Shown: one piece after another, positions 1 to 38,163 of the stretch
How positions within the stretch are numbered: position 1 is the stretch's first letter
Layout of the letters: the number at the start of each line of letters is the position of its first letter
Origin: a virus
Length of the DNA stretch: 38,163 nt
Direction: 5' to 3' (one strand)
IMG/VR virus record: IMGVR_UViG_3300049006_000005
Coordinates: 1-38,163 of that record
The notes under the pieces: generated by a model
Told to the model about the DNA's origin: nothing
What the model saw: only the letters and a program-made list of their open reading frames with translations
Database searches by the model: none
Translations under genes and position numbers: made by a program

Positions 1-28
1 GGCATCACCGAGACGGCCAGCCACACGA
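1..28. repeat. Terminal direct repeat, left copy
   Basis: These 28 bases are identical to the last 28 bases of the window (38136-38163). The reading frame of one gene continues through the repeat when the ends are joined, so this is best read as the overlap of a circular assembly rather than a physical end. The unique length is then about 38,135 bp. Confidence 0.9.
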
Positions 29-192
29 CCAGCCGGGGCCTGTACCAGGACGACGAGCTGAGCAACCGCAAGGGCCACAAGCTGACCGTCCTCTGGTTGA
101 GCAACGATGCGGCCATCGTCCGGGACCACGCCACCGGCGAGAAGCTGACCGGGATGATCGAGGACATCAAGGCCGCGGGCTACCGGGCCTGA
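1..192 (+). CDS. Small early protein, 3' part (gene crosses the contig junction)
   Basis: This is the C-terminal part of a gene that begins at 38091 on the other end of the circle; joined, it encodes 78 residues (MIKFDADILDE ... AAGYRA). It has no family I recognise. It is hydrophilic, of mixed charge, with no membrane segment or cysteine. The stop (190-192) is followed closely by a strong hairpin terminator, so the gene appears to be transcribed alone from the promoter at 38015-38045. Function unknown; position and promoter suggest an early gene. Confidence 0.85.
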   Translation, partial: GITETASHTTSRGLYQDDELSNRKGHKLTVLWLSNDAAIVRDHATGEKLTGMIEDIKAAGYRA

Positions 193-200
193 CCAGAAGC

Positions 201-220
201 CCCCCGGCTACGGCCGGGGG
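201..220 (+). terminator. Terminator of the junction-spanning gene
   Basis: Perfect 8-bp GC stem (CCCCCGGC / GCCGGGGG) with a TACG loop, followed by a pyrimidine tract. It starts 9 bp after the stop codon. The loop and stem core are nearly the same as in the terminator at 549-570, so the two neighbouring single-gene cassettes share both promoter and terminator design. Confidence 0.8.
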
Positions 221-285
221 CCTTCCCCTTGCCCGACCGGTTGCATGGACCAACCAACCGTCCCGGTGAATATCTTCAGCACGAC

Positions 286-322
286 TGCGCCAGAACTGCG
301 GCAGTCGTGCTACACTTCTTGC
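286..322 (+). promoter_or_regulatory. Early promoter with paired 7-bp boxes (P2)
   Basis: Boxes TGCGCCA (286-292) and TGCGGCA (297-303) start 11 bp apart. Seven bases later comes an extended -10, TGC-TACACT (311-316). The stretch from box 2 through the -10 to the ATG is almost identical to the promoter at 38026-38054. There is no TTGACA-like -35; box 1 and flanking bases occupy that position. The ATG at 323 begins 7 bases after the -10, so the transcript should be leaderless or nearly so. Confidence 0.75.
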
Positions 323-541
323 ATGACGACGACGCGAGTGACCTACACCAGCATCGCTCCGGGGGCCGAGGTCCTGATGGAGATCGGCTACGACGGATCC
401 CTGTTCCCGACCACCAAGCGGTCCGGCCAGTGGGTCACCGTGACCGGTGTCGAGCGCAAGGGCCGACACGCCCGGCTGGTCACCGCGGACAACGCGACCC
501 AATGGGCCAACCCCGGCGCCAAGGTCACGACGAGGGCCTGA
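323..541 (+). CDS. Small early protein, probably translated from a leaderless mRNA
   Basis: Encodes 72 residues (MTTTRVTYTSIAPG ... AKVTTRA). The frame stays open upstream to 245, but the ATG at 323 is preferred because it coincides with the predicted transcription start and has no Shine-Dalgarno sequence; leaderless mRNAs are common in actinobacteria. The sequence reads as a small beta-rich domain (VLMEIGYDGSLFP, GQWVTVTGVERKG) with no cysteines or membrane segments. It is a single-gene unit between its own promoter and a terminator. Function unknown. Confidence 0.75.
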   Translation: MTTTRVTYTSIAPGAEVLMEIGYDGSLFPTTKRSGQWVTVTGVERKGRHARLVTADNATQWANPGAKVTTRA

Positions 542-548
542 CGGGAGG

Positions 549-570
549 CGCCCCGGCTACGGCCGGGGCG
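549..570 (+). terminator. Terminator of the 72-residue early gene
   Basis: Perfect 9-bp stem (CGCCCCGGC / GCCGGGGCG) around a TACG loop, then TTCCCT. It begins 8 bp after the stop at 541 and is a near copy of the hairpin at 201-220. Confidence 0.8.
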
Positions 571-632
571 TTCCCTCGCCTCGTCGGATGTATGAACCAT
601 GCAACTATCTTGCCTCGGAAACCCAGCACCAG

Positions 633-665
633 TGCGGCAGTTGTGCCGCAGATCCATGGTAGGGT
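633..665 (+). promoter_or_regulatory. Operator palindrome and promoter of the RHH gene (P3)
   Basis: TGCGGCA (633-639) and TGCCGCA (644-650) form a perfect 18-bp inverted repeat around GTTG, with box starts 11 bp apart. Nine bases downstream is an extended -10, TGG-TAGGGT (660-665). The gene starts at 697 with a GAGGACG-type ribosome site. The operator overlies the expected -35, which suggests autoregulation by the encoded RHH protein (inference). Confidence 0.7.
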
Positions 666-696
666 CGAGCTCCCCGGCAACCTGAGGACGGACGAG

Positions 697-939
697 ATGA
701 CCGGCAAGAATTCACGCGAGACGACTTCGCTGACGCAGGCGGAGGCGGAGGTGCTGGGCGAGCTGGCCGCGGTGGCTGGCTTGACGCGCTCGGCCCTGAT
801 CCGGCTGCTCTGCATCGACGGCCTTCGCCGGTACGCCCCGGAGCGGCTCCCGCTGACTGTGGTCAACGAGGCGAAGCTGGCCAAGTTCCGGCTCACCAGC
901 ATCGCCGATGAGGCGCAGGACAGCTTGATCGGCAGCTGA
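697..939 (+). CDS. Ribbon-helix-helix (RHH/CopG/Arc-like) DNA-binding protein
   Basis: Encodes 80 residues. Residues about 9-43 fit the RHH fold: a short strand (TTSLTQAE), helix 1 (EVLGELAAVAG), the tell-tale turn LTRSALIR, and helix 2 (LLCIDGLRRYA). Such proteins dimerise and insert a two-stranded ribbon into the major groove, often binding tandem half-sites 11 bp apart as Arc does. The gene stands directly behind a perfect palindromic operator, and the same 7-bp box recurs at four other phage promoters, so it is a strong candidate for the phage's early regulator. The frame is open far upstream, but ATG 697 has the CTGAGGACG ribosome site. The roughly 35-residue C-terminal tail is unassigned. 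Confidence 0.8.
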   Translation: MTGKNSRETTSLTQAEAEVLGELAAVAGLTRSALIRLLCIDGLRRYAPERLPLTVVNEAKLAKFRLTSIADEAQDSLIGS

Positions 940-944
940 ATCGG

Positions 945-959
945 TTCCATGTAGCAACC
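945..959. repeat. CATGTAGCAACC repeat, copy 1
   Basis: The 15-mer TTCCATGTAGCAACC matches 14 of 15 bases at 13880-13894, ahead of the capsid gene. Here it lies between the RHH gene and the start-associated sequence of the next operon. Read on the minus strand it contains TTGCTACATG, which resembles the -10 of the paired-box promoters. Role unknown; operator or promoter are the candidates. Confidence 0.4.
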
Positions 960-983
960 AACTAATCGACGAGAGGACACGAC

Positions 984-1562
984 GTGACCACCGAATCGGA
1001 ACGACTGCGAGCCGTCGACCATGCACGGTTCAGTCCGGACGCGTACGACAGCAGCGTCACGACCGACCTGCGCCCGGCAGCGTTCGATCAGCTGCGCGAA
1101 GAGAACACGACGCTCGCGACCGAGAACGAGCGGCTGCGCACGGCGCTCGCCGTGACCGAGGCAGCGCTCGCCGATTCAGCCGACGAGAACGCTCGGGTGC
1201 GCAGCCAGCTGGCACAGGTGAGCGGCTGGCACCAGACTATCCGGGAGGGACGCGAGATCGACTCGGATACGTTCCTCCGGCGCATCGACCGGCTTCGCCG
1301 TGCGCTCGTCCGGGAGCGGCAGAATGTCGTCCGGCTGGCCGGGCACGTAGCCGATGACCACGAGGCGATGGACCGGGACAGCGAGACGCGCGACCGCCAA
1401 GCCGTCATGATCCGCACGCTCTCCAACCAGCGTGCCGACCTGCTCGGCGCGACGCGTCAGGCCGGTGACGCGCTCCTGACCGCGGTCGCCGAGCGCGACG
1501 AGGCGCGGCGTGCGATCGAGGCGTTCGCCGCGCGGCTGCGGCCGGTGTCCGATGGAGAGTGA
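984..1562 (+). CDS. Coiled-coil early protein
   Basis: Encodes 192 residues from GTG 984, which follows the start-associated sequence ACGAGAGGAC (969-978). From about residue 30 onward it is nearly all helical heptads (LREENTTLATENERLR, AERDEARRAIEAFAARL), charged, cysteine-free and without membrane segments. It overlaps the next gene by 11 bp (ATGGAGAGTGA), so the two are translationally coupled, and both use the phrase AERDEAR. They may form a hetero-oligomer (inference). No catalytic motif and no family recognised. Confidence 0.8.
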   Translation: MTTESERLRAVDHARFSPDAYDSSVTTDLRPAAFDQLREENTTLATENERLRTALAVTEAALADSADENARVRSQLAQVSGWHQTIREGREIDSDTFLRRIDRLRRALVRERQNVVRLAGHVADDHEAMDRDSETRDRQAVMIRTLSNQRADLLGATRQAGDALLTAVAERDEARRAIEAFAARLRPVSDGE

Positions 1563-2550
1563 GCGCAGGCCGGACGAGCGGCCGACCGAGGTCGTCGCAG
1601 CGAACGAGGCGCACGAGCGGATCAACCTGCTCATCGATCGGCTGACCGCTCTCACGACCGAACGGGACGCGTGGCGGAAGCAGGCCACGGCCGATGGCGC
1701 CCGGTGCCAGAAGTTGCACGCCGAAGTGGCAGACCTGCGTGAAGCGTTGAAGACGGTGCCGGTCGCCGACTTTGTGCAGCGCTCGACGGAAACGCCCGAC
1801 AGCGTGGCCGCGCTCAAGCGGGACCTGGCGCAGGCGCTCGCCCGTGCCGAGGGAGCCGAGCGCGCTGCCGCAGCCGCCCGGATGCAGCGGGATACCTACC
1901 TCGCCCGGCTGACCCGCGAACGTGACGAGTTACTCGAACAGATCGAGAACCACGTCAAGGCGTACGAGTTGGTGCAGCGCGAACGGGACGAGGCGCGCAA
2001 CGACCTAAAGCGCGCGATGTCCAGCCGGCAGGGTGCGCAGGACGAGCACGTGAAGCAGGCGTTCGCCAAGCGTGATGAGGCACGGCGTCAGCTCGCCGAA
2101 GCGCAGCAACGCGCCAGCTATTACGAGCAGCTCAACGTCCGCGAACGCGTCAGCCGTGAGGCGTACGAGGTGGCGTCGGCCGAACGGGACGAGGCGCGAA
2201 AGCAGGTCAGCGCGCTGACGGACGAACTTGAACGGTCGGCCGGAACTACGCGCATCAACGAATTGCGCCACGAGCTCATTGTCGAAGACCGCAAATTTAC
2301 TGCGCTCGAAGAGTTGCACCGGGCGACGCAGGCCGAACGGGACGAAGAGCGCGAGCACCGGATCTTAAACGAGCAATGGGCGCTGCGCGAACAGGCTCGT
2401 GTCCACCACTACAGACGGCTCTATGGCCGGGCGCGGGTGGCGTGGCAACTCGTCGTCGATGCGCGCGGCGGGCTGGCCGCCCTGCTCGACGGCATCGATG
2501 CGGCCGATGAGACGTTCGACTCCGACATCAACGCTGACCAGGAAGGCTGA
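1552..2550 (+). CDS. Long coiled-coil early protein with repeated ERDEAR motif
   Basis: Encodes 332 residues from ATG 1552, inside the end of the previous gene. It is an almost continuous coiled coil with degenerate ERDEAR/ERDEL repeats (LTTERDAWRKQA, LTRERDELLEQI, VQRERDEARNDLKR, FAKRDEARRQLAE, ASAERDEARKQV, TQAERDEEREHR) spread over residues about 40-280. There is no Walker motif, so it is not an SMC or RecN ATPase. It sits just upstream of nuclease and replication genes. A scaffold or filament role is only a guess. Confidence 0.8.
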   Translation: MESERRPDERPTEVVAANEAHERINLLIDRLTALTTERDAWRKQATADGARCQKLHAEVADLREALKTVPVADFVQRSTETPDSVAALKRDLAQALARAEGAERAAAAARMQRDTYLARLTRERDELLEQIENHVKAYELVQRERDEARNDLKRAMSSRQGAQDEHVKQAFAKRDEARRQLAEAQQRASYYEQLNVRERVSREAYEVASAERDEARKQVSALTDELERSAGTTRINELRHELIVEDRKFTALEELHRATQAERDEEREHRILNEQWALREQARVHHYRRLYGRARVAWQLVVDARGGLAALLDGIDAADETFDSDINADQEG

Positions 2551-2552
2551 CC

Positions 2553-3254
2553 GTGTCTCTCGTATGGCTCGACCTCGAAACGACCGGGCTCGACCCGAAC
2601 GCCGGCTTCATCCTCGAAGTCGCCGTCGTGGTGACCGACGAGGCGCTCGTGCCGTTCTACTCCCGGTCGCTGCTCGTCGACGCCCGGCTCGACGCCGTGC
2701 CGATGGCGGCCGACGGCGAGCCGCACGACGGGCAGTGGTCCGGCATCTTCCGGCAGAGCAACCCGACCTCCACCGCGGCGGCCGAAGTCGAGCGGATGCA
2801 CACCGGCAACGGGCTGCTCACCGAGATCAACGAGCGGCGGCCGGGCGGCATCGAGATGGCGCAGGAGGTGCTGCTCGGCGAGCTGGCACAAGCGCTTCCG
2901 ATGGCTGACGACCTCGGGCCTCTCTGCGGCAACGGCGTGGCGCACTTCGACCGGGCGTGGCTGGCCGTCCACATGCCGGAACTGGAAGCCAGGTTCTCGC
3001 ACCGGCACCTCGACACCCGGTCGTTGTGGCTGGCTGTCCAGCGCTGGTCCGACTTCGGCGGCGCGCCGGCCGACGTCCGGGCGCACCGGGCGATGCCCGA
3101 CGTGATGGATTCGATCGCGTTCGCCCTGTGGTTCCGGGAGCGATTCATGACCAAGCCGGAACTGTTGCGGTCGATCAGTTCGGTCGACCGGGAGAGCTAC
3201 GACCGGGCGCAGCAACAGTGGGCCGAGTCGGTCGTGCGCGGCGACGTCGTCTGA
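2553..3254 (+). CDS. DEDDh 3'-5' exonuclease, oligoribonuclease/DnaQ-like
   Basis: Encodes 233 residues from GTG 2553, two bases after the previous stop. Exo I is VWLDLETTGLDP (D7, E9), Exo II is GNGVAHFDRAWL (D133), and Exo III is HRAMPD (H178, D183), giving the full DEDDh set with HX4D spacing. The opening resembles oligoribonuclease (Orn). The family removes nucleotides 3'-5' from DNA or short RNA using two metal ions. Here it may proofread, or recycle oligonucleotides for the primase-polymerase that follows; the substrate cannot be told from sequence. The insert at about residues 55-105 makes it longer than bacterial Orn (about 180-200 residues). Confidence 0.88.
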   Translation: MSLVWLDLETTGLDPNAGFILEVAVVVTDEALVPFYSRSLLVDARLDAVPMAADGEPHDGQWSGIFRQSNPTSTAAAEVERMHTGNGLLTEINERRPGGIEMAQEVLLGELAQALPMADDLGPLCGNGVAHFDRAWLAVHMPELEARFSHRHLDTRSLWLAVQRWSDFGGAPADVRAHRAMPDVMDSIAFALWFRERFMTKPELLRSISSVDRESYDRAQQQWAESVVRGDVV

Positions 3255-3281
3255 TCGATCGCAGGACCGCGTAGAAATGGA

Positions 3282-3320
3282 CAAGCGCCCGGCCGGGGGT
3301 TGATTCCGGCCGGGCGCTTG
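3282..3320 (+). terminator. Hairpin between exonuclease and primase genes
   Basis: A 13-bp perfect stem (CAAGCGCCCGGCC / GGCCGGGCGCTTG) with a 13-base loop. It ends only 5 bp before the start-associated sequence of the next gene, so there is no room for a promoter between them. It may be an attenuator, an RNA-processing site, or a terminator overcome by antitermination. Confidence 0.75.
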
Positions 3321-3346
3321 CTGCGACGAGAGGACGTCTCAACCGC

Positions 3347-5344
3347 ATGACTGACATTACCGGGTACCCGGACAGGGGCTGGCCACTCGCCGAAGCTGCT
3401 CTCTGGTACGCCGCGCAGGGCTGGCCGGTTTTCCCGCTGCACCACGTGGTCAGCATCGACGGAACCGAGTACGACGCGTGCACGTGCAAGGCCGGCGGCA
3501 ATCCTGGCTGCCTGGACAAGGGCAAGCACCCGCGGACGATCCACGGCTTCAAGGACGCCACGACGAATGCGTCGATCGTGCGTGGCTGGTGGGAGGTCTG
3601 GCCGGACGCGAACATCGGCATCGCGACCGGCTACCCGTTCGCGTTCGTGGTGGACGAGGACGTGCCGGGCGCGCTGCACATGGCCTACCCGGTACTGCTC
3701 GACGACCGCGACATGGTCGAGCAGGCCACGCCGAACGGGCGGCACCTCCTGTTCAGCGCAGCTAGCAACCGGCTGGATCCGGAGTTGCCCGAGCTCGGCA
3801 ACAGCACCGGCGGACGTGGCCGGTCACTCGGTCCGGGCATCGACACCCGCGGCCGGGGCGGCTACATCGTGGCGTGCCCGTCGGTGACGCCGTCCGGCCG
3901 GTACGTGTGGCGGTCAGACCCGCGCGGGCCGTGGCCGATGCTTCCGGCTCCGATGGAGGAAGCGCTGCGTCCGAAGGCTCTCAAGCCGATGGGTGAGCTA
4001 TACAACTATTCTTCGTCGGACGACCGGATCAGCCGGTACGTCGAATCCGCGGTCGAGGCTGCGGCCAGTGAGCTGCGCTCGGCCGCCCAGGGCAACCGCA
4101 ACCACACGCTCAACGAGGTCGCGTTCCGGCTCGGCACGATCGGGGCGCACGGGGCGCTTCCGTCCTCGACTGCGTCGGCCGCACTTGTCGCGGCGTGGTC
4201 GGACCTGTTCCCGGAAGGTCTGACACCGGACGGGCGCGCCTCGTTCGGCAAGACGTTCAACTCCGGGTGGGCGTCCGGACTCGAACGGCCGCGGGAGCCG
4301 TGGCCGCCGGCGACAGCCGGGGCCGGGCTCGGTTTCGTGCCGGCCGGGTGGACGCCGGGCGCGGCCGGGCCGGTGCTGCTCGCCGCGGACACAGAGCCCG
4401 GCGCGGTTGCCGGACCGGTGCCGCTGGTCTGGGGAGAGTTTCTCGACCGGGACATGACGAAGGCCGAGTGGGTCGCCGGCGACCTGTTCGAAGCCGGGCA
4501 GCAAGTTGCACTCGTCGGCGCGGGCAAGGCGGGCAAGTCGTTGCTCGCGCTGGAGTGGGCGCAGCACATTGCCGCGGGGCGGCCGTACCTCGGGGCGGTC
4601 GGCCGTCCACCACGGCGGGTGGGCTACCTCGACCACGAGAATTCCCAGCGGGATATTCAGCAACGGGCACTCGCGTTCGGTTTCTCGGCCGAAGACCTGT
4701 CCGGGCTGTCGTACTACTCGTTCCCCGTTCTGCCGCCGCTCGACAGCCGGGCGGGCGGACGCGCATTGCTGGCACTGGTGATCGATGGGGGAATCGAGTG
4801 CCTGTTCCTCGACACCGTGTCGCGAATGATCGAGGGACCCGAGAACGAGTCGGATACGTGGCTGAACCTGTACCGGTACTCACTCATGCCGTTGAAGGCA
4901 CTCGGCATCGCCACGGTGCGTCTCGACCACTTCGGTAAGGATCATGACCGTGGGGCGCGTGGTTCGAGTGCCAAGACGCAGGATGTTGATCACGTGTGGA
5001 CGCTGACGAAGAACGAGGGTGGATCGCTCGTCCTGAACCGAACCCACTCACGGACGGGGCTCGGGCGTGAGGAGTTGCAGCTGATCCGTCACGGTGAGCA
5101 GACCGAGGACGGATGGACACCGGGCGCTACTCGTCACGTGGTGAGCGACATCGCGTTCAAGCCGGCCGAGTGGCTCTGGCGGATCGAGGCCGGCAAGCGG
5201 CTCGACGAAGCGGGAGTGCCGGCCGGAGCCGGAGTGCCGACCGTCCGGGCGTCGCTTGCCCGGATCGGCATCAAGGCTGGGACGACTCGGCTAGAGGATT
5301 TGGTCAGATGGCGTAAAGCGGGAGGAAACGATTCTTCTTCCTAA
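3347..5344 (+). CDS. Bifunctional primase-polymerase / RepA-like helicase
   Basis: Encodes 665 residues. Residues about 13-195 form a Prim-Pol domain: cysteines in DACTCKAGGNPGC (44-55), GKHPR, WPDANIGIATG, catalytic VVDED (D103, D105), and GRHLLF (H133). Residues about 360-570 form a RecA-like ATPase of the RepA/AAA_25 kind: Walker A GAGKAGKS (391-398), Walker B ECLFLD (D489), and a RLDHFGKD sensor-like segment. Fused Prim-Pol/helicases initiate and drive replication in many actinophages and plasmids. The ATG follows a start-associated sequence at 3326-3335, 11 bp upstream. The downstream hairpin region may be the cognate origin. The short C-terminal tail ends GNDSSS. Confidence 0.92.
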   Translation: MTDITGYPDRGWPLAEAALWYAAQGWPVFPLHHVVSIDGTEYDACTCKAGGNPGCLDKGKHPRTIHGFKDATTNASIVRGWWEVWPDANIGIATGYPFAFVVDEDVPGALHMAYPVLLDDRDMVEQATPNGRHLLFSAASNRLDPELPELGNSTGGRGRSLGPGIDTRGRGGYIVACPSVTPSGRYVWRSDPRGPWPMLPAPMEEALRPKALKPMGELYNYSSSDDRISRYVESAVEAAASELRSAAQGNRNHTLNEVAFRLGTIGAHGALPSSTASAALVAAWSDLFPEGLTPDGRASFGKTFNSGWASGLERPREPWPPATAGAGLGFVPAGWTPGAAGPVLLAADTEPGAVAGPVPLVWGEFLDRDMTKAEWVAGDLFEAGQQVALVGAGKAGKSLLALEWAQHIAAGRPYLGAVGRPPRRVGYLDHENSQRDIQQRALAFGFSAEDLSGLSYYSFPVLPPLDSRAGGRALLALVIDGGIECLFLDTVSRMIEGPENESDTWLNLYRYSLMPLKALGIATVRLDHFGKDHDRGARGSSAKTQDVDHVWTLTKNEGGSLVLNRTHSRTGLGREELQLIRHGEQTEDGWTPGATRHVVSDIAFKPAEWLWRIEAGKRLDEAGVPAGAGVPTVRASLARIGIKAGTTRLEDLVRWRKAGGNDSSS

Positions 5345-5537
5345 CCTCCCCTCCCCTACTACCTCCCCTCTCCCCTAACGAGTTAGGGGAGGAGAGGGGA
5401 GGGAGGTCCCCTGTAGCTCACCTCTCCCTCCCCGGGGGATGTCTGACCTGCGATTATGGCTCTACCTCCCCCACTCCGACAAGGGAGGCGTATCAGTACA
5501 ACCCCGGTCCCTTCGGGATAAGGGAGCGGAATGCGAT
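5345..5537. other. Non-coding C/T-rich region with large hairpin; possible replication origin
   Basis: No convincing gene in this 193-bp stretch. It opens with repeats of CCTCCCC and a long imperfect stem (5362-5406; CCTCCCCTC-TCCCCTAA against TTAGGGGA-GGA-GAGGGGAGG, loop CGAG). More G/C runs and a small TCCCTT / AAGGGA stem lie near 5508-5525. It directly follows the RepA-like gene, where plasmid and phage origins often lie, so an origin is possible; a simple terminator is the other reading. Confidence 0.5.
5362..5406 (+). terminator. Large stem-loop after the primase-helicase gene
   Basis: About 17 paired bases per arm with one 3-base bulge and a 4-base loop. It lies 17 bp past the stop at 5344 and probably ends replication-gene transcripts. 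Its polypyrimidine/polypurine arms are unlike the other hairpins here, which mix G and C within each arm. Confidence 0.6.
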
Positions 5538-5554
5538 CAGAGAGGACACTCAAG

Positions 5555-5647
5555 ATGACCGACGAGGTCAAGTACCGGATGAGCTGCGTCAGCGCCCTGC
5601 TCGGGACCGTTCTGGTGCTCGCTGCGGTGTGGATGGCCTACCGGTGA
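5555..5647 (+). CDS. 30-residue membrane micro-protein
   Basis: Encodes MTDEVKYRMSC followed by one hydrophobic helix (VSALLGTVLVLAAVWMAY) and a final R. It is supported by the start-associated sequence CAGAGAGGAC (5538-5547), 7 bp before the ATG, and by a 4-base overlap with the next start. It should sit in the cytoplasmic membrane with a short cytoplasmic N-terminus. Function unknown. Confidence 0.7.
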   Translation: MTDEVKYRMSCVSALLGTVLVLAAVWMAYR

Positions 5648-6228
5648 GGAACGTGGTCGCGTACGCCTGCGGGAGCGAGTCGTACGCCTGGTGCGGCTGG
5701 TGCCGGCAGTGGCGGTCGTACGGACGGCTGACCGCGGATGTGCTCGTGGTGCGGCCGTCCGGGTGCAGCAAGGAGCGGAACCTGGACTGCCCGGATCGGG
5801 ACAACGCGCTGGTCACGGTGTGGCCGGTGCCGGTGGAGGTGCCGGTTGTGCGCAAGGGCGGGGATGGGTGGAGCGGTGGACCACTACCGATATCGGGCAT
5901 TTCGCCTGGGAAGAGGAGTGAACCAAGTGGTTCACATGCCGGCGTGATGCTGCCGGTCGGCAAGCGCCGGGTGAGCCTCTGCCGGTTTGGTGCCAAGAAC
6001 GGATGGCGTGTCCGGATGCAGAACGCGATCGGACCATGGGATGTCCTGTCGAGCACCGGCAAGGTCATCCGCACACGTGTCATCGAATCGTGCGTCATTC
6101 GCTTCGATCGTGATGCGGATGCCGTAGTCGTCGCGTACCATGAAGACAGATTCGCGTTCGCACTCGCTCACGGCAGAGGACGTCTCGGAGCGAACGAGCT
6201 CCGGCCGCTACTGAAAGAGAAGAACTGA
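5644..6228 (+). CDS. Unknown early protein with Cys-rich N-terminus
   Basis: Encodes 194 residues from GTG 5644, overlapping the previous TGA (GTGA). The N-terminal part has paired cysteines (YACGSESYAWCGWC, SGCSKERNLDC) that could bind zinc. The middle (about residues 72-100, GGDGWSGGPLPISG) is low complexity. The C-terminal part (from MLPVGKRR, about residue 102) is a separate-looking basic domain. A second start, ATG 5947 in TGATG, could begin an independent gene of 93 residues, so this may be two genes or a fusion. Function unknown. Confidence 0.6.
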   Translation: MRNVVAYACGSESYAWCGWCRQWRSYGRLTADVLVVRPSGCSKERNLDCPDRDNALVTVWPVPVEVPVVRKGGDGWSGGPLPISGISPGKRSEPSGSHAGVMLPVGKRRVSLCRFGAKNGWRVRMQNAIGPWDVLSSTGKVIRTRVIESCVIRFDRDADAVVVAYHEDRFAFALAHGRGRLGANELRPLLKEKN

Positions 6229-6229
6229 C

Positions 6230-6460
6230 ATGGACATCGTTTACGCAGCATTTGCGCTCATCTTCATCGCCATGGACGCGACCATGAAAGCAGTCGGCGA
6301 CTTCCGGTTCGGGCGTGGGCGGCACGCCGCACCGGCCCGCGCCCGGCACGCCGTTGTCTACCTGCCGAGCCGCAACCCGGCCGCCACCTCACACCGTCAG
6401 CGCCAAGGCGGACTGACGATGCCCGTGTACCGTCCGGGCATGTTCGAGGCCGCCGCATGA
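6230..6460 (+). CDS. Small membrane-anchored protein
   Basis: Encodes 76 residues. A hydrophobic N-terminus (DIVYAAFALIFIAMDATM) is followed by a basic, histidine-rich tail (RFGRGRHAAPARARHA). AGAGAAG lies just upstream and the previous TGA ends one base before the ATG. It overlaps the next gene by ATGA, part of a chain of coupled tiny genes from 5555 to 6716. Function unknown. Confidence 0.7.
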   Translation: MDIVYAAFALIFIAMDATMKAVGDFRFGRGRHAAPARARHAVVYLPSRNPAATSHRQRQGGLTMPVYRPGMFEAAA

Positions 6461-6561
6461 GCATCGCCGTGCTAGTGCTCGCCTATGTCGGAATCACCAT
6501 TGTCGTCATCGGACTCGGCGTGGCGGTCGGTTACCTGATTACGAAGAGGTGGCCGCTGTAA
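6457..6561 (+). CDS. 34-residue membrane micro-protein
   Basis: Encodes MSIAVLVLAYVGITIVV... ending TKRWPL: one long hydrophobic helix and a short basic C-terminus. It starts in an ATGA overlap and ends in a TAATG overlap with the lipoprotein-like gene, so the two are coupled. Function unknown. Confidence 0.7.
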   Translation: MSIAVLVLAYVGITIVVIGLGVAVGYLITKRWPL

Positions 6562-6716
6562 TGATCCGGCTCGGAACTGCCATCCTCGCCGCCGTGCTGG
6601 CCGTGAGCGCGCTCGCGTGCGCCAACTGGAAGGCGCCCCACAACCCGACCCCGTCGCCGGTCACGTCGCACACACCGCACGCCTACGACACGCCTACGCC
6701 TACCCGTACCGGGTAG
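6561..6716 (+). CDS. Small lipoprotein-like protein
   Basis: Encodes 51 residues: a signal-like N-terminus (MIRLGTAILAAVLAVSALAC) with a cysteine at residue 20 that could be lipidated (SALAC is an imperfect lipobox because -3 is Ala), then a short Pro/Thr-rich tail (NPTPSPVTSHTPHAYD). It would be exported and tethered outside the membrane. Phage lipoproteins of this size often block superinfection; that role is inferred, not shown. It follows a coupled membrane micro-protein. Confidence 0.65.
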   Translation: MIRLGTAILAAVLAVSALACANWKAPHNPTPSPVTSHTPHAYDTPTPTRTG

Positions 6717-6719
6717 ACC

Positions 6720-6731
6720 TACCATCGGAAC
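6720..6731 (+). promoter_or_regulatory. Possible promoter (-10 TACCAT)
   Basis: TACCAT (6720-6725) lies 6 bases before an ATG at 6732, the same spacing as the leaderless promoters at 311 and 38040. It would drive the basic protein at 6783. No clear -35. Confidence 0.3.
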
Positions 6732-6782
6732 ATGCACCGGCCGGTGTCGTACCCGGCCGGTGTCCGATGCCGGGAGGTGGCC

Positions 6783-6923
6783 GTGCCGTTCCGATCGAAG
6801 AGGCAGTGGCGCTGGGCGTTTGCTACCCATAAGTCGTTCGCTCGGCGATGGGCGCACGAAACGCCCGGTGGCAAGGGCGCCCGGTACCGGCGACTGCCGA
6901 GCAGGAAGCGCAGCCGCGGGTAG
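6783..6923 (+). CDS. Small conserved-type basic phage protein
   Basis: Encodes 46 residues from GTG 6783 behind CGGGAGGTGG. The opening PFRSKRQWRWAFATHKSFARRWAHETP matches a short phage protein pattern I know from many genomes (MPFKSKAQ.RWAFA...W...TP), with no assigned function. Translation could also begin in frame at ATG 6732, giving 63 residues. It is very rich in Arg and Trp and probably binds nucleic acid or protein partners (inference). Confidence 0.65.
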   Translation: MPFRSKRQWRWAFATHKSFARRWAHETPGGKGARYRRLPSRKRSRG

Positions 6924-6932
6924 CCTGCCCGC
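6921..6932 (+). promoter_or_regulatory. Possible leaderless promoter of the secreted protein
   Basis: TAGCCT (6921-6926) is followed by six bases and the ATG at 6933. There is no Shine-Dalgarno sequence directly before this ATG, so the mRNA may start at the start codon. Confidence 0.4.
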
Positions 6933-7901
6933 ATGAGGACATCACTCGCCGTACTGACGGCTGGCCTGATCGCACCGCTCGCGCTCGTCCTACCGGGCAC
7001 GGCAGCGGCAGCCACCTGCACCACGACCGCACACACCACGACCGCCGGGATCCTGACGACCGTTGACGGAGAGGTCGCCGGACCGCCGTCGGCCGGCAAG
7101 GCCACGCTCGAGGCGGACGGCGTCGTCACTGCACTGCCGGACGCGACTTCGAAGGTCCAGTGGCTCGTGGCCCCGGCCGCCGGGACGAAGCTGGCCGACG
7201 TCGCCGACCTCCGCATCCGGATGCGCAACGAGATCCCGGGCAACTCCTACACCGCCAGCGTGCAACTCCAGATCGACCCCGACCCGACCGACGTGACCGC
7301 AGGCGCACCGCACTTCACCACGCTGGTGTGGGAGGCGTACAAAAACGGCTACGGCGCTATCTCCGGCTTCCGGACCTACGACGTCGACGAGCCGAGCAGC
7401 GACTGGTGGAGCACCAAGGCGCTGCCGTTCGTGCCCTCGACCGTCCCGGCCGGCGCGCAGGTGACCAACCCGTTCTCGGCCTACCTCACCGCGTACCCCA
7501 AGGCCACCGTGCTCGCCTACGGCTGGAACATCGGCAAGGGCAGCGCCGGACTGAAGACGACCGTGGCCGAGCTGAAGTTCGCCACGACCGCCGGGTGCGT
7601 CCGCCATACCTGGGCCAAGCCGACCACTCCGCCGCCCGCGCCGGCCTACACCGGACCGGCGAAGCGACGCACCGCGCCGATCGAGGGTGGCCGCACTTGG
7701 GACCACGGGAACGTCGGCTGGGTCAAGCCGGTGCACACCAACTTCGAGGCTGAGCTCGTCGGTGGCTACACCAACGTGGCACCGGCCGGGACCGCGGCGC
7801 GTAAGGCGCAGACGAAGGCGCTGTTCGATCGCAACCTGTCGCACCGGTACGCGAGCGGCGCGCCCAAGCAGCCGCTGATCTACCTGCCCGCTACTCTCTG
7901 A
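6933..7901 (+). CDS. Secreted protein of unknown function
   Basis: Encodes 322 residues. A clear Sec signal peptide (MRTSLAVLTAGLIAPLALV, cleavage after about residue 25 at TAAAA) leads a beta-rich domain (residues about 30-225) with two cysteines (TCTTT and GCVRH) that could form a disulfide. A Pro-rich linker (TTPPPAPAYTG) joins a basic C-terminal segment ending YLPATL. I see no peptidase, amidase, lysozyme or hydrolase motif. It sits alone between the small membrane genes and the late promoters. It may alter the host surface or act outside the cell (inference); an unfamiliar wall-active protein is not excluded. Confidence 0.75.
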   Translation: MRTSLAVLTAGLIAPLALVLPGTAAAATCTTTAHTTTAGILTTVDGEVAGPPSAGKATLEADGVVTALPDATSKVQWLVAPAAGTKLADVADLRIRMRNEIPGNSYTASVQLQIDPDPTDVTAGAPHFTTLVWEAYKNGYGAISGFRTYDVDEPSSDWWSTKALPFVPSTVPAGAQVTNPFSAYLTAYPKATVLAYGWNIGKGSAGLKTTVAELKFATTAGCVRHTWAKPTTPPPAPAYTGPAKRRTAPIEGGRTWDHGNVGWVKPVHTNFEAELVGGYTNVAPAGTAARKAQTKALFDRNLSHRYASGAPKQPLIYLPATL

Positions 7902-7903
7902 TC
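7890..7903 (+). promoter_or_regulatory. Tandem late promoter, copy 1
   Basis: The 14-mer GCTACTCTCTGATC is repeated exactly at 7945-7958. It contains a -10-like TACTCT. This copy overlaps the last codons of the secreted-protein gene. A repeated element just ahead of the terminase operon suggests late promoters. Confidence 0.5.
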
Positions 7904-7944
7904 ATCCCATTGAACAGCCACGGCCTGCGCCTGTCGCGGTGAGG

Positions 7945-7958
7945 GCTACTCTCTGATC
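7945..7958 (+). promoter_or_regulatory. Tandem late promoter, copy 2
   Basis: Exact repeat of 7890-7903, 55 bp downstream, with the -10-like TACTCT. The following GATCGTTCGATC is a small palindrome. Transcription from here would reach the terminator at 7974 after only about 50 bases. Confidence 0.5.
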
Positions 7959-7973
7959 GTTCGATCGGAACCG

Positions 7974-8007
7974 AGGGGCACCACAGTCGCCGGACTGTGG
8001 TGCCCCT
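7974..8007 (+). terminator. Strong terminator in the late leader
   Basis: Perfect 15-bp stem (AGGGGCACCACAGTC / GACTGTGGTGCCCCT) with loop GCCG, then TTTCCC. It lies between the tandem promoters and the terminase genes, so late transcription must read through it or start after it. An inverted repeat ACCCGT-G-ACGGGT follows at 8028-8040. Confidence 0.85.
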
Positions 8008-8065
8008 TTCCCGTATCGTGGTGTCGTACCCGTGACGGGTGCCGCTCGTGATGAGGGGATGAGGG

Positions 8066-8485
8066 ATGGATAAGCCGATCCAGGATCGTGCGAAGTCGAT
8101 CGACATCGCACAGCACGTATTCGAACTGCGCGTCGCCGGTAACTCCATGCCGGACGTGGCCGCGAAACTCGATACGTCGGTCAACAACTGCTACCGCGCG
8201 TTCGACTACTGGGTTCGCCACCTCGTCACGCCGAAGGCCGAAGAGGCACGCACGTACGAGCTCGCTGTCCTCGACCGGCTCATGCTCGCCCTGAAGAAAG
8301 GCATCGAGGCCGGCGACGTTAAGGCCGTCCGCACCGCGGTCGGCATCAGCGCGCGCCGCTCGGAGCTGCTCGGCCTCGACATGCCCAAGCAGGTCCAGGT
8401 CCGGGTGCAGACCGTCGATGCGGTCGACGACGAGATCATGCGGCTCACGGCCGAGATGGCCGGGCCGAAAGTGATCGACGCGTGA
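8066..8485 (+). CDS. Terminase small subunit (probable)
   Basis: Encodes 139 residues from an ATG behind GATGAGGGG. An N-terminal helix-turn-helix (residues about 15-50: FELRVAGNSMPDVAAKL, SVNNCYRAFDYWV) is followed by helices typical of an oligomerisation region. Small terminases bind the packaging site and load DNA onto the large subunit. The assignment rests on the fold and on position just before the large subunit; sequence alone does not separate it from other HTH proteins. Confidence 0.7.
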   Translation: MDKPIQDRAKSIDIAQHVFELRVAGNSMPDVAAKLDTSVNNCYRAFDYWVRHLVTPKAEEARTYELAVLDRLMLALKKGIEAGDVKAVRTAVGISARRSELLGLDMPKQVQVRVQTVDAVDDEIMRLTAEMAGPKVIDA

Positions 8486-8556
8486 TGCCATGGCGCGGCC
8501 GGGCGCTGTTGCTCATCGTGCTGCTCGACTGCCTGCTCACGGCCTTCGCGCTCTGA
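8485..8556 (+). CDS. 23-residue membrane micro-protein between terminase genes
   Basis: Encodes MPWRGRALLLIVLLDCLLTAFAL: a basic start and one hydrophobic helix. It begins in a TGATG overlap with the small terminase and ends in a TGATG overlap with the large terminase, so it exactly fills the gap and is probably translated by coupling. Without it the two terminase genes would be 70 bp apart. Function unknown; it could also act only as a coupling ORF. Confidence 0.6.
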   Translation: MPWRGRALLLIVLLDCLLTAFAL

Positions 8557-10118
8557 TGCTGCCGTCCCCGATCTTTGACGAGCTCGATGCGCTGCCCGAC
8601 CTCGTCCGGCAACATCTCGGCGACCGCCGGACCGCGCGCATCGGCGCTACCCGCAACAACCCGTTGCTGTTCGCGTTCATCTACCTGCGTCCGCATCTGC
8701 GCGACCACGCCGGCCAGCTGTCGCTCTCGGCCTTCCACCTCGACATGGCGGAGTTCGCCCGGGGATGGACGGCACCGGTCGACGAGCCCGGCAGCGCGCG
8801 GTCCGCGTGGATCGCGCCGCGCGGATGCGGCAAGTCGACGTGGCTGTTCCTGGTGCTGCCGATGTGGGCGGCTGCGCACGGCCACAAGAAGTTCGCCGCA
8901 GCGTTCGCGCACTCGGGACCGCAGGCCGAGCAGCACCTCTCGACGTTCCGCAACGAGTTGGACAACAACCCGTTGCTGCGTTCGGACTACCCGGATTTGT
9001 GCCTACCAAAGACGCGCGACCGCGGCCTGACGGTGGCCGACACGAACAAGCAGATGACTCGGCGCAACGGCTTCACGTTCGTCGCTCGAGGCATCGACGA
9101 AGGCGTGCTCGGCATGAAGGTCGAGAGCGTCCGCCCGGACCTGATCATCCTCGACGACATCGAGCCGGACGAGGCCAGCTACTCCCTCTACCAGGTAGGC
9201 AAGCGGCGCGGCACACTGCTCGACGCCGTGCTTCCGATCAACGTCCGGGCGCACGTCGTGCTGGCCGGCACGACCACGATCGCCGACGGCATCGTGCACC
9301 AGCTGGTGAAGCACGCGCTCGGCGAGGATGCCGAGGACGGCGACAACGAATGGATCGAGGCCGAGCGGTTCTCGATCCACTACTACCCGGCCATCGTCGA
9401 GCAGGCTGACGGAACTGAGACGTCGCTGTGGCCGGAGAAGTGGTCGCTCGATTACCTGTTGTCGATCCGGCATACCCGGACGTTCGCGAAGAACATGGAC
9501 AACAAGCCGGTTGCGACCGATGGCGCGTACTGGGAAGACGCCGACCTGCATGACGCCGGCGACCTGGTGACCACCCGGCGGATGCTGTCGCTCGACCCTG
9601 CGACCACGACCAAGCAGACCAGCGACTACACCGGCGCGGCCACCCTCGGACTGGTGCCTCCCGTGTACCTGACGGACGAGCGTGGTGTGCGCAGGCTGGT
9701 CGCTCCGGCGCGAGCGGTCGTCGAGCGCACGTGGCGGTTGCGTGTGGTCGGCGAGACGCTGCGGCAATGGGTGCTCGCGCAGCTGGCCGCGGATCCCGGC
9801 ATCACGGTCGTACTGGTGGAGACCAACCAGGGCGGCGAGCACTGGCACACGATCCTCCATGACCTCCCGGTCCGGCTGGTCACCGTGCACCAGACCGAGC
9901 CGAAAGAGGTCCGCGCCGGACGGTTGCTGTCCGGGTGCCAGCGCAGGGTGGTGCTGTTCCGCGGCCGGCAGAAGGCGTTCCGGGACGAGGCGCTCGCGTT
10001 CCCGAACGTGACGCATGATGACGTGATCGACGCCGTCGGCTCCGGTGTGCACCGGATGCTCGGCAGCGGCAAGCGCAAGAGTGACGCGACCGGGACCACG
10101 CTCGCCTACGCCGGATAG
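8556..10118 (+). CDS. Terminase large subunit
   Basis: Encodes 520 residues from ATG 8556 (TGATG). The ATPase has Walker A APRGCGKST (87-95), Walker B PDLIILDDIEPDE (D200, D201, E203) and coupling motif LAGTTTIA. The C-terminal RNase H-like nuclease shows SLDPATT, VVLVETNQGG and THDDVIDAVG acidic motifs. It cuts concatemeric DNA and pumps it into the prohead through the portal. The length is normal. In-frame codons exist upstream to 8490 but would bury the coupled start. Confidence 0.95.
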   Translation: MLPSPIFDELDALPDLVRQHLGDRRTARIGATRNNPLLFAFIYLRPHLRDHAGQLSLSAFHLDMAEFARGWTAPVDEPGSARSAWIAPRGCGKSTWLFLVLPMWAAAHGHKKFAAAFAHSGPQAEQHLSTFRNELDNNPLLRSDYPDLCLPKTRDRGLTVADTNKQMTRRNGFTFVARGIDEGVLGMKVESVRPDLIILDDIEPDEASYSLYQVGKRRGTLLDAVLPINVRAHVVLAGTTTIADGIVHQLVKHALGEDAEDGDNEWIEAERFSIHYYPAIVEQADGTETSLWPEKWSLDYLLSIRHTRTFAKNMDNKPVATDGAYWEDADLHDAGDLVTTRRMLSLDPATTTKQTSDYTGAATLGLVPPVYLTDERGVRRLVAPARAVVERTWRLRVVGETLRQWVLAQLAADPGITVVLVETNQGGEHWHTILHDLPVRLVTVHQTEPKEVRAGRLLSGCQRRVVLFRGRQKAFRDEALAFPNVTHDDVIDAVGSGVHRMLGSGKRKSDATGTTLAYAG

Positions 10119-10131
10119 AGGACGTCTGACC

Positions 10132-11655
10132 GTGATGGACTATCGAGTGGCAGCACTGGGCGAGATCCGCGAGTGCGCGCCACAGTACGAACTTGCGTGG
10201 GCGTACGCCGACGGGAAGCGCCACGAGGTATTCGCCAACCCGACCGTGGCTCGTGCGCTCCGGAACGCCGGTGTGCACTTCAAAGTCAACGTCGCCCGGC
10301 GCCCGATCGACGCCGTGCTCGACCGGCTGTCGGTCGCCGCGGTCACGGTGGTGGAGGACGAGCCGGCCGAGGACGGGGATCCGACACCGGATACTGCGGG
10401 CGGCACCATGACCGACCTCGTTGAGGACGTGTGGCGTCAGAACGAGCTCGATCTCGAATGGCCGGACGCGATGCGCAAGGCACTCAGCTACGGCGACGGG
10501 TACCTGTTCGTGTCGCCCGGTGAAGAGGACGGCACGGTCGAGCTGTTCTTCAATGAGCCGACCACGAGCCGCATGTTCTATGATCCCGAGTCGCCGCGCC
10601 GGAAGATGTTCTACGCCCGCGCGTGGGACGAGGGGGAGCGCACCCGGCTGACGATCTACTTCCCCGACCGGACCGAGCGGTGGGTCACCGCGGCCGGATC
10701 CCGCGGCGACAAGCCGGGCGACTTCCTGCCGTACGAGGACGACGCCGACGAGGACGACACCCGCGACGAGAAGCACGTCGAGCCGAATCCGCTCGGTGTG
10801 GTCCCCGCCTTTCACCTCCGGCCCAACGGCCGCCCGTACGGCCGGCCGGAGCACGAGGACGTGTACGGCGCGCAGGATGCCATCACCAAACTGCTCGCCA
10901 CCCTGATGTCCACCGTCGACTACCACGGTGCGCCACAGCGATATGCGCTCACCGGGCGCCGGAGCACGGACGACGTCTCAGACGTGTTCGATATCGACGA
11001 CGACGACACGGTTGCGCCGAGCTCGGAGATCAGCAACCTCAAGTCCGGACCGGGCGAACTGTGGCTGCTCAAGAACGTCGACCAGATCGGGCAGCTCGCA
11101 CCCGCCGATGTCGACGCGTTCATGAAGCCGGTGCAGATGTACATCCGCTTCGTCGCCGCACTGACCGCGACGCCGATCCGGTACTTCGAGCCGACTGCCG
11201 TCATGCCGTCCGGTGCGGCGGCCGACGCCGACGAGGGTCCATTGCTCAAGAAGTGCGAGACGCACGAGAAAGAATTCGGCGGCACCCTGCAAGACGCGCT
11301 CGAGTACGCGATGCGGATCCTCGGCTACGACGTCGAGGTGAGCATTCGCTGGGAGCCCGGCCAGTCCGTGACCGACCTCGACGGCTGGCAGGCGGTGAAC
11401 GAAAAGATCAAGGCCGGTGTCCCGGTGCGTCAGGCCCTGATCGAGGCCGGCTACTCGGCCGAGCAGGTCGACTCGTGGCTCTACGACCACAACGAGGACG
11501 ACATGCGCCGGCGCATCGACGTCCTCGTGCAACTCGGGGCGGCCGTCCAGTCGCTCGGCGCGGGCGTGGCACTCGGCGTGCTCACGGCCGACAACGTCAG
11601 CGAGGTCATCGCGTCGGTCATGCCGGACGTCGGCGACGAGGACGTGACGCCGTGA
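10132..11655 (+). CDS. Portal protein (SPP1 gp6-like)
   Basis: Encodes 507 residues. GTG 10132 is 8 bp after ATAGAGGAC (10115-10123); the adjacent ATG 10135 is equally possible. It forms the twelve-subunit ring through which DNA enters and leaves the head. Support comes from position between terminase and MuF, from length, and from portal-like segments (GVVPAFHLRPNGRPYGRPE, followed later by ALTATPIRYFEPT). The acidic stretch DDADEDDTRDE lies in the wing region. It overlaps the next gene by GTGA. Confidence 0.9.
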   Translation: MMDYRVAALGEIRECAPQYELAWAYADGKRHEVFANPTVARALRNAGVHFKVNVARRPIDAVLDRLSVAAVTVVEDEPAEDGDPTPDTAGGTMTDLVEDVWRQNELDLEWPDAMRKALSYGDGYLFVSPGEEDGTVELFFNEPTTSRMFYDPESPRRKMFYARAWDEGERTRLTIYFPDRTERWVTAAGSRGDKPGDFLPYEDDADEDDTRDEKHVEPNPLGVVPAFHLRPNGRPYGRPEHEDVYGAQDAITKLLATLMSTVDYHGAPQRYALTGRRSTDDVSDVFDIDDDDTVAPSSEISNLKSGPGELWLLKNVDQIGQLAPADVDAFMKPVQMYIRFVAALTATPIRYFEPTAVMPSGAAADADEGPLLKKCETHEKEFGGTLQDALEYAMRILGYDVEVSIRWEPGQSVTDLDGWQAVNEKIKAGVPVRQALIEAGYSAEQVDSWLYDHNEDDMRRRIDVLVQLGAAVQSLGAGVALGVLTADNVSEVIASVMPDVGDEDVTP

Positions 11656-11834
11656 GCGACCGCCCGGATCCTCCGAAGCTCGGCCGCGCGATCGTGCAGA
11701 TCGAGGCCCGCGGCAACCGTGCGCAGGAGTTCGAATTCCTCGTCTCCACTCAGCCCGAGCTCGATCGGCCGACCGTGATTGCCCTGTTCGAGAACGTGCT
11801 CGCGCAGCTGCGCGCCGAGGAAGGCAAATCATGA
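11652..11834 (+). CDS. Small head-region protein
   Basis: Encodes 60 residues from GTG 11652, coupled on both sides (GTGA before, ATGA after). Sequence: VSDRPDPPKLGRAIVQI ... FENVLAQLRAEEGKS, a mixed alpha/beta hydrophilic protein. Not recognised. Its position between portal and MuF suggests a minor head or assembly role. Confidence 0.65.
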   Translation: MSDRPDPPKLGRAIVQIEARGNRAQEFEFLVSTQPELDRPTVIALFENVLAQLRAEEGKS

Positions 11835-12106
11835 TCCCGGGCGTGATGCTGCAAGACCTGATCGGCAAAGACGTCGAGGTGTGGGTTCGCGGTGGACGGC
11901 CGGACGGCCCGACGTTCGGCGGCACGCTGCAACAGGCCATTGTCCAGGCCGACGCAGGCCAGCCATCCGGCGCGGCCGACGAGGAGGAGGCGACGGACCT
12001 GTTCCGCGGTGCGCCGGTCGTCTTCCTGATCCTCCGCGACGGCCGGAACATCGAGGTCCGGATACCGGGCGAGCACGTGACTGCCGTCGTGAGCGCCCAT
12101 GGCTGA
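11831..12106 (+). CDS. Small head-region protein
   Basis: Encodes 91 residues (MIPGVMLQDLIGKDVEVWVRG ...). A beta-rich protein with an acidic insert (GAADEEEATDLF) and a C-terminal strand pair (NIEVRIPGEHVTAVV), resembling small Sm-like barrels. It overlaps its neighbours by 4 and 8 bases. Function unknown. Confidence 0.65.
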   Translation: MIPGVMLQDLIGKDVEVWVRGGRPDGPTFGGTLQQAIVQADAGQPSGAADEEEATDLFRGAPVVFLILRDGRNIEVRIPGEHVTAVVSAHG

Positions 12107-13103
12107 TCTCGAATCGCTCGTGGCGGAGGCTGATGCGTTGCTCGACATCGAGCAGACGGCGGCCGACCAGGCCAGCGGCATGCTCGATCGGCGGATGGCC
12201 GAGCTCGTCGAGTCGCTCACGGCCGCATGGGTGAAGTTGTACGGCGGTGTCACGGCGCGCGCCACGCGGTCGCTCGATGCGCTGGCCACGTTGCTGTCCG
12301 ACCTGCTCGCCAGGCTCAAGCGGGCGCTGGCCGCCGCGGTCCCGGTTGCCCGGTCGGCGATCCTCGCCGGCGCGCTCGCTGCCGCGCAGCACGGCGTCAC
12401 GGTGGCCGAGGACGCGTTCCCGGTCAGCATCGACGTCAAGGCCGTGTCCGTCCGGTCGGCCGCCGATACCGGCCGGGAAGACGAGGTACAGGCCATCGTC
12501 CGGGCCGGCCGGGAGCGCGCTGCCGCACTGCTCGTGCCCGAGTACGCGACGACGCTGCCGAAGGCACTGACGGCGCTCGCTTCCGGCGGCCAGCGAACCG
12601 CGGCCGAGCTGGCCCGGACCGCGCGCACCGCGGCGAACGAGGCGGCCACGGCGGCGGCCGTCGAGACCGCCCGGGTGAACGGCGTCGGTTTGTTGTGGGT
12701 CGCCGAGCGAGACGCATGCGTGCACTGCCTCGCCTACGCCGGTGAGACGACGAAGCCGGGCGCGCTGTTCCCGAACGATCTGACCTACGGGGATAAGCCG
12801 TTAACTCAGCCGGAGGAAAGGCATAAGGGACTGATCGGTCCGCCGCTGCATCCGAACTGCCGGTGCACGGTGCGGCCGTTCGAGGTCGAGTGGGATCCGG
12901 AGCTACCGGCTGCGCTCAAACGTGAGGCGCGCCGATCGGTCGCGCTCGGCTTCAAGCTCGAGAGTGAGCCGACCGGTGTCCGGCTCCGGGCGGCCGACCG
13001 GTTGTTGTCCTCGGGCAAAGCCGGGCTGCCGAAGACGGTCACGGCTCGGGCGAAGCGCGCGGTTGCCGCAGGACGATTTGCCGATAGGCGGCAAGTCAAA
13101 TGA
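12099..13103 (+). CDS. MuF-like minor head protein
   Basis: Encodes 334 residues. A helical N-terminus is followed by the MuF domain: ERDACVHCLAYAG, the GLIGPPLHPNCRCTV signature, and conserved Cys/His positions (CxxC ... HPNCRC). MuF proteins attach to the inner portal and may be ejected with the DNA. The C-terminal roughly 75 residues are basic (KAGLPKTVTARAKRAVA). No toxin domain is visible at the C-terminus. Confidence 0.88.
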   Translation: MADLESLVAEADALLDIEQTAADQASGMLDRRMAELVESLTAAWVKLYGGVTARATRSLDALATLLSDLLARLKRALAAAVPVARSAILAGALAAAQHGVTVAEDAFPVSIDVKAVSVRSAADTGREDEVQAIVRAGRERAAALLVPEYATTLPKALTALASGGQRTAAELARTARTAANEAATAAAVETARVNGVGLLWVAERDACVHCLAYAGETTKPGALFPNDLTYGDKPLTQPEERHKGLIGPPLHPNCRCTVRPFEVEWDPELPAALKREARRSVALGFKLESEPTGVRLRAADRLLSSGKAGLPKTVTARAKRAVAAGRFADRRQVK

Positions 13104-13121
13104 TGAGAGGACAATTAAGTC

Positions 13122-13760
13122 ATGGCTGACGATGACGACTTCGACGTCGACACCAATGAGGACGTCGACACGAACGAGCCGGACGACGACGGCGAGGGCG
13201 GCGGCAAGAAGGGTGGGCCGTCCGACGACGAGCGCACCCGGATGCGCAACAGCATCAAGGCTGCTCGCCGTGAGCGCGACGAGTTCAAGGGCGAGTTGAG
13301 CAAGATGCGTCGCGAGCTGGCCGAGCTCAAGGCCGGCAAGGGCGACGACAAGAAGGATGACGGCAAGGACGACGCTGCCCGCGACCGCGACGCCGACGAG
13401 CGCGCACACGCCCGGTACCGGCCGTTGCTGATCAAGGCCGAAGCGACCACGGCACTCGTCAAGGCCGGCGCCAAGCCGGACCGTGTCGCCCGGCTGACGA
13501 AGCTGCTCGACGTCGACGAGATCTCGGTCGATGAGAAGGGTGGCGTCGACGGCGACGACCTCGAAGCGGAGGTCGATCGGCTCAAGGAAGAGATGCCCGA
13601 GCTGTTCCGCGGCGACGACGAAGACGACCGGCCGGCGCGCCGGAAGACTCCGACGGGTGGCCGCCGGGATGCCGCGGGCGCCGGTCGCGGGAAGCCGTCC
13701 ACGGGCGGCGCCTCGAAGTCGACGGTGCAGCTGGCGAAGATGCTCACGGGCGGACGCTGA
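13122..13760 (+). CDS. Scaffolding protein
   Basis: Encodes 212 residues after ATGAGAGGAC (13103-13112). Very acidic N-terminus (ADDDDFDVDTNEDVDTNE), a central coiled coil (RRERDEFKGELSKMRRELAE), a charged linker and a basic C-terminus (STVQLAKMLTGGR). Phage scaffolds have this build and lie just before the capsid gene; the basic C-terminus normally contacts the capsid protein. It guides prohead assembly and leaves before packaging. Confidence 0.82.
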   Translation: MADDDDFDVDTNEDVDTNEPDDDGEGGGKKGGPSDDERTRMRNSIKAARRERDEFKGELSKMRRELAELKAGKGDDKKDDGKDDAARDRDADERAHARYRPLLIKAEATTALVKAGAKPDRVARLTKLLDVDEISVDEKGGVDGDDLEAEVDRLKEEMPELFRGDDEDDRPARRKTPTGGRRDAAGAGRGKPSTGGASKSTVQLAKMLTGGR

Positions 13761-13819
13761 CCGAGGTGGCGTTGCTGCTCGTGCTCGTTCTTCTCGCGTG
13801 GGCGGTATTCGGACGTTGA
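13757..13819 (+). CDS. Membrane micro-protein (17-20 residues)
   Basis: Reads (M)TEVALLLVLVLLAWAVFGR if translation starts at CTG 13757 overlapping the scaffold stop (CTGA), or 17 residues from GTG 13766. It is a single hydrophobic helix with a terminal Arg, much like the micro-proteins at 8485 and 6457. Translation is unproven and the CTG start would be unusual. Confidence 0.4.
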   Translation: MTEVALLLVLVLLAWAVFGR

Positions 13820-13825
13820 CACGAT

Positions 13826-13862
13826 CCGGTGCGGCACTCATTCCTTGCGAGTGCCGCACCGG
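13826..13862 (+). terminator. Long hairpin between scaffold and capsid genes
   Basis: Perfect 14-bp stem (CCGGTGCGGCACTC / GAGTGCCGCACCGG) with a 9-base loop. Its arms contain TGCGGCA (13830) and TGCCGCA (13852), the same boxes as the early operators, here 22 bp apart in inverted orientation. A TACGCT -10-like hexamer follows at 13864. It may be a terminator, an operator, or an RNA element tuning capsid expression. Confidence 0.65.
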
Positions 13863-13879
13863 TTACGCTATGCGCGAAG

Positions 13880-13894
13880 TTGCATGTAGCAACC
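13880..13894. repeat. CATGTAGCAACC repeat, copy 2
   Basis: TTGCATGTAGCAACC matches 945-959 at 14 of 15 bases; this copy extends to a small palindrome (GTTGC-ATGTA-GCAAC). It lies in the capsid leader. A further hairpin with GTGATGG / CCATCAC arms follows at about 13907-13933, just before the ribosome site GAAAGG. Confidence 0.4.
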
Positions 13895-13949
13895 GAGCGT
13901 TGCCCGTGATGGGGACGCACGTTCCTCCATCACGAAAGGCGCAACCTCT

Positions 13950-14921
13950 GTGGCACGCGATACGTACGAGGCCTGGATTCCCGAGGAGTACAGCTCGGCG
14001 CTGATCAAGCAGATCGAGCGTCAGTCTGCGGCCGAACGGTTCTTCCGCCAGGAGCCGATGGCCACCGACACCAAGCACGTGCCCCGTTCGGGCTCCGTCT
14101 CGGTCGCCGTCGTTGCGAAGGGCTCGGCGTATACCGAGTCGACGAGCACGAACGACGAGGTCCTGCTCACCGCGCGCAAGATCGGTTCGGCCGTCCGGAT
14201 CGCGGACGAGGACATTCAGGACGCGCCGGAAGCCATCATCGAGACGAAGAAGTCCGAGTGGGCTACCGGCTACGCGAAGTTCCTTGACAACGCGACCATC
14301 GGCGTCACCGCGGCCGAGAACGGTACGACCATTCCGTTCACGTCCGTGTACAAGGCGGTCACGACCACCGACGCCACCGTCGGCTACACGGCGAACGCGA
14401 ACCTGATTCAGTCGTCGCTCGTCAAGCTGGCCGCGCAGACCATTGGCGACATCAACATCACGTACGACAACCTGAACAACCTGCTCGGGCTGCTCGAAGG
14501 CTCGGACTACTTCGACGAGGCGAACGCCGTCGTCATCGCGCACCCGTACTTCAAGACCATCTTCCGGGGCGTCAAGGACACCAACGGCCGCCCGATCCTG
14601 GCCGGCGTCGACACCCCGGCCACCGACACCGCGGTCGGTGGCATGACCGTGTTCGGCTACCCGGTGCAGTGGTCGGTCGGCGCGCGGATGAACGCGACCG
14701 CGTCGCAGACCCCGTCCGGTAACCGCCTGCTCGTGGTCGGCAACCGGGACCTGCTCATCCTCGGCAAGCGCTCCGGCCCGGAGTACAAGGTTGCGGGCGC
14801 GGACACCGGCGTCGGCTTCCTCACGGACGAGAACCTGCTCAAGGCCCGGTCGCGCCGTGGCTTCCAGGTCGGCAACGTCAACGGCATCGCCGTCCTCGAA
14901 GCGCGCCCGACCACCTCGTAA
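13950..14921 (+). CDS. Major capsid protein (HK97-like fold)
   Basis: Encodes 323 residues from GTG 13950 behind GAAAGGCG. The N-terminus (ARDTYEAWIPEEYSSALI) and the core order (VPRSGSVSVAVV, RKIGSAVRIADEDIQDA, NGRPILAG, FGYPVQWS) are typical of HK97-type capsids of this size. It lies after the scaffold and before a strong hairpin, as expected for the most expressed gene. It forms the icosahedral shell; no protease gene is seen, so processing is not indicated. Confidence 0.93.
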   Translation: MARDTYEAWIPEEYSSALIKQIERQSAAERFFRQEPMATDTKHVPRSGSVSVAVVAKGSAYTESTSTNDEVLLTARKIGSAVRIADEDIQDAPEAIIETKKSEWATGYAKFLDNATIGVTAAENGTTIPFTSVYKAVTTTDATVGYTANANLIQSSLVKLAAQTIGDINITYDNLNNLLGLLEGSDYFDEANAVVIAHPYFKTIFRGVKDTNGRPILAGVDTPATDTAVGGMTVFGYPVQWSVGARMNATASQTPSGNRLLVVGNRDLLILGKRSGPEYKVAGADTGVGFLTDENLLKARSRRGFQVGNVNGIAVLEARPTTS

Positions 14922-14932
14922 CCTCGGGACCA

Positions 14933-14965
14933 GCCCGGTCGCCGCCCCCCCGTCGGCGACCGGGC
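14933..14965 (+). terminator. Hairpin after the capsid gene
   Basis: Perfect 12-bp stem (GCCCGGTCGCCG / CGGCGACCGGGC) with a C-rich 9-base loop. It lies 11 bp after the capsid stop and 16 bp before GGAGAGGA of the next gene. It would end most transcripts here and keep capsid mRNA in excess over downstream genes. Confidence 0.8.
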
Positions 14966-14994
14966 GCCCCCGTCCAGTACTGGAGAGGAACGCG

Positions 14995-15603
14995 ATGGCC
15001 AGCAAGCAGGACGAGACCGTCAAACCGTCCGAGCGCACCAACGACGAGCCCAAGGTCGTCGCGCAGTCCAAGAGCGCGTCGCTCGGCGAGCAGCCCGGAG
15101 ACGACCCCGGACGGCCGCCGATGAGCGACGACGACCGGGACTTCATCGTCGCGTCCAAGAGCATCGACGGCGACGACGGCAGTCACTTCGAGAAGCATTT
15201 CGTGCTGCTCGCCCGTGACTTCGGCGCCGGGTACGACCACTCGCCGAACTTCACCGGGACCACGCAGGAAGCCGTCAACGTCGGCGTGCGCCTGACCGGT
15301 GACGTCGAGTACATCGGCAAGGAAGACCACCCGGACGGCGTCAGCGTGATTCTGAAGTACCGGGCTCCGGTGCTCCCGGCCGACCACCCGGACGCCCCCG
15401 TCAACGTGGTCGACACCCAGGAGAAGTGGCGCGACAGCGTCAGCACGGCCGACGAGCGGACCGAGGTCGATCCCGCGCAGGTCAGTCCGCGGACCGGTGA
15501 CGCCCGCTACTCCGAAGCCGGCGAGGATCCGAAGCATCTGATCGAGCGTGGGTCGGCCGCGCCCGGTACCCCGGCGGCCGACGAGAAGTCGAGCTCGAAG
15601 TGA
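14995..15603 (+). CDS. Head-associated protein, unknown
   Basis: Encodes 202 residues from ATG 14995 behind GGAGAGGAAC. A disordered charged N-terminus (residues 1-45) leads a folded middle (FEKHFVLLARDFGAGYDHS, VGVRLTGDVEYIG, VSVILKYRAPV) and an acidic tail. Directly after the capsid, it could be a decoration or head-stabilising protein; this is positional inference only. Confidence 0.65.
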   Translation: MASKQDETVKPSERTNDEPKVVAQSKSASLGEQPGDDPGRPPMSDDDRDFIVASKSIDGDDGSHFEKHFVLLARDFGAGYDHSPNFTGTTQEAVNVGVRLTGDVEYIGKEDHPDGVSVILKYRAPVLPADHPDAPVNVVDTQEKWRDSVSTADERTEVDPAQVSPRTGDARYSEAGEDPKHLIERGSAAPGTPAADEKSSSK

Positions 15604-15770
15604 CCGCGGTCGCCGAGCCGGACGACGGCCAGATCATCGTCAACGGCCCGCCGGACATGGACCGGGACGATGCCGTCCTGGCCGAGTGCGTGCCGCCCGC
15701 GTACGGGTCGGACGAGGATCCGCACGGCGGCCGGCTCGACGACGCGCAGCACCACGACGGAGACGAGTAG
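15600..15770 (+). CDS. Small acidic head-region protein
   Basis: Encodes 56 residues from GTG 15600, overlapping the previous stop (GTGA). It is acidic and low in complexity (EPDDGQIIVNGPPDMDRDD ... HHDGDE). Coupled on the 5' side, with 3 bp to the next ATG. Function unknown. Confidence 0.6.
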   Translation: MTAVAEPDDGQIIVNGPPDMDRDDAVLAECVPPAYGSDEDPHGGRLDDAQHHDGDE

Positions 15771-15773
15771 GTC

Positions 15774-16505
15774 ATGGGCATAGTCGAGACGCTGCGCTCC
15801 CGCGGCAACCTGACGGGCTCCTACGTCCGTCCGGTCGGGTCGGACGGGTATCCGCCCGCGGTCGGTACGACGGTGGCGTTCGTCCTGTCGCAGCCGGTGC
15901 AGGACATGGTCAATCAGGGCAAGCGTCTCGGCTGGGCCAACAAGGGCACGATCGGCAACGTCAGCCACCTGCGTCTGCACGGTGACCACACCGGTCACTC
16001 GCTCGGCAAGACGCGCAGGATCATCTACGCGAAGGACACCGGGCTCCCGTCCGGCGGCAAGGCTGCGCTGCTCGCGCTCTGCCGCATGGACGACTACGAC
16101 ACCCGGTACATCGATTTCTTCAACGTCGACGGCCGGCAGTACAACTTCGCCGGTGTCGATGTCGGCCCGTCCGGTGACGTTCACCTGCATGTATCGATCC
16201 GGCAGGGTCAAGAGCTGACGCGCATCACGCTGTTCGACGACATCGCGGCCGTGATGGCCGGGACGTTCCGGAAGGCGTCGAGCGCGTCGGCTCCCATGCC
16301 CGACATCTTCAACCGGCTCGGCTTCATCGCCGGCGCCTCACTCGTACAGATTCCCGGTGATCGGGACATCTGGCTTGCCGGGCGCGGCAAACGAGCGATG
16401 GTCACCAACATGATCGAGCTGTCGAAGATCCGGGTTTACCTGCGGTCGCGGAACATGTCCGATCGGGTCGGCGCAGTCGACGTGCTGACCGAAGAGGTCG
16501 TGTAA
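15774..16505 (+). CDS. Unknown structural protein
   Basis: Encodes 243 residues. N-terminal half is beta-rich with a repeated VRP/VGP pattern; a segment HLRLHGDHTGHSLGKTRR is rich in His and Arg. The C-terminal half (GTFRKASSASAPMPDIFNRLGF) includes IPGDRDIWLAGRGKR. Not recognised. It sits between head and connector genes and is a plausible virion protein. Confidence 0.6.
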   Translation: MGIVETLRSRGNLTGSYVRPVGSDGYPPAVGTTVAFVLSQPVQDMVNQGKRLGWANKGTIGNVSHLRLHGDHTGHSLGKTRRIIYAKDTGLPSGGKAALLALCRMDDYDTRYIDFFNVDGRQYNFAGVDVGPSGDVHLHVSIRQGQELTRITLFDDIAAVMAGTFRKASSASAPMPDIFNRLGFIAGASLVQIPGDRDIWLAGRGKRAMVTNMIELSKIRVYLRSRNMSDRVGAVDVLTEEVV

Positions 16506-16507
16506 TC

Positions 16508-16963
16508 GTGGCTTGGGTAACGGTGGCGCAGGCGCTCGACCTCATTGGCAAAACCGTGACGGATGCCGATATCGCCGAGGCGCAGCCCATCATTGAACTG
16601 TTCAGCGGCACCTCCCCGGCCGCTGATGCAGATCAGACGTCGCGCACGCTTCGGACGCTGGCTTACGCGGTCAGCTATCAGGCCGCGTGGATGGCCACGC
16701 AGATTGATACCGAAGCGCGCGTCGACGTAAACCAGATCTCGCAAGACGGTGTCAGCGTCACGATGCAGCATGAAGATGCGCAGCTATTGGCGCCTCTGGC
16801 GAAGCGTTGGCTCGACCGGCTTCCGTGGAAGAGTAGCCGTTCCGTGTTCACTGGCGGCGGCACTACCCTGGACCGGACCTTGATTCAACAGGCACGCGAT
16901 AATGTCGTCTACGAATCGGACGACGAGCGTGACGGTCTAGGGTGGATACCTCTTTACTCGTAA
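16508..16963 (+). CDS. Head-tail connector (gp6-like adaptor)
   Basis: Encodes 151 residues from GTG 16508. A helical protein (VTVAQALDLIGKTVTDADI, TLRTLAYAVSYQAAWMA) ending in a DERDGLGWIPLY segment. The pattern and position match adaptor proteins that bind the portal and form the first ring of the neck. Family identity is by pattern only. Confidence 0.7.
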   Translation: MAWVTVAQALDLIGKTVTDADIAEAQPIIELFSGTSPAADADQTSRTLRTLAYAVSYQAAWMATQIDTEARVDVNQISQDGVSVTMQHEDAQLLAPLAKRWLDRLPWKSSRSVFTGGGTTLDRTLIQQARDNVVYESDDERDGLGWIPLYS

Positions 16964-17343
16964 TCGCATTTGCAATCGGACTAAGCATCGGCGCACTACT
17001 CGCGACGGCGACGTGCATTCTCTTGACGGGCGGAGACCTTGACGGCATTCGTTCCGACAACGCGAGTGAACGTGTTCCGCGGGGATGCGACGGACGAGTA
17101 CGGCGATCCGGTGAACGAGAACACCATTCCGGTGTTGACGAGCAAACCGTGCGCCTTAGTCGAATCCTTGCAGCAAACTACGAATCCGAGCGCCGGGAAC
17201 GAAGCGTTCGTCGAGACCGTGACGCTGCGATTCCGCCCCGGTACGGACGTACGGGAAGGCGACCGGGCCGTGGACACGCGGACCGGCTATATCTATCTCG
17301 TCGACACCGTGAGCCGGCCGCAGGCACTGGCGTGGTCGGCTGA
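16942..17343 (+). CDS. Possible overlapping membrane protein
   Basis: A GTG at 16942 opens a 133-residue frame that begins with a convincing membrane helix (TSLLVIAFAIGLSIGALLATAT) and continues as an Arg-rich tail in another frame of the connector gene 17039-17395. The helix is coded partly in the last 22 bases of 16508-16963 and mainly in the 75-bp gap before 17039, so at least the N-terminus looks selected. The tail may be a by-product of the connector sequence. Either an overprinted gene or a decayed one. Confidence 0.35.
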   Translation: MDTSLLVIAFAIGLSIGALLATATCILLTGGDLDGIRSDNASERVPRGCDGRVRRSGEREHHSGVDEQTVRLSRILAANYESERRERSVRRDRDAAIPPRYGRTGRRPGRGHADRLYLSRRHREPAAGTGVVG

Positions 17344-17395
17344 CGTCCGCTGTGGCGCCACCCGGCTCTCTACCGGGGACGGAACCGACTCGTGA
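17039..17395 (+). CDS. Head-tail connector / stopper-like protein
   Basis: Encodes 118 residues from TTG 17039 behind GGCGGAG. Beta-rich: TTRVNVFRGDATDEYGDPV, TVTLRFRPGTDVREGDRAV, DTRTGYIYLVDTVSRP. This reads like the small barrel proteins that close the neck after packaging (SPP1 gp16 class), and its position agrees. The rare TTG start is chosen because the ribosome site fits and nothing better lies upstream. Confidence 0.7.
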   Translation: MTAFVPTTRVNVFRGDATDEYGDPVNENTIPVLTSKPCALVESLQQTTNPSAGNEAFVETVTLRFRPGTDVREGDRAVDTRTGYIYLVDTVSRPQALAWSADVRCGATRLSTGDGTDS

Positions 17396-17444
17396 GGTAG
17401 CCTCACTCAAAAGGTTGGTTGTACCCGTCAACGGTACGTAAGCC
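17393..17444 (+). promoter_or_regulatory. Inverted repeats in the connector/gp10 gap
   Basis: TGAGG-TAG-CCTCA (17393-17405) begins at the connector stop codon, followed by a GTACC / GGTAC pair near 17427-17444. TAGCCT is the same hexamer as the -10 candidate at 6921. It may be a minor internal promoter or an mRNA structure; evidence is weak. Confidence 0.3.
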
Positions 17445-17478
17445 GACTGCCGACCGGCCCGTCAAGGGAGGCCCCACC

Positions 17479-17811
17479 GTGGCGACCGTGCGCTACACGC
17501 CATCGCCCGAGGGCATCGCCAAGATCGAAGGCCGGACGGACGCGTTCGTCGAGCGACTCGCCGACCTCTCCGCCGAGGACATGAAGCGGACCGGCCCGGT
17601 CGACACCGGCAACATGGTCAGCACGGTGCGCGTCGAGAAACCACGCGAGCTCGTGCGGCTGGTGAAGTGCGGCGGCATCGTCGGCGACACCGGCAAGTAC
17701 GTCGGCTACGCCCCCTACGTCGAGCTCGGCACCAGCCGCATGGCCGCGCAGCCGTTCATGCGGCCAGCGCTCTACCGCCTGCGCACCGCAGCCGAGGGAC
17801 TCGGTTTCTGA
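17479..17811 (+). CDS. HK97 gp10-like head-tail protein
   Basis: Encodes 110 residues from GTG 17479 behind AAGGGAGG. It contains the family's hallmark C-terminus, YVELGTSRMAAQPFMRPAL, after DTGNMVSTVRVEKP. These proteins join the neck to the tail. It ends in a TGATG overlap with the next gene. Confidence 0.85.
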   Translation: MATVRYTPSPEGIAKIEGRTDAFVERLADLSAEDMKRTGPVDTGNMVSTVRVEKPRELVRLVKCGGIVGDTGKYVGYAPYVELGTSRMAAQPFMRPALYRLRTAAEGLGF

Positions 17812-18008
17812 TGAGCGACCAGGCGGCCATCCACACCGCGATCGAAGCGGCGGCCGGCGCGTTCGTCACCCGGTGGATCGTCGTCGCCGAGGTCACCGAC
17901 AACGACAGCGGCACGCAGTCGCTGATCACCATGCCCTCTCCTGGGCTGGCCCAGTGGGACGCGACCGGCTTCCTCCGCTACGCCGAGCACAAGGCGAGTG
18001 ACAGCTGA
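17811..18008 (+). CDS. Small neck-region protein
   Basis: Encodes 65 residues (MSDQAAIHTAIEAAAG ... HKASDS). Its core VTRWIVVAEVTDNDSGTQSL and LAQWDATGFLRYAEH resembles a short protein often seen at this position in actinophages, function unassigned. Coupled on both sides by TGATG. Confidence 0.7.
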   Translation: MSDQAAIHTAIEAAAGAFVTRWIVVAEVTDNDSGTQSLITMPSPGLAQWDATGFLRYAEHKASDS

Positions 18009-18454
18009 TGGCGTTCCTGCCGACGTCCGAGCTCATCGCCGTCGCGTGGCTGGCCGAAGCCGTCCCGGACCTCCCGGACGGCAAGGTCGCCACCTCGCTG
18101 CCCTCCGACGTCGCCGCCTTCTCGGACGGCTTCGTCACAGTCTCGATCGTCGGTGGCGCGCCGCACCCGTACGTGCCGATGCGACGCCCGGTCGTCCAGA
18201 TCGATTGCTGGGTCGCCACGATCGGCAGCACTAAGCCGCGGTGGGGCAGAGCGAACGATCTGGCCGAGATCATCCGGGCGGCGACCTACCCGCCGGAATC
18301 GGCGAACAGCATCAAGGTCACGCCGCGGTCCGGCTACGACGATGCGCGCGTGTGGTCGGCCTTCCTGCTCACCGAACCACGACGGGTCGAGGGTGACCCC
18401 AACCGGCACGCTCGCTTCACGTTCGACATGCAGTTTCACTGGACGACGGTATGA
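18008..18454 (+). CDS. Tail terminator-like protein
   Basis: Encodes 148 residues. Alpha/beta pattern with SDGFVTVSIVGGAP, RRPVVQIDCWVAT, NDLAEIIRAATY and a final strand ARFTFDMQFHW, as in tail-completion proteins that cap the tube at the neck. Position between gp10-like and tail-tube genes agrees. Confidence 0.72.
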   Translation: MAFLPTSELIAVAWLAEAVPDLPDGKVATSLPSDVAAFSDGFVTVSIVGGAPHPYVPMRRPVVQIDCWVATIGSTKPRWGRANDLAEIIRAATYPPESANSIKVTPRSGYDDARVWSAFLLTEPRRVEGDPNRHARFTFDMQFHWTTV

Positions 18455-18462
18455 GGAGAGAG

Positions 18463-18645
18463 ATGACAACCGAGCAGCCGTGGCCGGAGTCGTATCCGGT
18501 CAAGAACGTCAAGGTCACGATGGGCATGACTCTCGACGAGGTCGACGAGGCCGAGTACACGGACCTTCGCCGGCAAGGATTGATCGACTTCGGCGACGAC
18601 GCTCCGGCGCCGGTCGACCGTCGTCCGTCCGGGCAGGAAGGCTGA
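18463..18645 (+). CDS. Small tail-region protein
   Basis: Encodes 60 residues from ATG 18463 behind GAGGAGAGAG. Acidic (MTLDEVDEAEYTDLRRQG). The frame also opens at 18451, but that start would use up the ribosome site. Function unknown; adjacent to the tail tube. Confidence 0.65.
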   Translation: MTTEQPWPESYPVKNVKVTMGMTLDEVDEAEYTDLRRQGLIDFGDDAPAPVDRRPSGQEG

Positions 18646-18648
18646 CCC

Positions 18649-19230
18649 ATGGCTGTTACCGCAACGAACCTGATCCAGGGACCGGCCACGATCTGGGCGG
18701 GCGTCTTCGGCGTGACCGAGCCCGCGAAGACGATCGCTGCTCTGACCGGTGCGCCCGGCGCCGGGTGGACTGACGTCGGTGGCACGCTCGACGGCCTCAC
18801 GTGGAACATGAACCGTGAGTACTCGAAGCTGATGGTCGACCAGATCAGCTACCGAGTCGGCACCCGGCTGACCGAAGCCGACGACACGTTCGAGACGAAG
18901 CTCGCCGAGCCCACGCTCGACAACCTCAAGCTGATCTTGAACGGCGGCACGATCACGGTCGGCGCAACCACGGCGCTCGGCGTGAACGACTACGAGCCGG
19001 ACGTCACGAATGCTGCGACGCAGATGACCTACGGCGCGATCCTGCTCGACGGCTGGGCTCCGAACGGCAAGCGCCGTCGCGTCATCGTCCGCAAGGTCTG
19101 CGCGAGCGACAACACGTCATTCAACGCGAGTCGCGAGGATCAGTCGTCGTTCTCGGTCACGTGGGCGGCACACTTCGTCTCGACCGGTATCAAGCCCTTC
19201 CAGGTATTCGACGACGTCACCACCCCGTAA
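18649..19230 (+). CDS. Major tail tube protein
   Basis: Encodes 193 residues. The pattern ATNLIQGPATIWAGVFG, DVGGTLDGLTWNMNREYS and VDQISYRVGTRLTEADDTF is typical of actinophage tube subunits, and the gene lies directly before the tail chaperones. It polymerises as hexamer rings around the tape measure. Confidence 0.87.
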   Translation: MAVTATNLIQGPATIWAGVFGVTEPAKTIAALTGAPGAGWTDVGGTLDGLTWNMNREYSKLMVDQISYRVGTRLTEADDTFETKLAEPTLDNLKLILNGGTITVGATTALGVNDYEPDVTNAATQMTYGAILLDGWAPNGKRRRVIVRKVCASDNTSFNASREDQSSFSVTWAAHFVSTGIKPFQVFDDVTTP

Positions 19231-19248
19231 GACGAGAGGACACTCACC

Positions 19249-19563
19249 GTGGCACTGAACTTCGACGAACGGCCCGAAGAGGAAGCCGTCGAGGTCGAGC
19301 AGATCGAACTGTTCATCCTCGACGGCAAGACGTACTCGATTCCGAAAGTCTTCACCGCGAACAAGCTGCTCGGCTTCATGCAGGAGATGCGTTCGAACGG
19401 GCAGGAAGCCGCATCGGTGGGTCTGCTCATCGACAGCATCGGCACGGCCGGATACAACAAGCTGCTCGCGTACAAGGGACTGACGTACTCAGACCTGAAA
19501 GCCATCTTCGATACTGTCGCCAAAGCGGCCATGGGTGCCATGGAGGAAATGACGGGAAACTAG
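19249..19563 (+). CDS. Tail assembly chaperone, short form (G)
   Basis: Encodes 104 residues from GTG 19249, 7 bp after ACGAGAGGAC (19232-19241). Acidic N-terminus and a helical body (VFTANKLLGFMQEMRS, YNKLLAYKGLTYSDLK). The gene ends at TAG 19561, just after a slippery heptamer; a fraction of ribosomes should shift -1 to give the long form. The chaperone coats the tape measure during tail assembly. Confidence 0.88.
   Translation: MALNFDERPEEEAVEVEQIELFILDGKTYSIPKVFTANKLLGFMQEMRSNGQEAASVGLLIDSIGTAGYNKLLAYKGLTYSDLKAIFDTVAKAAMGAMEEMTGN
19554..19560 (+). promoter_or_regulatory. Programmed -1 frameshift site (GGGAAAC)
   Basis: G-GGA-AAC is read in the zero frame immediately before the TAG at 19561. 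Slipping back one base gives GGG-AAA-CTA and opens a 97-codon extension to 19853. This is the classic X-XXY-YYZ arrangement of tail chaperone genes. Confidence 0.88.
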
Positions 19564-19853
19564 TTCGCCGGTATCGGCAGGTTGAATGGATACCGGCGTA
19601 CCTAGATGACCTTCGTAGTGACTTCCGAGTCTTCTACCGAATCGACGACCTCGAAGCGATGCCCGGACCGTTGCTCTGTTCGTTCGCATGGCGCGTCTCG
19701 GCGTACAACGGTGTGATGTATGCCCGGATCGAGAGCGAGCGGCAGCGGCGCTCGAAGACGGCAGACGGCCGACCACGTGAGTACGTGTCCAACGAACGGG
19801 CGCAACAGTTGGTCAAGGACGAGGGAGTGTTCGAAACGGTGAGCGATGGCTGA
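19560..19853 (+). CDS. Tail assembly chaperone, frameshift extension (T domain)
   Basis: Has no good start of its own and is translated as a fusion with the short form, giving about 201 residues in total. It begins LVRRYRQVEWIPAYLDDLRS, with FYRIDDLEAMPGPLL and a helical C-terminus (ARIESERQRRSK). The T domain contacts the tape measure and recruits tube subunits. It overlaps the tape-measure start by 8 bases. Confidence 0.87.
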   Translation, partial: LVRRYRQVEWIPAYLDDLRSDFRVFYRIDDLEAMPGPLLCSFAWRVSAYNGVMYARIESERQRRSKTADGRPREYVSNERAQQLVKDEGVFETVSDG

Positions 19854-22197
19854 CGAAGATTTCAAACTCGGCGCAGCCGTCGTCGAGGTCCGCGCCGATG
19901 TCGACAAGACACAGGTCGAGGCGTCCGGTGCGGCGGCTGGTCAGCAATTCGGCGATGCGTTCACCCGTGATTCGAACGGTCGGCTGCGCGACTCCCTCGG
20001 CCGGTACGTCGCCGAATCGGGTACAGCTGGCGGCTCGGCCGGCTCGTCATTCGGCAAGAAGTTCGGCGAGGAATCCGAAAAGGAGATCGACCTCCACCTC
20101 GGCAAGTCGTTCGGTATCGCCAGTGCCGGGCTGCTCGGGCTCGGCGCGGTCGGCGTCGGCGTCTTCGGCGCGGTGGGCGGCGCGCTGGCCGGGGTCGGTC
20201 TCGGCATCGCCCAGATCGGTTTCAACGCCATCCTTGCCGGCGACAAGATGAAGGCCGCGTGGAAAGACTTCGGCAAGGAGACGCAGGCACAGCTCGCCGA
20301 GATTGCCAAGCCGCTACAGCCCGTCTTGCAGAACGTGATGACCACCGTCACGAACACGCTCAAGACGATCGGTCCGGCGATGACGCAGATGTTCGCTGCT
20401 CTCGCTCCTGGGATCAACGCACTCGTCGGTGGGATCGGTAAGGGCCTGGTCTCGATCGCTCCGTTGTTTCAGCAACTCGGATCCGCGATCGCTCCCATCC
20501 TGTCTGCGATCGGTTCGAGCATGGGGCCGATCATGCAGAACGTCATGGGCTTCCTGTTGCAGCTGGCCAATGCGTTCAAGTCCGTCGCACCGCAGTTCGG
20601 TCAGCTACTCGTCGCGGTCTCCGGGCTGCTCGGCCCGATCGCGCAGCTACTCATCCCGCTTATCAAAATGGGCGCGACCGTCTTCCCGCCGATCATCACC
20701 CTGGTCGGAACCCTGGTCGGCGCGCTGACCGGTGCTCTCGCTCCCGTGTTCAAGACGTTGACGCCGATCATCGGTCAGCTGGCAACGACCTTCGCGGGCA
20801 CGCTCTCTACCGGCCTGAAACTGGCAACTCCATTGCTCGGCACACTCGCCGGATTCATCGGCCAGCTGATGACGGCGATCCTGCCGTTGCTGCCGAAGCT
20901 GATGGAAATGGGCTCCACCTTCATGTCGGAGCTGATCCCCGCGATCACTCCCCTGATGCCGATCATCGGTCAGCTCGTGACGGCACTCGGGCAAGCGCTG
21001 ATGGATTCGATGATCGCTCTGATGCCCGCGATCATGTCTCTGCTCGACGCGTTCATCGAGCTGATCCCGACTGGGCTCCCGATCATCGAGATGATCTTGC
21101 AGCTCGTCATCGCGCTGCTACCGCTGATCCCCGCGATCATTCAACTTGCCGCAACGATCATCGGCGTGATCATGCCCGCGTTCGTCGCGTACATGAAGGT
21201 CATGCAGACGGTCGTCGGCTTCGTCCTCGAAATCCTCATCCCGATCATCCAAGGTCTTGTCGACTTCCTCGTCAAGGTATTCACCGGCGACTTCTCGGTC
21301 ATCACCGACGCGCTGTCCGCGTTCTGGGATTGGTTCTCGTCCGGATGGGTCGGCATCTTCAACTCCGTCAAGGATGCGTTCCTAGCGTGGTGGCATTTCT
21401 TCCTCGACAATTGGACGTCGCTCATCTCGACCGTGACCGGCGCGCTATCGGCATTCTGGACATGGTTCACCGAGGGATGGTTCAAGACCTGGAATGACGC
21501 CAAGACGTTCCTGTCCAACACGTGGAACGCCATCAAGGATTTCTTCATGACATGGTTCACCGTCGTCAAGAACCTGTTTACGACGACGCTCGGCGCGATC
21601 GGCACTGCGTGGACGAACGCGTGGAACACTGCGAAGTCAATGGTGACGACGGCGTTCGACAACATCAAGACGGCCGTGTCGAATGCGATCAACGCCGTGA
21701 AGACGACGGTCGGCAACCTACCCGGCCAGATCAAAACCGCACTCGGCAACGTCGGCTCGATGCTGCTCGACTCCGGCAAGGCGATCATTCAAGGCCTGAT
21801 CAACGGCATCACCAGCATGGCCGGGAACGTGAAGAACGCGGTCACCAACGTGCTCAATGCAGCACGCAACTTGCTGCCGTTCTCGCCGGCCAAGGAAGGC
21901 CCGTTCTCGGGCACCGGGTGGACGACCTACTCCGGTGCCAGCATCTCGAAGGGCCTGGCCGAGGGCATCACCAGCAACGCCGGTCTCGTCAAGGCGGCCG
22001 TCAACGATCTGACCACGACCGCCGCGGTGGGGCTCCCGTCCGGCGTGGTCGGCCCGCCGTCCACGGGCGGCACGAGCTACGGCGGAATCATCATCAACAT
22101 CGACGGCACGCTCGACCTCACCACTCCCGGCGCGGCGCGCGAGCTGGCCGAGCGGATCCGGGCCGAGCTCGTCACGCTCGAGCGAGAGGTCGCCTGA
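19846..22197 (+). CDS. Tape measure protein
   Basis: Encodes 783 residues. N-terminal LGAAVVEVRADVDKTQVEASG is the usual opening. Residues about 85-490 are a long series of hydrophobic helices (LLGLGAVGVGVFGAVGG, PLIPAIIQLAATIIGVIMP), then a Trp-rich segment of short repeats (SAFWDWFSSGWVGIFN, SAFWTWFTEGWFKTW), then AARNLLPFSPAKEGPFSG. At about 1.5 A per residue it implies a tail near 115-120 nm. No lysozyme or peptidase motif is evident. Confidence 0.93.
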   Translation: MADEDFKLGAAVVEVRADVDKTQVEASGAAAGQQFGDAFTRDSNGRLRDSLGRYVAESGTAGGSAGSSFGKKFGEESEKEIDLHLGKSFGIASAGLLGLGAVGVGVFGAVGGALAGVGLGIAQIGFNAILAGDKMKAAWKDFGKETQAQLAEIAKPLQPVLQNVMTTVTNTLKTIGPAMTQMFAALAPGINALVGGIGKGLVSIAPLFQQLGSAIAPILSAIGSSMGPIMQNVMGFLLQLANAFKSVAPQFGQLLVAVSGLLGPIAQLLIPLIKMGATVFPPIITLVGTLVGALTGALAPVFKTLTPIIGQLATTFAGTLSTGLKLATPLLGTLAGFIGQLMTAILPLLPKLMEMGSTFMSELIPAITPLMPIIGQLVTALGQALMDSMIALMPAIMSLLDAFIELIPTGLPIIEMILQLVIALLPLIPAIIQLAATIIGVIMPAFVAYMKVMQTVVGFVLEILIPIIQGLVDFLVKVFTGDFSVITDALSAFWDWFSSGWVGIFNSVKDAFLAWWHFFLDNWTSLISTVTGALSAFWTWFTEGWFKTWNDAKTFLSNTWNAIKDFFMTWFTVVKNLFTTTLGAIGTAWTNAWNTAKSMVTTAFDNIKTAVSNAINAVKTTVGNLPGQIKTALGNVGSMLLDSGKAIIQGLINGITSMAGNVKNAVTNVLNAARNLLPFSPAKEGPFSGTGWTTYSGASISKGLAEGITSNAGLVKAAVNDLTTTAAVGLPSGVVGPPSTGGTSYGGIIINIDGTLDLTTPGAARELAERIRAELVTLEREVA

Positions 22198-23384
22198 TGG
22201 CCGGGTACGGTCCGCTGACCGTCGGCCGGCTGGTGCTGGCCGAGCCGATGAAGGTCTCCGAGCGCGCCGGAGCCCTCTCCCTTTCCGGACAGGAATCGTC
22301 CGTACCACTGACCCGCGCGCAGCTCTATGCCGTCCACGCGGACCTGATCTCTCTGCGGGAAAGCGTCGTCCCGGTCACCTTCCCCGACAAGCCGGAACGT
22401 GACGGTTTCTACTCCGTCAGCTCGGCCAGCTCGGAGCTGACGGACTGGCAGAACGAGGTCGTTACCGCGGACTGGAAAGTCGATCTCGTCCGGCTCGGCT
22501 CGACCGGTGAGGTCGATCTCTCGGCGAGCCTGTTCGCTCGAGCCCGGCCGGTTGCCAGTGCGGTGACCGGTGTCCACTGGCACGGGCTGCCGGTCGGCGC
22601 GGACGCCTACGACACCGGCGCGACCCTGCCGCTCACGATCGCCCGTACCGGCGCGGACGGCGTGGTGCCCGTCTACTACTCCGTCCCCCTCGACACGTCG
22701 CCACGGTGGCGCTCCACCGCCGCGGGCAGCCGTCTCGGCCGGGCGCGGCTGCTCGACGCCGGCCGGGAGGTCTCCGGCGTCCGGGACGTCGCGCCGGCTG
22801 CGTGGGAGTTGAGCAACTCTCTCGTCCGGGTGAAGCCGCTCGCCGGCGCCGGAGCCGCGCCGAGCCTCGAGGTTGCGACGTGGCTGGGCGGCGACTGGCG
22901 GATCAAGCAGTGGGCGCTCTACGCCGACGGCGACATGCTCGGCCCGTGGACGAGCGCCACGATCCTGCGCAACGACTTCGAGGAGTGCGGCCTCCGGCTG
23001 ACCTCCTCCCGCCCGGCCGGTGGACGGCTGACCCTCGACGTGTGGCTCCGGCGCGGCGGCCGGATGGTCGACCTGCATGCCGAGACCGGCGTCGCCTCGT
23101 TCTGGACGGCCGATCTCTGGGCCACCGAAGCGGCGGCCACCGTCGGCAACTACCGGGCCGGCTCGGCCGACGACGCCAACGGGCTGCGCTTCCAGGTCGG
23201 CAGCACCACGGCATTCGGTCTCGCGACGCACGGCGGCATCGTCACCTCCGCGGCGGCACAGACGTGGTCCGGGTGGCTCGGCGTGCAACTCGGCGCGAGT
23301 CCGTCACCGGGTGAGGCGTTCCTCGATCTCCAGGCGCAGTACGTCGGCAGTCCGGACGAGGTCGTCACGGCGGTTCCGCGGTGA
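22197..23384 (+). CDS. Distal tail-type minor tail protein
   Basis: Encodes 395 residues, coupled to the tape measure by TGATG. The N-terminus (LTVGRLVLAEPMKVSERAG, VTFPDKPERDGFYSV) has the usual pattern of the first protein after the tape measure in actinophages, corresponding to Dit in position. The central and C-terminal parts are beta-rich, possibly with carbohydrate-binding folds. It probably forms the hub ring at the tail tip. Confidence 0.78.
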   Translation: MAGYGPLTVGRLVLAEPMKVSERAGALSLSGQESSVPLTRAQLYAVHADLISLRESVVPVTFPDKPERDGFYSVSSASSELTDWQNEVVTADWKVDLVRLGSTGEVDLSASLFARARPVASAVTGVHWHGLPVGADAYDTGATLPLTIARTGADGVVPVYYSVPLDTSPRWRSTAAGSRLGRARLLDAGREVSGVRDVAPAAWELSNSLVRVKPLAGAGAAPSLEVATWLGGDWRIKQWALYADGDMLGPWTSATILRNDFEECGLRLTSSRPAGGRLTLDVWLRRGGRMVDLHAETGVASFWTADLWATEAAATVGNYRAGSADDANGLRFQVGSTTAFGLATHGGIVTSAAAQTWSGWLGVQLGASPSPGEAFLDLQAQYVGSPDEVVTAVPR

Positions 23385-24772
23385 CCGTCAACGAATCCCT
23401 TCAGGCGCTCGGCTCGTGGTCGCTCCGGCTGGTGGAGGGCACGCCCGCGGCTGTGCTCGACGCGCTGGACTACTTCTCCCACGTTGCCGTGGTGCCCGGC
23501 CGGGTGAAGCCTGCCGCGATCGGGGACGCGCTACTGACGCAGGCCCGGTACGTCGGCGTCCTGCGCGGCCGGTCCTACGGCGACCAGGCCGAATTCTCCG
23601 GCGTCGGCATGGCGTACTGGCTCGGCGACGAGGACGAGAAGGGCGCCGTCTACGAAACGGCGATCGACTTCACCACGCCGACCGGCTTCGGCACGGTCAT
23701 CGCCACCCTGCTGCCGGATGCCATCCACGCGGGCACGCTCTACTCCGTCGGCGTCACGTACACCGGCCGTCACATCTACCAGACTCCGCGCAAGGCGATC
23801 AGCTACGTCTGCGACACGGTCTCGACGGATGCGCACCCGGTCGAGTGGCGCGTCAACGGGAACGGCACGCTCGACGCCGGCCGGGTGGAGGATCTGTACG
23901 ACGTCACGCCCAGCACGATCATCGTGCGCAAGGGTGCCGGTGCCGACGTCACGCTCCGGGCGCTGCCGGGCGACCTCTCGACCGAGCAGGATCTGACCGA
24001 CTACACGACGAGAGTGGTGCTGCTTGCCGAGGGTGAAGGGGAGGCGATTACGACCGGCGACGCCGATGCCGCTTCGATCCCGGCGCAGTACGTCGACCTC
24101 TTCGGAAACGTGGTTCGGCTTACGCGGATGGTCTCCGAGTCGGGCACCTCGACCGCGAATGCCGCGAGTCGTGCGCAACTCGCGCTCAACCGTTTCGCGA
24201 ACGGTCGTCGTTCGCTCAAGCTGTCGGCCGGTGACTACGACATCGCGCAGCTGTCGGGCTCCGGCCGCGGATCGTTCAACGTCGGCGACTACGTCTACGC
24301 CTACGATCCCGACGCCGGCCTGATCGACTACGGCAACGCCGTGGTGTTCCGCGGCCGGCTCATGCACCCGATCCGCATCCGGGTGACGCAGGCCAGCTGG
24401 CCGGTCGTGGATGGCTTCTCGGTCCTACTGCGGCGCCCGTCCGGTGAGTGGCTGGACCTGTCCCGGTGGATCGAATTCGAGTCGCGTGGCAAGACGTCGC
24501 TGACGGTCGGCGACATCGCCCGGTCGCTGACGTCCGCGGCCGAGACGCCCGGGATCCGGCCGAACCTGCCGACCGGCGTCACGCCGGACCTGACGTTCCC
24601 GGACGTCCCGAACATCACGAGCGTGACGTCGAGCTCGTACCAGGCCGACGACACCGGCGAGACGAAGGCCGAAATCCAGGTGGCCTGGGTGCCACCCAAC
24701 AACACGGACGGCACCACGATCACCGACGGCGACCACTACGAAATTCGATACAGATCGGCGGCAACACCATGA
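23381..24772 (+). CDS. Minor tail protein ending in half a fibronectin III domain
   Basis: Encodes 463 residues from GTG 23381 (GTGA overlap). Beta-rich body with a segment typical of tail-hub proteins (QYVDLFGNVVRLTRMVSE). After a Pro-rich hinge (IRPNLPTGVTPDLTFPDVP) it begins an FnIII domain (AEIQVAWVPPNNTDG, TITDGDHYEIRYRS) and stops after strand C. The missing strands (EWQYIYVPWGTEQFTI, GMAYDIQIRAMDAGG) appear at 26872 in another gene. I recall these two parts being continuous in Streptomyces phage tail proteins, so this gene looks truncated by a rearrangement. Confidence 0.8.
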   Translation: MTVNESLQALGSWSLRLVEGTPAAVLDALDYFSHVAVVPGRVKPAAIGDALLTQARYVGVLRGRSYGDQAEFSGVGMAYWLGDEDEKGAVYETAIDFTTPTGFGTVIATLLPDAIHAGTLYSVGVTYTGRHIYQTPRKAISYVCDTVSTDAHPVEWRVNGNGTLDAGRVEDLYDVTPSTIIVRKGAGADVTLRALPGDLSTEQDLTDYTTRVVLLAEGEGEAITTGDADAASIPAQYVDLFGNVVRLTRMVSESGTSTANAASRAQLALNRFANGRRSLKLSAGDYDIAQLSGSGRGSFNVGDYVYAYDPDAGLIDYGNAVVFRGRLMHPIRIRVTQASWPVVDGFSVLLRRPSGEWLDLSRWIEFESRGKTSLTVGDIARSLTSAAETPGIRPNLPTGVTPDLTFPDVPNITSVTSSSYQADDTGETKAEIQVAWVPPNNTDGTTITDGDHYEIRYRSAATP

Positions 24773-25353
24773 CCATGACCGACAAGGGCGCCATCCGGGA
24801 CGGGGTAATCCTCGACGTCGGCAAGGGCGTGACCGACCAGGCCGGTATCCGCGGCTTCGTCACCGTCGAGCTGCGCGGACCGGACGGTGAAATGAAGGCG
24901 TACTTCGAGGGCTCCAACATCGTGACGCAGGTTGGAGACCAGTACTACGGCGAGCGCGCCGCGGGCATCGGGTCGCCGCCGGCGCAGATCACCGGCATGC
25001 GCCTGGGCACCGGCTCGGTCGCGGGCGGCAACGTCCCGGCCAAGACGGGCACCGGCGCCGCGCTGACCACGTACCTGTCCGGCTCGAACAAGGCCATCGA
25101 CGGTGGCTTCCCGACGAGCGCGCTCAATGGCTCGTCGCGCCGGATCCAGTGGAAGCGTACGTACGCCGCAGGTGAAGCGACGACAGCGAGCGCCATCACC
25201 GAAGCCGTGCTCGTGAACGACACGATCGCCACCGACGCGACCTCGACCGCGGCGAACACGATCAGCCGTGTCGCGATCGCGGGCGTCGGCAGTAAGGGTG
25301 CGTCCGACACGCTTACCGTCACGTGGAACCATGACCTACTCGGAGGCCCGTGA
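24769..25353 (+). CDS. Tail fibre module protein
   Basis: Encodes 194 residues; starts in an ATGA overlap. Contains GSNIVTQVGDQYYGERAAG, MRLGTGSVAGG, YLSGSNKAIDG and ISRVAIAGVGSKGASDTL ... VTWNHDLLG, a pattern I recognise from phage tail-fibre or appendage proteins of unknown detail. Its VILDVGKGVTDQAGI is coded by a 20-base stretch (24811-24830) found again at 26429-26448, in the repeat array of the large fibre. First gene of the segment that splits the FnIII domain. Confidence 0.7.
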   Translation: MTMTDKGAIRDGVILDVGKGVTDQAGIRGFVTVELRGPDGEMKAYFEGSNIVTQVGDQYYGERAAGIGSPPAQITGMRLGTGSVAGGNVPAKTGTGAALTTYLSGSNKAIDGGFPTSALNGSSRRIQWKRTYAAGEATTASAITEAVLVNDTIATDATSTAANTISRVAIAGVGSKGASDTLTVTWNHDLLGGP

Positions 25354-25730
25354 TGAAACGCTACATCTCGGCAGTAGCAGCACTCGCGCTTTTGTTGCTG
25401 CTTGTTCCGTCGGCATCGGATGCCGACTCTTCCGAATTCGTTAAGGAGCGCAAGGCATACGGGGCCAGTCTATATACGGGGCTCGGCTGGACCGTCAACG
25501 CTACGATCGTCTGCCCCGAGGGATACAAAGCCGTTTCCGGCGGTTATTGGCTCCAGGAGGATGACAACACCGGGATTCCGCCAACTGTCGATGTTGTGCG
25601 TAGCGATGGCGGAGTGCGCACGGATGGCTTCCCGGACACTGTCGCGCTTACGGATCATTGGGACTTCACGTTCACGCACGGCGATAAGTACTTCGCCGCG
25701 TACGTTCACGCAACGTGCGTGACTGATTAG
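25353..25730 (+). CDS. Secreted small protein within the tail-fibre cluster
   Basis: Encodes 125 residues from ATG 25353 behind GGAGGCCC. Sec signal peptide MKRYISAVAALALLLLLVPS, mature part from about residue 24. Two cysteines, CPEGYKAVSGGYW and ATCVTD, resemble a secreted actinobacterial beta domain pattern (CPAGK..VGGGY...C) and could form a disulfide. A signal peptide in the middle of virion genes is odd. Its base composition is less GC-rich than its neighbours, suggesting recent acquisition. Confidence 0.72.
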   Translation: MKRYISAVAALALLLLLVPSASDADSSEFVKERKAYGASLYTGLGWTVNATIVCPEGYKAVSGGYWLQEDDNTGIPPTVDVVRSDGGVRTDGFPDTVALTDHWDFTFTHGDKYFAAYVHATCVTD

Positions 25731-25741
25731 TTAGGGCTGAC

Positions 25742-28270
25742 GTGTCGGTACTGCAAAGTAATAGCGGCACGTCGGTCAACGTCACCAACCCGCCATCGGC
25801 CGCGTGGACGTCGACGCTCGCCATCGGCTCGGTTGTCGTCGTTACGACCTTCAACGACTCCGGTACAACGAACTACATCACCGGCCTTTCCGGCGGTGGA
25901 GTCACCACGTGGACGCGTCGTTACGGCGTCGGCAATATCGATGTCTGGTCTGGTGTTGTCACCTCCGCGGTGACGACGGCGGTCACATTTGGGTTCTCGG
26001 CAGCGTCAGCGACTCGCCTCGTTTGGCTCATGCAAGAGCGCGACGACATCGACGCGACGACGCCGTTCGATAAAATCTCGACGGTCGCGACCGGTACGAG
26101 TACGACGGCAACGTCCTCGACAAGCGGTACGCCGGCCAACGCAAACTCGACCATCATCGGTCACGTCACCATGGCGGCGACCGCCACTGCCTCACTCGGC
26201 TCCGGCTATACCGGGCTGACGCAGGCCGGTTCTGCCACAACGTCGGCGCGTTTCGCTGCGATGGAGTCGAAGGGCATCACCAGCGCGACAGCGCAGACAG
26301 CAAGCTTTGGGCTGTCTGCTTCCGTCGCGTGGTCCTGTCTCGTGTCCGTGTGGAAGGCTGCCACAACCGGAACGGCATACACGCCGAGCGCTACCGACAA
26401 CGTCGGCATCACCGATGCGGTCGATCATCTCGACGTCGGCAAGGGCGTTACGGACAACGTCGGTATCGTCGACTCGGTTGCCGTCGTGCAGACGCAGTCG
26501 GTCACGCCGACGACGGACACGGTCGGCATCACTGACTCGGTCTCGGCTGTGCTGTCGCTCGACATCCCGAAGACGGACCTCATCGGGATCACCGATTCGG
26601 TCTCGACGCTGTACTCGTTCGGGTATCAGTCGAGCACTATCCACCCGATCGGCATCACGGACTCCGCAGCCGTCGTCCAAGCGAACGCCCGTACGGTTAC
26701 CGATCCGGTCGGACTGACCGACTCGGTCGCGCTGACGCAGGCGAACGTCCGGAGCGTTACGGACAACGTCGGCATCACCGACTCTGTCGCTGCGGTCCGC
26801 GGGCTGGTGGCTGGCCCAACGGACCAGGTCGGCATTACCGACTCGGTCTCAGCGATCATCTCCGACGAATTCGCCGGCGAGTGGCAGTACATCTATGTGC
26901 CCTGGGGGACCGAGCAGTTCACTATCCCGGACCTCACTCCCGGGATGGCGTACGACATTCAGATCCGGGCGATGGACGCCGGCGGCAACGCGTCGCCGTG
27001 GTCGGACTCCGAGCAGCTCTATGGTGCGCTGGACACGGTGGCGCCGTCCACACCAGCGGCGCCCACCGTCGTCTCGTCAGCCATCGCGTTGCAGGTCAGC
27101 TCGACGCTCGGCAAGGCCAGCGGCGGCACGTACAACCTCGAAGCCGACCTTGCGCTGCTCGAAGTGCATGCCAGCTCGACGCCCGGCTTCACGCCGACGA
27201 CGGCTACCAAGATCGGCACGATGGCGGCCGACAAGGGCATCATGGTCGCCGCCACCCCGGCTATCACGACCTTCAAAGTCGACGCCACGGTGGCGCAGTA
27301 CGTGCGCGTCATCGCCATCGACAAGACGGGCAACCGCAGCCCGGCCAGCGCGACCGCCTCCGCCGTCCCGGGCCTGATCGACTCGGCGCACATCTCCGAC
27401 CTGACGGCTAGCAAGATCACGGCCGGCACGGTCGGCGCGGACATCGTCGTCGGAGCCCGGATCAAGACGGCCAACTCCGGCGCCCGTGTCGAGCTGAACA
27501 CGGCCGGACTCCAGGCGTTCAACACCGGCGGCACGCAGACCGTCGCCATCAGCTCGGCCGACGGCTCGGCGTCCCTCACCGGTACCTTGCAGACCGGCGG
27601 CACCGGCACGCGCATCATCGTGCAACCGGACATTGGTCAGCCGGTCATCAAGTTCTACCCAAGTAGCGGCACCAACTTCGCGTTCATCAACGCGATCGAC
27701 GCGACGACCGCCGCGGACCTCGGTGCTAACTCGTCGATCTACGGGACGTCGCCGAACGACTATCAGCATCGCCTGTACCTGACGACGTCCGGCGCGTTCC
27801 TCGAAACGTTCAAGCCGGTTACGCAGACGCAGCGTGGCGGACGCATCTTCACCGACATCAATGGTGCCGCTGCTCTCTACAACTACGACGGCACGTATGG
27901 CGGCATCCTCGAAGTCCTTGACGGCATCACGCGTATCGGGATGCGCAACACGAGCAACTCGGCGTGGCTGAGTTACGTGCAAGTCGGCGACGATACGAAC
28001 ATCCGTCTCGTCGGCAAGTTCCCGAACGGCAGCGCGCAGTTCTCGAACAGCGCACTGTTCGCGGGAGGCACCGGTGTGGGCGGCGGATTCGGCGCGGTCA
28101 GCTTCACGTTCGGCTTCACGATGGCGTCATCCATGGGGCCGATCTACTCCGTCAACAAAGGATCGGCCGACTTCTACCACTGCATCTCGGCGAGCAGTAC
28201 TTCCGGATTTACGGTCGCCTGGTCCGACACGTCAGCGAAAACCGTATGGTATTGGGTATTCCGTTTCTGA
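25742..28270 (+). CDS. Large tail fibre with GITDSV repeats and displaced FnIII half
   Basis: Encodes 842 residues from GTG 25742. Residues about 1-205 form a Ser/Thr-rich beta sandwich (TSVNVTNPPSAAWTSTLAIG). Residues about 218-372 are eight TD-x-VGITDSV repeats. Residues about 377-425 are the second half of an FnIII domain, then a further domain (STLGKASGGTYNLEADLALL), an IDSAHISDLTASKITAGTV shaft motif, and a C-terminal beta region (GGTGVGGGFGAVSFTFGF ... YWVFRF) likely to bind the receptor. The N-terminal third looks newly joined to an older fibre C-terminus. Confidence 0.85.
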   Translation: MSVLQSNSGTSVNVTNPPSAAWTSTLAIGSVVVVTTFNDSGTTNYITGLSGGGVTTWTRRYGVGNIDVWSGVVTSAVTTAVTFGFSAASATRLVWLMQERDDIDATTPFDKISTVATGTSTTATSSTSGTPANANSTIIGHVTMAATATASLGSGYTGLTQAGSATTSARFAAMESKGITSATAQTASFGLSASVAWSCLVSVWKAATTGTAYTPSATDNVGITDAVDHLDVGKGVTDNVGIVDSVAVVQTQSVTPTTDTVGITDSVSAVLSLDIPKTDLIGITDSVSTLYSFGYQSSTIHPIGITDSAAVVQANARTVTDPVGLTDSVALTQANVRSVTDNVGITDSVAAVRGLVAGPTDQVGITDSVSAIISDEFAGEWQYIYVPWGTEQFTIPDLTPGMAYDIQIRAMDAGGNASPWSDSEQLYGALDTVAPSTPAAPTVVSSAIALQVSSTLGKASGGTYNLEADLALLEVHASSTPGFTPTTATKIGTMAADKGIMVAATPAITTFKVDATVAQYVRVIAIDKTGNRSPASATASAVPGLIDSAHISDLTASKITAGTVGADIVVGARIKTANSGARVELNTAGLQAFNTGGTQTVAISSADGSASLTGTLQTGGTGTRIIVQPDIGQPVIKFYPSSGTNFAFINAIDATTAADLGANSSIYGTSPNDYQHRLYLTTSGAFLETFKPVTQTQRGGRIFTDINGAAALYNYDGTYGGILEVLDGITRIGMRNTSNSAWLSYVQVGDDTNIRLVGKFPNGSAQFSNSALFAGGTGVGGGFGAVSFTFGFTMASSMGPIYSVNKGSADFYHCISASSTSGFTVAWSDTSAKTVWYWVFRF
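26393..26860 (+). repeat. Eight coding repeats of about 50-70 bp (TD-x-VGITDSV)
   Basis: In-frame degenerate repeats within the fibre gene. Units begin TDNVGITDAV, TDNVGIVDSV, TDTVGITDSV, TDLIGITDSV, (H)PIGITDSA, TDPVGLTDSV, TDNVGITDSV, TDQVGITDSV, each followed by a variable 8-14 residue spacer. DNA of the cores varies at third positions, so the array is old enough to have drifted but keeps its protein pattern. Confidence 0.85.
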
Positions 28271-28281
28271 CGAGAGGACGC

Positions 28282-28830
28282 ATGATGCAGGTCGAGATTG
28301 AGTACGTGCAGTCAGCCCGCCATCCTGGACTGGGCCAGTGCTGGGAAGTCGCCAAGGTCGTCACTGACGGGGAAGGCATCGCCACCCGGGTACTGCACGT
28401 GATGCCGATGTGGGCCGTGACCGCCCGGATGGCCGAGTGCAACGTCGACCAGGAAGAGGCCGTCCGCATCCTTCTGGCCGAGCCGCACCTCGACCAACCG
28501 GCCGATCAGGCGCCGCCGATCCTGGCGGATCCGCTGTGGCGCCGGGCGGCGGCCGAGCACCGGGCGGCCGTGAGTGCCCTCCACGACGAGCTAGGCTTCG
28601 AGCCGTTGGGGTTCCGGGCCGGTGACGATGCCAGGCACCCGGCCGGCGTCATGCTCGAGGAGCCGGTGCCGGCCGGGCTGGTCGCCTCGATCCGGTCGGT
28701 TATCGCTGACCAGCGTCAAGCAGTTCGGGAACAGGCGGCAGTCCCGGAAGCTGGCCTTCTTGACCTGATCCCTCCCGAGCCGGCCGGGGCATTGGTGGCC
28801 GCGCTGCCGCCCGTCCAGATGCCGACGTGA
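28282..28830 (+). CDS. Unknown late protein after the fibre
   Basis: Encodes 182 residues. The start-associated sequence ACGAGAGGAC (28270-28279) overlaps the fibre stop and lies 2 bp before ATG 28282; ATG 28285 is also possible. N-terminal beta strands (QVEIEYVQSARHPGLGQCWEVAK), then helices rich in Ala, Pro and Glu. No catalytic signature. Its last 130 bp overlap a leftward gene. It may be a tail or lysis-associated protein; I do not recognise it. Confidence 0.65.
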   Translation: MMQVEIEYVQSARHPGLGQCWEVAKVVTDGEGIATRVLHVMPMWAVTARMAECNVDQEEAVRILLAEPHLDQPADQAPPILADPLWRRAAAEHRAAVSALHDELGFEPLGFRAGDDARHPAGVMLEEPVPAGLVASIRSVIADQRQAVREQAAVPEAGLLDLIPPEPAGALVAALPPVQMPT

Positions 28831-28993
28831 GCTGACGGCGTGCGTCGTCGCGCTCGGCAATCAGTGAGTCGATGGCCGCCTCCGCCTGCGCGAGGGAGTG
28901 CCGCAGGCGTCCGATCTCGGCGTCGGTGGCCTGCCGGTACTTGATGAAAACTGCGTCTGTGCTCACGGTGATGGGTGCTCTGTCCTCTGTCAT
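28700..28993 (-). CDS. Leftward coiled-coil protein inside the late region
   Basis: Encodes 97 residues: MTEDRAPITVSTDAVFIKYR then a coiled coil (IGRLRHSLAQAEAAIDSLIAER, DDARRQL) and a Pro/Arg-rich tail. The coiled-coil part lies outside the rightward gene, in the otherwise empty 28831-28993. ERDDARRQL echoes the ERDEAR repeats of the early coiled-coil proteins. On the minus strand TACCGT sits 7 bases before the ATG, fitting a leaderless start. It would give antisense RNA to the end of 28282-28830. Confidence 0.6.
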   Translation of the reverse strand: MTEDRAPITVSTDAVFIKYRQATDAEIGRLRHSLAQAEAAIDSLIAERDDARRQLTSASGRAAARPPMPRPAREGSGQEGQLPGLPPVPELLDAGQR

Positions 28994-29025
28994 GCTCGTG
29001 ACGGTACAGGCGTTACGGATATGAG

Positions 29026-29352
29026 GTGCTCGTGATCGACGGCTTCACCCTGACGCTGACGGGCATACTCCAGGGTGGTGCGGTCACCGTCCTGGTCTAC
29101 GTGTTCTTCATGTTCATGACGGGTCGGATCGTGACGCAGAAGACGCACGACGACCGAGTGAACGACGCAAAGGAACAAACGGCGATATGGCGAGCAGCCC
29201 ATGAGACGAGCCAAAAGGAACGACGGGAAGTCGAGTCGCTCATTCGTGAGGGTCTTGAGTCTCAGCGGATGGTTCTTCACCTCGTGCGCTCGATTCGCAA
29301 CGTCGCTACGGGAGAGGATGCTCCGAGTGTGGAGGAGAAACAGGGATCGTGA
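29026..29352 (+). CDS. Single-span membrane protein, holin candidate
   Basis: Encodes 108 residues from GTG 29026 (GTG 29032, behind GAGGTG, also fits). One membrane helix near the N-terminus (LQGGAVTVLVYVFFMFMTG), then a charged helical cytoplasmic part (KEQTAIWRAAHETSQKERREVE) and an acidic tail. Small membrane proteins with this build lie in actinophage lysis regions. Holin function is inferred from position. Confidence 0.62.
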   Translation: MLVIDGFTLTLTGILQGGAVTVLVYVFFMFMTGRIVTQKTHDDRVNDAKEQTAIWRAAHETSQKERREVESLIREGLESQRMVLHLVRSIRNVATGEDAPSVEEKQGS

Positions 29353-29527
29353 CGACACGGGAATTGCAGACGCCCAGGTAGCATTGCGAGATGCGGAACG
29401 GTCCCTCGTCCGTTCGCGTCAACTCGGCACAGAGGTAAGGGCAGTCTCGGCTGAGTTGCGGATCGAACGGACGCGCAACCACTTTGCTCCTCTCGTGGTT
29501 GACGCGATCAGAAAGCGTCATCAGTGA
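29327..29527 (+). CDS. Small basic helical phage protein
   Basis: Encodes 66 residues from GTG 29327, 9 bp after GGAGAGG; ATG 29318 in frame has no spacing to that site. WRRNRDRDD then a helix (VALRDAERSLVRSRQLGTEV) and RIERTRNHFAPLVVDAIRK. It resembles a short conserved actinophage protein (WRR ... RNHFA) of unknown function that usually neighbours holin-like genes. Overlaps both neighbours. Confidence 0.65.
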   Translation: MWRRNRDRDDTGIADAQVALRDAERSLVRSRQLGTEVRAVSAELRIERTRNHFAPLVVDAIRKRHQ

Positions 29528-29853
29528 TCGAGATCGTTTACCGGGTAGCGCTCGTCCTGCTCGCGATCGGCACCACGTTCTTCCCGATCTACTACCAGTA
29601 CTCCTCCCGCGGCGACTGGCGCCTCACGCCGATGGGCCGTCACCTCATGGGCTACACGGCATCGGCTGCGCTGCTCGCCGACGCAGGCATCATCCGTGTC
29701 TACCTGCCTGATCTCTTCGGGCAGGAACTGATCCGTACCCTCGCGCTCGGGCTGGCCGTACTCTTCGTATGGCAGCGGAACTACATCGCCGTCAAAGCAC
29801 AGCGGGTCGAGGGGACGCAGACCGATGAACGATTCGACGAAGAGAGCGATTAG
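29524..29853 (+). CDS. Three-span membrane protein
   Basis: Encodes 109 residues from GTG 29524 (GTGA overlap). Hydrophobic segments at about 5-25 (VYRVALVLLAIGTTFFPIYY), 41-60 and 72-90 (LALGLAVLFVWQRN), then an acidic tail. The motif GDWRLTPMGRHLMGY recalls a widespread actinophage membrane protein of the lysis region. Holin or holin partner is a reasonable inference. Confidence 0.68.
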   Translation: MIEIVYRVALVLLAIGTTFFPIYYQYSSRGDWRLTPMGRHLMGYTASAALLADAGIIRVYLPDLFGQELIRTLALGLAVLFVWQRNYIAVKAQRVEGTQTDERFDEESD

Positions 29854-30559
29854 GACATTCGTCCAAGCCGTCCTCGGCATCGCTGCCGCGGTCGCCGTGG
29901 CGCTGCCACTCTTCCCGCCATCCACCGGGCGCACTGCAGGGATCATCGCCGGTACCGGCGTGGTCGCTGCCACGGTCGCCAAGATCTGGAATGCCCTCGA
30001 CGAGCGCGCCATGCTGCCGGACTGGCTCACGGCCAGCTCGGCACCGGTGCCCGATGAAGAGGCCTACCGCCAGGCCTGGCATGCCGGCCACACGGCGGCG
30101 ACCGTGGCCGCGGCCGGGACCGACCGGGGCGCGGAGGACGTGACCATGATCCGTCCACTGGTGCCCGACGAGCAGGGCCGTCGCCCGGCCGTCATCCTCG
30201 ACTCCCGCCGTCGCGCACTGGACGACGAGCCCGGCAAGCACTCACCCGACCGCGGCGGCCGGGTGCCGACCACCGAGCGCGCCCGCCCCACTGGCGCGTG
30301 GTCGGCCGCCGCTCCCGCGCCCGGCCGTCGCCGGCTCGAAGGCTGGCCGGTCTACCCCGAGCTCGATCCGGCGGCCGTGGTGCGCGAGATCGACAACCGT
30401 CCGGCGCGCCCGGCGCCCCGGACCGCCGAGCAGTACGAGCAGCGCGCTGACGGGTCGCCGTTCGAGCCGGGCCGCGCCGCGCCGCACGTGCCGATGGATC
30501 AGACGGCCGTCGACTTCTTTACCGGCCCGGCCATGCCGGGGGACTACCGGCCCGGGTAA
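29825..30559 (+). CDS. Two-span membrane protein with long disordered tail, holin-like
   Basis: Encodes 244 residues. Two hydrophobic helices (VQAVLGIAAAVAVALPLF and TAGIIAGTGVVAATVAKIW) are followed by WNALDER and then about 185 residues rich in Pro, Arg, Ala and Asp without a folded enzyme pattern. The N-terminal hairpin resembles phage holins. The long tail is unusual for a holin. Last gene of the rightward unit, ending 41 bp before a terminator. Confidence 0.68.
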   Translation: MNDSTKRAIRTFVQAVLGIAAAVAVALPLFPPSTGRTAGIIAGTGVVAATVAKIWNALDERAMLPDWLTASSAPVPDEEAYRQAWHAGHTAATVAAAGTDRGAEDVTMIRPLVPDEQGRRPAVILDSRRRALDDEPGKHSPDRGGRVPTTERARPTGAWSAAAPAPGRRRLEGWPVYPELDPAAVVREIDNRPARPAPRTAEQYEQRADGSPFEPGRAAPHVPMDQTAVDFFTGPAMPGDYRPG

Positions 30560-30600
30560 CATCCGGAGCGTCAAGGCTACGCAGGTCGAGACACAGGTAC

Positions 30601-30618
30601 CGGTCGGCTGCTCGACCG
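30601..30618 (+). terminator. Terminator of the late rightward unit
   Basis: Stem CGGTCG / CGACCG around GCTGCT, then TTCCC. Modest alone, but a second larger stem follows. Confidence 0.55.
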
Positions 30619-30630
30619 TTCCCAGCACGA

Positions 30631-30674
30631 CGGCCCGGCATCCGAACCCCAGGGGGGCGCAGGACGCCGGGCCG
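30631..30674. terminator. Convergent bidirectional terminator
   Basis: Arms CGGCCCGGC (30631-30639) and GCCGGGCCG (30666-30674) enclose a loop with an inner CCCC/GGGG pairing. It sits between the ends of the rightward (30559) and leftward (30681) units and can serve both. Confidence 0.65.
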
Positions 30675-30680
30675 CTCGTG

Positions 30681-31322
30681 TCAGAACGGACAGTCGGCCA
30701 GCGGCGCGGGATCCGGCGCCGCGCCGATGAGCTCAAGCGTCCCGGCCGCGCGCGGTGCGTAGCCGACCGTCATGCCGGCGAAGCCGCCGTGTTCGAGGTA
30801 GTCGGCCAGCCGGCGCAGCGTCTCCACCGGATTGGCCAGCCGCTCGGCCGGGCCGAGGATGTCGAAGTTGCAGGTCTGGCAGAGCAGGCCGCGGTTCTTG
30901 CCGCTCTTGTGGTCGTGGTCGACGGCGAGTCGTTTCGTCCGTGGTCGGCCACCGCACCCGGCGCACCGCCCGCCCTGGCGTTTGAACATCCGGTCGTAGT
31001 CCGTGCCGTAGACGCGCTCGACCATGCCCCGGTGCGCGGCCGTGCTGGTGCACGTGTTGCACCGGATGGCGCCCGGCTTCGCGTCCTGCGGCGCGAGTAC
31101 GAATGTCTGACACCCGCGGCACCACTGCCGTCCGCGGGGACGCTGCTCGACCTTGTCTCGCCGGGCGCCGGACGGGACGGCGGCCAGCCGGCGCGCGGCG
31201 TACCAGTGGCGGACCTCGACCGGTTGACGGCGCATCCAACATTCGTCGCACCACAGCGGGTGGCCCTTGCGCTTCTGGCAACCGCACTCGACGCACGGCT
31301 TGCGCTTCTTGGTGGCTGGCAC
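30681..31322 (-). CDS. HNH endonuclease, recombination endonuclease VII-like
   Basis: Encodes 213 residues. Three zinc-knuckle pairs: CVEC...CDEC, CRGC...CNTC, and CAGC...CQTC. The last holds the catalytic core AVDHDHKSGKNRGLLC followed by QTCNFDILG (residues about 120-151), as in Endo VII enzymes that cut Holliday junctions and branched DNA. GTG 31322 is chosen over ATG 31340 because the start-associated sequence (31328-31337) lies between them, at the standard 5-7 bp spacing from GTG. It probably resolves branched replication DNA before packaging. Confidence 0.88.
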   Translation of the reverse strand: MPATKKRKPCVECGCQKRKGHPLWCDECWMRRQPVEVRHWYAARRLAAVPSGARRDKVEQRPRGRQWCRGCQTFVLAPQDAKPGAIRCNTCTSTAAHRGMVERVYGTDYDRMFKRQGGRCAGCGGRPRTKRLAVDHDHKSGKNRGLLCQTCNFDILGPAERLANPVETLRRLADYLEHGGFAGMTVGYAPRAAGTLELIGAAPDPAPLADCPF

Positions 31323-31343
31323 GAGACGTCCTCTCGACATGAA

Positions 31344-31377
31344 GCCGCCCCCCAGGGGGGTGGTCCTGGGGGGCGGC
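31344..31377 (-). terminator. Hairpin between the 109-residue gene and the HNH gene
   Basis: Perfect 13-bp stem GCCGCCCCCCAGG / CCTGGGGGGCGGC with an 8-base loop. It lies 6 bp from the start-associated sequence of the HNH gene, so no promoter fits between. Confidence 0.75.
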
Positions 31378-31396
31378 CGATCGTGGTGCGGTGCTG

Positions 31397-31726
31397 CTAC
31401 AGGGTCGGGCCCGAGAACGCCGGGCCGATGCCGTTGTCGGGGTCACTGCCGTCGCCGACGTCCATGTTGTGGATGACCGGCTGCTCGTCCGTCTTCGAGC
31501 TGGCCTTGCGGCGAGCCTCGACGTACGCGTTGATCACGGCTTCGGTCGGCAGACCCTCGCCCGACTTCCCGTCGCTGACAGGCGAGTTACGCAGCCACTC
31601 GACCTCGTCGGCAGCGTCCTGCTTGCGCTTGAGCGCTTCCTCCGCCTTCTCGGCGACCGCGGTCGCGCGGGCAAGCCGCACGCTCGCCGTGAGGATGCGC
31701 GAGTTACGCGTCCTGGTATCGAACAC
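31397..31726 (-). CDS. Unknown small protein
   Basis: Encodes 109 residues from GTG 31726 with the start-associated sequence at 31734-31743. Basic helical N-terminus (TRNSRILTASVRLARATA), coiled-coil-like middle (EKAEEALKRKQDAADEVEW), acidic disordered C-terminus (MDVGDGSDPDNGIGP). No family recognised. Confidence 0.7.
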   Translation of the reverse strand: MFDTRTRNSRILTASVRLARATAVAEKAEEALKRKQDAADEVEWLRNSPVSDGKSGEGLPTEAVINAYVEARRKASSKTDEQPVIHNMDVGDGSDPDNGIGPAFSGPTL

Positions 31727-31769
31727 GGTTGGTGTCCTCTCGGTTGGATGATCGTTTGAGGCGACGGTA

Positions 31770-31958
31770 TCAGAACGTCGCGCGGATCATCAGAACGGCA
31801 GCGCACACGGCAGCGACGATGGCGAGGAAGCTGAACAGGACGATGCCGACGCCGAACAGCGCGTTGACCGCCTGCGCACGCTTCTCGCGATAATTCCGCA
31901 TCGTCGTCTCGTGCTTCGTCTGATCCGTCTCGGCGCGGATGCTCCGGACGTCACTCAT
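31770..31958 (-). CDS. Small membrane protein
   Basis: Encodes 62 residues: a charged N-terminal half (RSIRAETDQTKHETTMRNYR) and one membrane helix (ALFGVGIVLFSFLAIVAAVCAA is the hydrophobic core). It overlaps the preceding gene by 8 bases (ATGAGTGA), so is coupled to it. Function unknown. Confidence 0.68.
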   Translation of the reverse strand: MSDVRSIRAETDQTKHETTMRNYREKRAQAVNALFGVGIVLFSFLAIVAAVCAAVLMIRATF

Positions 31959-32097
31959 CCTTGATCCGCGGCTGCTCGACACCCGTCTTCGCTTCGACGT
32001 CGGGCATCAGGTTCTCGTTGAAATCCTTCACCGCTTCGGCCTTCGTACGGCGAGTGACCTTGAAACCCTTCTTGGGCTTGTCCTTGTCCTTCGCCAC
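31951..32097 (-). CDS. Small basic protein
   Basis: Encodes 48 residues from GTG 32097. Lysine-rich start (AKDKDKPKKGFKVTRRTK) and an acidic second half. One base separates it from the upstream micro-protein gene, and it overlaps the next gene. Likely nucleic-acid contact by charge only; function unknown. Confidence 0.65.
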   Translation of the reverse strand: MAKDKDKPKKGFKVTRRTKAEAVKDFNENLMPDVEAKTGVEQPRIKDE

Positions 32098-32098
32098 G

Positions 32099-32221
32099 TC
32101 AGCCGCCGAACACATGCAGGACGGCGGCGAAGATGACGAGGAGCGGAACGGCGACCATCTCGAAACAGCTGTCGTTGCCGCCGCCGCCCCAGGTGGCTCC
32201 TGGTTTCTTGAACGGGCTCAT
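32099..32221 (-). CDS. 40-residue membrane micro-protein
   Basis: Encodes MSPFKKPGATWGGGGNDSC then a hydrophobic helix (MVAVPLLVIFAAVLHVF). It has its own start-associated sequence (32228-32237), just after a hairpin, which makes it a convincing gene despite its size. First of a coupled trio with 31951 and 31770. Confidence 0.68.
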   Translation of the reverse strand: MSPFKKPGATWGGGGNDSCFEMVAVPLLVIFAAVLHVFGG

Positions 32222-32244
32222 CGATACGTCCTCTCGGTGGAAAT

Positions 32245-32283
32245 GCCACGGTGGCCGGTCTGTTCGACAGCGGCCACCGTGGC
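32245..32283 (-). terminator. Hairpin upstream of the micro-protein trio
   Basis: Perfect 13-bp stem GCCACGGTGGCCG / CGGCCACCGTGGC, 13-base loop. It lies 10 bp after the stop of the upstream gene and 7 bp before the start-associated sequence of the next. Confidence 0.75.
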
Positions 32284-32293
32284 GGTCAATGAA

Positions 32294-32428
32294 CTACTTG
32301 TCGTCCGGCTTCGGATCCGGCTTCGGCTTCGGTGGCGTGACCTTCTTCTTCACGTCACGCTTACCGGCGAGCTTCTTTTCCGTCTCGCCCGACTTGCCCC
32401 GGCGGCGCCGCGGTAGCGGGTCAGGCAT
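32294..32428 (-). CDS. Small Lys/Pro-rich basic protein
   Basis: Encodes 44 residues (PDPLPRRRRGKSGETEKK ... KPKPDPKPDDK). It begins in a TGATG overlap with the upstream gene. Strongly basic and probably disordered; it may bind DNA together with the protein encoded before it. Confidence 0.6.
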   Translation of the reverse strand: MPDPLPRRRRGKSGETEKKLAGKRDVKKKVTPPKPKPDPKPDDK

Positions 32429-32871
32429 CAGAGAGCAGGCGTCTGCGAAGCGAGGTACTCACCGGCGAGCTTCGCGTCCTCCTCGTCGTACGGTTCGAGG
32501 ATGCGCGGCGAGAAACCGAACTTATTCTTCTCGCCCTTGCCGAAGCGGCCGAGCGCGTACGGCACGTCGGAGTTGCCAACGTACTCGTCGAGCTGCCCGA
32601 CGATCTTGCTGCCGGTGATCCACACGTCTTTGAACAGCTTCGGCAGTTCGACGCGCTCCTTGCCGATCACGTTGCGGCCGTCGAGCACGACGATGTCCGC
32701 GGTGATCTGGCGGTAGTCCGGCTTGTCCGTACCATCGTCGTTCTTCTTCGTCGAGCTCTTGGTCTCGACCTTCTTGCACTGGATCAGCACGAGCCGGTCA
32801 TGCAGGTCGTCAAGGTTGACGATGTCGCCGTCTTCGGCCGGCGGCTTCGGGGCGCCAAAGGCATTCGTCAT
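32428..32871 (-). CDS. Early protein, possibly ssDNA-binding
   Basis: Encodes 147 residues with start-associated sequence at 32878-32887. Order: VNLDDLHDRLVLIQCKKVE, TADIVVLDGRN, KLFKDVWITGSKIVGQLDEY, ALGRFGKGEKNKFGFSPRI. This resembles a common actinophage early protein that has been proposed to be an OB-fold-like DNA-binding protein; I am not certain of the name. It lies directly downstream of the RecB-like exonuclease, fitting a recombination or replication role. Confidence 0.6.
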   Translation of the reverse strand: MTNAFGAPKPPAEDGDIVNLDDLHDRLVLIQCKKVETKSSTKKNDDGTDKPDYRQITADIVVLDGRNVIGKERVELPKLFKDVWITGSKIVGQLDEYVGNSDVPYALGRFGKGEKNKFGFSPRILEPYDEEDAKLAGEYLASQTPAL

Positions 32872-32927
32872 GTTCGCGTCCTCTCTCTCTTCCAGATGTT
32901 CCGGCGCTCATTCGCGACCGGAAGTCA

Positions 32928-32940
32928 AACGTAGCACACG
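32928..32940 (-). promoter_or_regulatory. Possible leftward promoter with extended -10
   Basis: On the minus strand the sequence reads GTCGTGTGCTACGTT: TGC-TACGTT matches the extended -10 of the paired-box promoters, but no 7-bp boxes precede it. A TCACGCGTGA palindrome lies just upstream (32947-32956). It would drive the gene starting at 32871. Confidence 0.5.
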
Positions 32941-32964
32941 ACTCGCTCACGCGTGAACGGTTCG

Positions 32965-33849
32965 CTAACCGATGCGTGGCGGCATGGGTGCCGGTACCTC
33001 GTGCGCGCGCTCGCCACCCTGATAGATGCAGAACGCACTGAACGCGCACGACTTGCAGAACGACGACGGCCGGGGCAGGAACAGGCCACCGTTCTTCATG
33101 AACCACGCCGTCGCGACGCCGTACTCCACCGTGACGCGTGGATGGCTGACGGCCAGCTGCAACCGCGGCGTGGTCCGTGCCGTCCGAGCCATGAAATATT
33201 CGCCGCGCATCGTGTCGTACGGGATACCCCAGAGCGCCTCGAGGCTGACCCCGTACTCACCGAGCTGCGTCGTCGAGGTCGGCGTCCGCTTGCCGGCTTT
33301 GAGATCCCGGACGATCAACGCCGACTTGTTCGGGAACTTCCGGACCTGGTCGATGTACCCCTTGAACGGCACGCCCGCGATCGTGACCATGAATTCGACC
33401 TCGACGGCCGCGCGCCCGTCCGGCGTCGGAGCCAGCTCGGTCTGGTCGTCCTCGGACTGGAGTACGTAGGCCCGGACCATCCCGGCCCCGTGCTCGCGCC
33501 ACCACGCCTCGTCCTCGACACCGCGGGCAGCGATGCGCCAGGGCACCGGATGCGCGACGATCTCGCCGTTCGCGTCCGGCCATGCGCCCTTGACATAGTC
33601 GGCTTCCGCCTCGGACAGCTCGGTCTCGAATACCCGCGAAAACTCCTCGACCGCCTGATCGATGCTCGGTTCCTCGCGCTCGAACCGCTCGCGTTCCCAG
33701 TACTCGATGGCGGAGTGGTAGGCCCGGCCACCGACGTTCCACATGGCCGGCGTCTCCGGTACGCCGACCACCCGGCCGAGCCGGTACTTCTCGCCGCAGT
33801 CGGTCAGTGTCTCGACCTGGGAGTGCGAGAGGTAGACGGGTGGCGTCAT
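32965..33849 (-). CDS. RecB/Cas4-like exonuclease with Fe-S cluster
   Basis: Encodes 294 residues. PD-(D/E)XK core: GGRAYHSAIEYWE, then FKGYIDQV (Asp), ALIVRDLKAGK (D-x-K) and QLGEYG. One cysteine near the N-terminus (LTDCGEKYR) and three at the C-terminus (FCKSCAFSAFC) match the four ligands of the [4Fe-4S] staple in Cas4/AddB nucleases. It probably resects DNA ends for recombination or replication restart. The start (ATGA overlap with the methyltransferase stop) shows translational coupling. Confidence 0.87.
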   Translation of the reverse strand: MTPPVYLSHSQVETLTDCGEKYRLGRVVGVPETPAMWNVGGRAYHSAIEYWERERFEREEPSIDQAVEEFSRVFETELSEAEADYVKGAWPDANGEIVAHPVPWRIAARGVEDEAWWREHGAGMVRAYVLQSEDDQTELAPTPDGRAAVEVEFMVTIAGVPFKGYIDQVRKFPNKSALIVRDLKAGKRTPTSTTQLGEYGVSLEALWGIPYDTMRGEYFMARTARTTPRLQLAVSHPRVTVEYGVATAWFMKNGGLFLPRPSSFCKSCAFSAFCIYQGGERAHEVPAPMPPRIG

Positions 33850-34532
33850 CGGTCCAGCCCCTTCATCAAGTGCTCTCCGATATAGCGCGTGTACGCGGGC
33901 GGGATCGCTTCCGTCAGCGCTTCCCACTCATCGGTCCAGTCGATGCCCATAGCGGCCTGCGCTTCGGTCACCGTGGCTTTGCCGCCACCCTTGCCATACA
34001 CGGCGACGTACGGGCCGTCGTGCTTGACGCCGTGCCGCCATCCACGCGTCCGGCCGCGGGAGGGGGCCTGCACCGGCTGTGCGGGCGGGTCGACGTTGCC
34101 GAATTCGAACCAGCGGGCGCGCTTCACGTCGAGACCGAACATGTCGCCGTGCAACTTCAGGTCCTTGCGGATCAGGCGCGATCCTCCGACCGGCTGCTCG
34201 ATGACCCACGGGACGTTCGCCCGGAGCAACGCGTCACGCGTCTTGCCGGTGAGCGACACGTGCTCGTTCGGCTTGCCCTTCTGGTTGCCGAGGTTGATCG
34301 CGCAGTCGGCCTGGCACGGCGGCGAGGCGTGCACGATCGCGAACGGAAACGGCCGGGCGCAGGCCCATTCGCTGCGGAGGAACTGGATAGCGTCCTCCTC
34401 GACGAACTCGTCACCGCAGTAGTCCGGCCGCTTCACCTTGTCGACGCCGACGACGTAAAACCCAGCCTGTTGGTAGCCGCGGGTCGCACCGCCCGCGCAG
34501 CAATAGAGGTCGAGCGCTACGGGTTTCTTCAT
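33846..34532 (-). CDS. Compact C5-cytosine DNA methyltransferase
   Basis: Encodes 228 residues. Motif I LDLYCCAGGATRGYQQAGF, motif IV SPPCQADC (catalytic C73), a motif VI-like WVIEQPVG (ENV replaced by EQP), and a C-terminal IPPAYTRYIGEHLM. It is much shorter than typical 5mC methyltransferases (300+ residues) with little room for a target recognition domain. It may protect phage DNA from restriction; specificity cannot be predicted. Overlaps both neighbours by 4 bases. Confidence 0.85.
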   Translation of the reverse strand: MKKPVALDLYCCAGGATRGYQQAGFYVVGVDKVKRPDYCGDEFVEEDAIQFLRSEWACARPFPFAIVHASPPCQADCAINLGNQKGKPNEHVSLTGKTRDALLRANVPWVIEQPVGGSRLIRKDLKLHGDMFGLDVKRARWFEFGNVDPPAQPVQAPSRGRTRGWRHGVKHDGPYVAVYGKGGGKATVTEAQAAMGIDWTDEWEALTEAIPPAYTRYIGEHLMKGLDR

Positions 34533-34921
34533 GCGCTCTTCACGTTTACGTCGGTCAATGCGCTGATCGTGTACTCGCCACTGGCGAGGGTCACCCGGAC
34601 GGTCAACTGCACCTTCGTCACCTTGAGAACCTTCTCGAACGATCCGGTGAGGTTGACCAGCACGCCCTTGCGGAGGTCGCTCGCCTTGATCCGGCCGTTC
34701 TCGATCCGGGCGCGGCGGACGGCCGACTTCAGCGTCTTGTACGTGCCGATGCGGGCGTCGACGAAGAGGACGTAGCGAGCGGCTTCGCGGCTCGGACCGG
34801 CCAGCCGGACGGTGCATACGCCTTCCTGCCACACGATCTCGTTCACGGCGTCGGCGTTGAACGGGATGACGTAGGACGGCGCGGGAGTGTGGAACTCGGT
34901 CACGATCTCGGCGTTGTTCAT
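34529..34921 (-). CDS. Unknown early protein
   Basis: Encodes 130 residues, first gene after the leftward promoter at 34957-34987, with start-associated sequence at 34927-34936. Mostly beta strands (APSYVIPFNADAV, GVCTVRLAG, YVLFVDARIGTYKTLK, KVQLTVRVTLASGEYTI). No motif recognised. Coupled to the methyltransferase (ATGA). Confidence 0.68.
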   Translation of the reverse strand: MNNAEIVTEFHTPAPSYVIPFNADAVNEIVWQEGVCTVRLAGPSREAARYVLFVDARIGTYKTLKSAVRRARIENGRIKASDLRKGVLVNLTGSFEKVLKVTKVQLTVRVTLASGEYTISALTDVNVKSA

Positions 34922-34956
34922 GTTGCGTCCTCTCGTTGCTGCTCGCTGATGAGATG

Positions 34957-34987
34957 ACTGTAGCACAATTGCGGCACTACTGCGTCA
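34957..34987 (-). promoter_or_regulatory. Leftward promoter with paired 7-bp boxes (P4)
   Basis: On the minus strand: boxes TGACGCA (34987-34981) and TGCCGCA (34976-34970) start 11 bp apart, then 7 bases, then extended -10 TGC-TACAGT (34962-34957). The box-to-minus-10 spacing equals that of the promoters at 286 and 38015. It overlaps the stop of the upstream gene and should drive the 130-residue protein, methyltransferase and exonuclease. Confidence 0.72.
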
Positions 34988-35990
34988 ACTCCGCCCGGTC
35001 GACGTGACGGTGACCGCAGTCGTTGCCGTCGTGGTCGGCCCGGTGATCCCGTTCCATGTCGATCCGTTCGACGTCCTGGGAGTTGTAGAACTTCCGGTGC
35101 ATCAGGAACAGGTGACTGCGCAGCGCGAGATCGTCGAGCTCCCGCGGGACGAGGACATCGCCGCCGGCCAGCTCGACGGCGACGAGCTCTGCGCCGAGCC
35201 CGTCGGCCAGCGCCCGGACGGCACGGCCCTCGTCGTCGGCATCGACGCCACGCAGCGTCTCGGCCGCGGTCCGGGTGTCGGTGGGCTGACCGAATTTTGG
35301 ACGGTCCGTATCCGGTATCGGCACGCCGACGTCGGCCGCCTTGATCGGCACGTGCTCGGCCAGCTTCGGTACCGGCATCATGCCCGAGCGCGTACCGGTC
35401 ATCGGATCGGGTGCGCCCCAGGTCGGTCCGTCTGCTATCTCCCGGGCAAGGATCGGATCGTCGATGCCGAGTGCGTCGGCGTATCCCTGGTCCCGGTCCT
35501 CCTGCTCCTCGGTCGGGCGCGGCCGTCCGAATTTCGGACGAGGCCCGTCCGCTTCACGCTCGCCGGCTTCAAGTGCTTCGAGCAGGTGACCGTCCGGTTG
35601 TACGGCGACCTCGTGCCCTTCGTCGGTCGCGTGCACCGGATCCGACTCGGGCGCCGTGCAATCCCCCCACCAACATCCCCCGTTGCCGGACCGGTACGGG
35701 TGGCGGCCGAGCACTTCGGCCAGTCCCTCGAACAGCTCGACCGGCTTGCCGTCCCGGGACAACGGGCCGAAGCGCGCCACGACCTTGTCGCCGTTGGTCA
35801 GCGGCACCGGGATGACCGGGCCGTACCGGCGGGAGAGCGCACCCTCGCTGATCTGCGGCGCGAGCATGACGCGCTCGCCGTTCCACGACTGGCGCACCAG
35901 CCACTCCCGACCGTCCTTCGTCCGCACCCGATCGTTGACGGCGACGTCGCGCCAAGGGGTATCGAGCCACCCCTTGAATCCGAGTGCCAT
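34977..35990 (-). CDS. Unknown early protein
   Basis: Encodes 337 residues from ATG 35990 (TGATG). N-terminal 75 residues are folded and Trp-rich (FKGWLDTPWRDVAVNDRV, REWLVRQSWNGERVMLA). The middle contains repeated short motifs RPKFGRP and RPKFGQP in a disordered acidic region, which could be peptide-binding sites. The C-terminal part ends in a His/Asp-rich tail (HRADHDGNDCGHRHVD) able to bind metal. Function unknown. Confidence 0.68.
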   Translation of the reverse strand: MALGFKGWLDTPWRDVAVNDRVRTKDGREWLVRQSWNGERVMLAPQISEGALSRRYGPVIPVPLTNGDKVVARFGPLSRDGKPVELFEGLAEVLGRHPYRSGNGGCWWGDCTAPESDPVHATDEGHEVAVQPDGHLLEALEAGEREADGPRPKFGRPRPTEEQEDRDQGYADALGIDDPILAREIADGPTWGAPDPMTGTRSGMMPVPKLAEHVPIKAADVGVPIPDTDRPKFGQPTDTRTAAETLRGVDADDEGRAVRALADGLGAELVAVELAGGDVLVPRELDDLALRSHLFLMHRKFYNSQDVERIDMERDHRADHDGNDCGHRHVDRAELTQ

Positions 35991-36529
35991 CACTTGCCGC
36001 CGATGCCCGCGGCGACCGACCGGGCGATGATGTCTGCGGCCTGCGCCCGGACGGCAGCAACGACCTTTTCGCGCTCGGCAGCGATCACGGTGGACAGCTC
36101 TTTCGTCAACGCCTTGCCGACAGCTTCGTTCACCAACATCTGCGCCTTGGTCTGCCGGTTGCGGTCGTAAGAATCGACGGCGGCCGACTTCTCCAACCAC
36201 GCCGTTACCGCGCCGACGATCAGTTCGCGCATCGTCGTCTCTGTACCGGAAATCGGCTCACCGTACTGGTTCGTCTTCCGAAGCGGCTTGGTCATCGCCT
36301 CGTCGATCAGCGGCGCGACACGGTCACTGATGAGCTCGTTGATCCTGCGGTCGACGCGCTGGTGCAGCGTGTTGTAGTAGCCGGTGTTGTCGGCAACGAG
36401 CCGGTCGGCCAGCTTCTCGGCGACGAGGTCGGCGATGGTCATCGACCGGCCACCCTCGCCGTGCTCGTCGAGGTCGGTCCAGCCCTCGACCTCGTCCGTC
36501 AGCTTCACGTCGTTGACAGTGATCTCCAT
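35990..36529 (-). CDS. Unknown helical early protein
   Basis: Encodes 179 residues with start-associated sequence at 36534-36543. Opens with MEITVNDVKLTDEVEGWTDL, then mostly helical (TIADLVAEKLADRLVADN, AVGKALTKELSTVIAAEREK). Fold and function not recognised. Coupled to the next gene by TGATG. Its leader shares CAACCAACTA-TCGA-GAGGAC with the leader at 955-978. Confidence 0.68.
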   Translation of the reverse strand: MEITVNDVKLTDEVEGWTDLDEHGEGGRSMTIADLVAEKLADRLVADNTGYYNTLHQRVDRRINELISDRVAPLIDEAMTKPLRKTNQYGEPISGTETTMRELIVGAVTAWLEKSAAVDSYDRNRQTKAQMLVNEAVGKALTKELSTVIAAEREKVVAAVRAQAADIIARSVAAGIGGK

Positions 36530-36562
36530 GATCGTCCTCTCGATAGTTGGTTGGCGCATACA

Positions 36563-36597
36563 CCGGCCGCACCCCGGGGAAGTAAGGGCGCGGCCGG
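36563..36597 (-). terminator. Hairpin upstream of the 179-residue gene
   Basis: Stem CCGGCCGC / GCGGCCGG (8 bp) with a 19-base loop, 5 bp after the stop of the previous gene and 19 bp before the next start-associated sequence. Confidence 0.55.
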
Positions 36598-36601
36598 CAG
36601 A

Positions 36602-37579
36602 TCAGTCGACCGGGCGCCAGCACCCGTCAGGAGCGCGCACCACATCGGCGACGATGCGGCCGAGCATCCTGATCGTGAACCGGCCGAACGTCACACGGCT
36701 GGCCGTTGCGTACACGGCTGGTTCGACGTCCTCCCCGACACGGAACAGCCCACCCGGACCGACATACGTCCATCGCCTGTCAGCGCCGTGAACCCAGAAC
36801 GGATTCTGCGTGCCTTGCGGCTCGGCGTCCTCGGCAGTCGCGCTCGCGATGTCGTGCCCCAGAGCATGACCAGCCGGGAGGATGCACGGGCGCTTCGAGA
36901 CCAGGCCGACGAACGTGCACGTTCCCGCCGCGGGCCGGTTGCCGCCATCGGCCACGACCTGCTCGTGCTGCCGGTCGGCCGCATAGGCGTCGCGCTGGAC
37001 CGCTGTGGTGGACGGCGCAAGGTCAACCGGAGCCCACGAGTGGTTACCCGGCAGCGCGCGGCCGAGGTGCTGCGGCCGGGTGCAGGTCTGGCCGTCGCCC
37101 GAGTCGATGCCGCAAAGGTTGGTTGCTGCATCCATCGGCTTCGGCCCCTGCGTCAGCGGGAAGTCGTCCTCGATCCGGTCCACACGCTCGGCGGCCACGA
37201 GCGCAGCTGCCGCCTCGGCACGCAGCGAGACGTACTCGGCCTGCACGGCGTTGATGTCCTCGCCGACGAAGTCGATCTTGCGGAGGTAGGCGAGAGCGTG
37301 GATGTGGGCGGCATCCTTGATCAGCTGCCGGGCACAGTTCCGGCGCAGCTCACCGTCCGGCTCCGTCTTGATGAGGTAGGCCAGCCCGGCCGTGGTCAGC
37401 GCGTGATCGCTGAATCCGTCCGGCGACGGCATCCGCGGCGTGAGCAGGCCGCGGTCAATCAGGCCCACGGTCGTGGCCAGCCGGACGCCGGAGACGTGGC
37501 GGACCGCTTCCGGCTTCCCGGTCAGCCGGCTGGCATACCAGCGAAGCAGTTCGATCATCAGGGGGGTCAGCTTGCGCAT
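36602..37579 (-). CDS. Unknown early protein with winged-helix-like N-terminus
   Basis: Encodes 325 residues; start-associated sequence at 37586-37595. The N-terminal part (PLMIELLRWYASRLTG, ATTVGLIDRGLLTPR, HALTTAGLAYLIK) reads like a winged-helix of the kind that scores repeat/repeat-end boundaries in phage proteins. A helical region follows (YVSLRAEAAAALVAAERVD), then a Cys/His-containing part (NLCGIDSGDGQTCTRPQHLG and later TCTFVGLVSKRPCILPAGHALGH) that looks like two degenerate copies of a C-x(n)-C-x(n)-H-x-x-G-x-H zinc motif. Function unknown. Confidence 0.7.
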   Translation of the reverse strand: MRKLTPLMIELLRWYASRLTGKPEAVRHVSGVRLATTVGLIDRGLLTPRMPSPDGFSDHALTTAGLAYLIKTEPDGELRRNCARQLIKDAAHIHALAYLRKIDFVGEDINAVQAEYVSLRAEAAAALVAAERVDRIEDDFPLTQGPKPMDAATNLCGIDSGDGQTCTRPQHLGRALPGNHSWAPVDLAPSTTAVQRDAYAADRQHEQVVADGGNRPAAGTCTFVGLVSKRPCILPAGHALGHDIASATAEDAEPQGTQNPFWVHGADRRWTYVGPGGLFRVGEDVEPAVYATASRVTFGRFTIRMLGRIVADVVRAPDGCWRPVD

Positions 37580-37607
37580 CGTCTCGTCCTCTCGGCAGGG
37601 GTTTGCT

Positions 37608-37644
37608 CCGGGGACCGGCTTACGTTTATTCGGCCGGTCCCCGG
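37608..37644 (-). terminator. Hairpin after the first leftward gene
   Basis: Perfect 11-bp stem CCGGGGACCGG / CCGGTCCCCGG, 15-base loop that contains the stop codon of the 67-residue gene. It lies 12 bp before the next start-associated sequence. Confidence 0.7.
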
Positions 37645-37829
37645 GACCTTCCGGGCAAAACCGCATCGCGCGGCTTTCCCCAGTTCTTGCATTTGGGCTG
37701 GTCCGACTTCTCCGACGGCCCGACGTGCTCTGACAACAGAACATCCGATCCGAAGGTTGTGAGCCTGCACCTTGCTCGGATCGGCAGCGCCACCAGTTGC
37801 TCCAATGTTGCCTTTAGACCCCGATTCAC
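37626..37829 (-). CDS. Small first leftward early protein
   Basis: Encodes 67 residues from GTG 37829 behind AGGAG. Sequence begins MNRGLKATLEQLVALPIR and ends basic (KCKNWGKPRDAVLPGRS). It is the first gene after the leftward paired-box promoter and ends inside a hairpin. Not recognised. The bases around the start form TAGGA-C-TCCTA, a small palindrome that could hide the ribosome site. Confidence 0.55.
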   Translation of the reverse strand: MNRGLKATLEQLVALPIRARCRLTTFGSDVLLSEHVGPSEKSDQPKCKNWGKPRDAVLPGRSRGPAE

Positions 37830-37908
37830 TAGGACTCCTACGGGGAGGACTCAGGACTTCCTGCGCTGCCTCGATGTTCAGTTATCAACCTGCGGCCTTA
37901 CGAGAAGA

Positions 37909-37941
37909 ACCGTACCACAACTCTGCCGCAGTTGTGCCGCA
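37909..37941 (-). promoter_or_regulatory. Leftward early promoter with paired 7-bp boxes (P5)
   Basis: TGCCGCA occurs at 37924-37930 and 37935-37941 (plus-strand reading), 11 bp apart in direct orientation. Nine bases beyond lies the minus-strand -10 TACGGT (37914-37909), preceded by GTGG. The 9-bp spacing equals that of the RHH gene's promoter. Confidence 0.68.
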
Positions 37942-38014
37942 GAATCTGTAGCAGTTTAGTTGCATGAGGCAGCCATCCTTTCCGCGGTCCGGCTGAAAAG
38001 ATTCCCGAGATTGG

Positions 38015-38051
38015 TGCCGCACAACTGCCGCAGTCGTGCTACACTTCTTGC
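38015..38051 (+). promoter_or_regulatory. Rightward early promoter with paired 7-bp boxes (P1)
   Basis: TGCCGCA at 38015-38021 and 38026-38032, seven bases, then extended -10 TGC-TACACT (38040-38045). The run from GCAGTCG to TTGCATG is identical to 301-325. An ATG at the predicted transcription start (38052) is in frame with the ATG at 38091, so a 13-residue longer leaderless form is possible. Confidence 0.75.
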
Positions 38052-38090
38052 ATGCGGGAGGGACAGCCACCCGGACGAGAGGACATCGAA

Positions 38091-38163
38091 ATGATCAAGT
38101 TCGACGCAGACATCCTGGACGAGGCCACGGTCGCCGGCATCACCGAGACGGCCAGCCACACGA
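38091..38163 (+). CDS. Small early protein, 5' part (continues at base 29 on the circle)
   Basis: Start of the 78-residue gene whose end is at 1-192. ATG 38091 follows ACGAGAGGAC (38075-38084) at 6 bp. The frame also opens at ATG 38052, on the predicted transcription start, which would add MREGQPPGREDIE. The two starts could give two protein forms. Function unknown. Confidence 0.82.
   Translation, partial: MIKFDADILDEATVAGITETASHT
38136..38163. repeat. Terminal direct repeat, right copy
   Basis: Identical to bases 1-28; see the left copy. Joining at this repeat restores one uninterrupted reading frame. Confidence 0.9.

Follow-up and report, generated by a model that had tools for sequence, protein, structure and literature searches.

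A candidate ribbon-helix-helix autorepressor and five phased box pairs at the early promoters of a 38-kb virus of actinobacteria

Five early promoters of a 38-kb virus from the actinobacterial host group each carry two short boxes one helical turn apart, raising the question of which protein reads these boxes and whether, once bound, it closes the promoters or opens them. The window (the whole stretch of DNA that was analysed), 38163 bp long, is a virus record from IMG/VR, and the 28 terminal bases are identical at both ends; the assembly is thus in all likelihood circular, so that promoters near the right end supply genes at the left. Alignments of the terminase (73% identical), primase and methyltransferase led to a single close relative (L125), and a search for relatives with the primase alone found none. 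L125 is colinear with the window from 4529 to about 20200 and lacks the early region, so that kinship cannot answer whether the ribbon-helix-helix (RHH) protein reads the boxes. Window 3347-5344 encodes a Prim-Pol fused to an AAA helicase, the helicase half being 48% identical to that of Streptomyces phage mu1/6.

A sequence-only reading had listed five pairs of the box TGCSGCA with starts 11 bp apart, and all five were found where it placed them (Table 1). Exact pairs at this spacing number three, against 0.005 per dinucleotide shuffle (maximum 1 in 200 shuffles), and pairs with at most one mismatch number five, against 0.085 expected in shuffles (maximum 2); no other box spacing from 7 to 40 bp gave more than two pairs. 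Perfect TGC-N-GCA palindromes make up eight of the ten boxes, and all five pairs are intergenic and upstream of genes. An 18-bp matrix built from the five pairs scores them at 24-27, followed by matches at 13, which are the overlapping in-phase partners of the same five sites, and then by matches at 8; scanning the genome with this matrix found no sixth site. Among 50 whole viral records of distant relatives, 5 contain one such pair and none contains more. The box pairs are therefore a strong and real regulatory pattern, far beyond chance.

The promoters at 286 and 38015 have 25 identical bases in common (GCAGTCGTGCTACACTTCTTGCATG) and, from this identity, are probably one promoter duplicated, which leaves about four independent sites. 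The same 25 bases speak for an account in which the boxes have no regulator at all and belong to a copied early-promoter cassette, with a spacer favoured by the host RNA polymerase. Yet the remaining three promoters, which include both spacings and both strands, differ outside the boxes while keeping the 11-bp pair, and box 1 is unlike a -35; we regard the cassette as very improbable.

Table 1. Coordinates of the box pairs and of the genes they precede
Feature	Position	Strand	Remarks
Operator 1	286..303 (boxes 286/297)	+	TGCGCCA-GAAC-TGCGGCA
Operator 2	633..650 (boxes 633/644)	+	TGCGGCA-GTTG-TGCCGCA; two boxes palindromic to each other
Operator 3	34970..34987 (boxes 34970/34981)	-	minus-strand read TGACGCA-GTAG-TGCCGCA
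Operator 4	37924..37941 (boxes 37924/37935)	-	TGCCGCA-GTTG-TGCCGCA
Operator 5	38015..38032 (boxes 38015/38026)	+	TGCCGCA-CAAC-TGCCGCA
72-aa gene, function unknown	323..541	+	under operator 1; ATG at 323, likely leaderless
Candidate RHH regulator, 80 aa	697..939	+	directly under operator 2
PD-(D/E)XK exonuclease gene	32965-33927	-	same leftward series as methyltransferase, under operator 3
DNA methyltransferase gene	33846-34532	-	after 130-aa gene of operator 3
130-aa gene	34529..34921	-	under operator 3
325-aa protein	36602..37579	-	first gene of leftward early unit under operator 4
Gene under operator 5	38052 to about 192, across circular join	+	ATG at 38052, likely leaderless

All five promoters have an extended -10 of the TGN type, at one of two distances from the boxes. 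In the 7-bp class the pair ends 7 bp before TGC-TACACT at operators 1 and 5 (TACACT 311-316 and 38040-38045, respectively) and before the minus-strand TGC-TACAGT at operator 3 (TACAGT 34957-34962). In the 9-bp class it ends 9 bp before TGG-TAGGGT at operator 2 (TAGGGT 660-665) and, leftward, before the minus-strand TGG-TACGGT at operator 4 (37909-37917), which resembles the TGG-TAGGGT of the 633 promoter. The distances of the three 7-bp promoters and of the 633 promoter are those first proposed; the 9 bp at 37924 is that of the leftward read. The direction originally given to the 37924 promoter is probably wrong: the rightward -10 is poor (TGTAGCAGT) and the leftward promoter TGGTACGGT fits better, so that transcription from it probably runs leftward, toward the leftward early unit. 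At the three 7-bp promoters, the TGCTACA of the extended -10 sits another 11 bp in phase with the boxes and resembles them as a degenerate third copy. In both the 286 and 38015 promoters the ATG follows 6 nt after the -10, and an ATG just after the -10 is the arrangement of leaderless actinobacterial mRNAs.

Both operator-bearing regions were scanned for consensus sigma-70 promoters and yielded none with a -35, bearing out the earlier claim that the boxed promoters lack this element. Its absence is what would be expected if the boxes were activator sites, at which the RHH protein or some other regulator would stand in for the -35 and bring in RNA polymerase by sigma adaptation, in the manner of SARP/AfsR proteins. 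However, a -35 is dispensable at extended -10 promoters, and a fixed contact sits awkwardly with two distances to the -10. The two spacing classes argue against a rigid activator contact and, together with the position of the boxes, are better accommodated by steric blocking than by a fixed contact with sigma. Taken with the comparison of the sites given below, activation by such a regulator appears unlikely.

Most of the five genes under the boxes are orphans; neither the 72-aa product of operator 1 nor the 325-aa protein of operator 4 has a Pfam or PHROG match. A similar G+C-rich inverted repeat (CCCCGGCTACGGCCGGGG) lies behind the genes at 38052 and 323 (window 192-230 and 545-575), so that each seems to make up a unit of its own, from promoter to terminator. 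The leader of 323 nt that separates the leftward promoter from its first gene (37580-37902, minus strand) is predicted to fold into an unusually stable structure (-141.9 kcal/mol, z -3.65). Its arms lie at 37731-37745/37873-37887, and 37608-37644 holds a perfect inverted repeat of 12 bp; the leader has no match in Rfam and could be an origin or a structured RNA. In the early region behind the RHH gene (window 984-2550), two adjacent genes encode coiled-coil-like proteins of unknown function.

The candidate reader is the protein of 80 residues encoded at 697. The position of its gene behind a box pair, suggestive of autoregulation, was correctly recognised from the start: the 633/644 pair ends 46 bp before the ATG, so that the gene is preceded by two subsites in tandem on the same face of the DNA. 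The assignment of the product to the RHH family holds as probable. Residues 10-42 match Pfam RHH_1 (E 0.0032, 17.8 bits, cut-off 20.5) and a NikA-like model (E 0.003, 18.1 bits, cut-off 27), both matches being sub-threshold, so that we treat the protein as a candidate and do not file it as a family member. Alignment with hhalign to a small phage RHH profile gave P 0.00029. The RHH HMM used locally was made from hand-written generic consensus strings and two candidates, and served as a rough filter only. The single-sequence AlphaFold model (pLDDT 75, pTM 0.44) has an extended segment at 1-13 and helices at 14-27, 31-46 and 53-79, and its residues 5-50 recurrently match RHH structures (PutA, KacA, Arc, CopG, AtaR and FitA), at low scores (VIA Z about 4, Foldseek E >1). 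Together, the profiles and the model suggest that the product is probably an RHH protein, with R7, T9 and S11 as its putative DNA-facing strand residues in an alignment made by eye. No homologue was found in phages (INPHARED), plasmids, IMG/VR or GTDB contigs.

The sub-threshold family call also lends weight to a different account, in which the boxes are operators read by another phage protein, for instance the 325-aa protein or one of the small orphans that an operator precedes, or by a host regulator, and the RHH gene is merely a target. That the boxes stand mostly over orphans fits this account, as does the N-terminus of the 325-aa protein, which resembles a winged helix by eye; against it, this N-terminus is predicted at low confidence (pLDDT 57) in a protein that matches no known family in the searches above, palindromic boxes one turn apart suit an RHH protein, and the association of boxes with an RHH gene is repeated in a second phage. 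The scan of early genes turned up no further clear DNA-binding regulator. We consider a different reader rather doubtful, and the 697 protein the likely one.

The second phage emerged from a wider search. The exact box-box-extended -10 pattern was not found in IMG/VR, and the relaxed pattern was found there in a single contig, L002, a relative of Synechococcus phage S-LBS1. Its pair, at 6064/6075, immediately precedes an RHH gene that exceeds the Pfam RHH_1 cut-off (24.0 bits against 20.5), and more phased boxes stand upstream of its annealing-protein gene (9 matches with no more than 2 mismatches, 1.6 being expected). In both phages, 11-bp-phased TGCNGCA boxes precede a (here candidate) RHH gene and a recombination gene; the difference is that L002 is an unrelated phage with less perfect boxes and an RHH likeness at the level of the fold only. 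A rough estimate puts the probability that its box-RHH association is due to chance at about 1 in 100, for an association noticed after the search. Three phased TGC boxes occur at at least 118 loci, and among the matches listed only L002 adjoins an RHH gene, the other 117 not. The exact pattern occurs in ten GTDB contigs, none of them actinobacterial by title, and a six-frame scan of these ten contigs found no RHH-like ORF. S-LBS1 itself keeps a syntenic RHH-like gene (A51) and lacks the boxes, and neither S-LBS1 nor S-H1 has a clear excess of them. Upstream of A51 (L364 31870-31900) is an inverted repeat, TGGGAA...TTCCCA, possibly a different operator. To judge by the parallel in L002, phages with no kinship to each other may repeatedly combine RHH proteins with phased TGC/GCA boxes.

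The account that we favour, with little more than even confidence, is that the 697 gene encodes an Arc/CopG-like RHH autorepressor that binds as one dimer per palindromic box and shuts off the five early promoters. A symmetric dimer on each box would suit palindromes that are spaced by one helical turn, and two dimers would lie adjacent on the same face of the DNA, 11 bp apart. The pair spans about -37 to -20, the landing zone of sigma region 4, which suits steric repression, and at three promoters the degenerate third in-phase box would bring a further site over the -10. Right after infection, the host RNA polymerase would start the five extended -10 promoters; as the protein level rises, the pairs would become occupied and initiation would be blocked at the protein's own promoter and at the other four, a negative feedback that would close both early directions. 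We infer that the effect of the bound protein is repression. If so, a phage without a close characterised relative would offer a compact, mapped early regulon of one small protein, five sites and two spacing classes.

This autorepressor account has a close precedent in P22 Arc at Pant, where a small phage RHH protein binds paired half-sites 11 bp apart and the operator lies between the -35 and the -10. The size of the (here candidate) RHH protein and the 11-bp spacing are alike, whereas the present phage is an actinophage with five operators, palindromic G+C-rich TGCSGCA boxes and extended -10 promoters, and its protein has no detectable sequence homology with Arc. CopG, the RHH copy-number autorepressor of pMV158, is likewise an autoregulated RHH protein, autoregulation being proposed for the candidate here, and controls one promoter where the boxes here mark five. 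The CopG structure matches the model of the 697 product with a VIA Z of 3.9 and 26% identity over 42 residues, and the DNA-facing strand residues, which we take to be R-T-T in CopG, would correspond to R-T-S in the by-eye alignment. The CopG subsites are also of the TGC/GCA type, and are closer together than the boxes here.

The sequence-only reading had further argued from the Arc geometry that family and sites agree; the 11-bp phase does fit an RHH protein, but it also fits the SARP/OmpR-type activators of actinobacteria, so that geometry alone cannot choose the family. In the AfsR/SARP sites of Streptomyces the repeats are spaced by 11 or 22 bp, and the 3' one overlaps a weak -35 and lies 8 bp from the -10 (PMC10936776). 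The 11 bp is thus common to both, and the distance to the -10 is near but not the same (8 bp there, 7 or 9 bp here). These activators, however, bind asymmetric direct repeats through a winged helix of the OmpR type, and the boxes here are palindromic; no SARP (OmpR-type plus BTAD) or OmpR-type domain was matched in Pfam among the phage proteins scanned, a host SARP being a possible reader. Both activation and repression are within the reach of an RHH protein, as AmrZ shows (PMC3325190). A phage RHH protein acting in the SARP manner, its tandem dimers replacing the -35 and switching on the five extended -10 early promoters, seems quite improbable; the activating circuit would in that case use an unrelated fold. 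The early region would be a convenient system in which to learn what makes palindromic box pairs, in phase with the -10, repress or activate.
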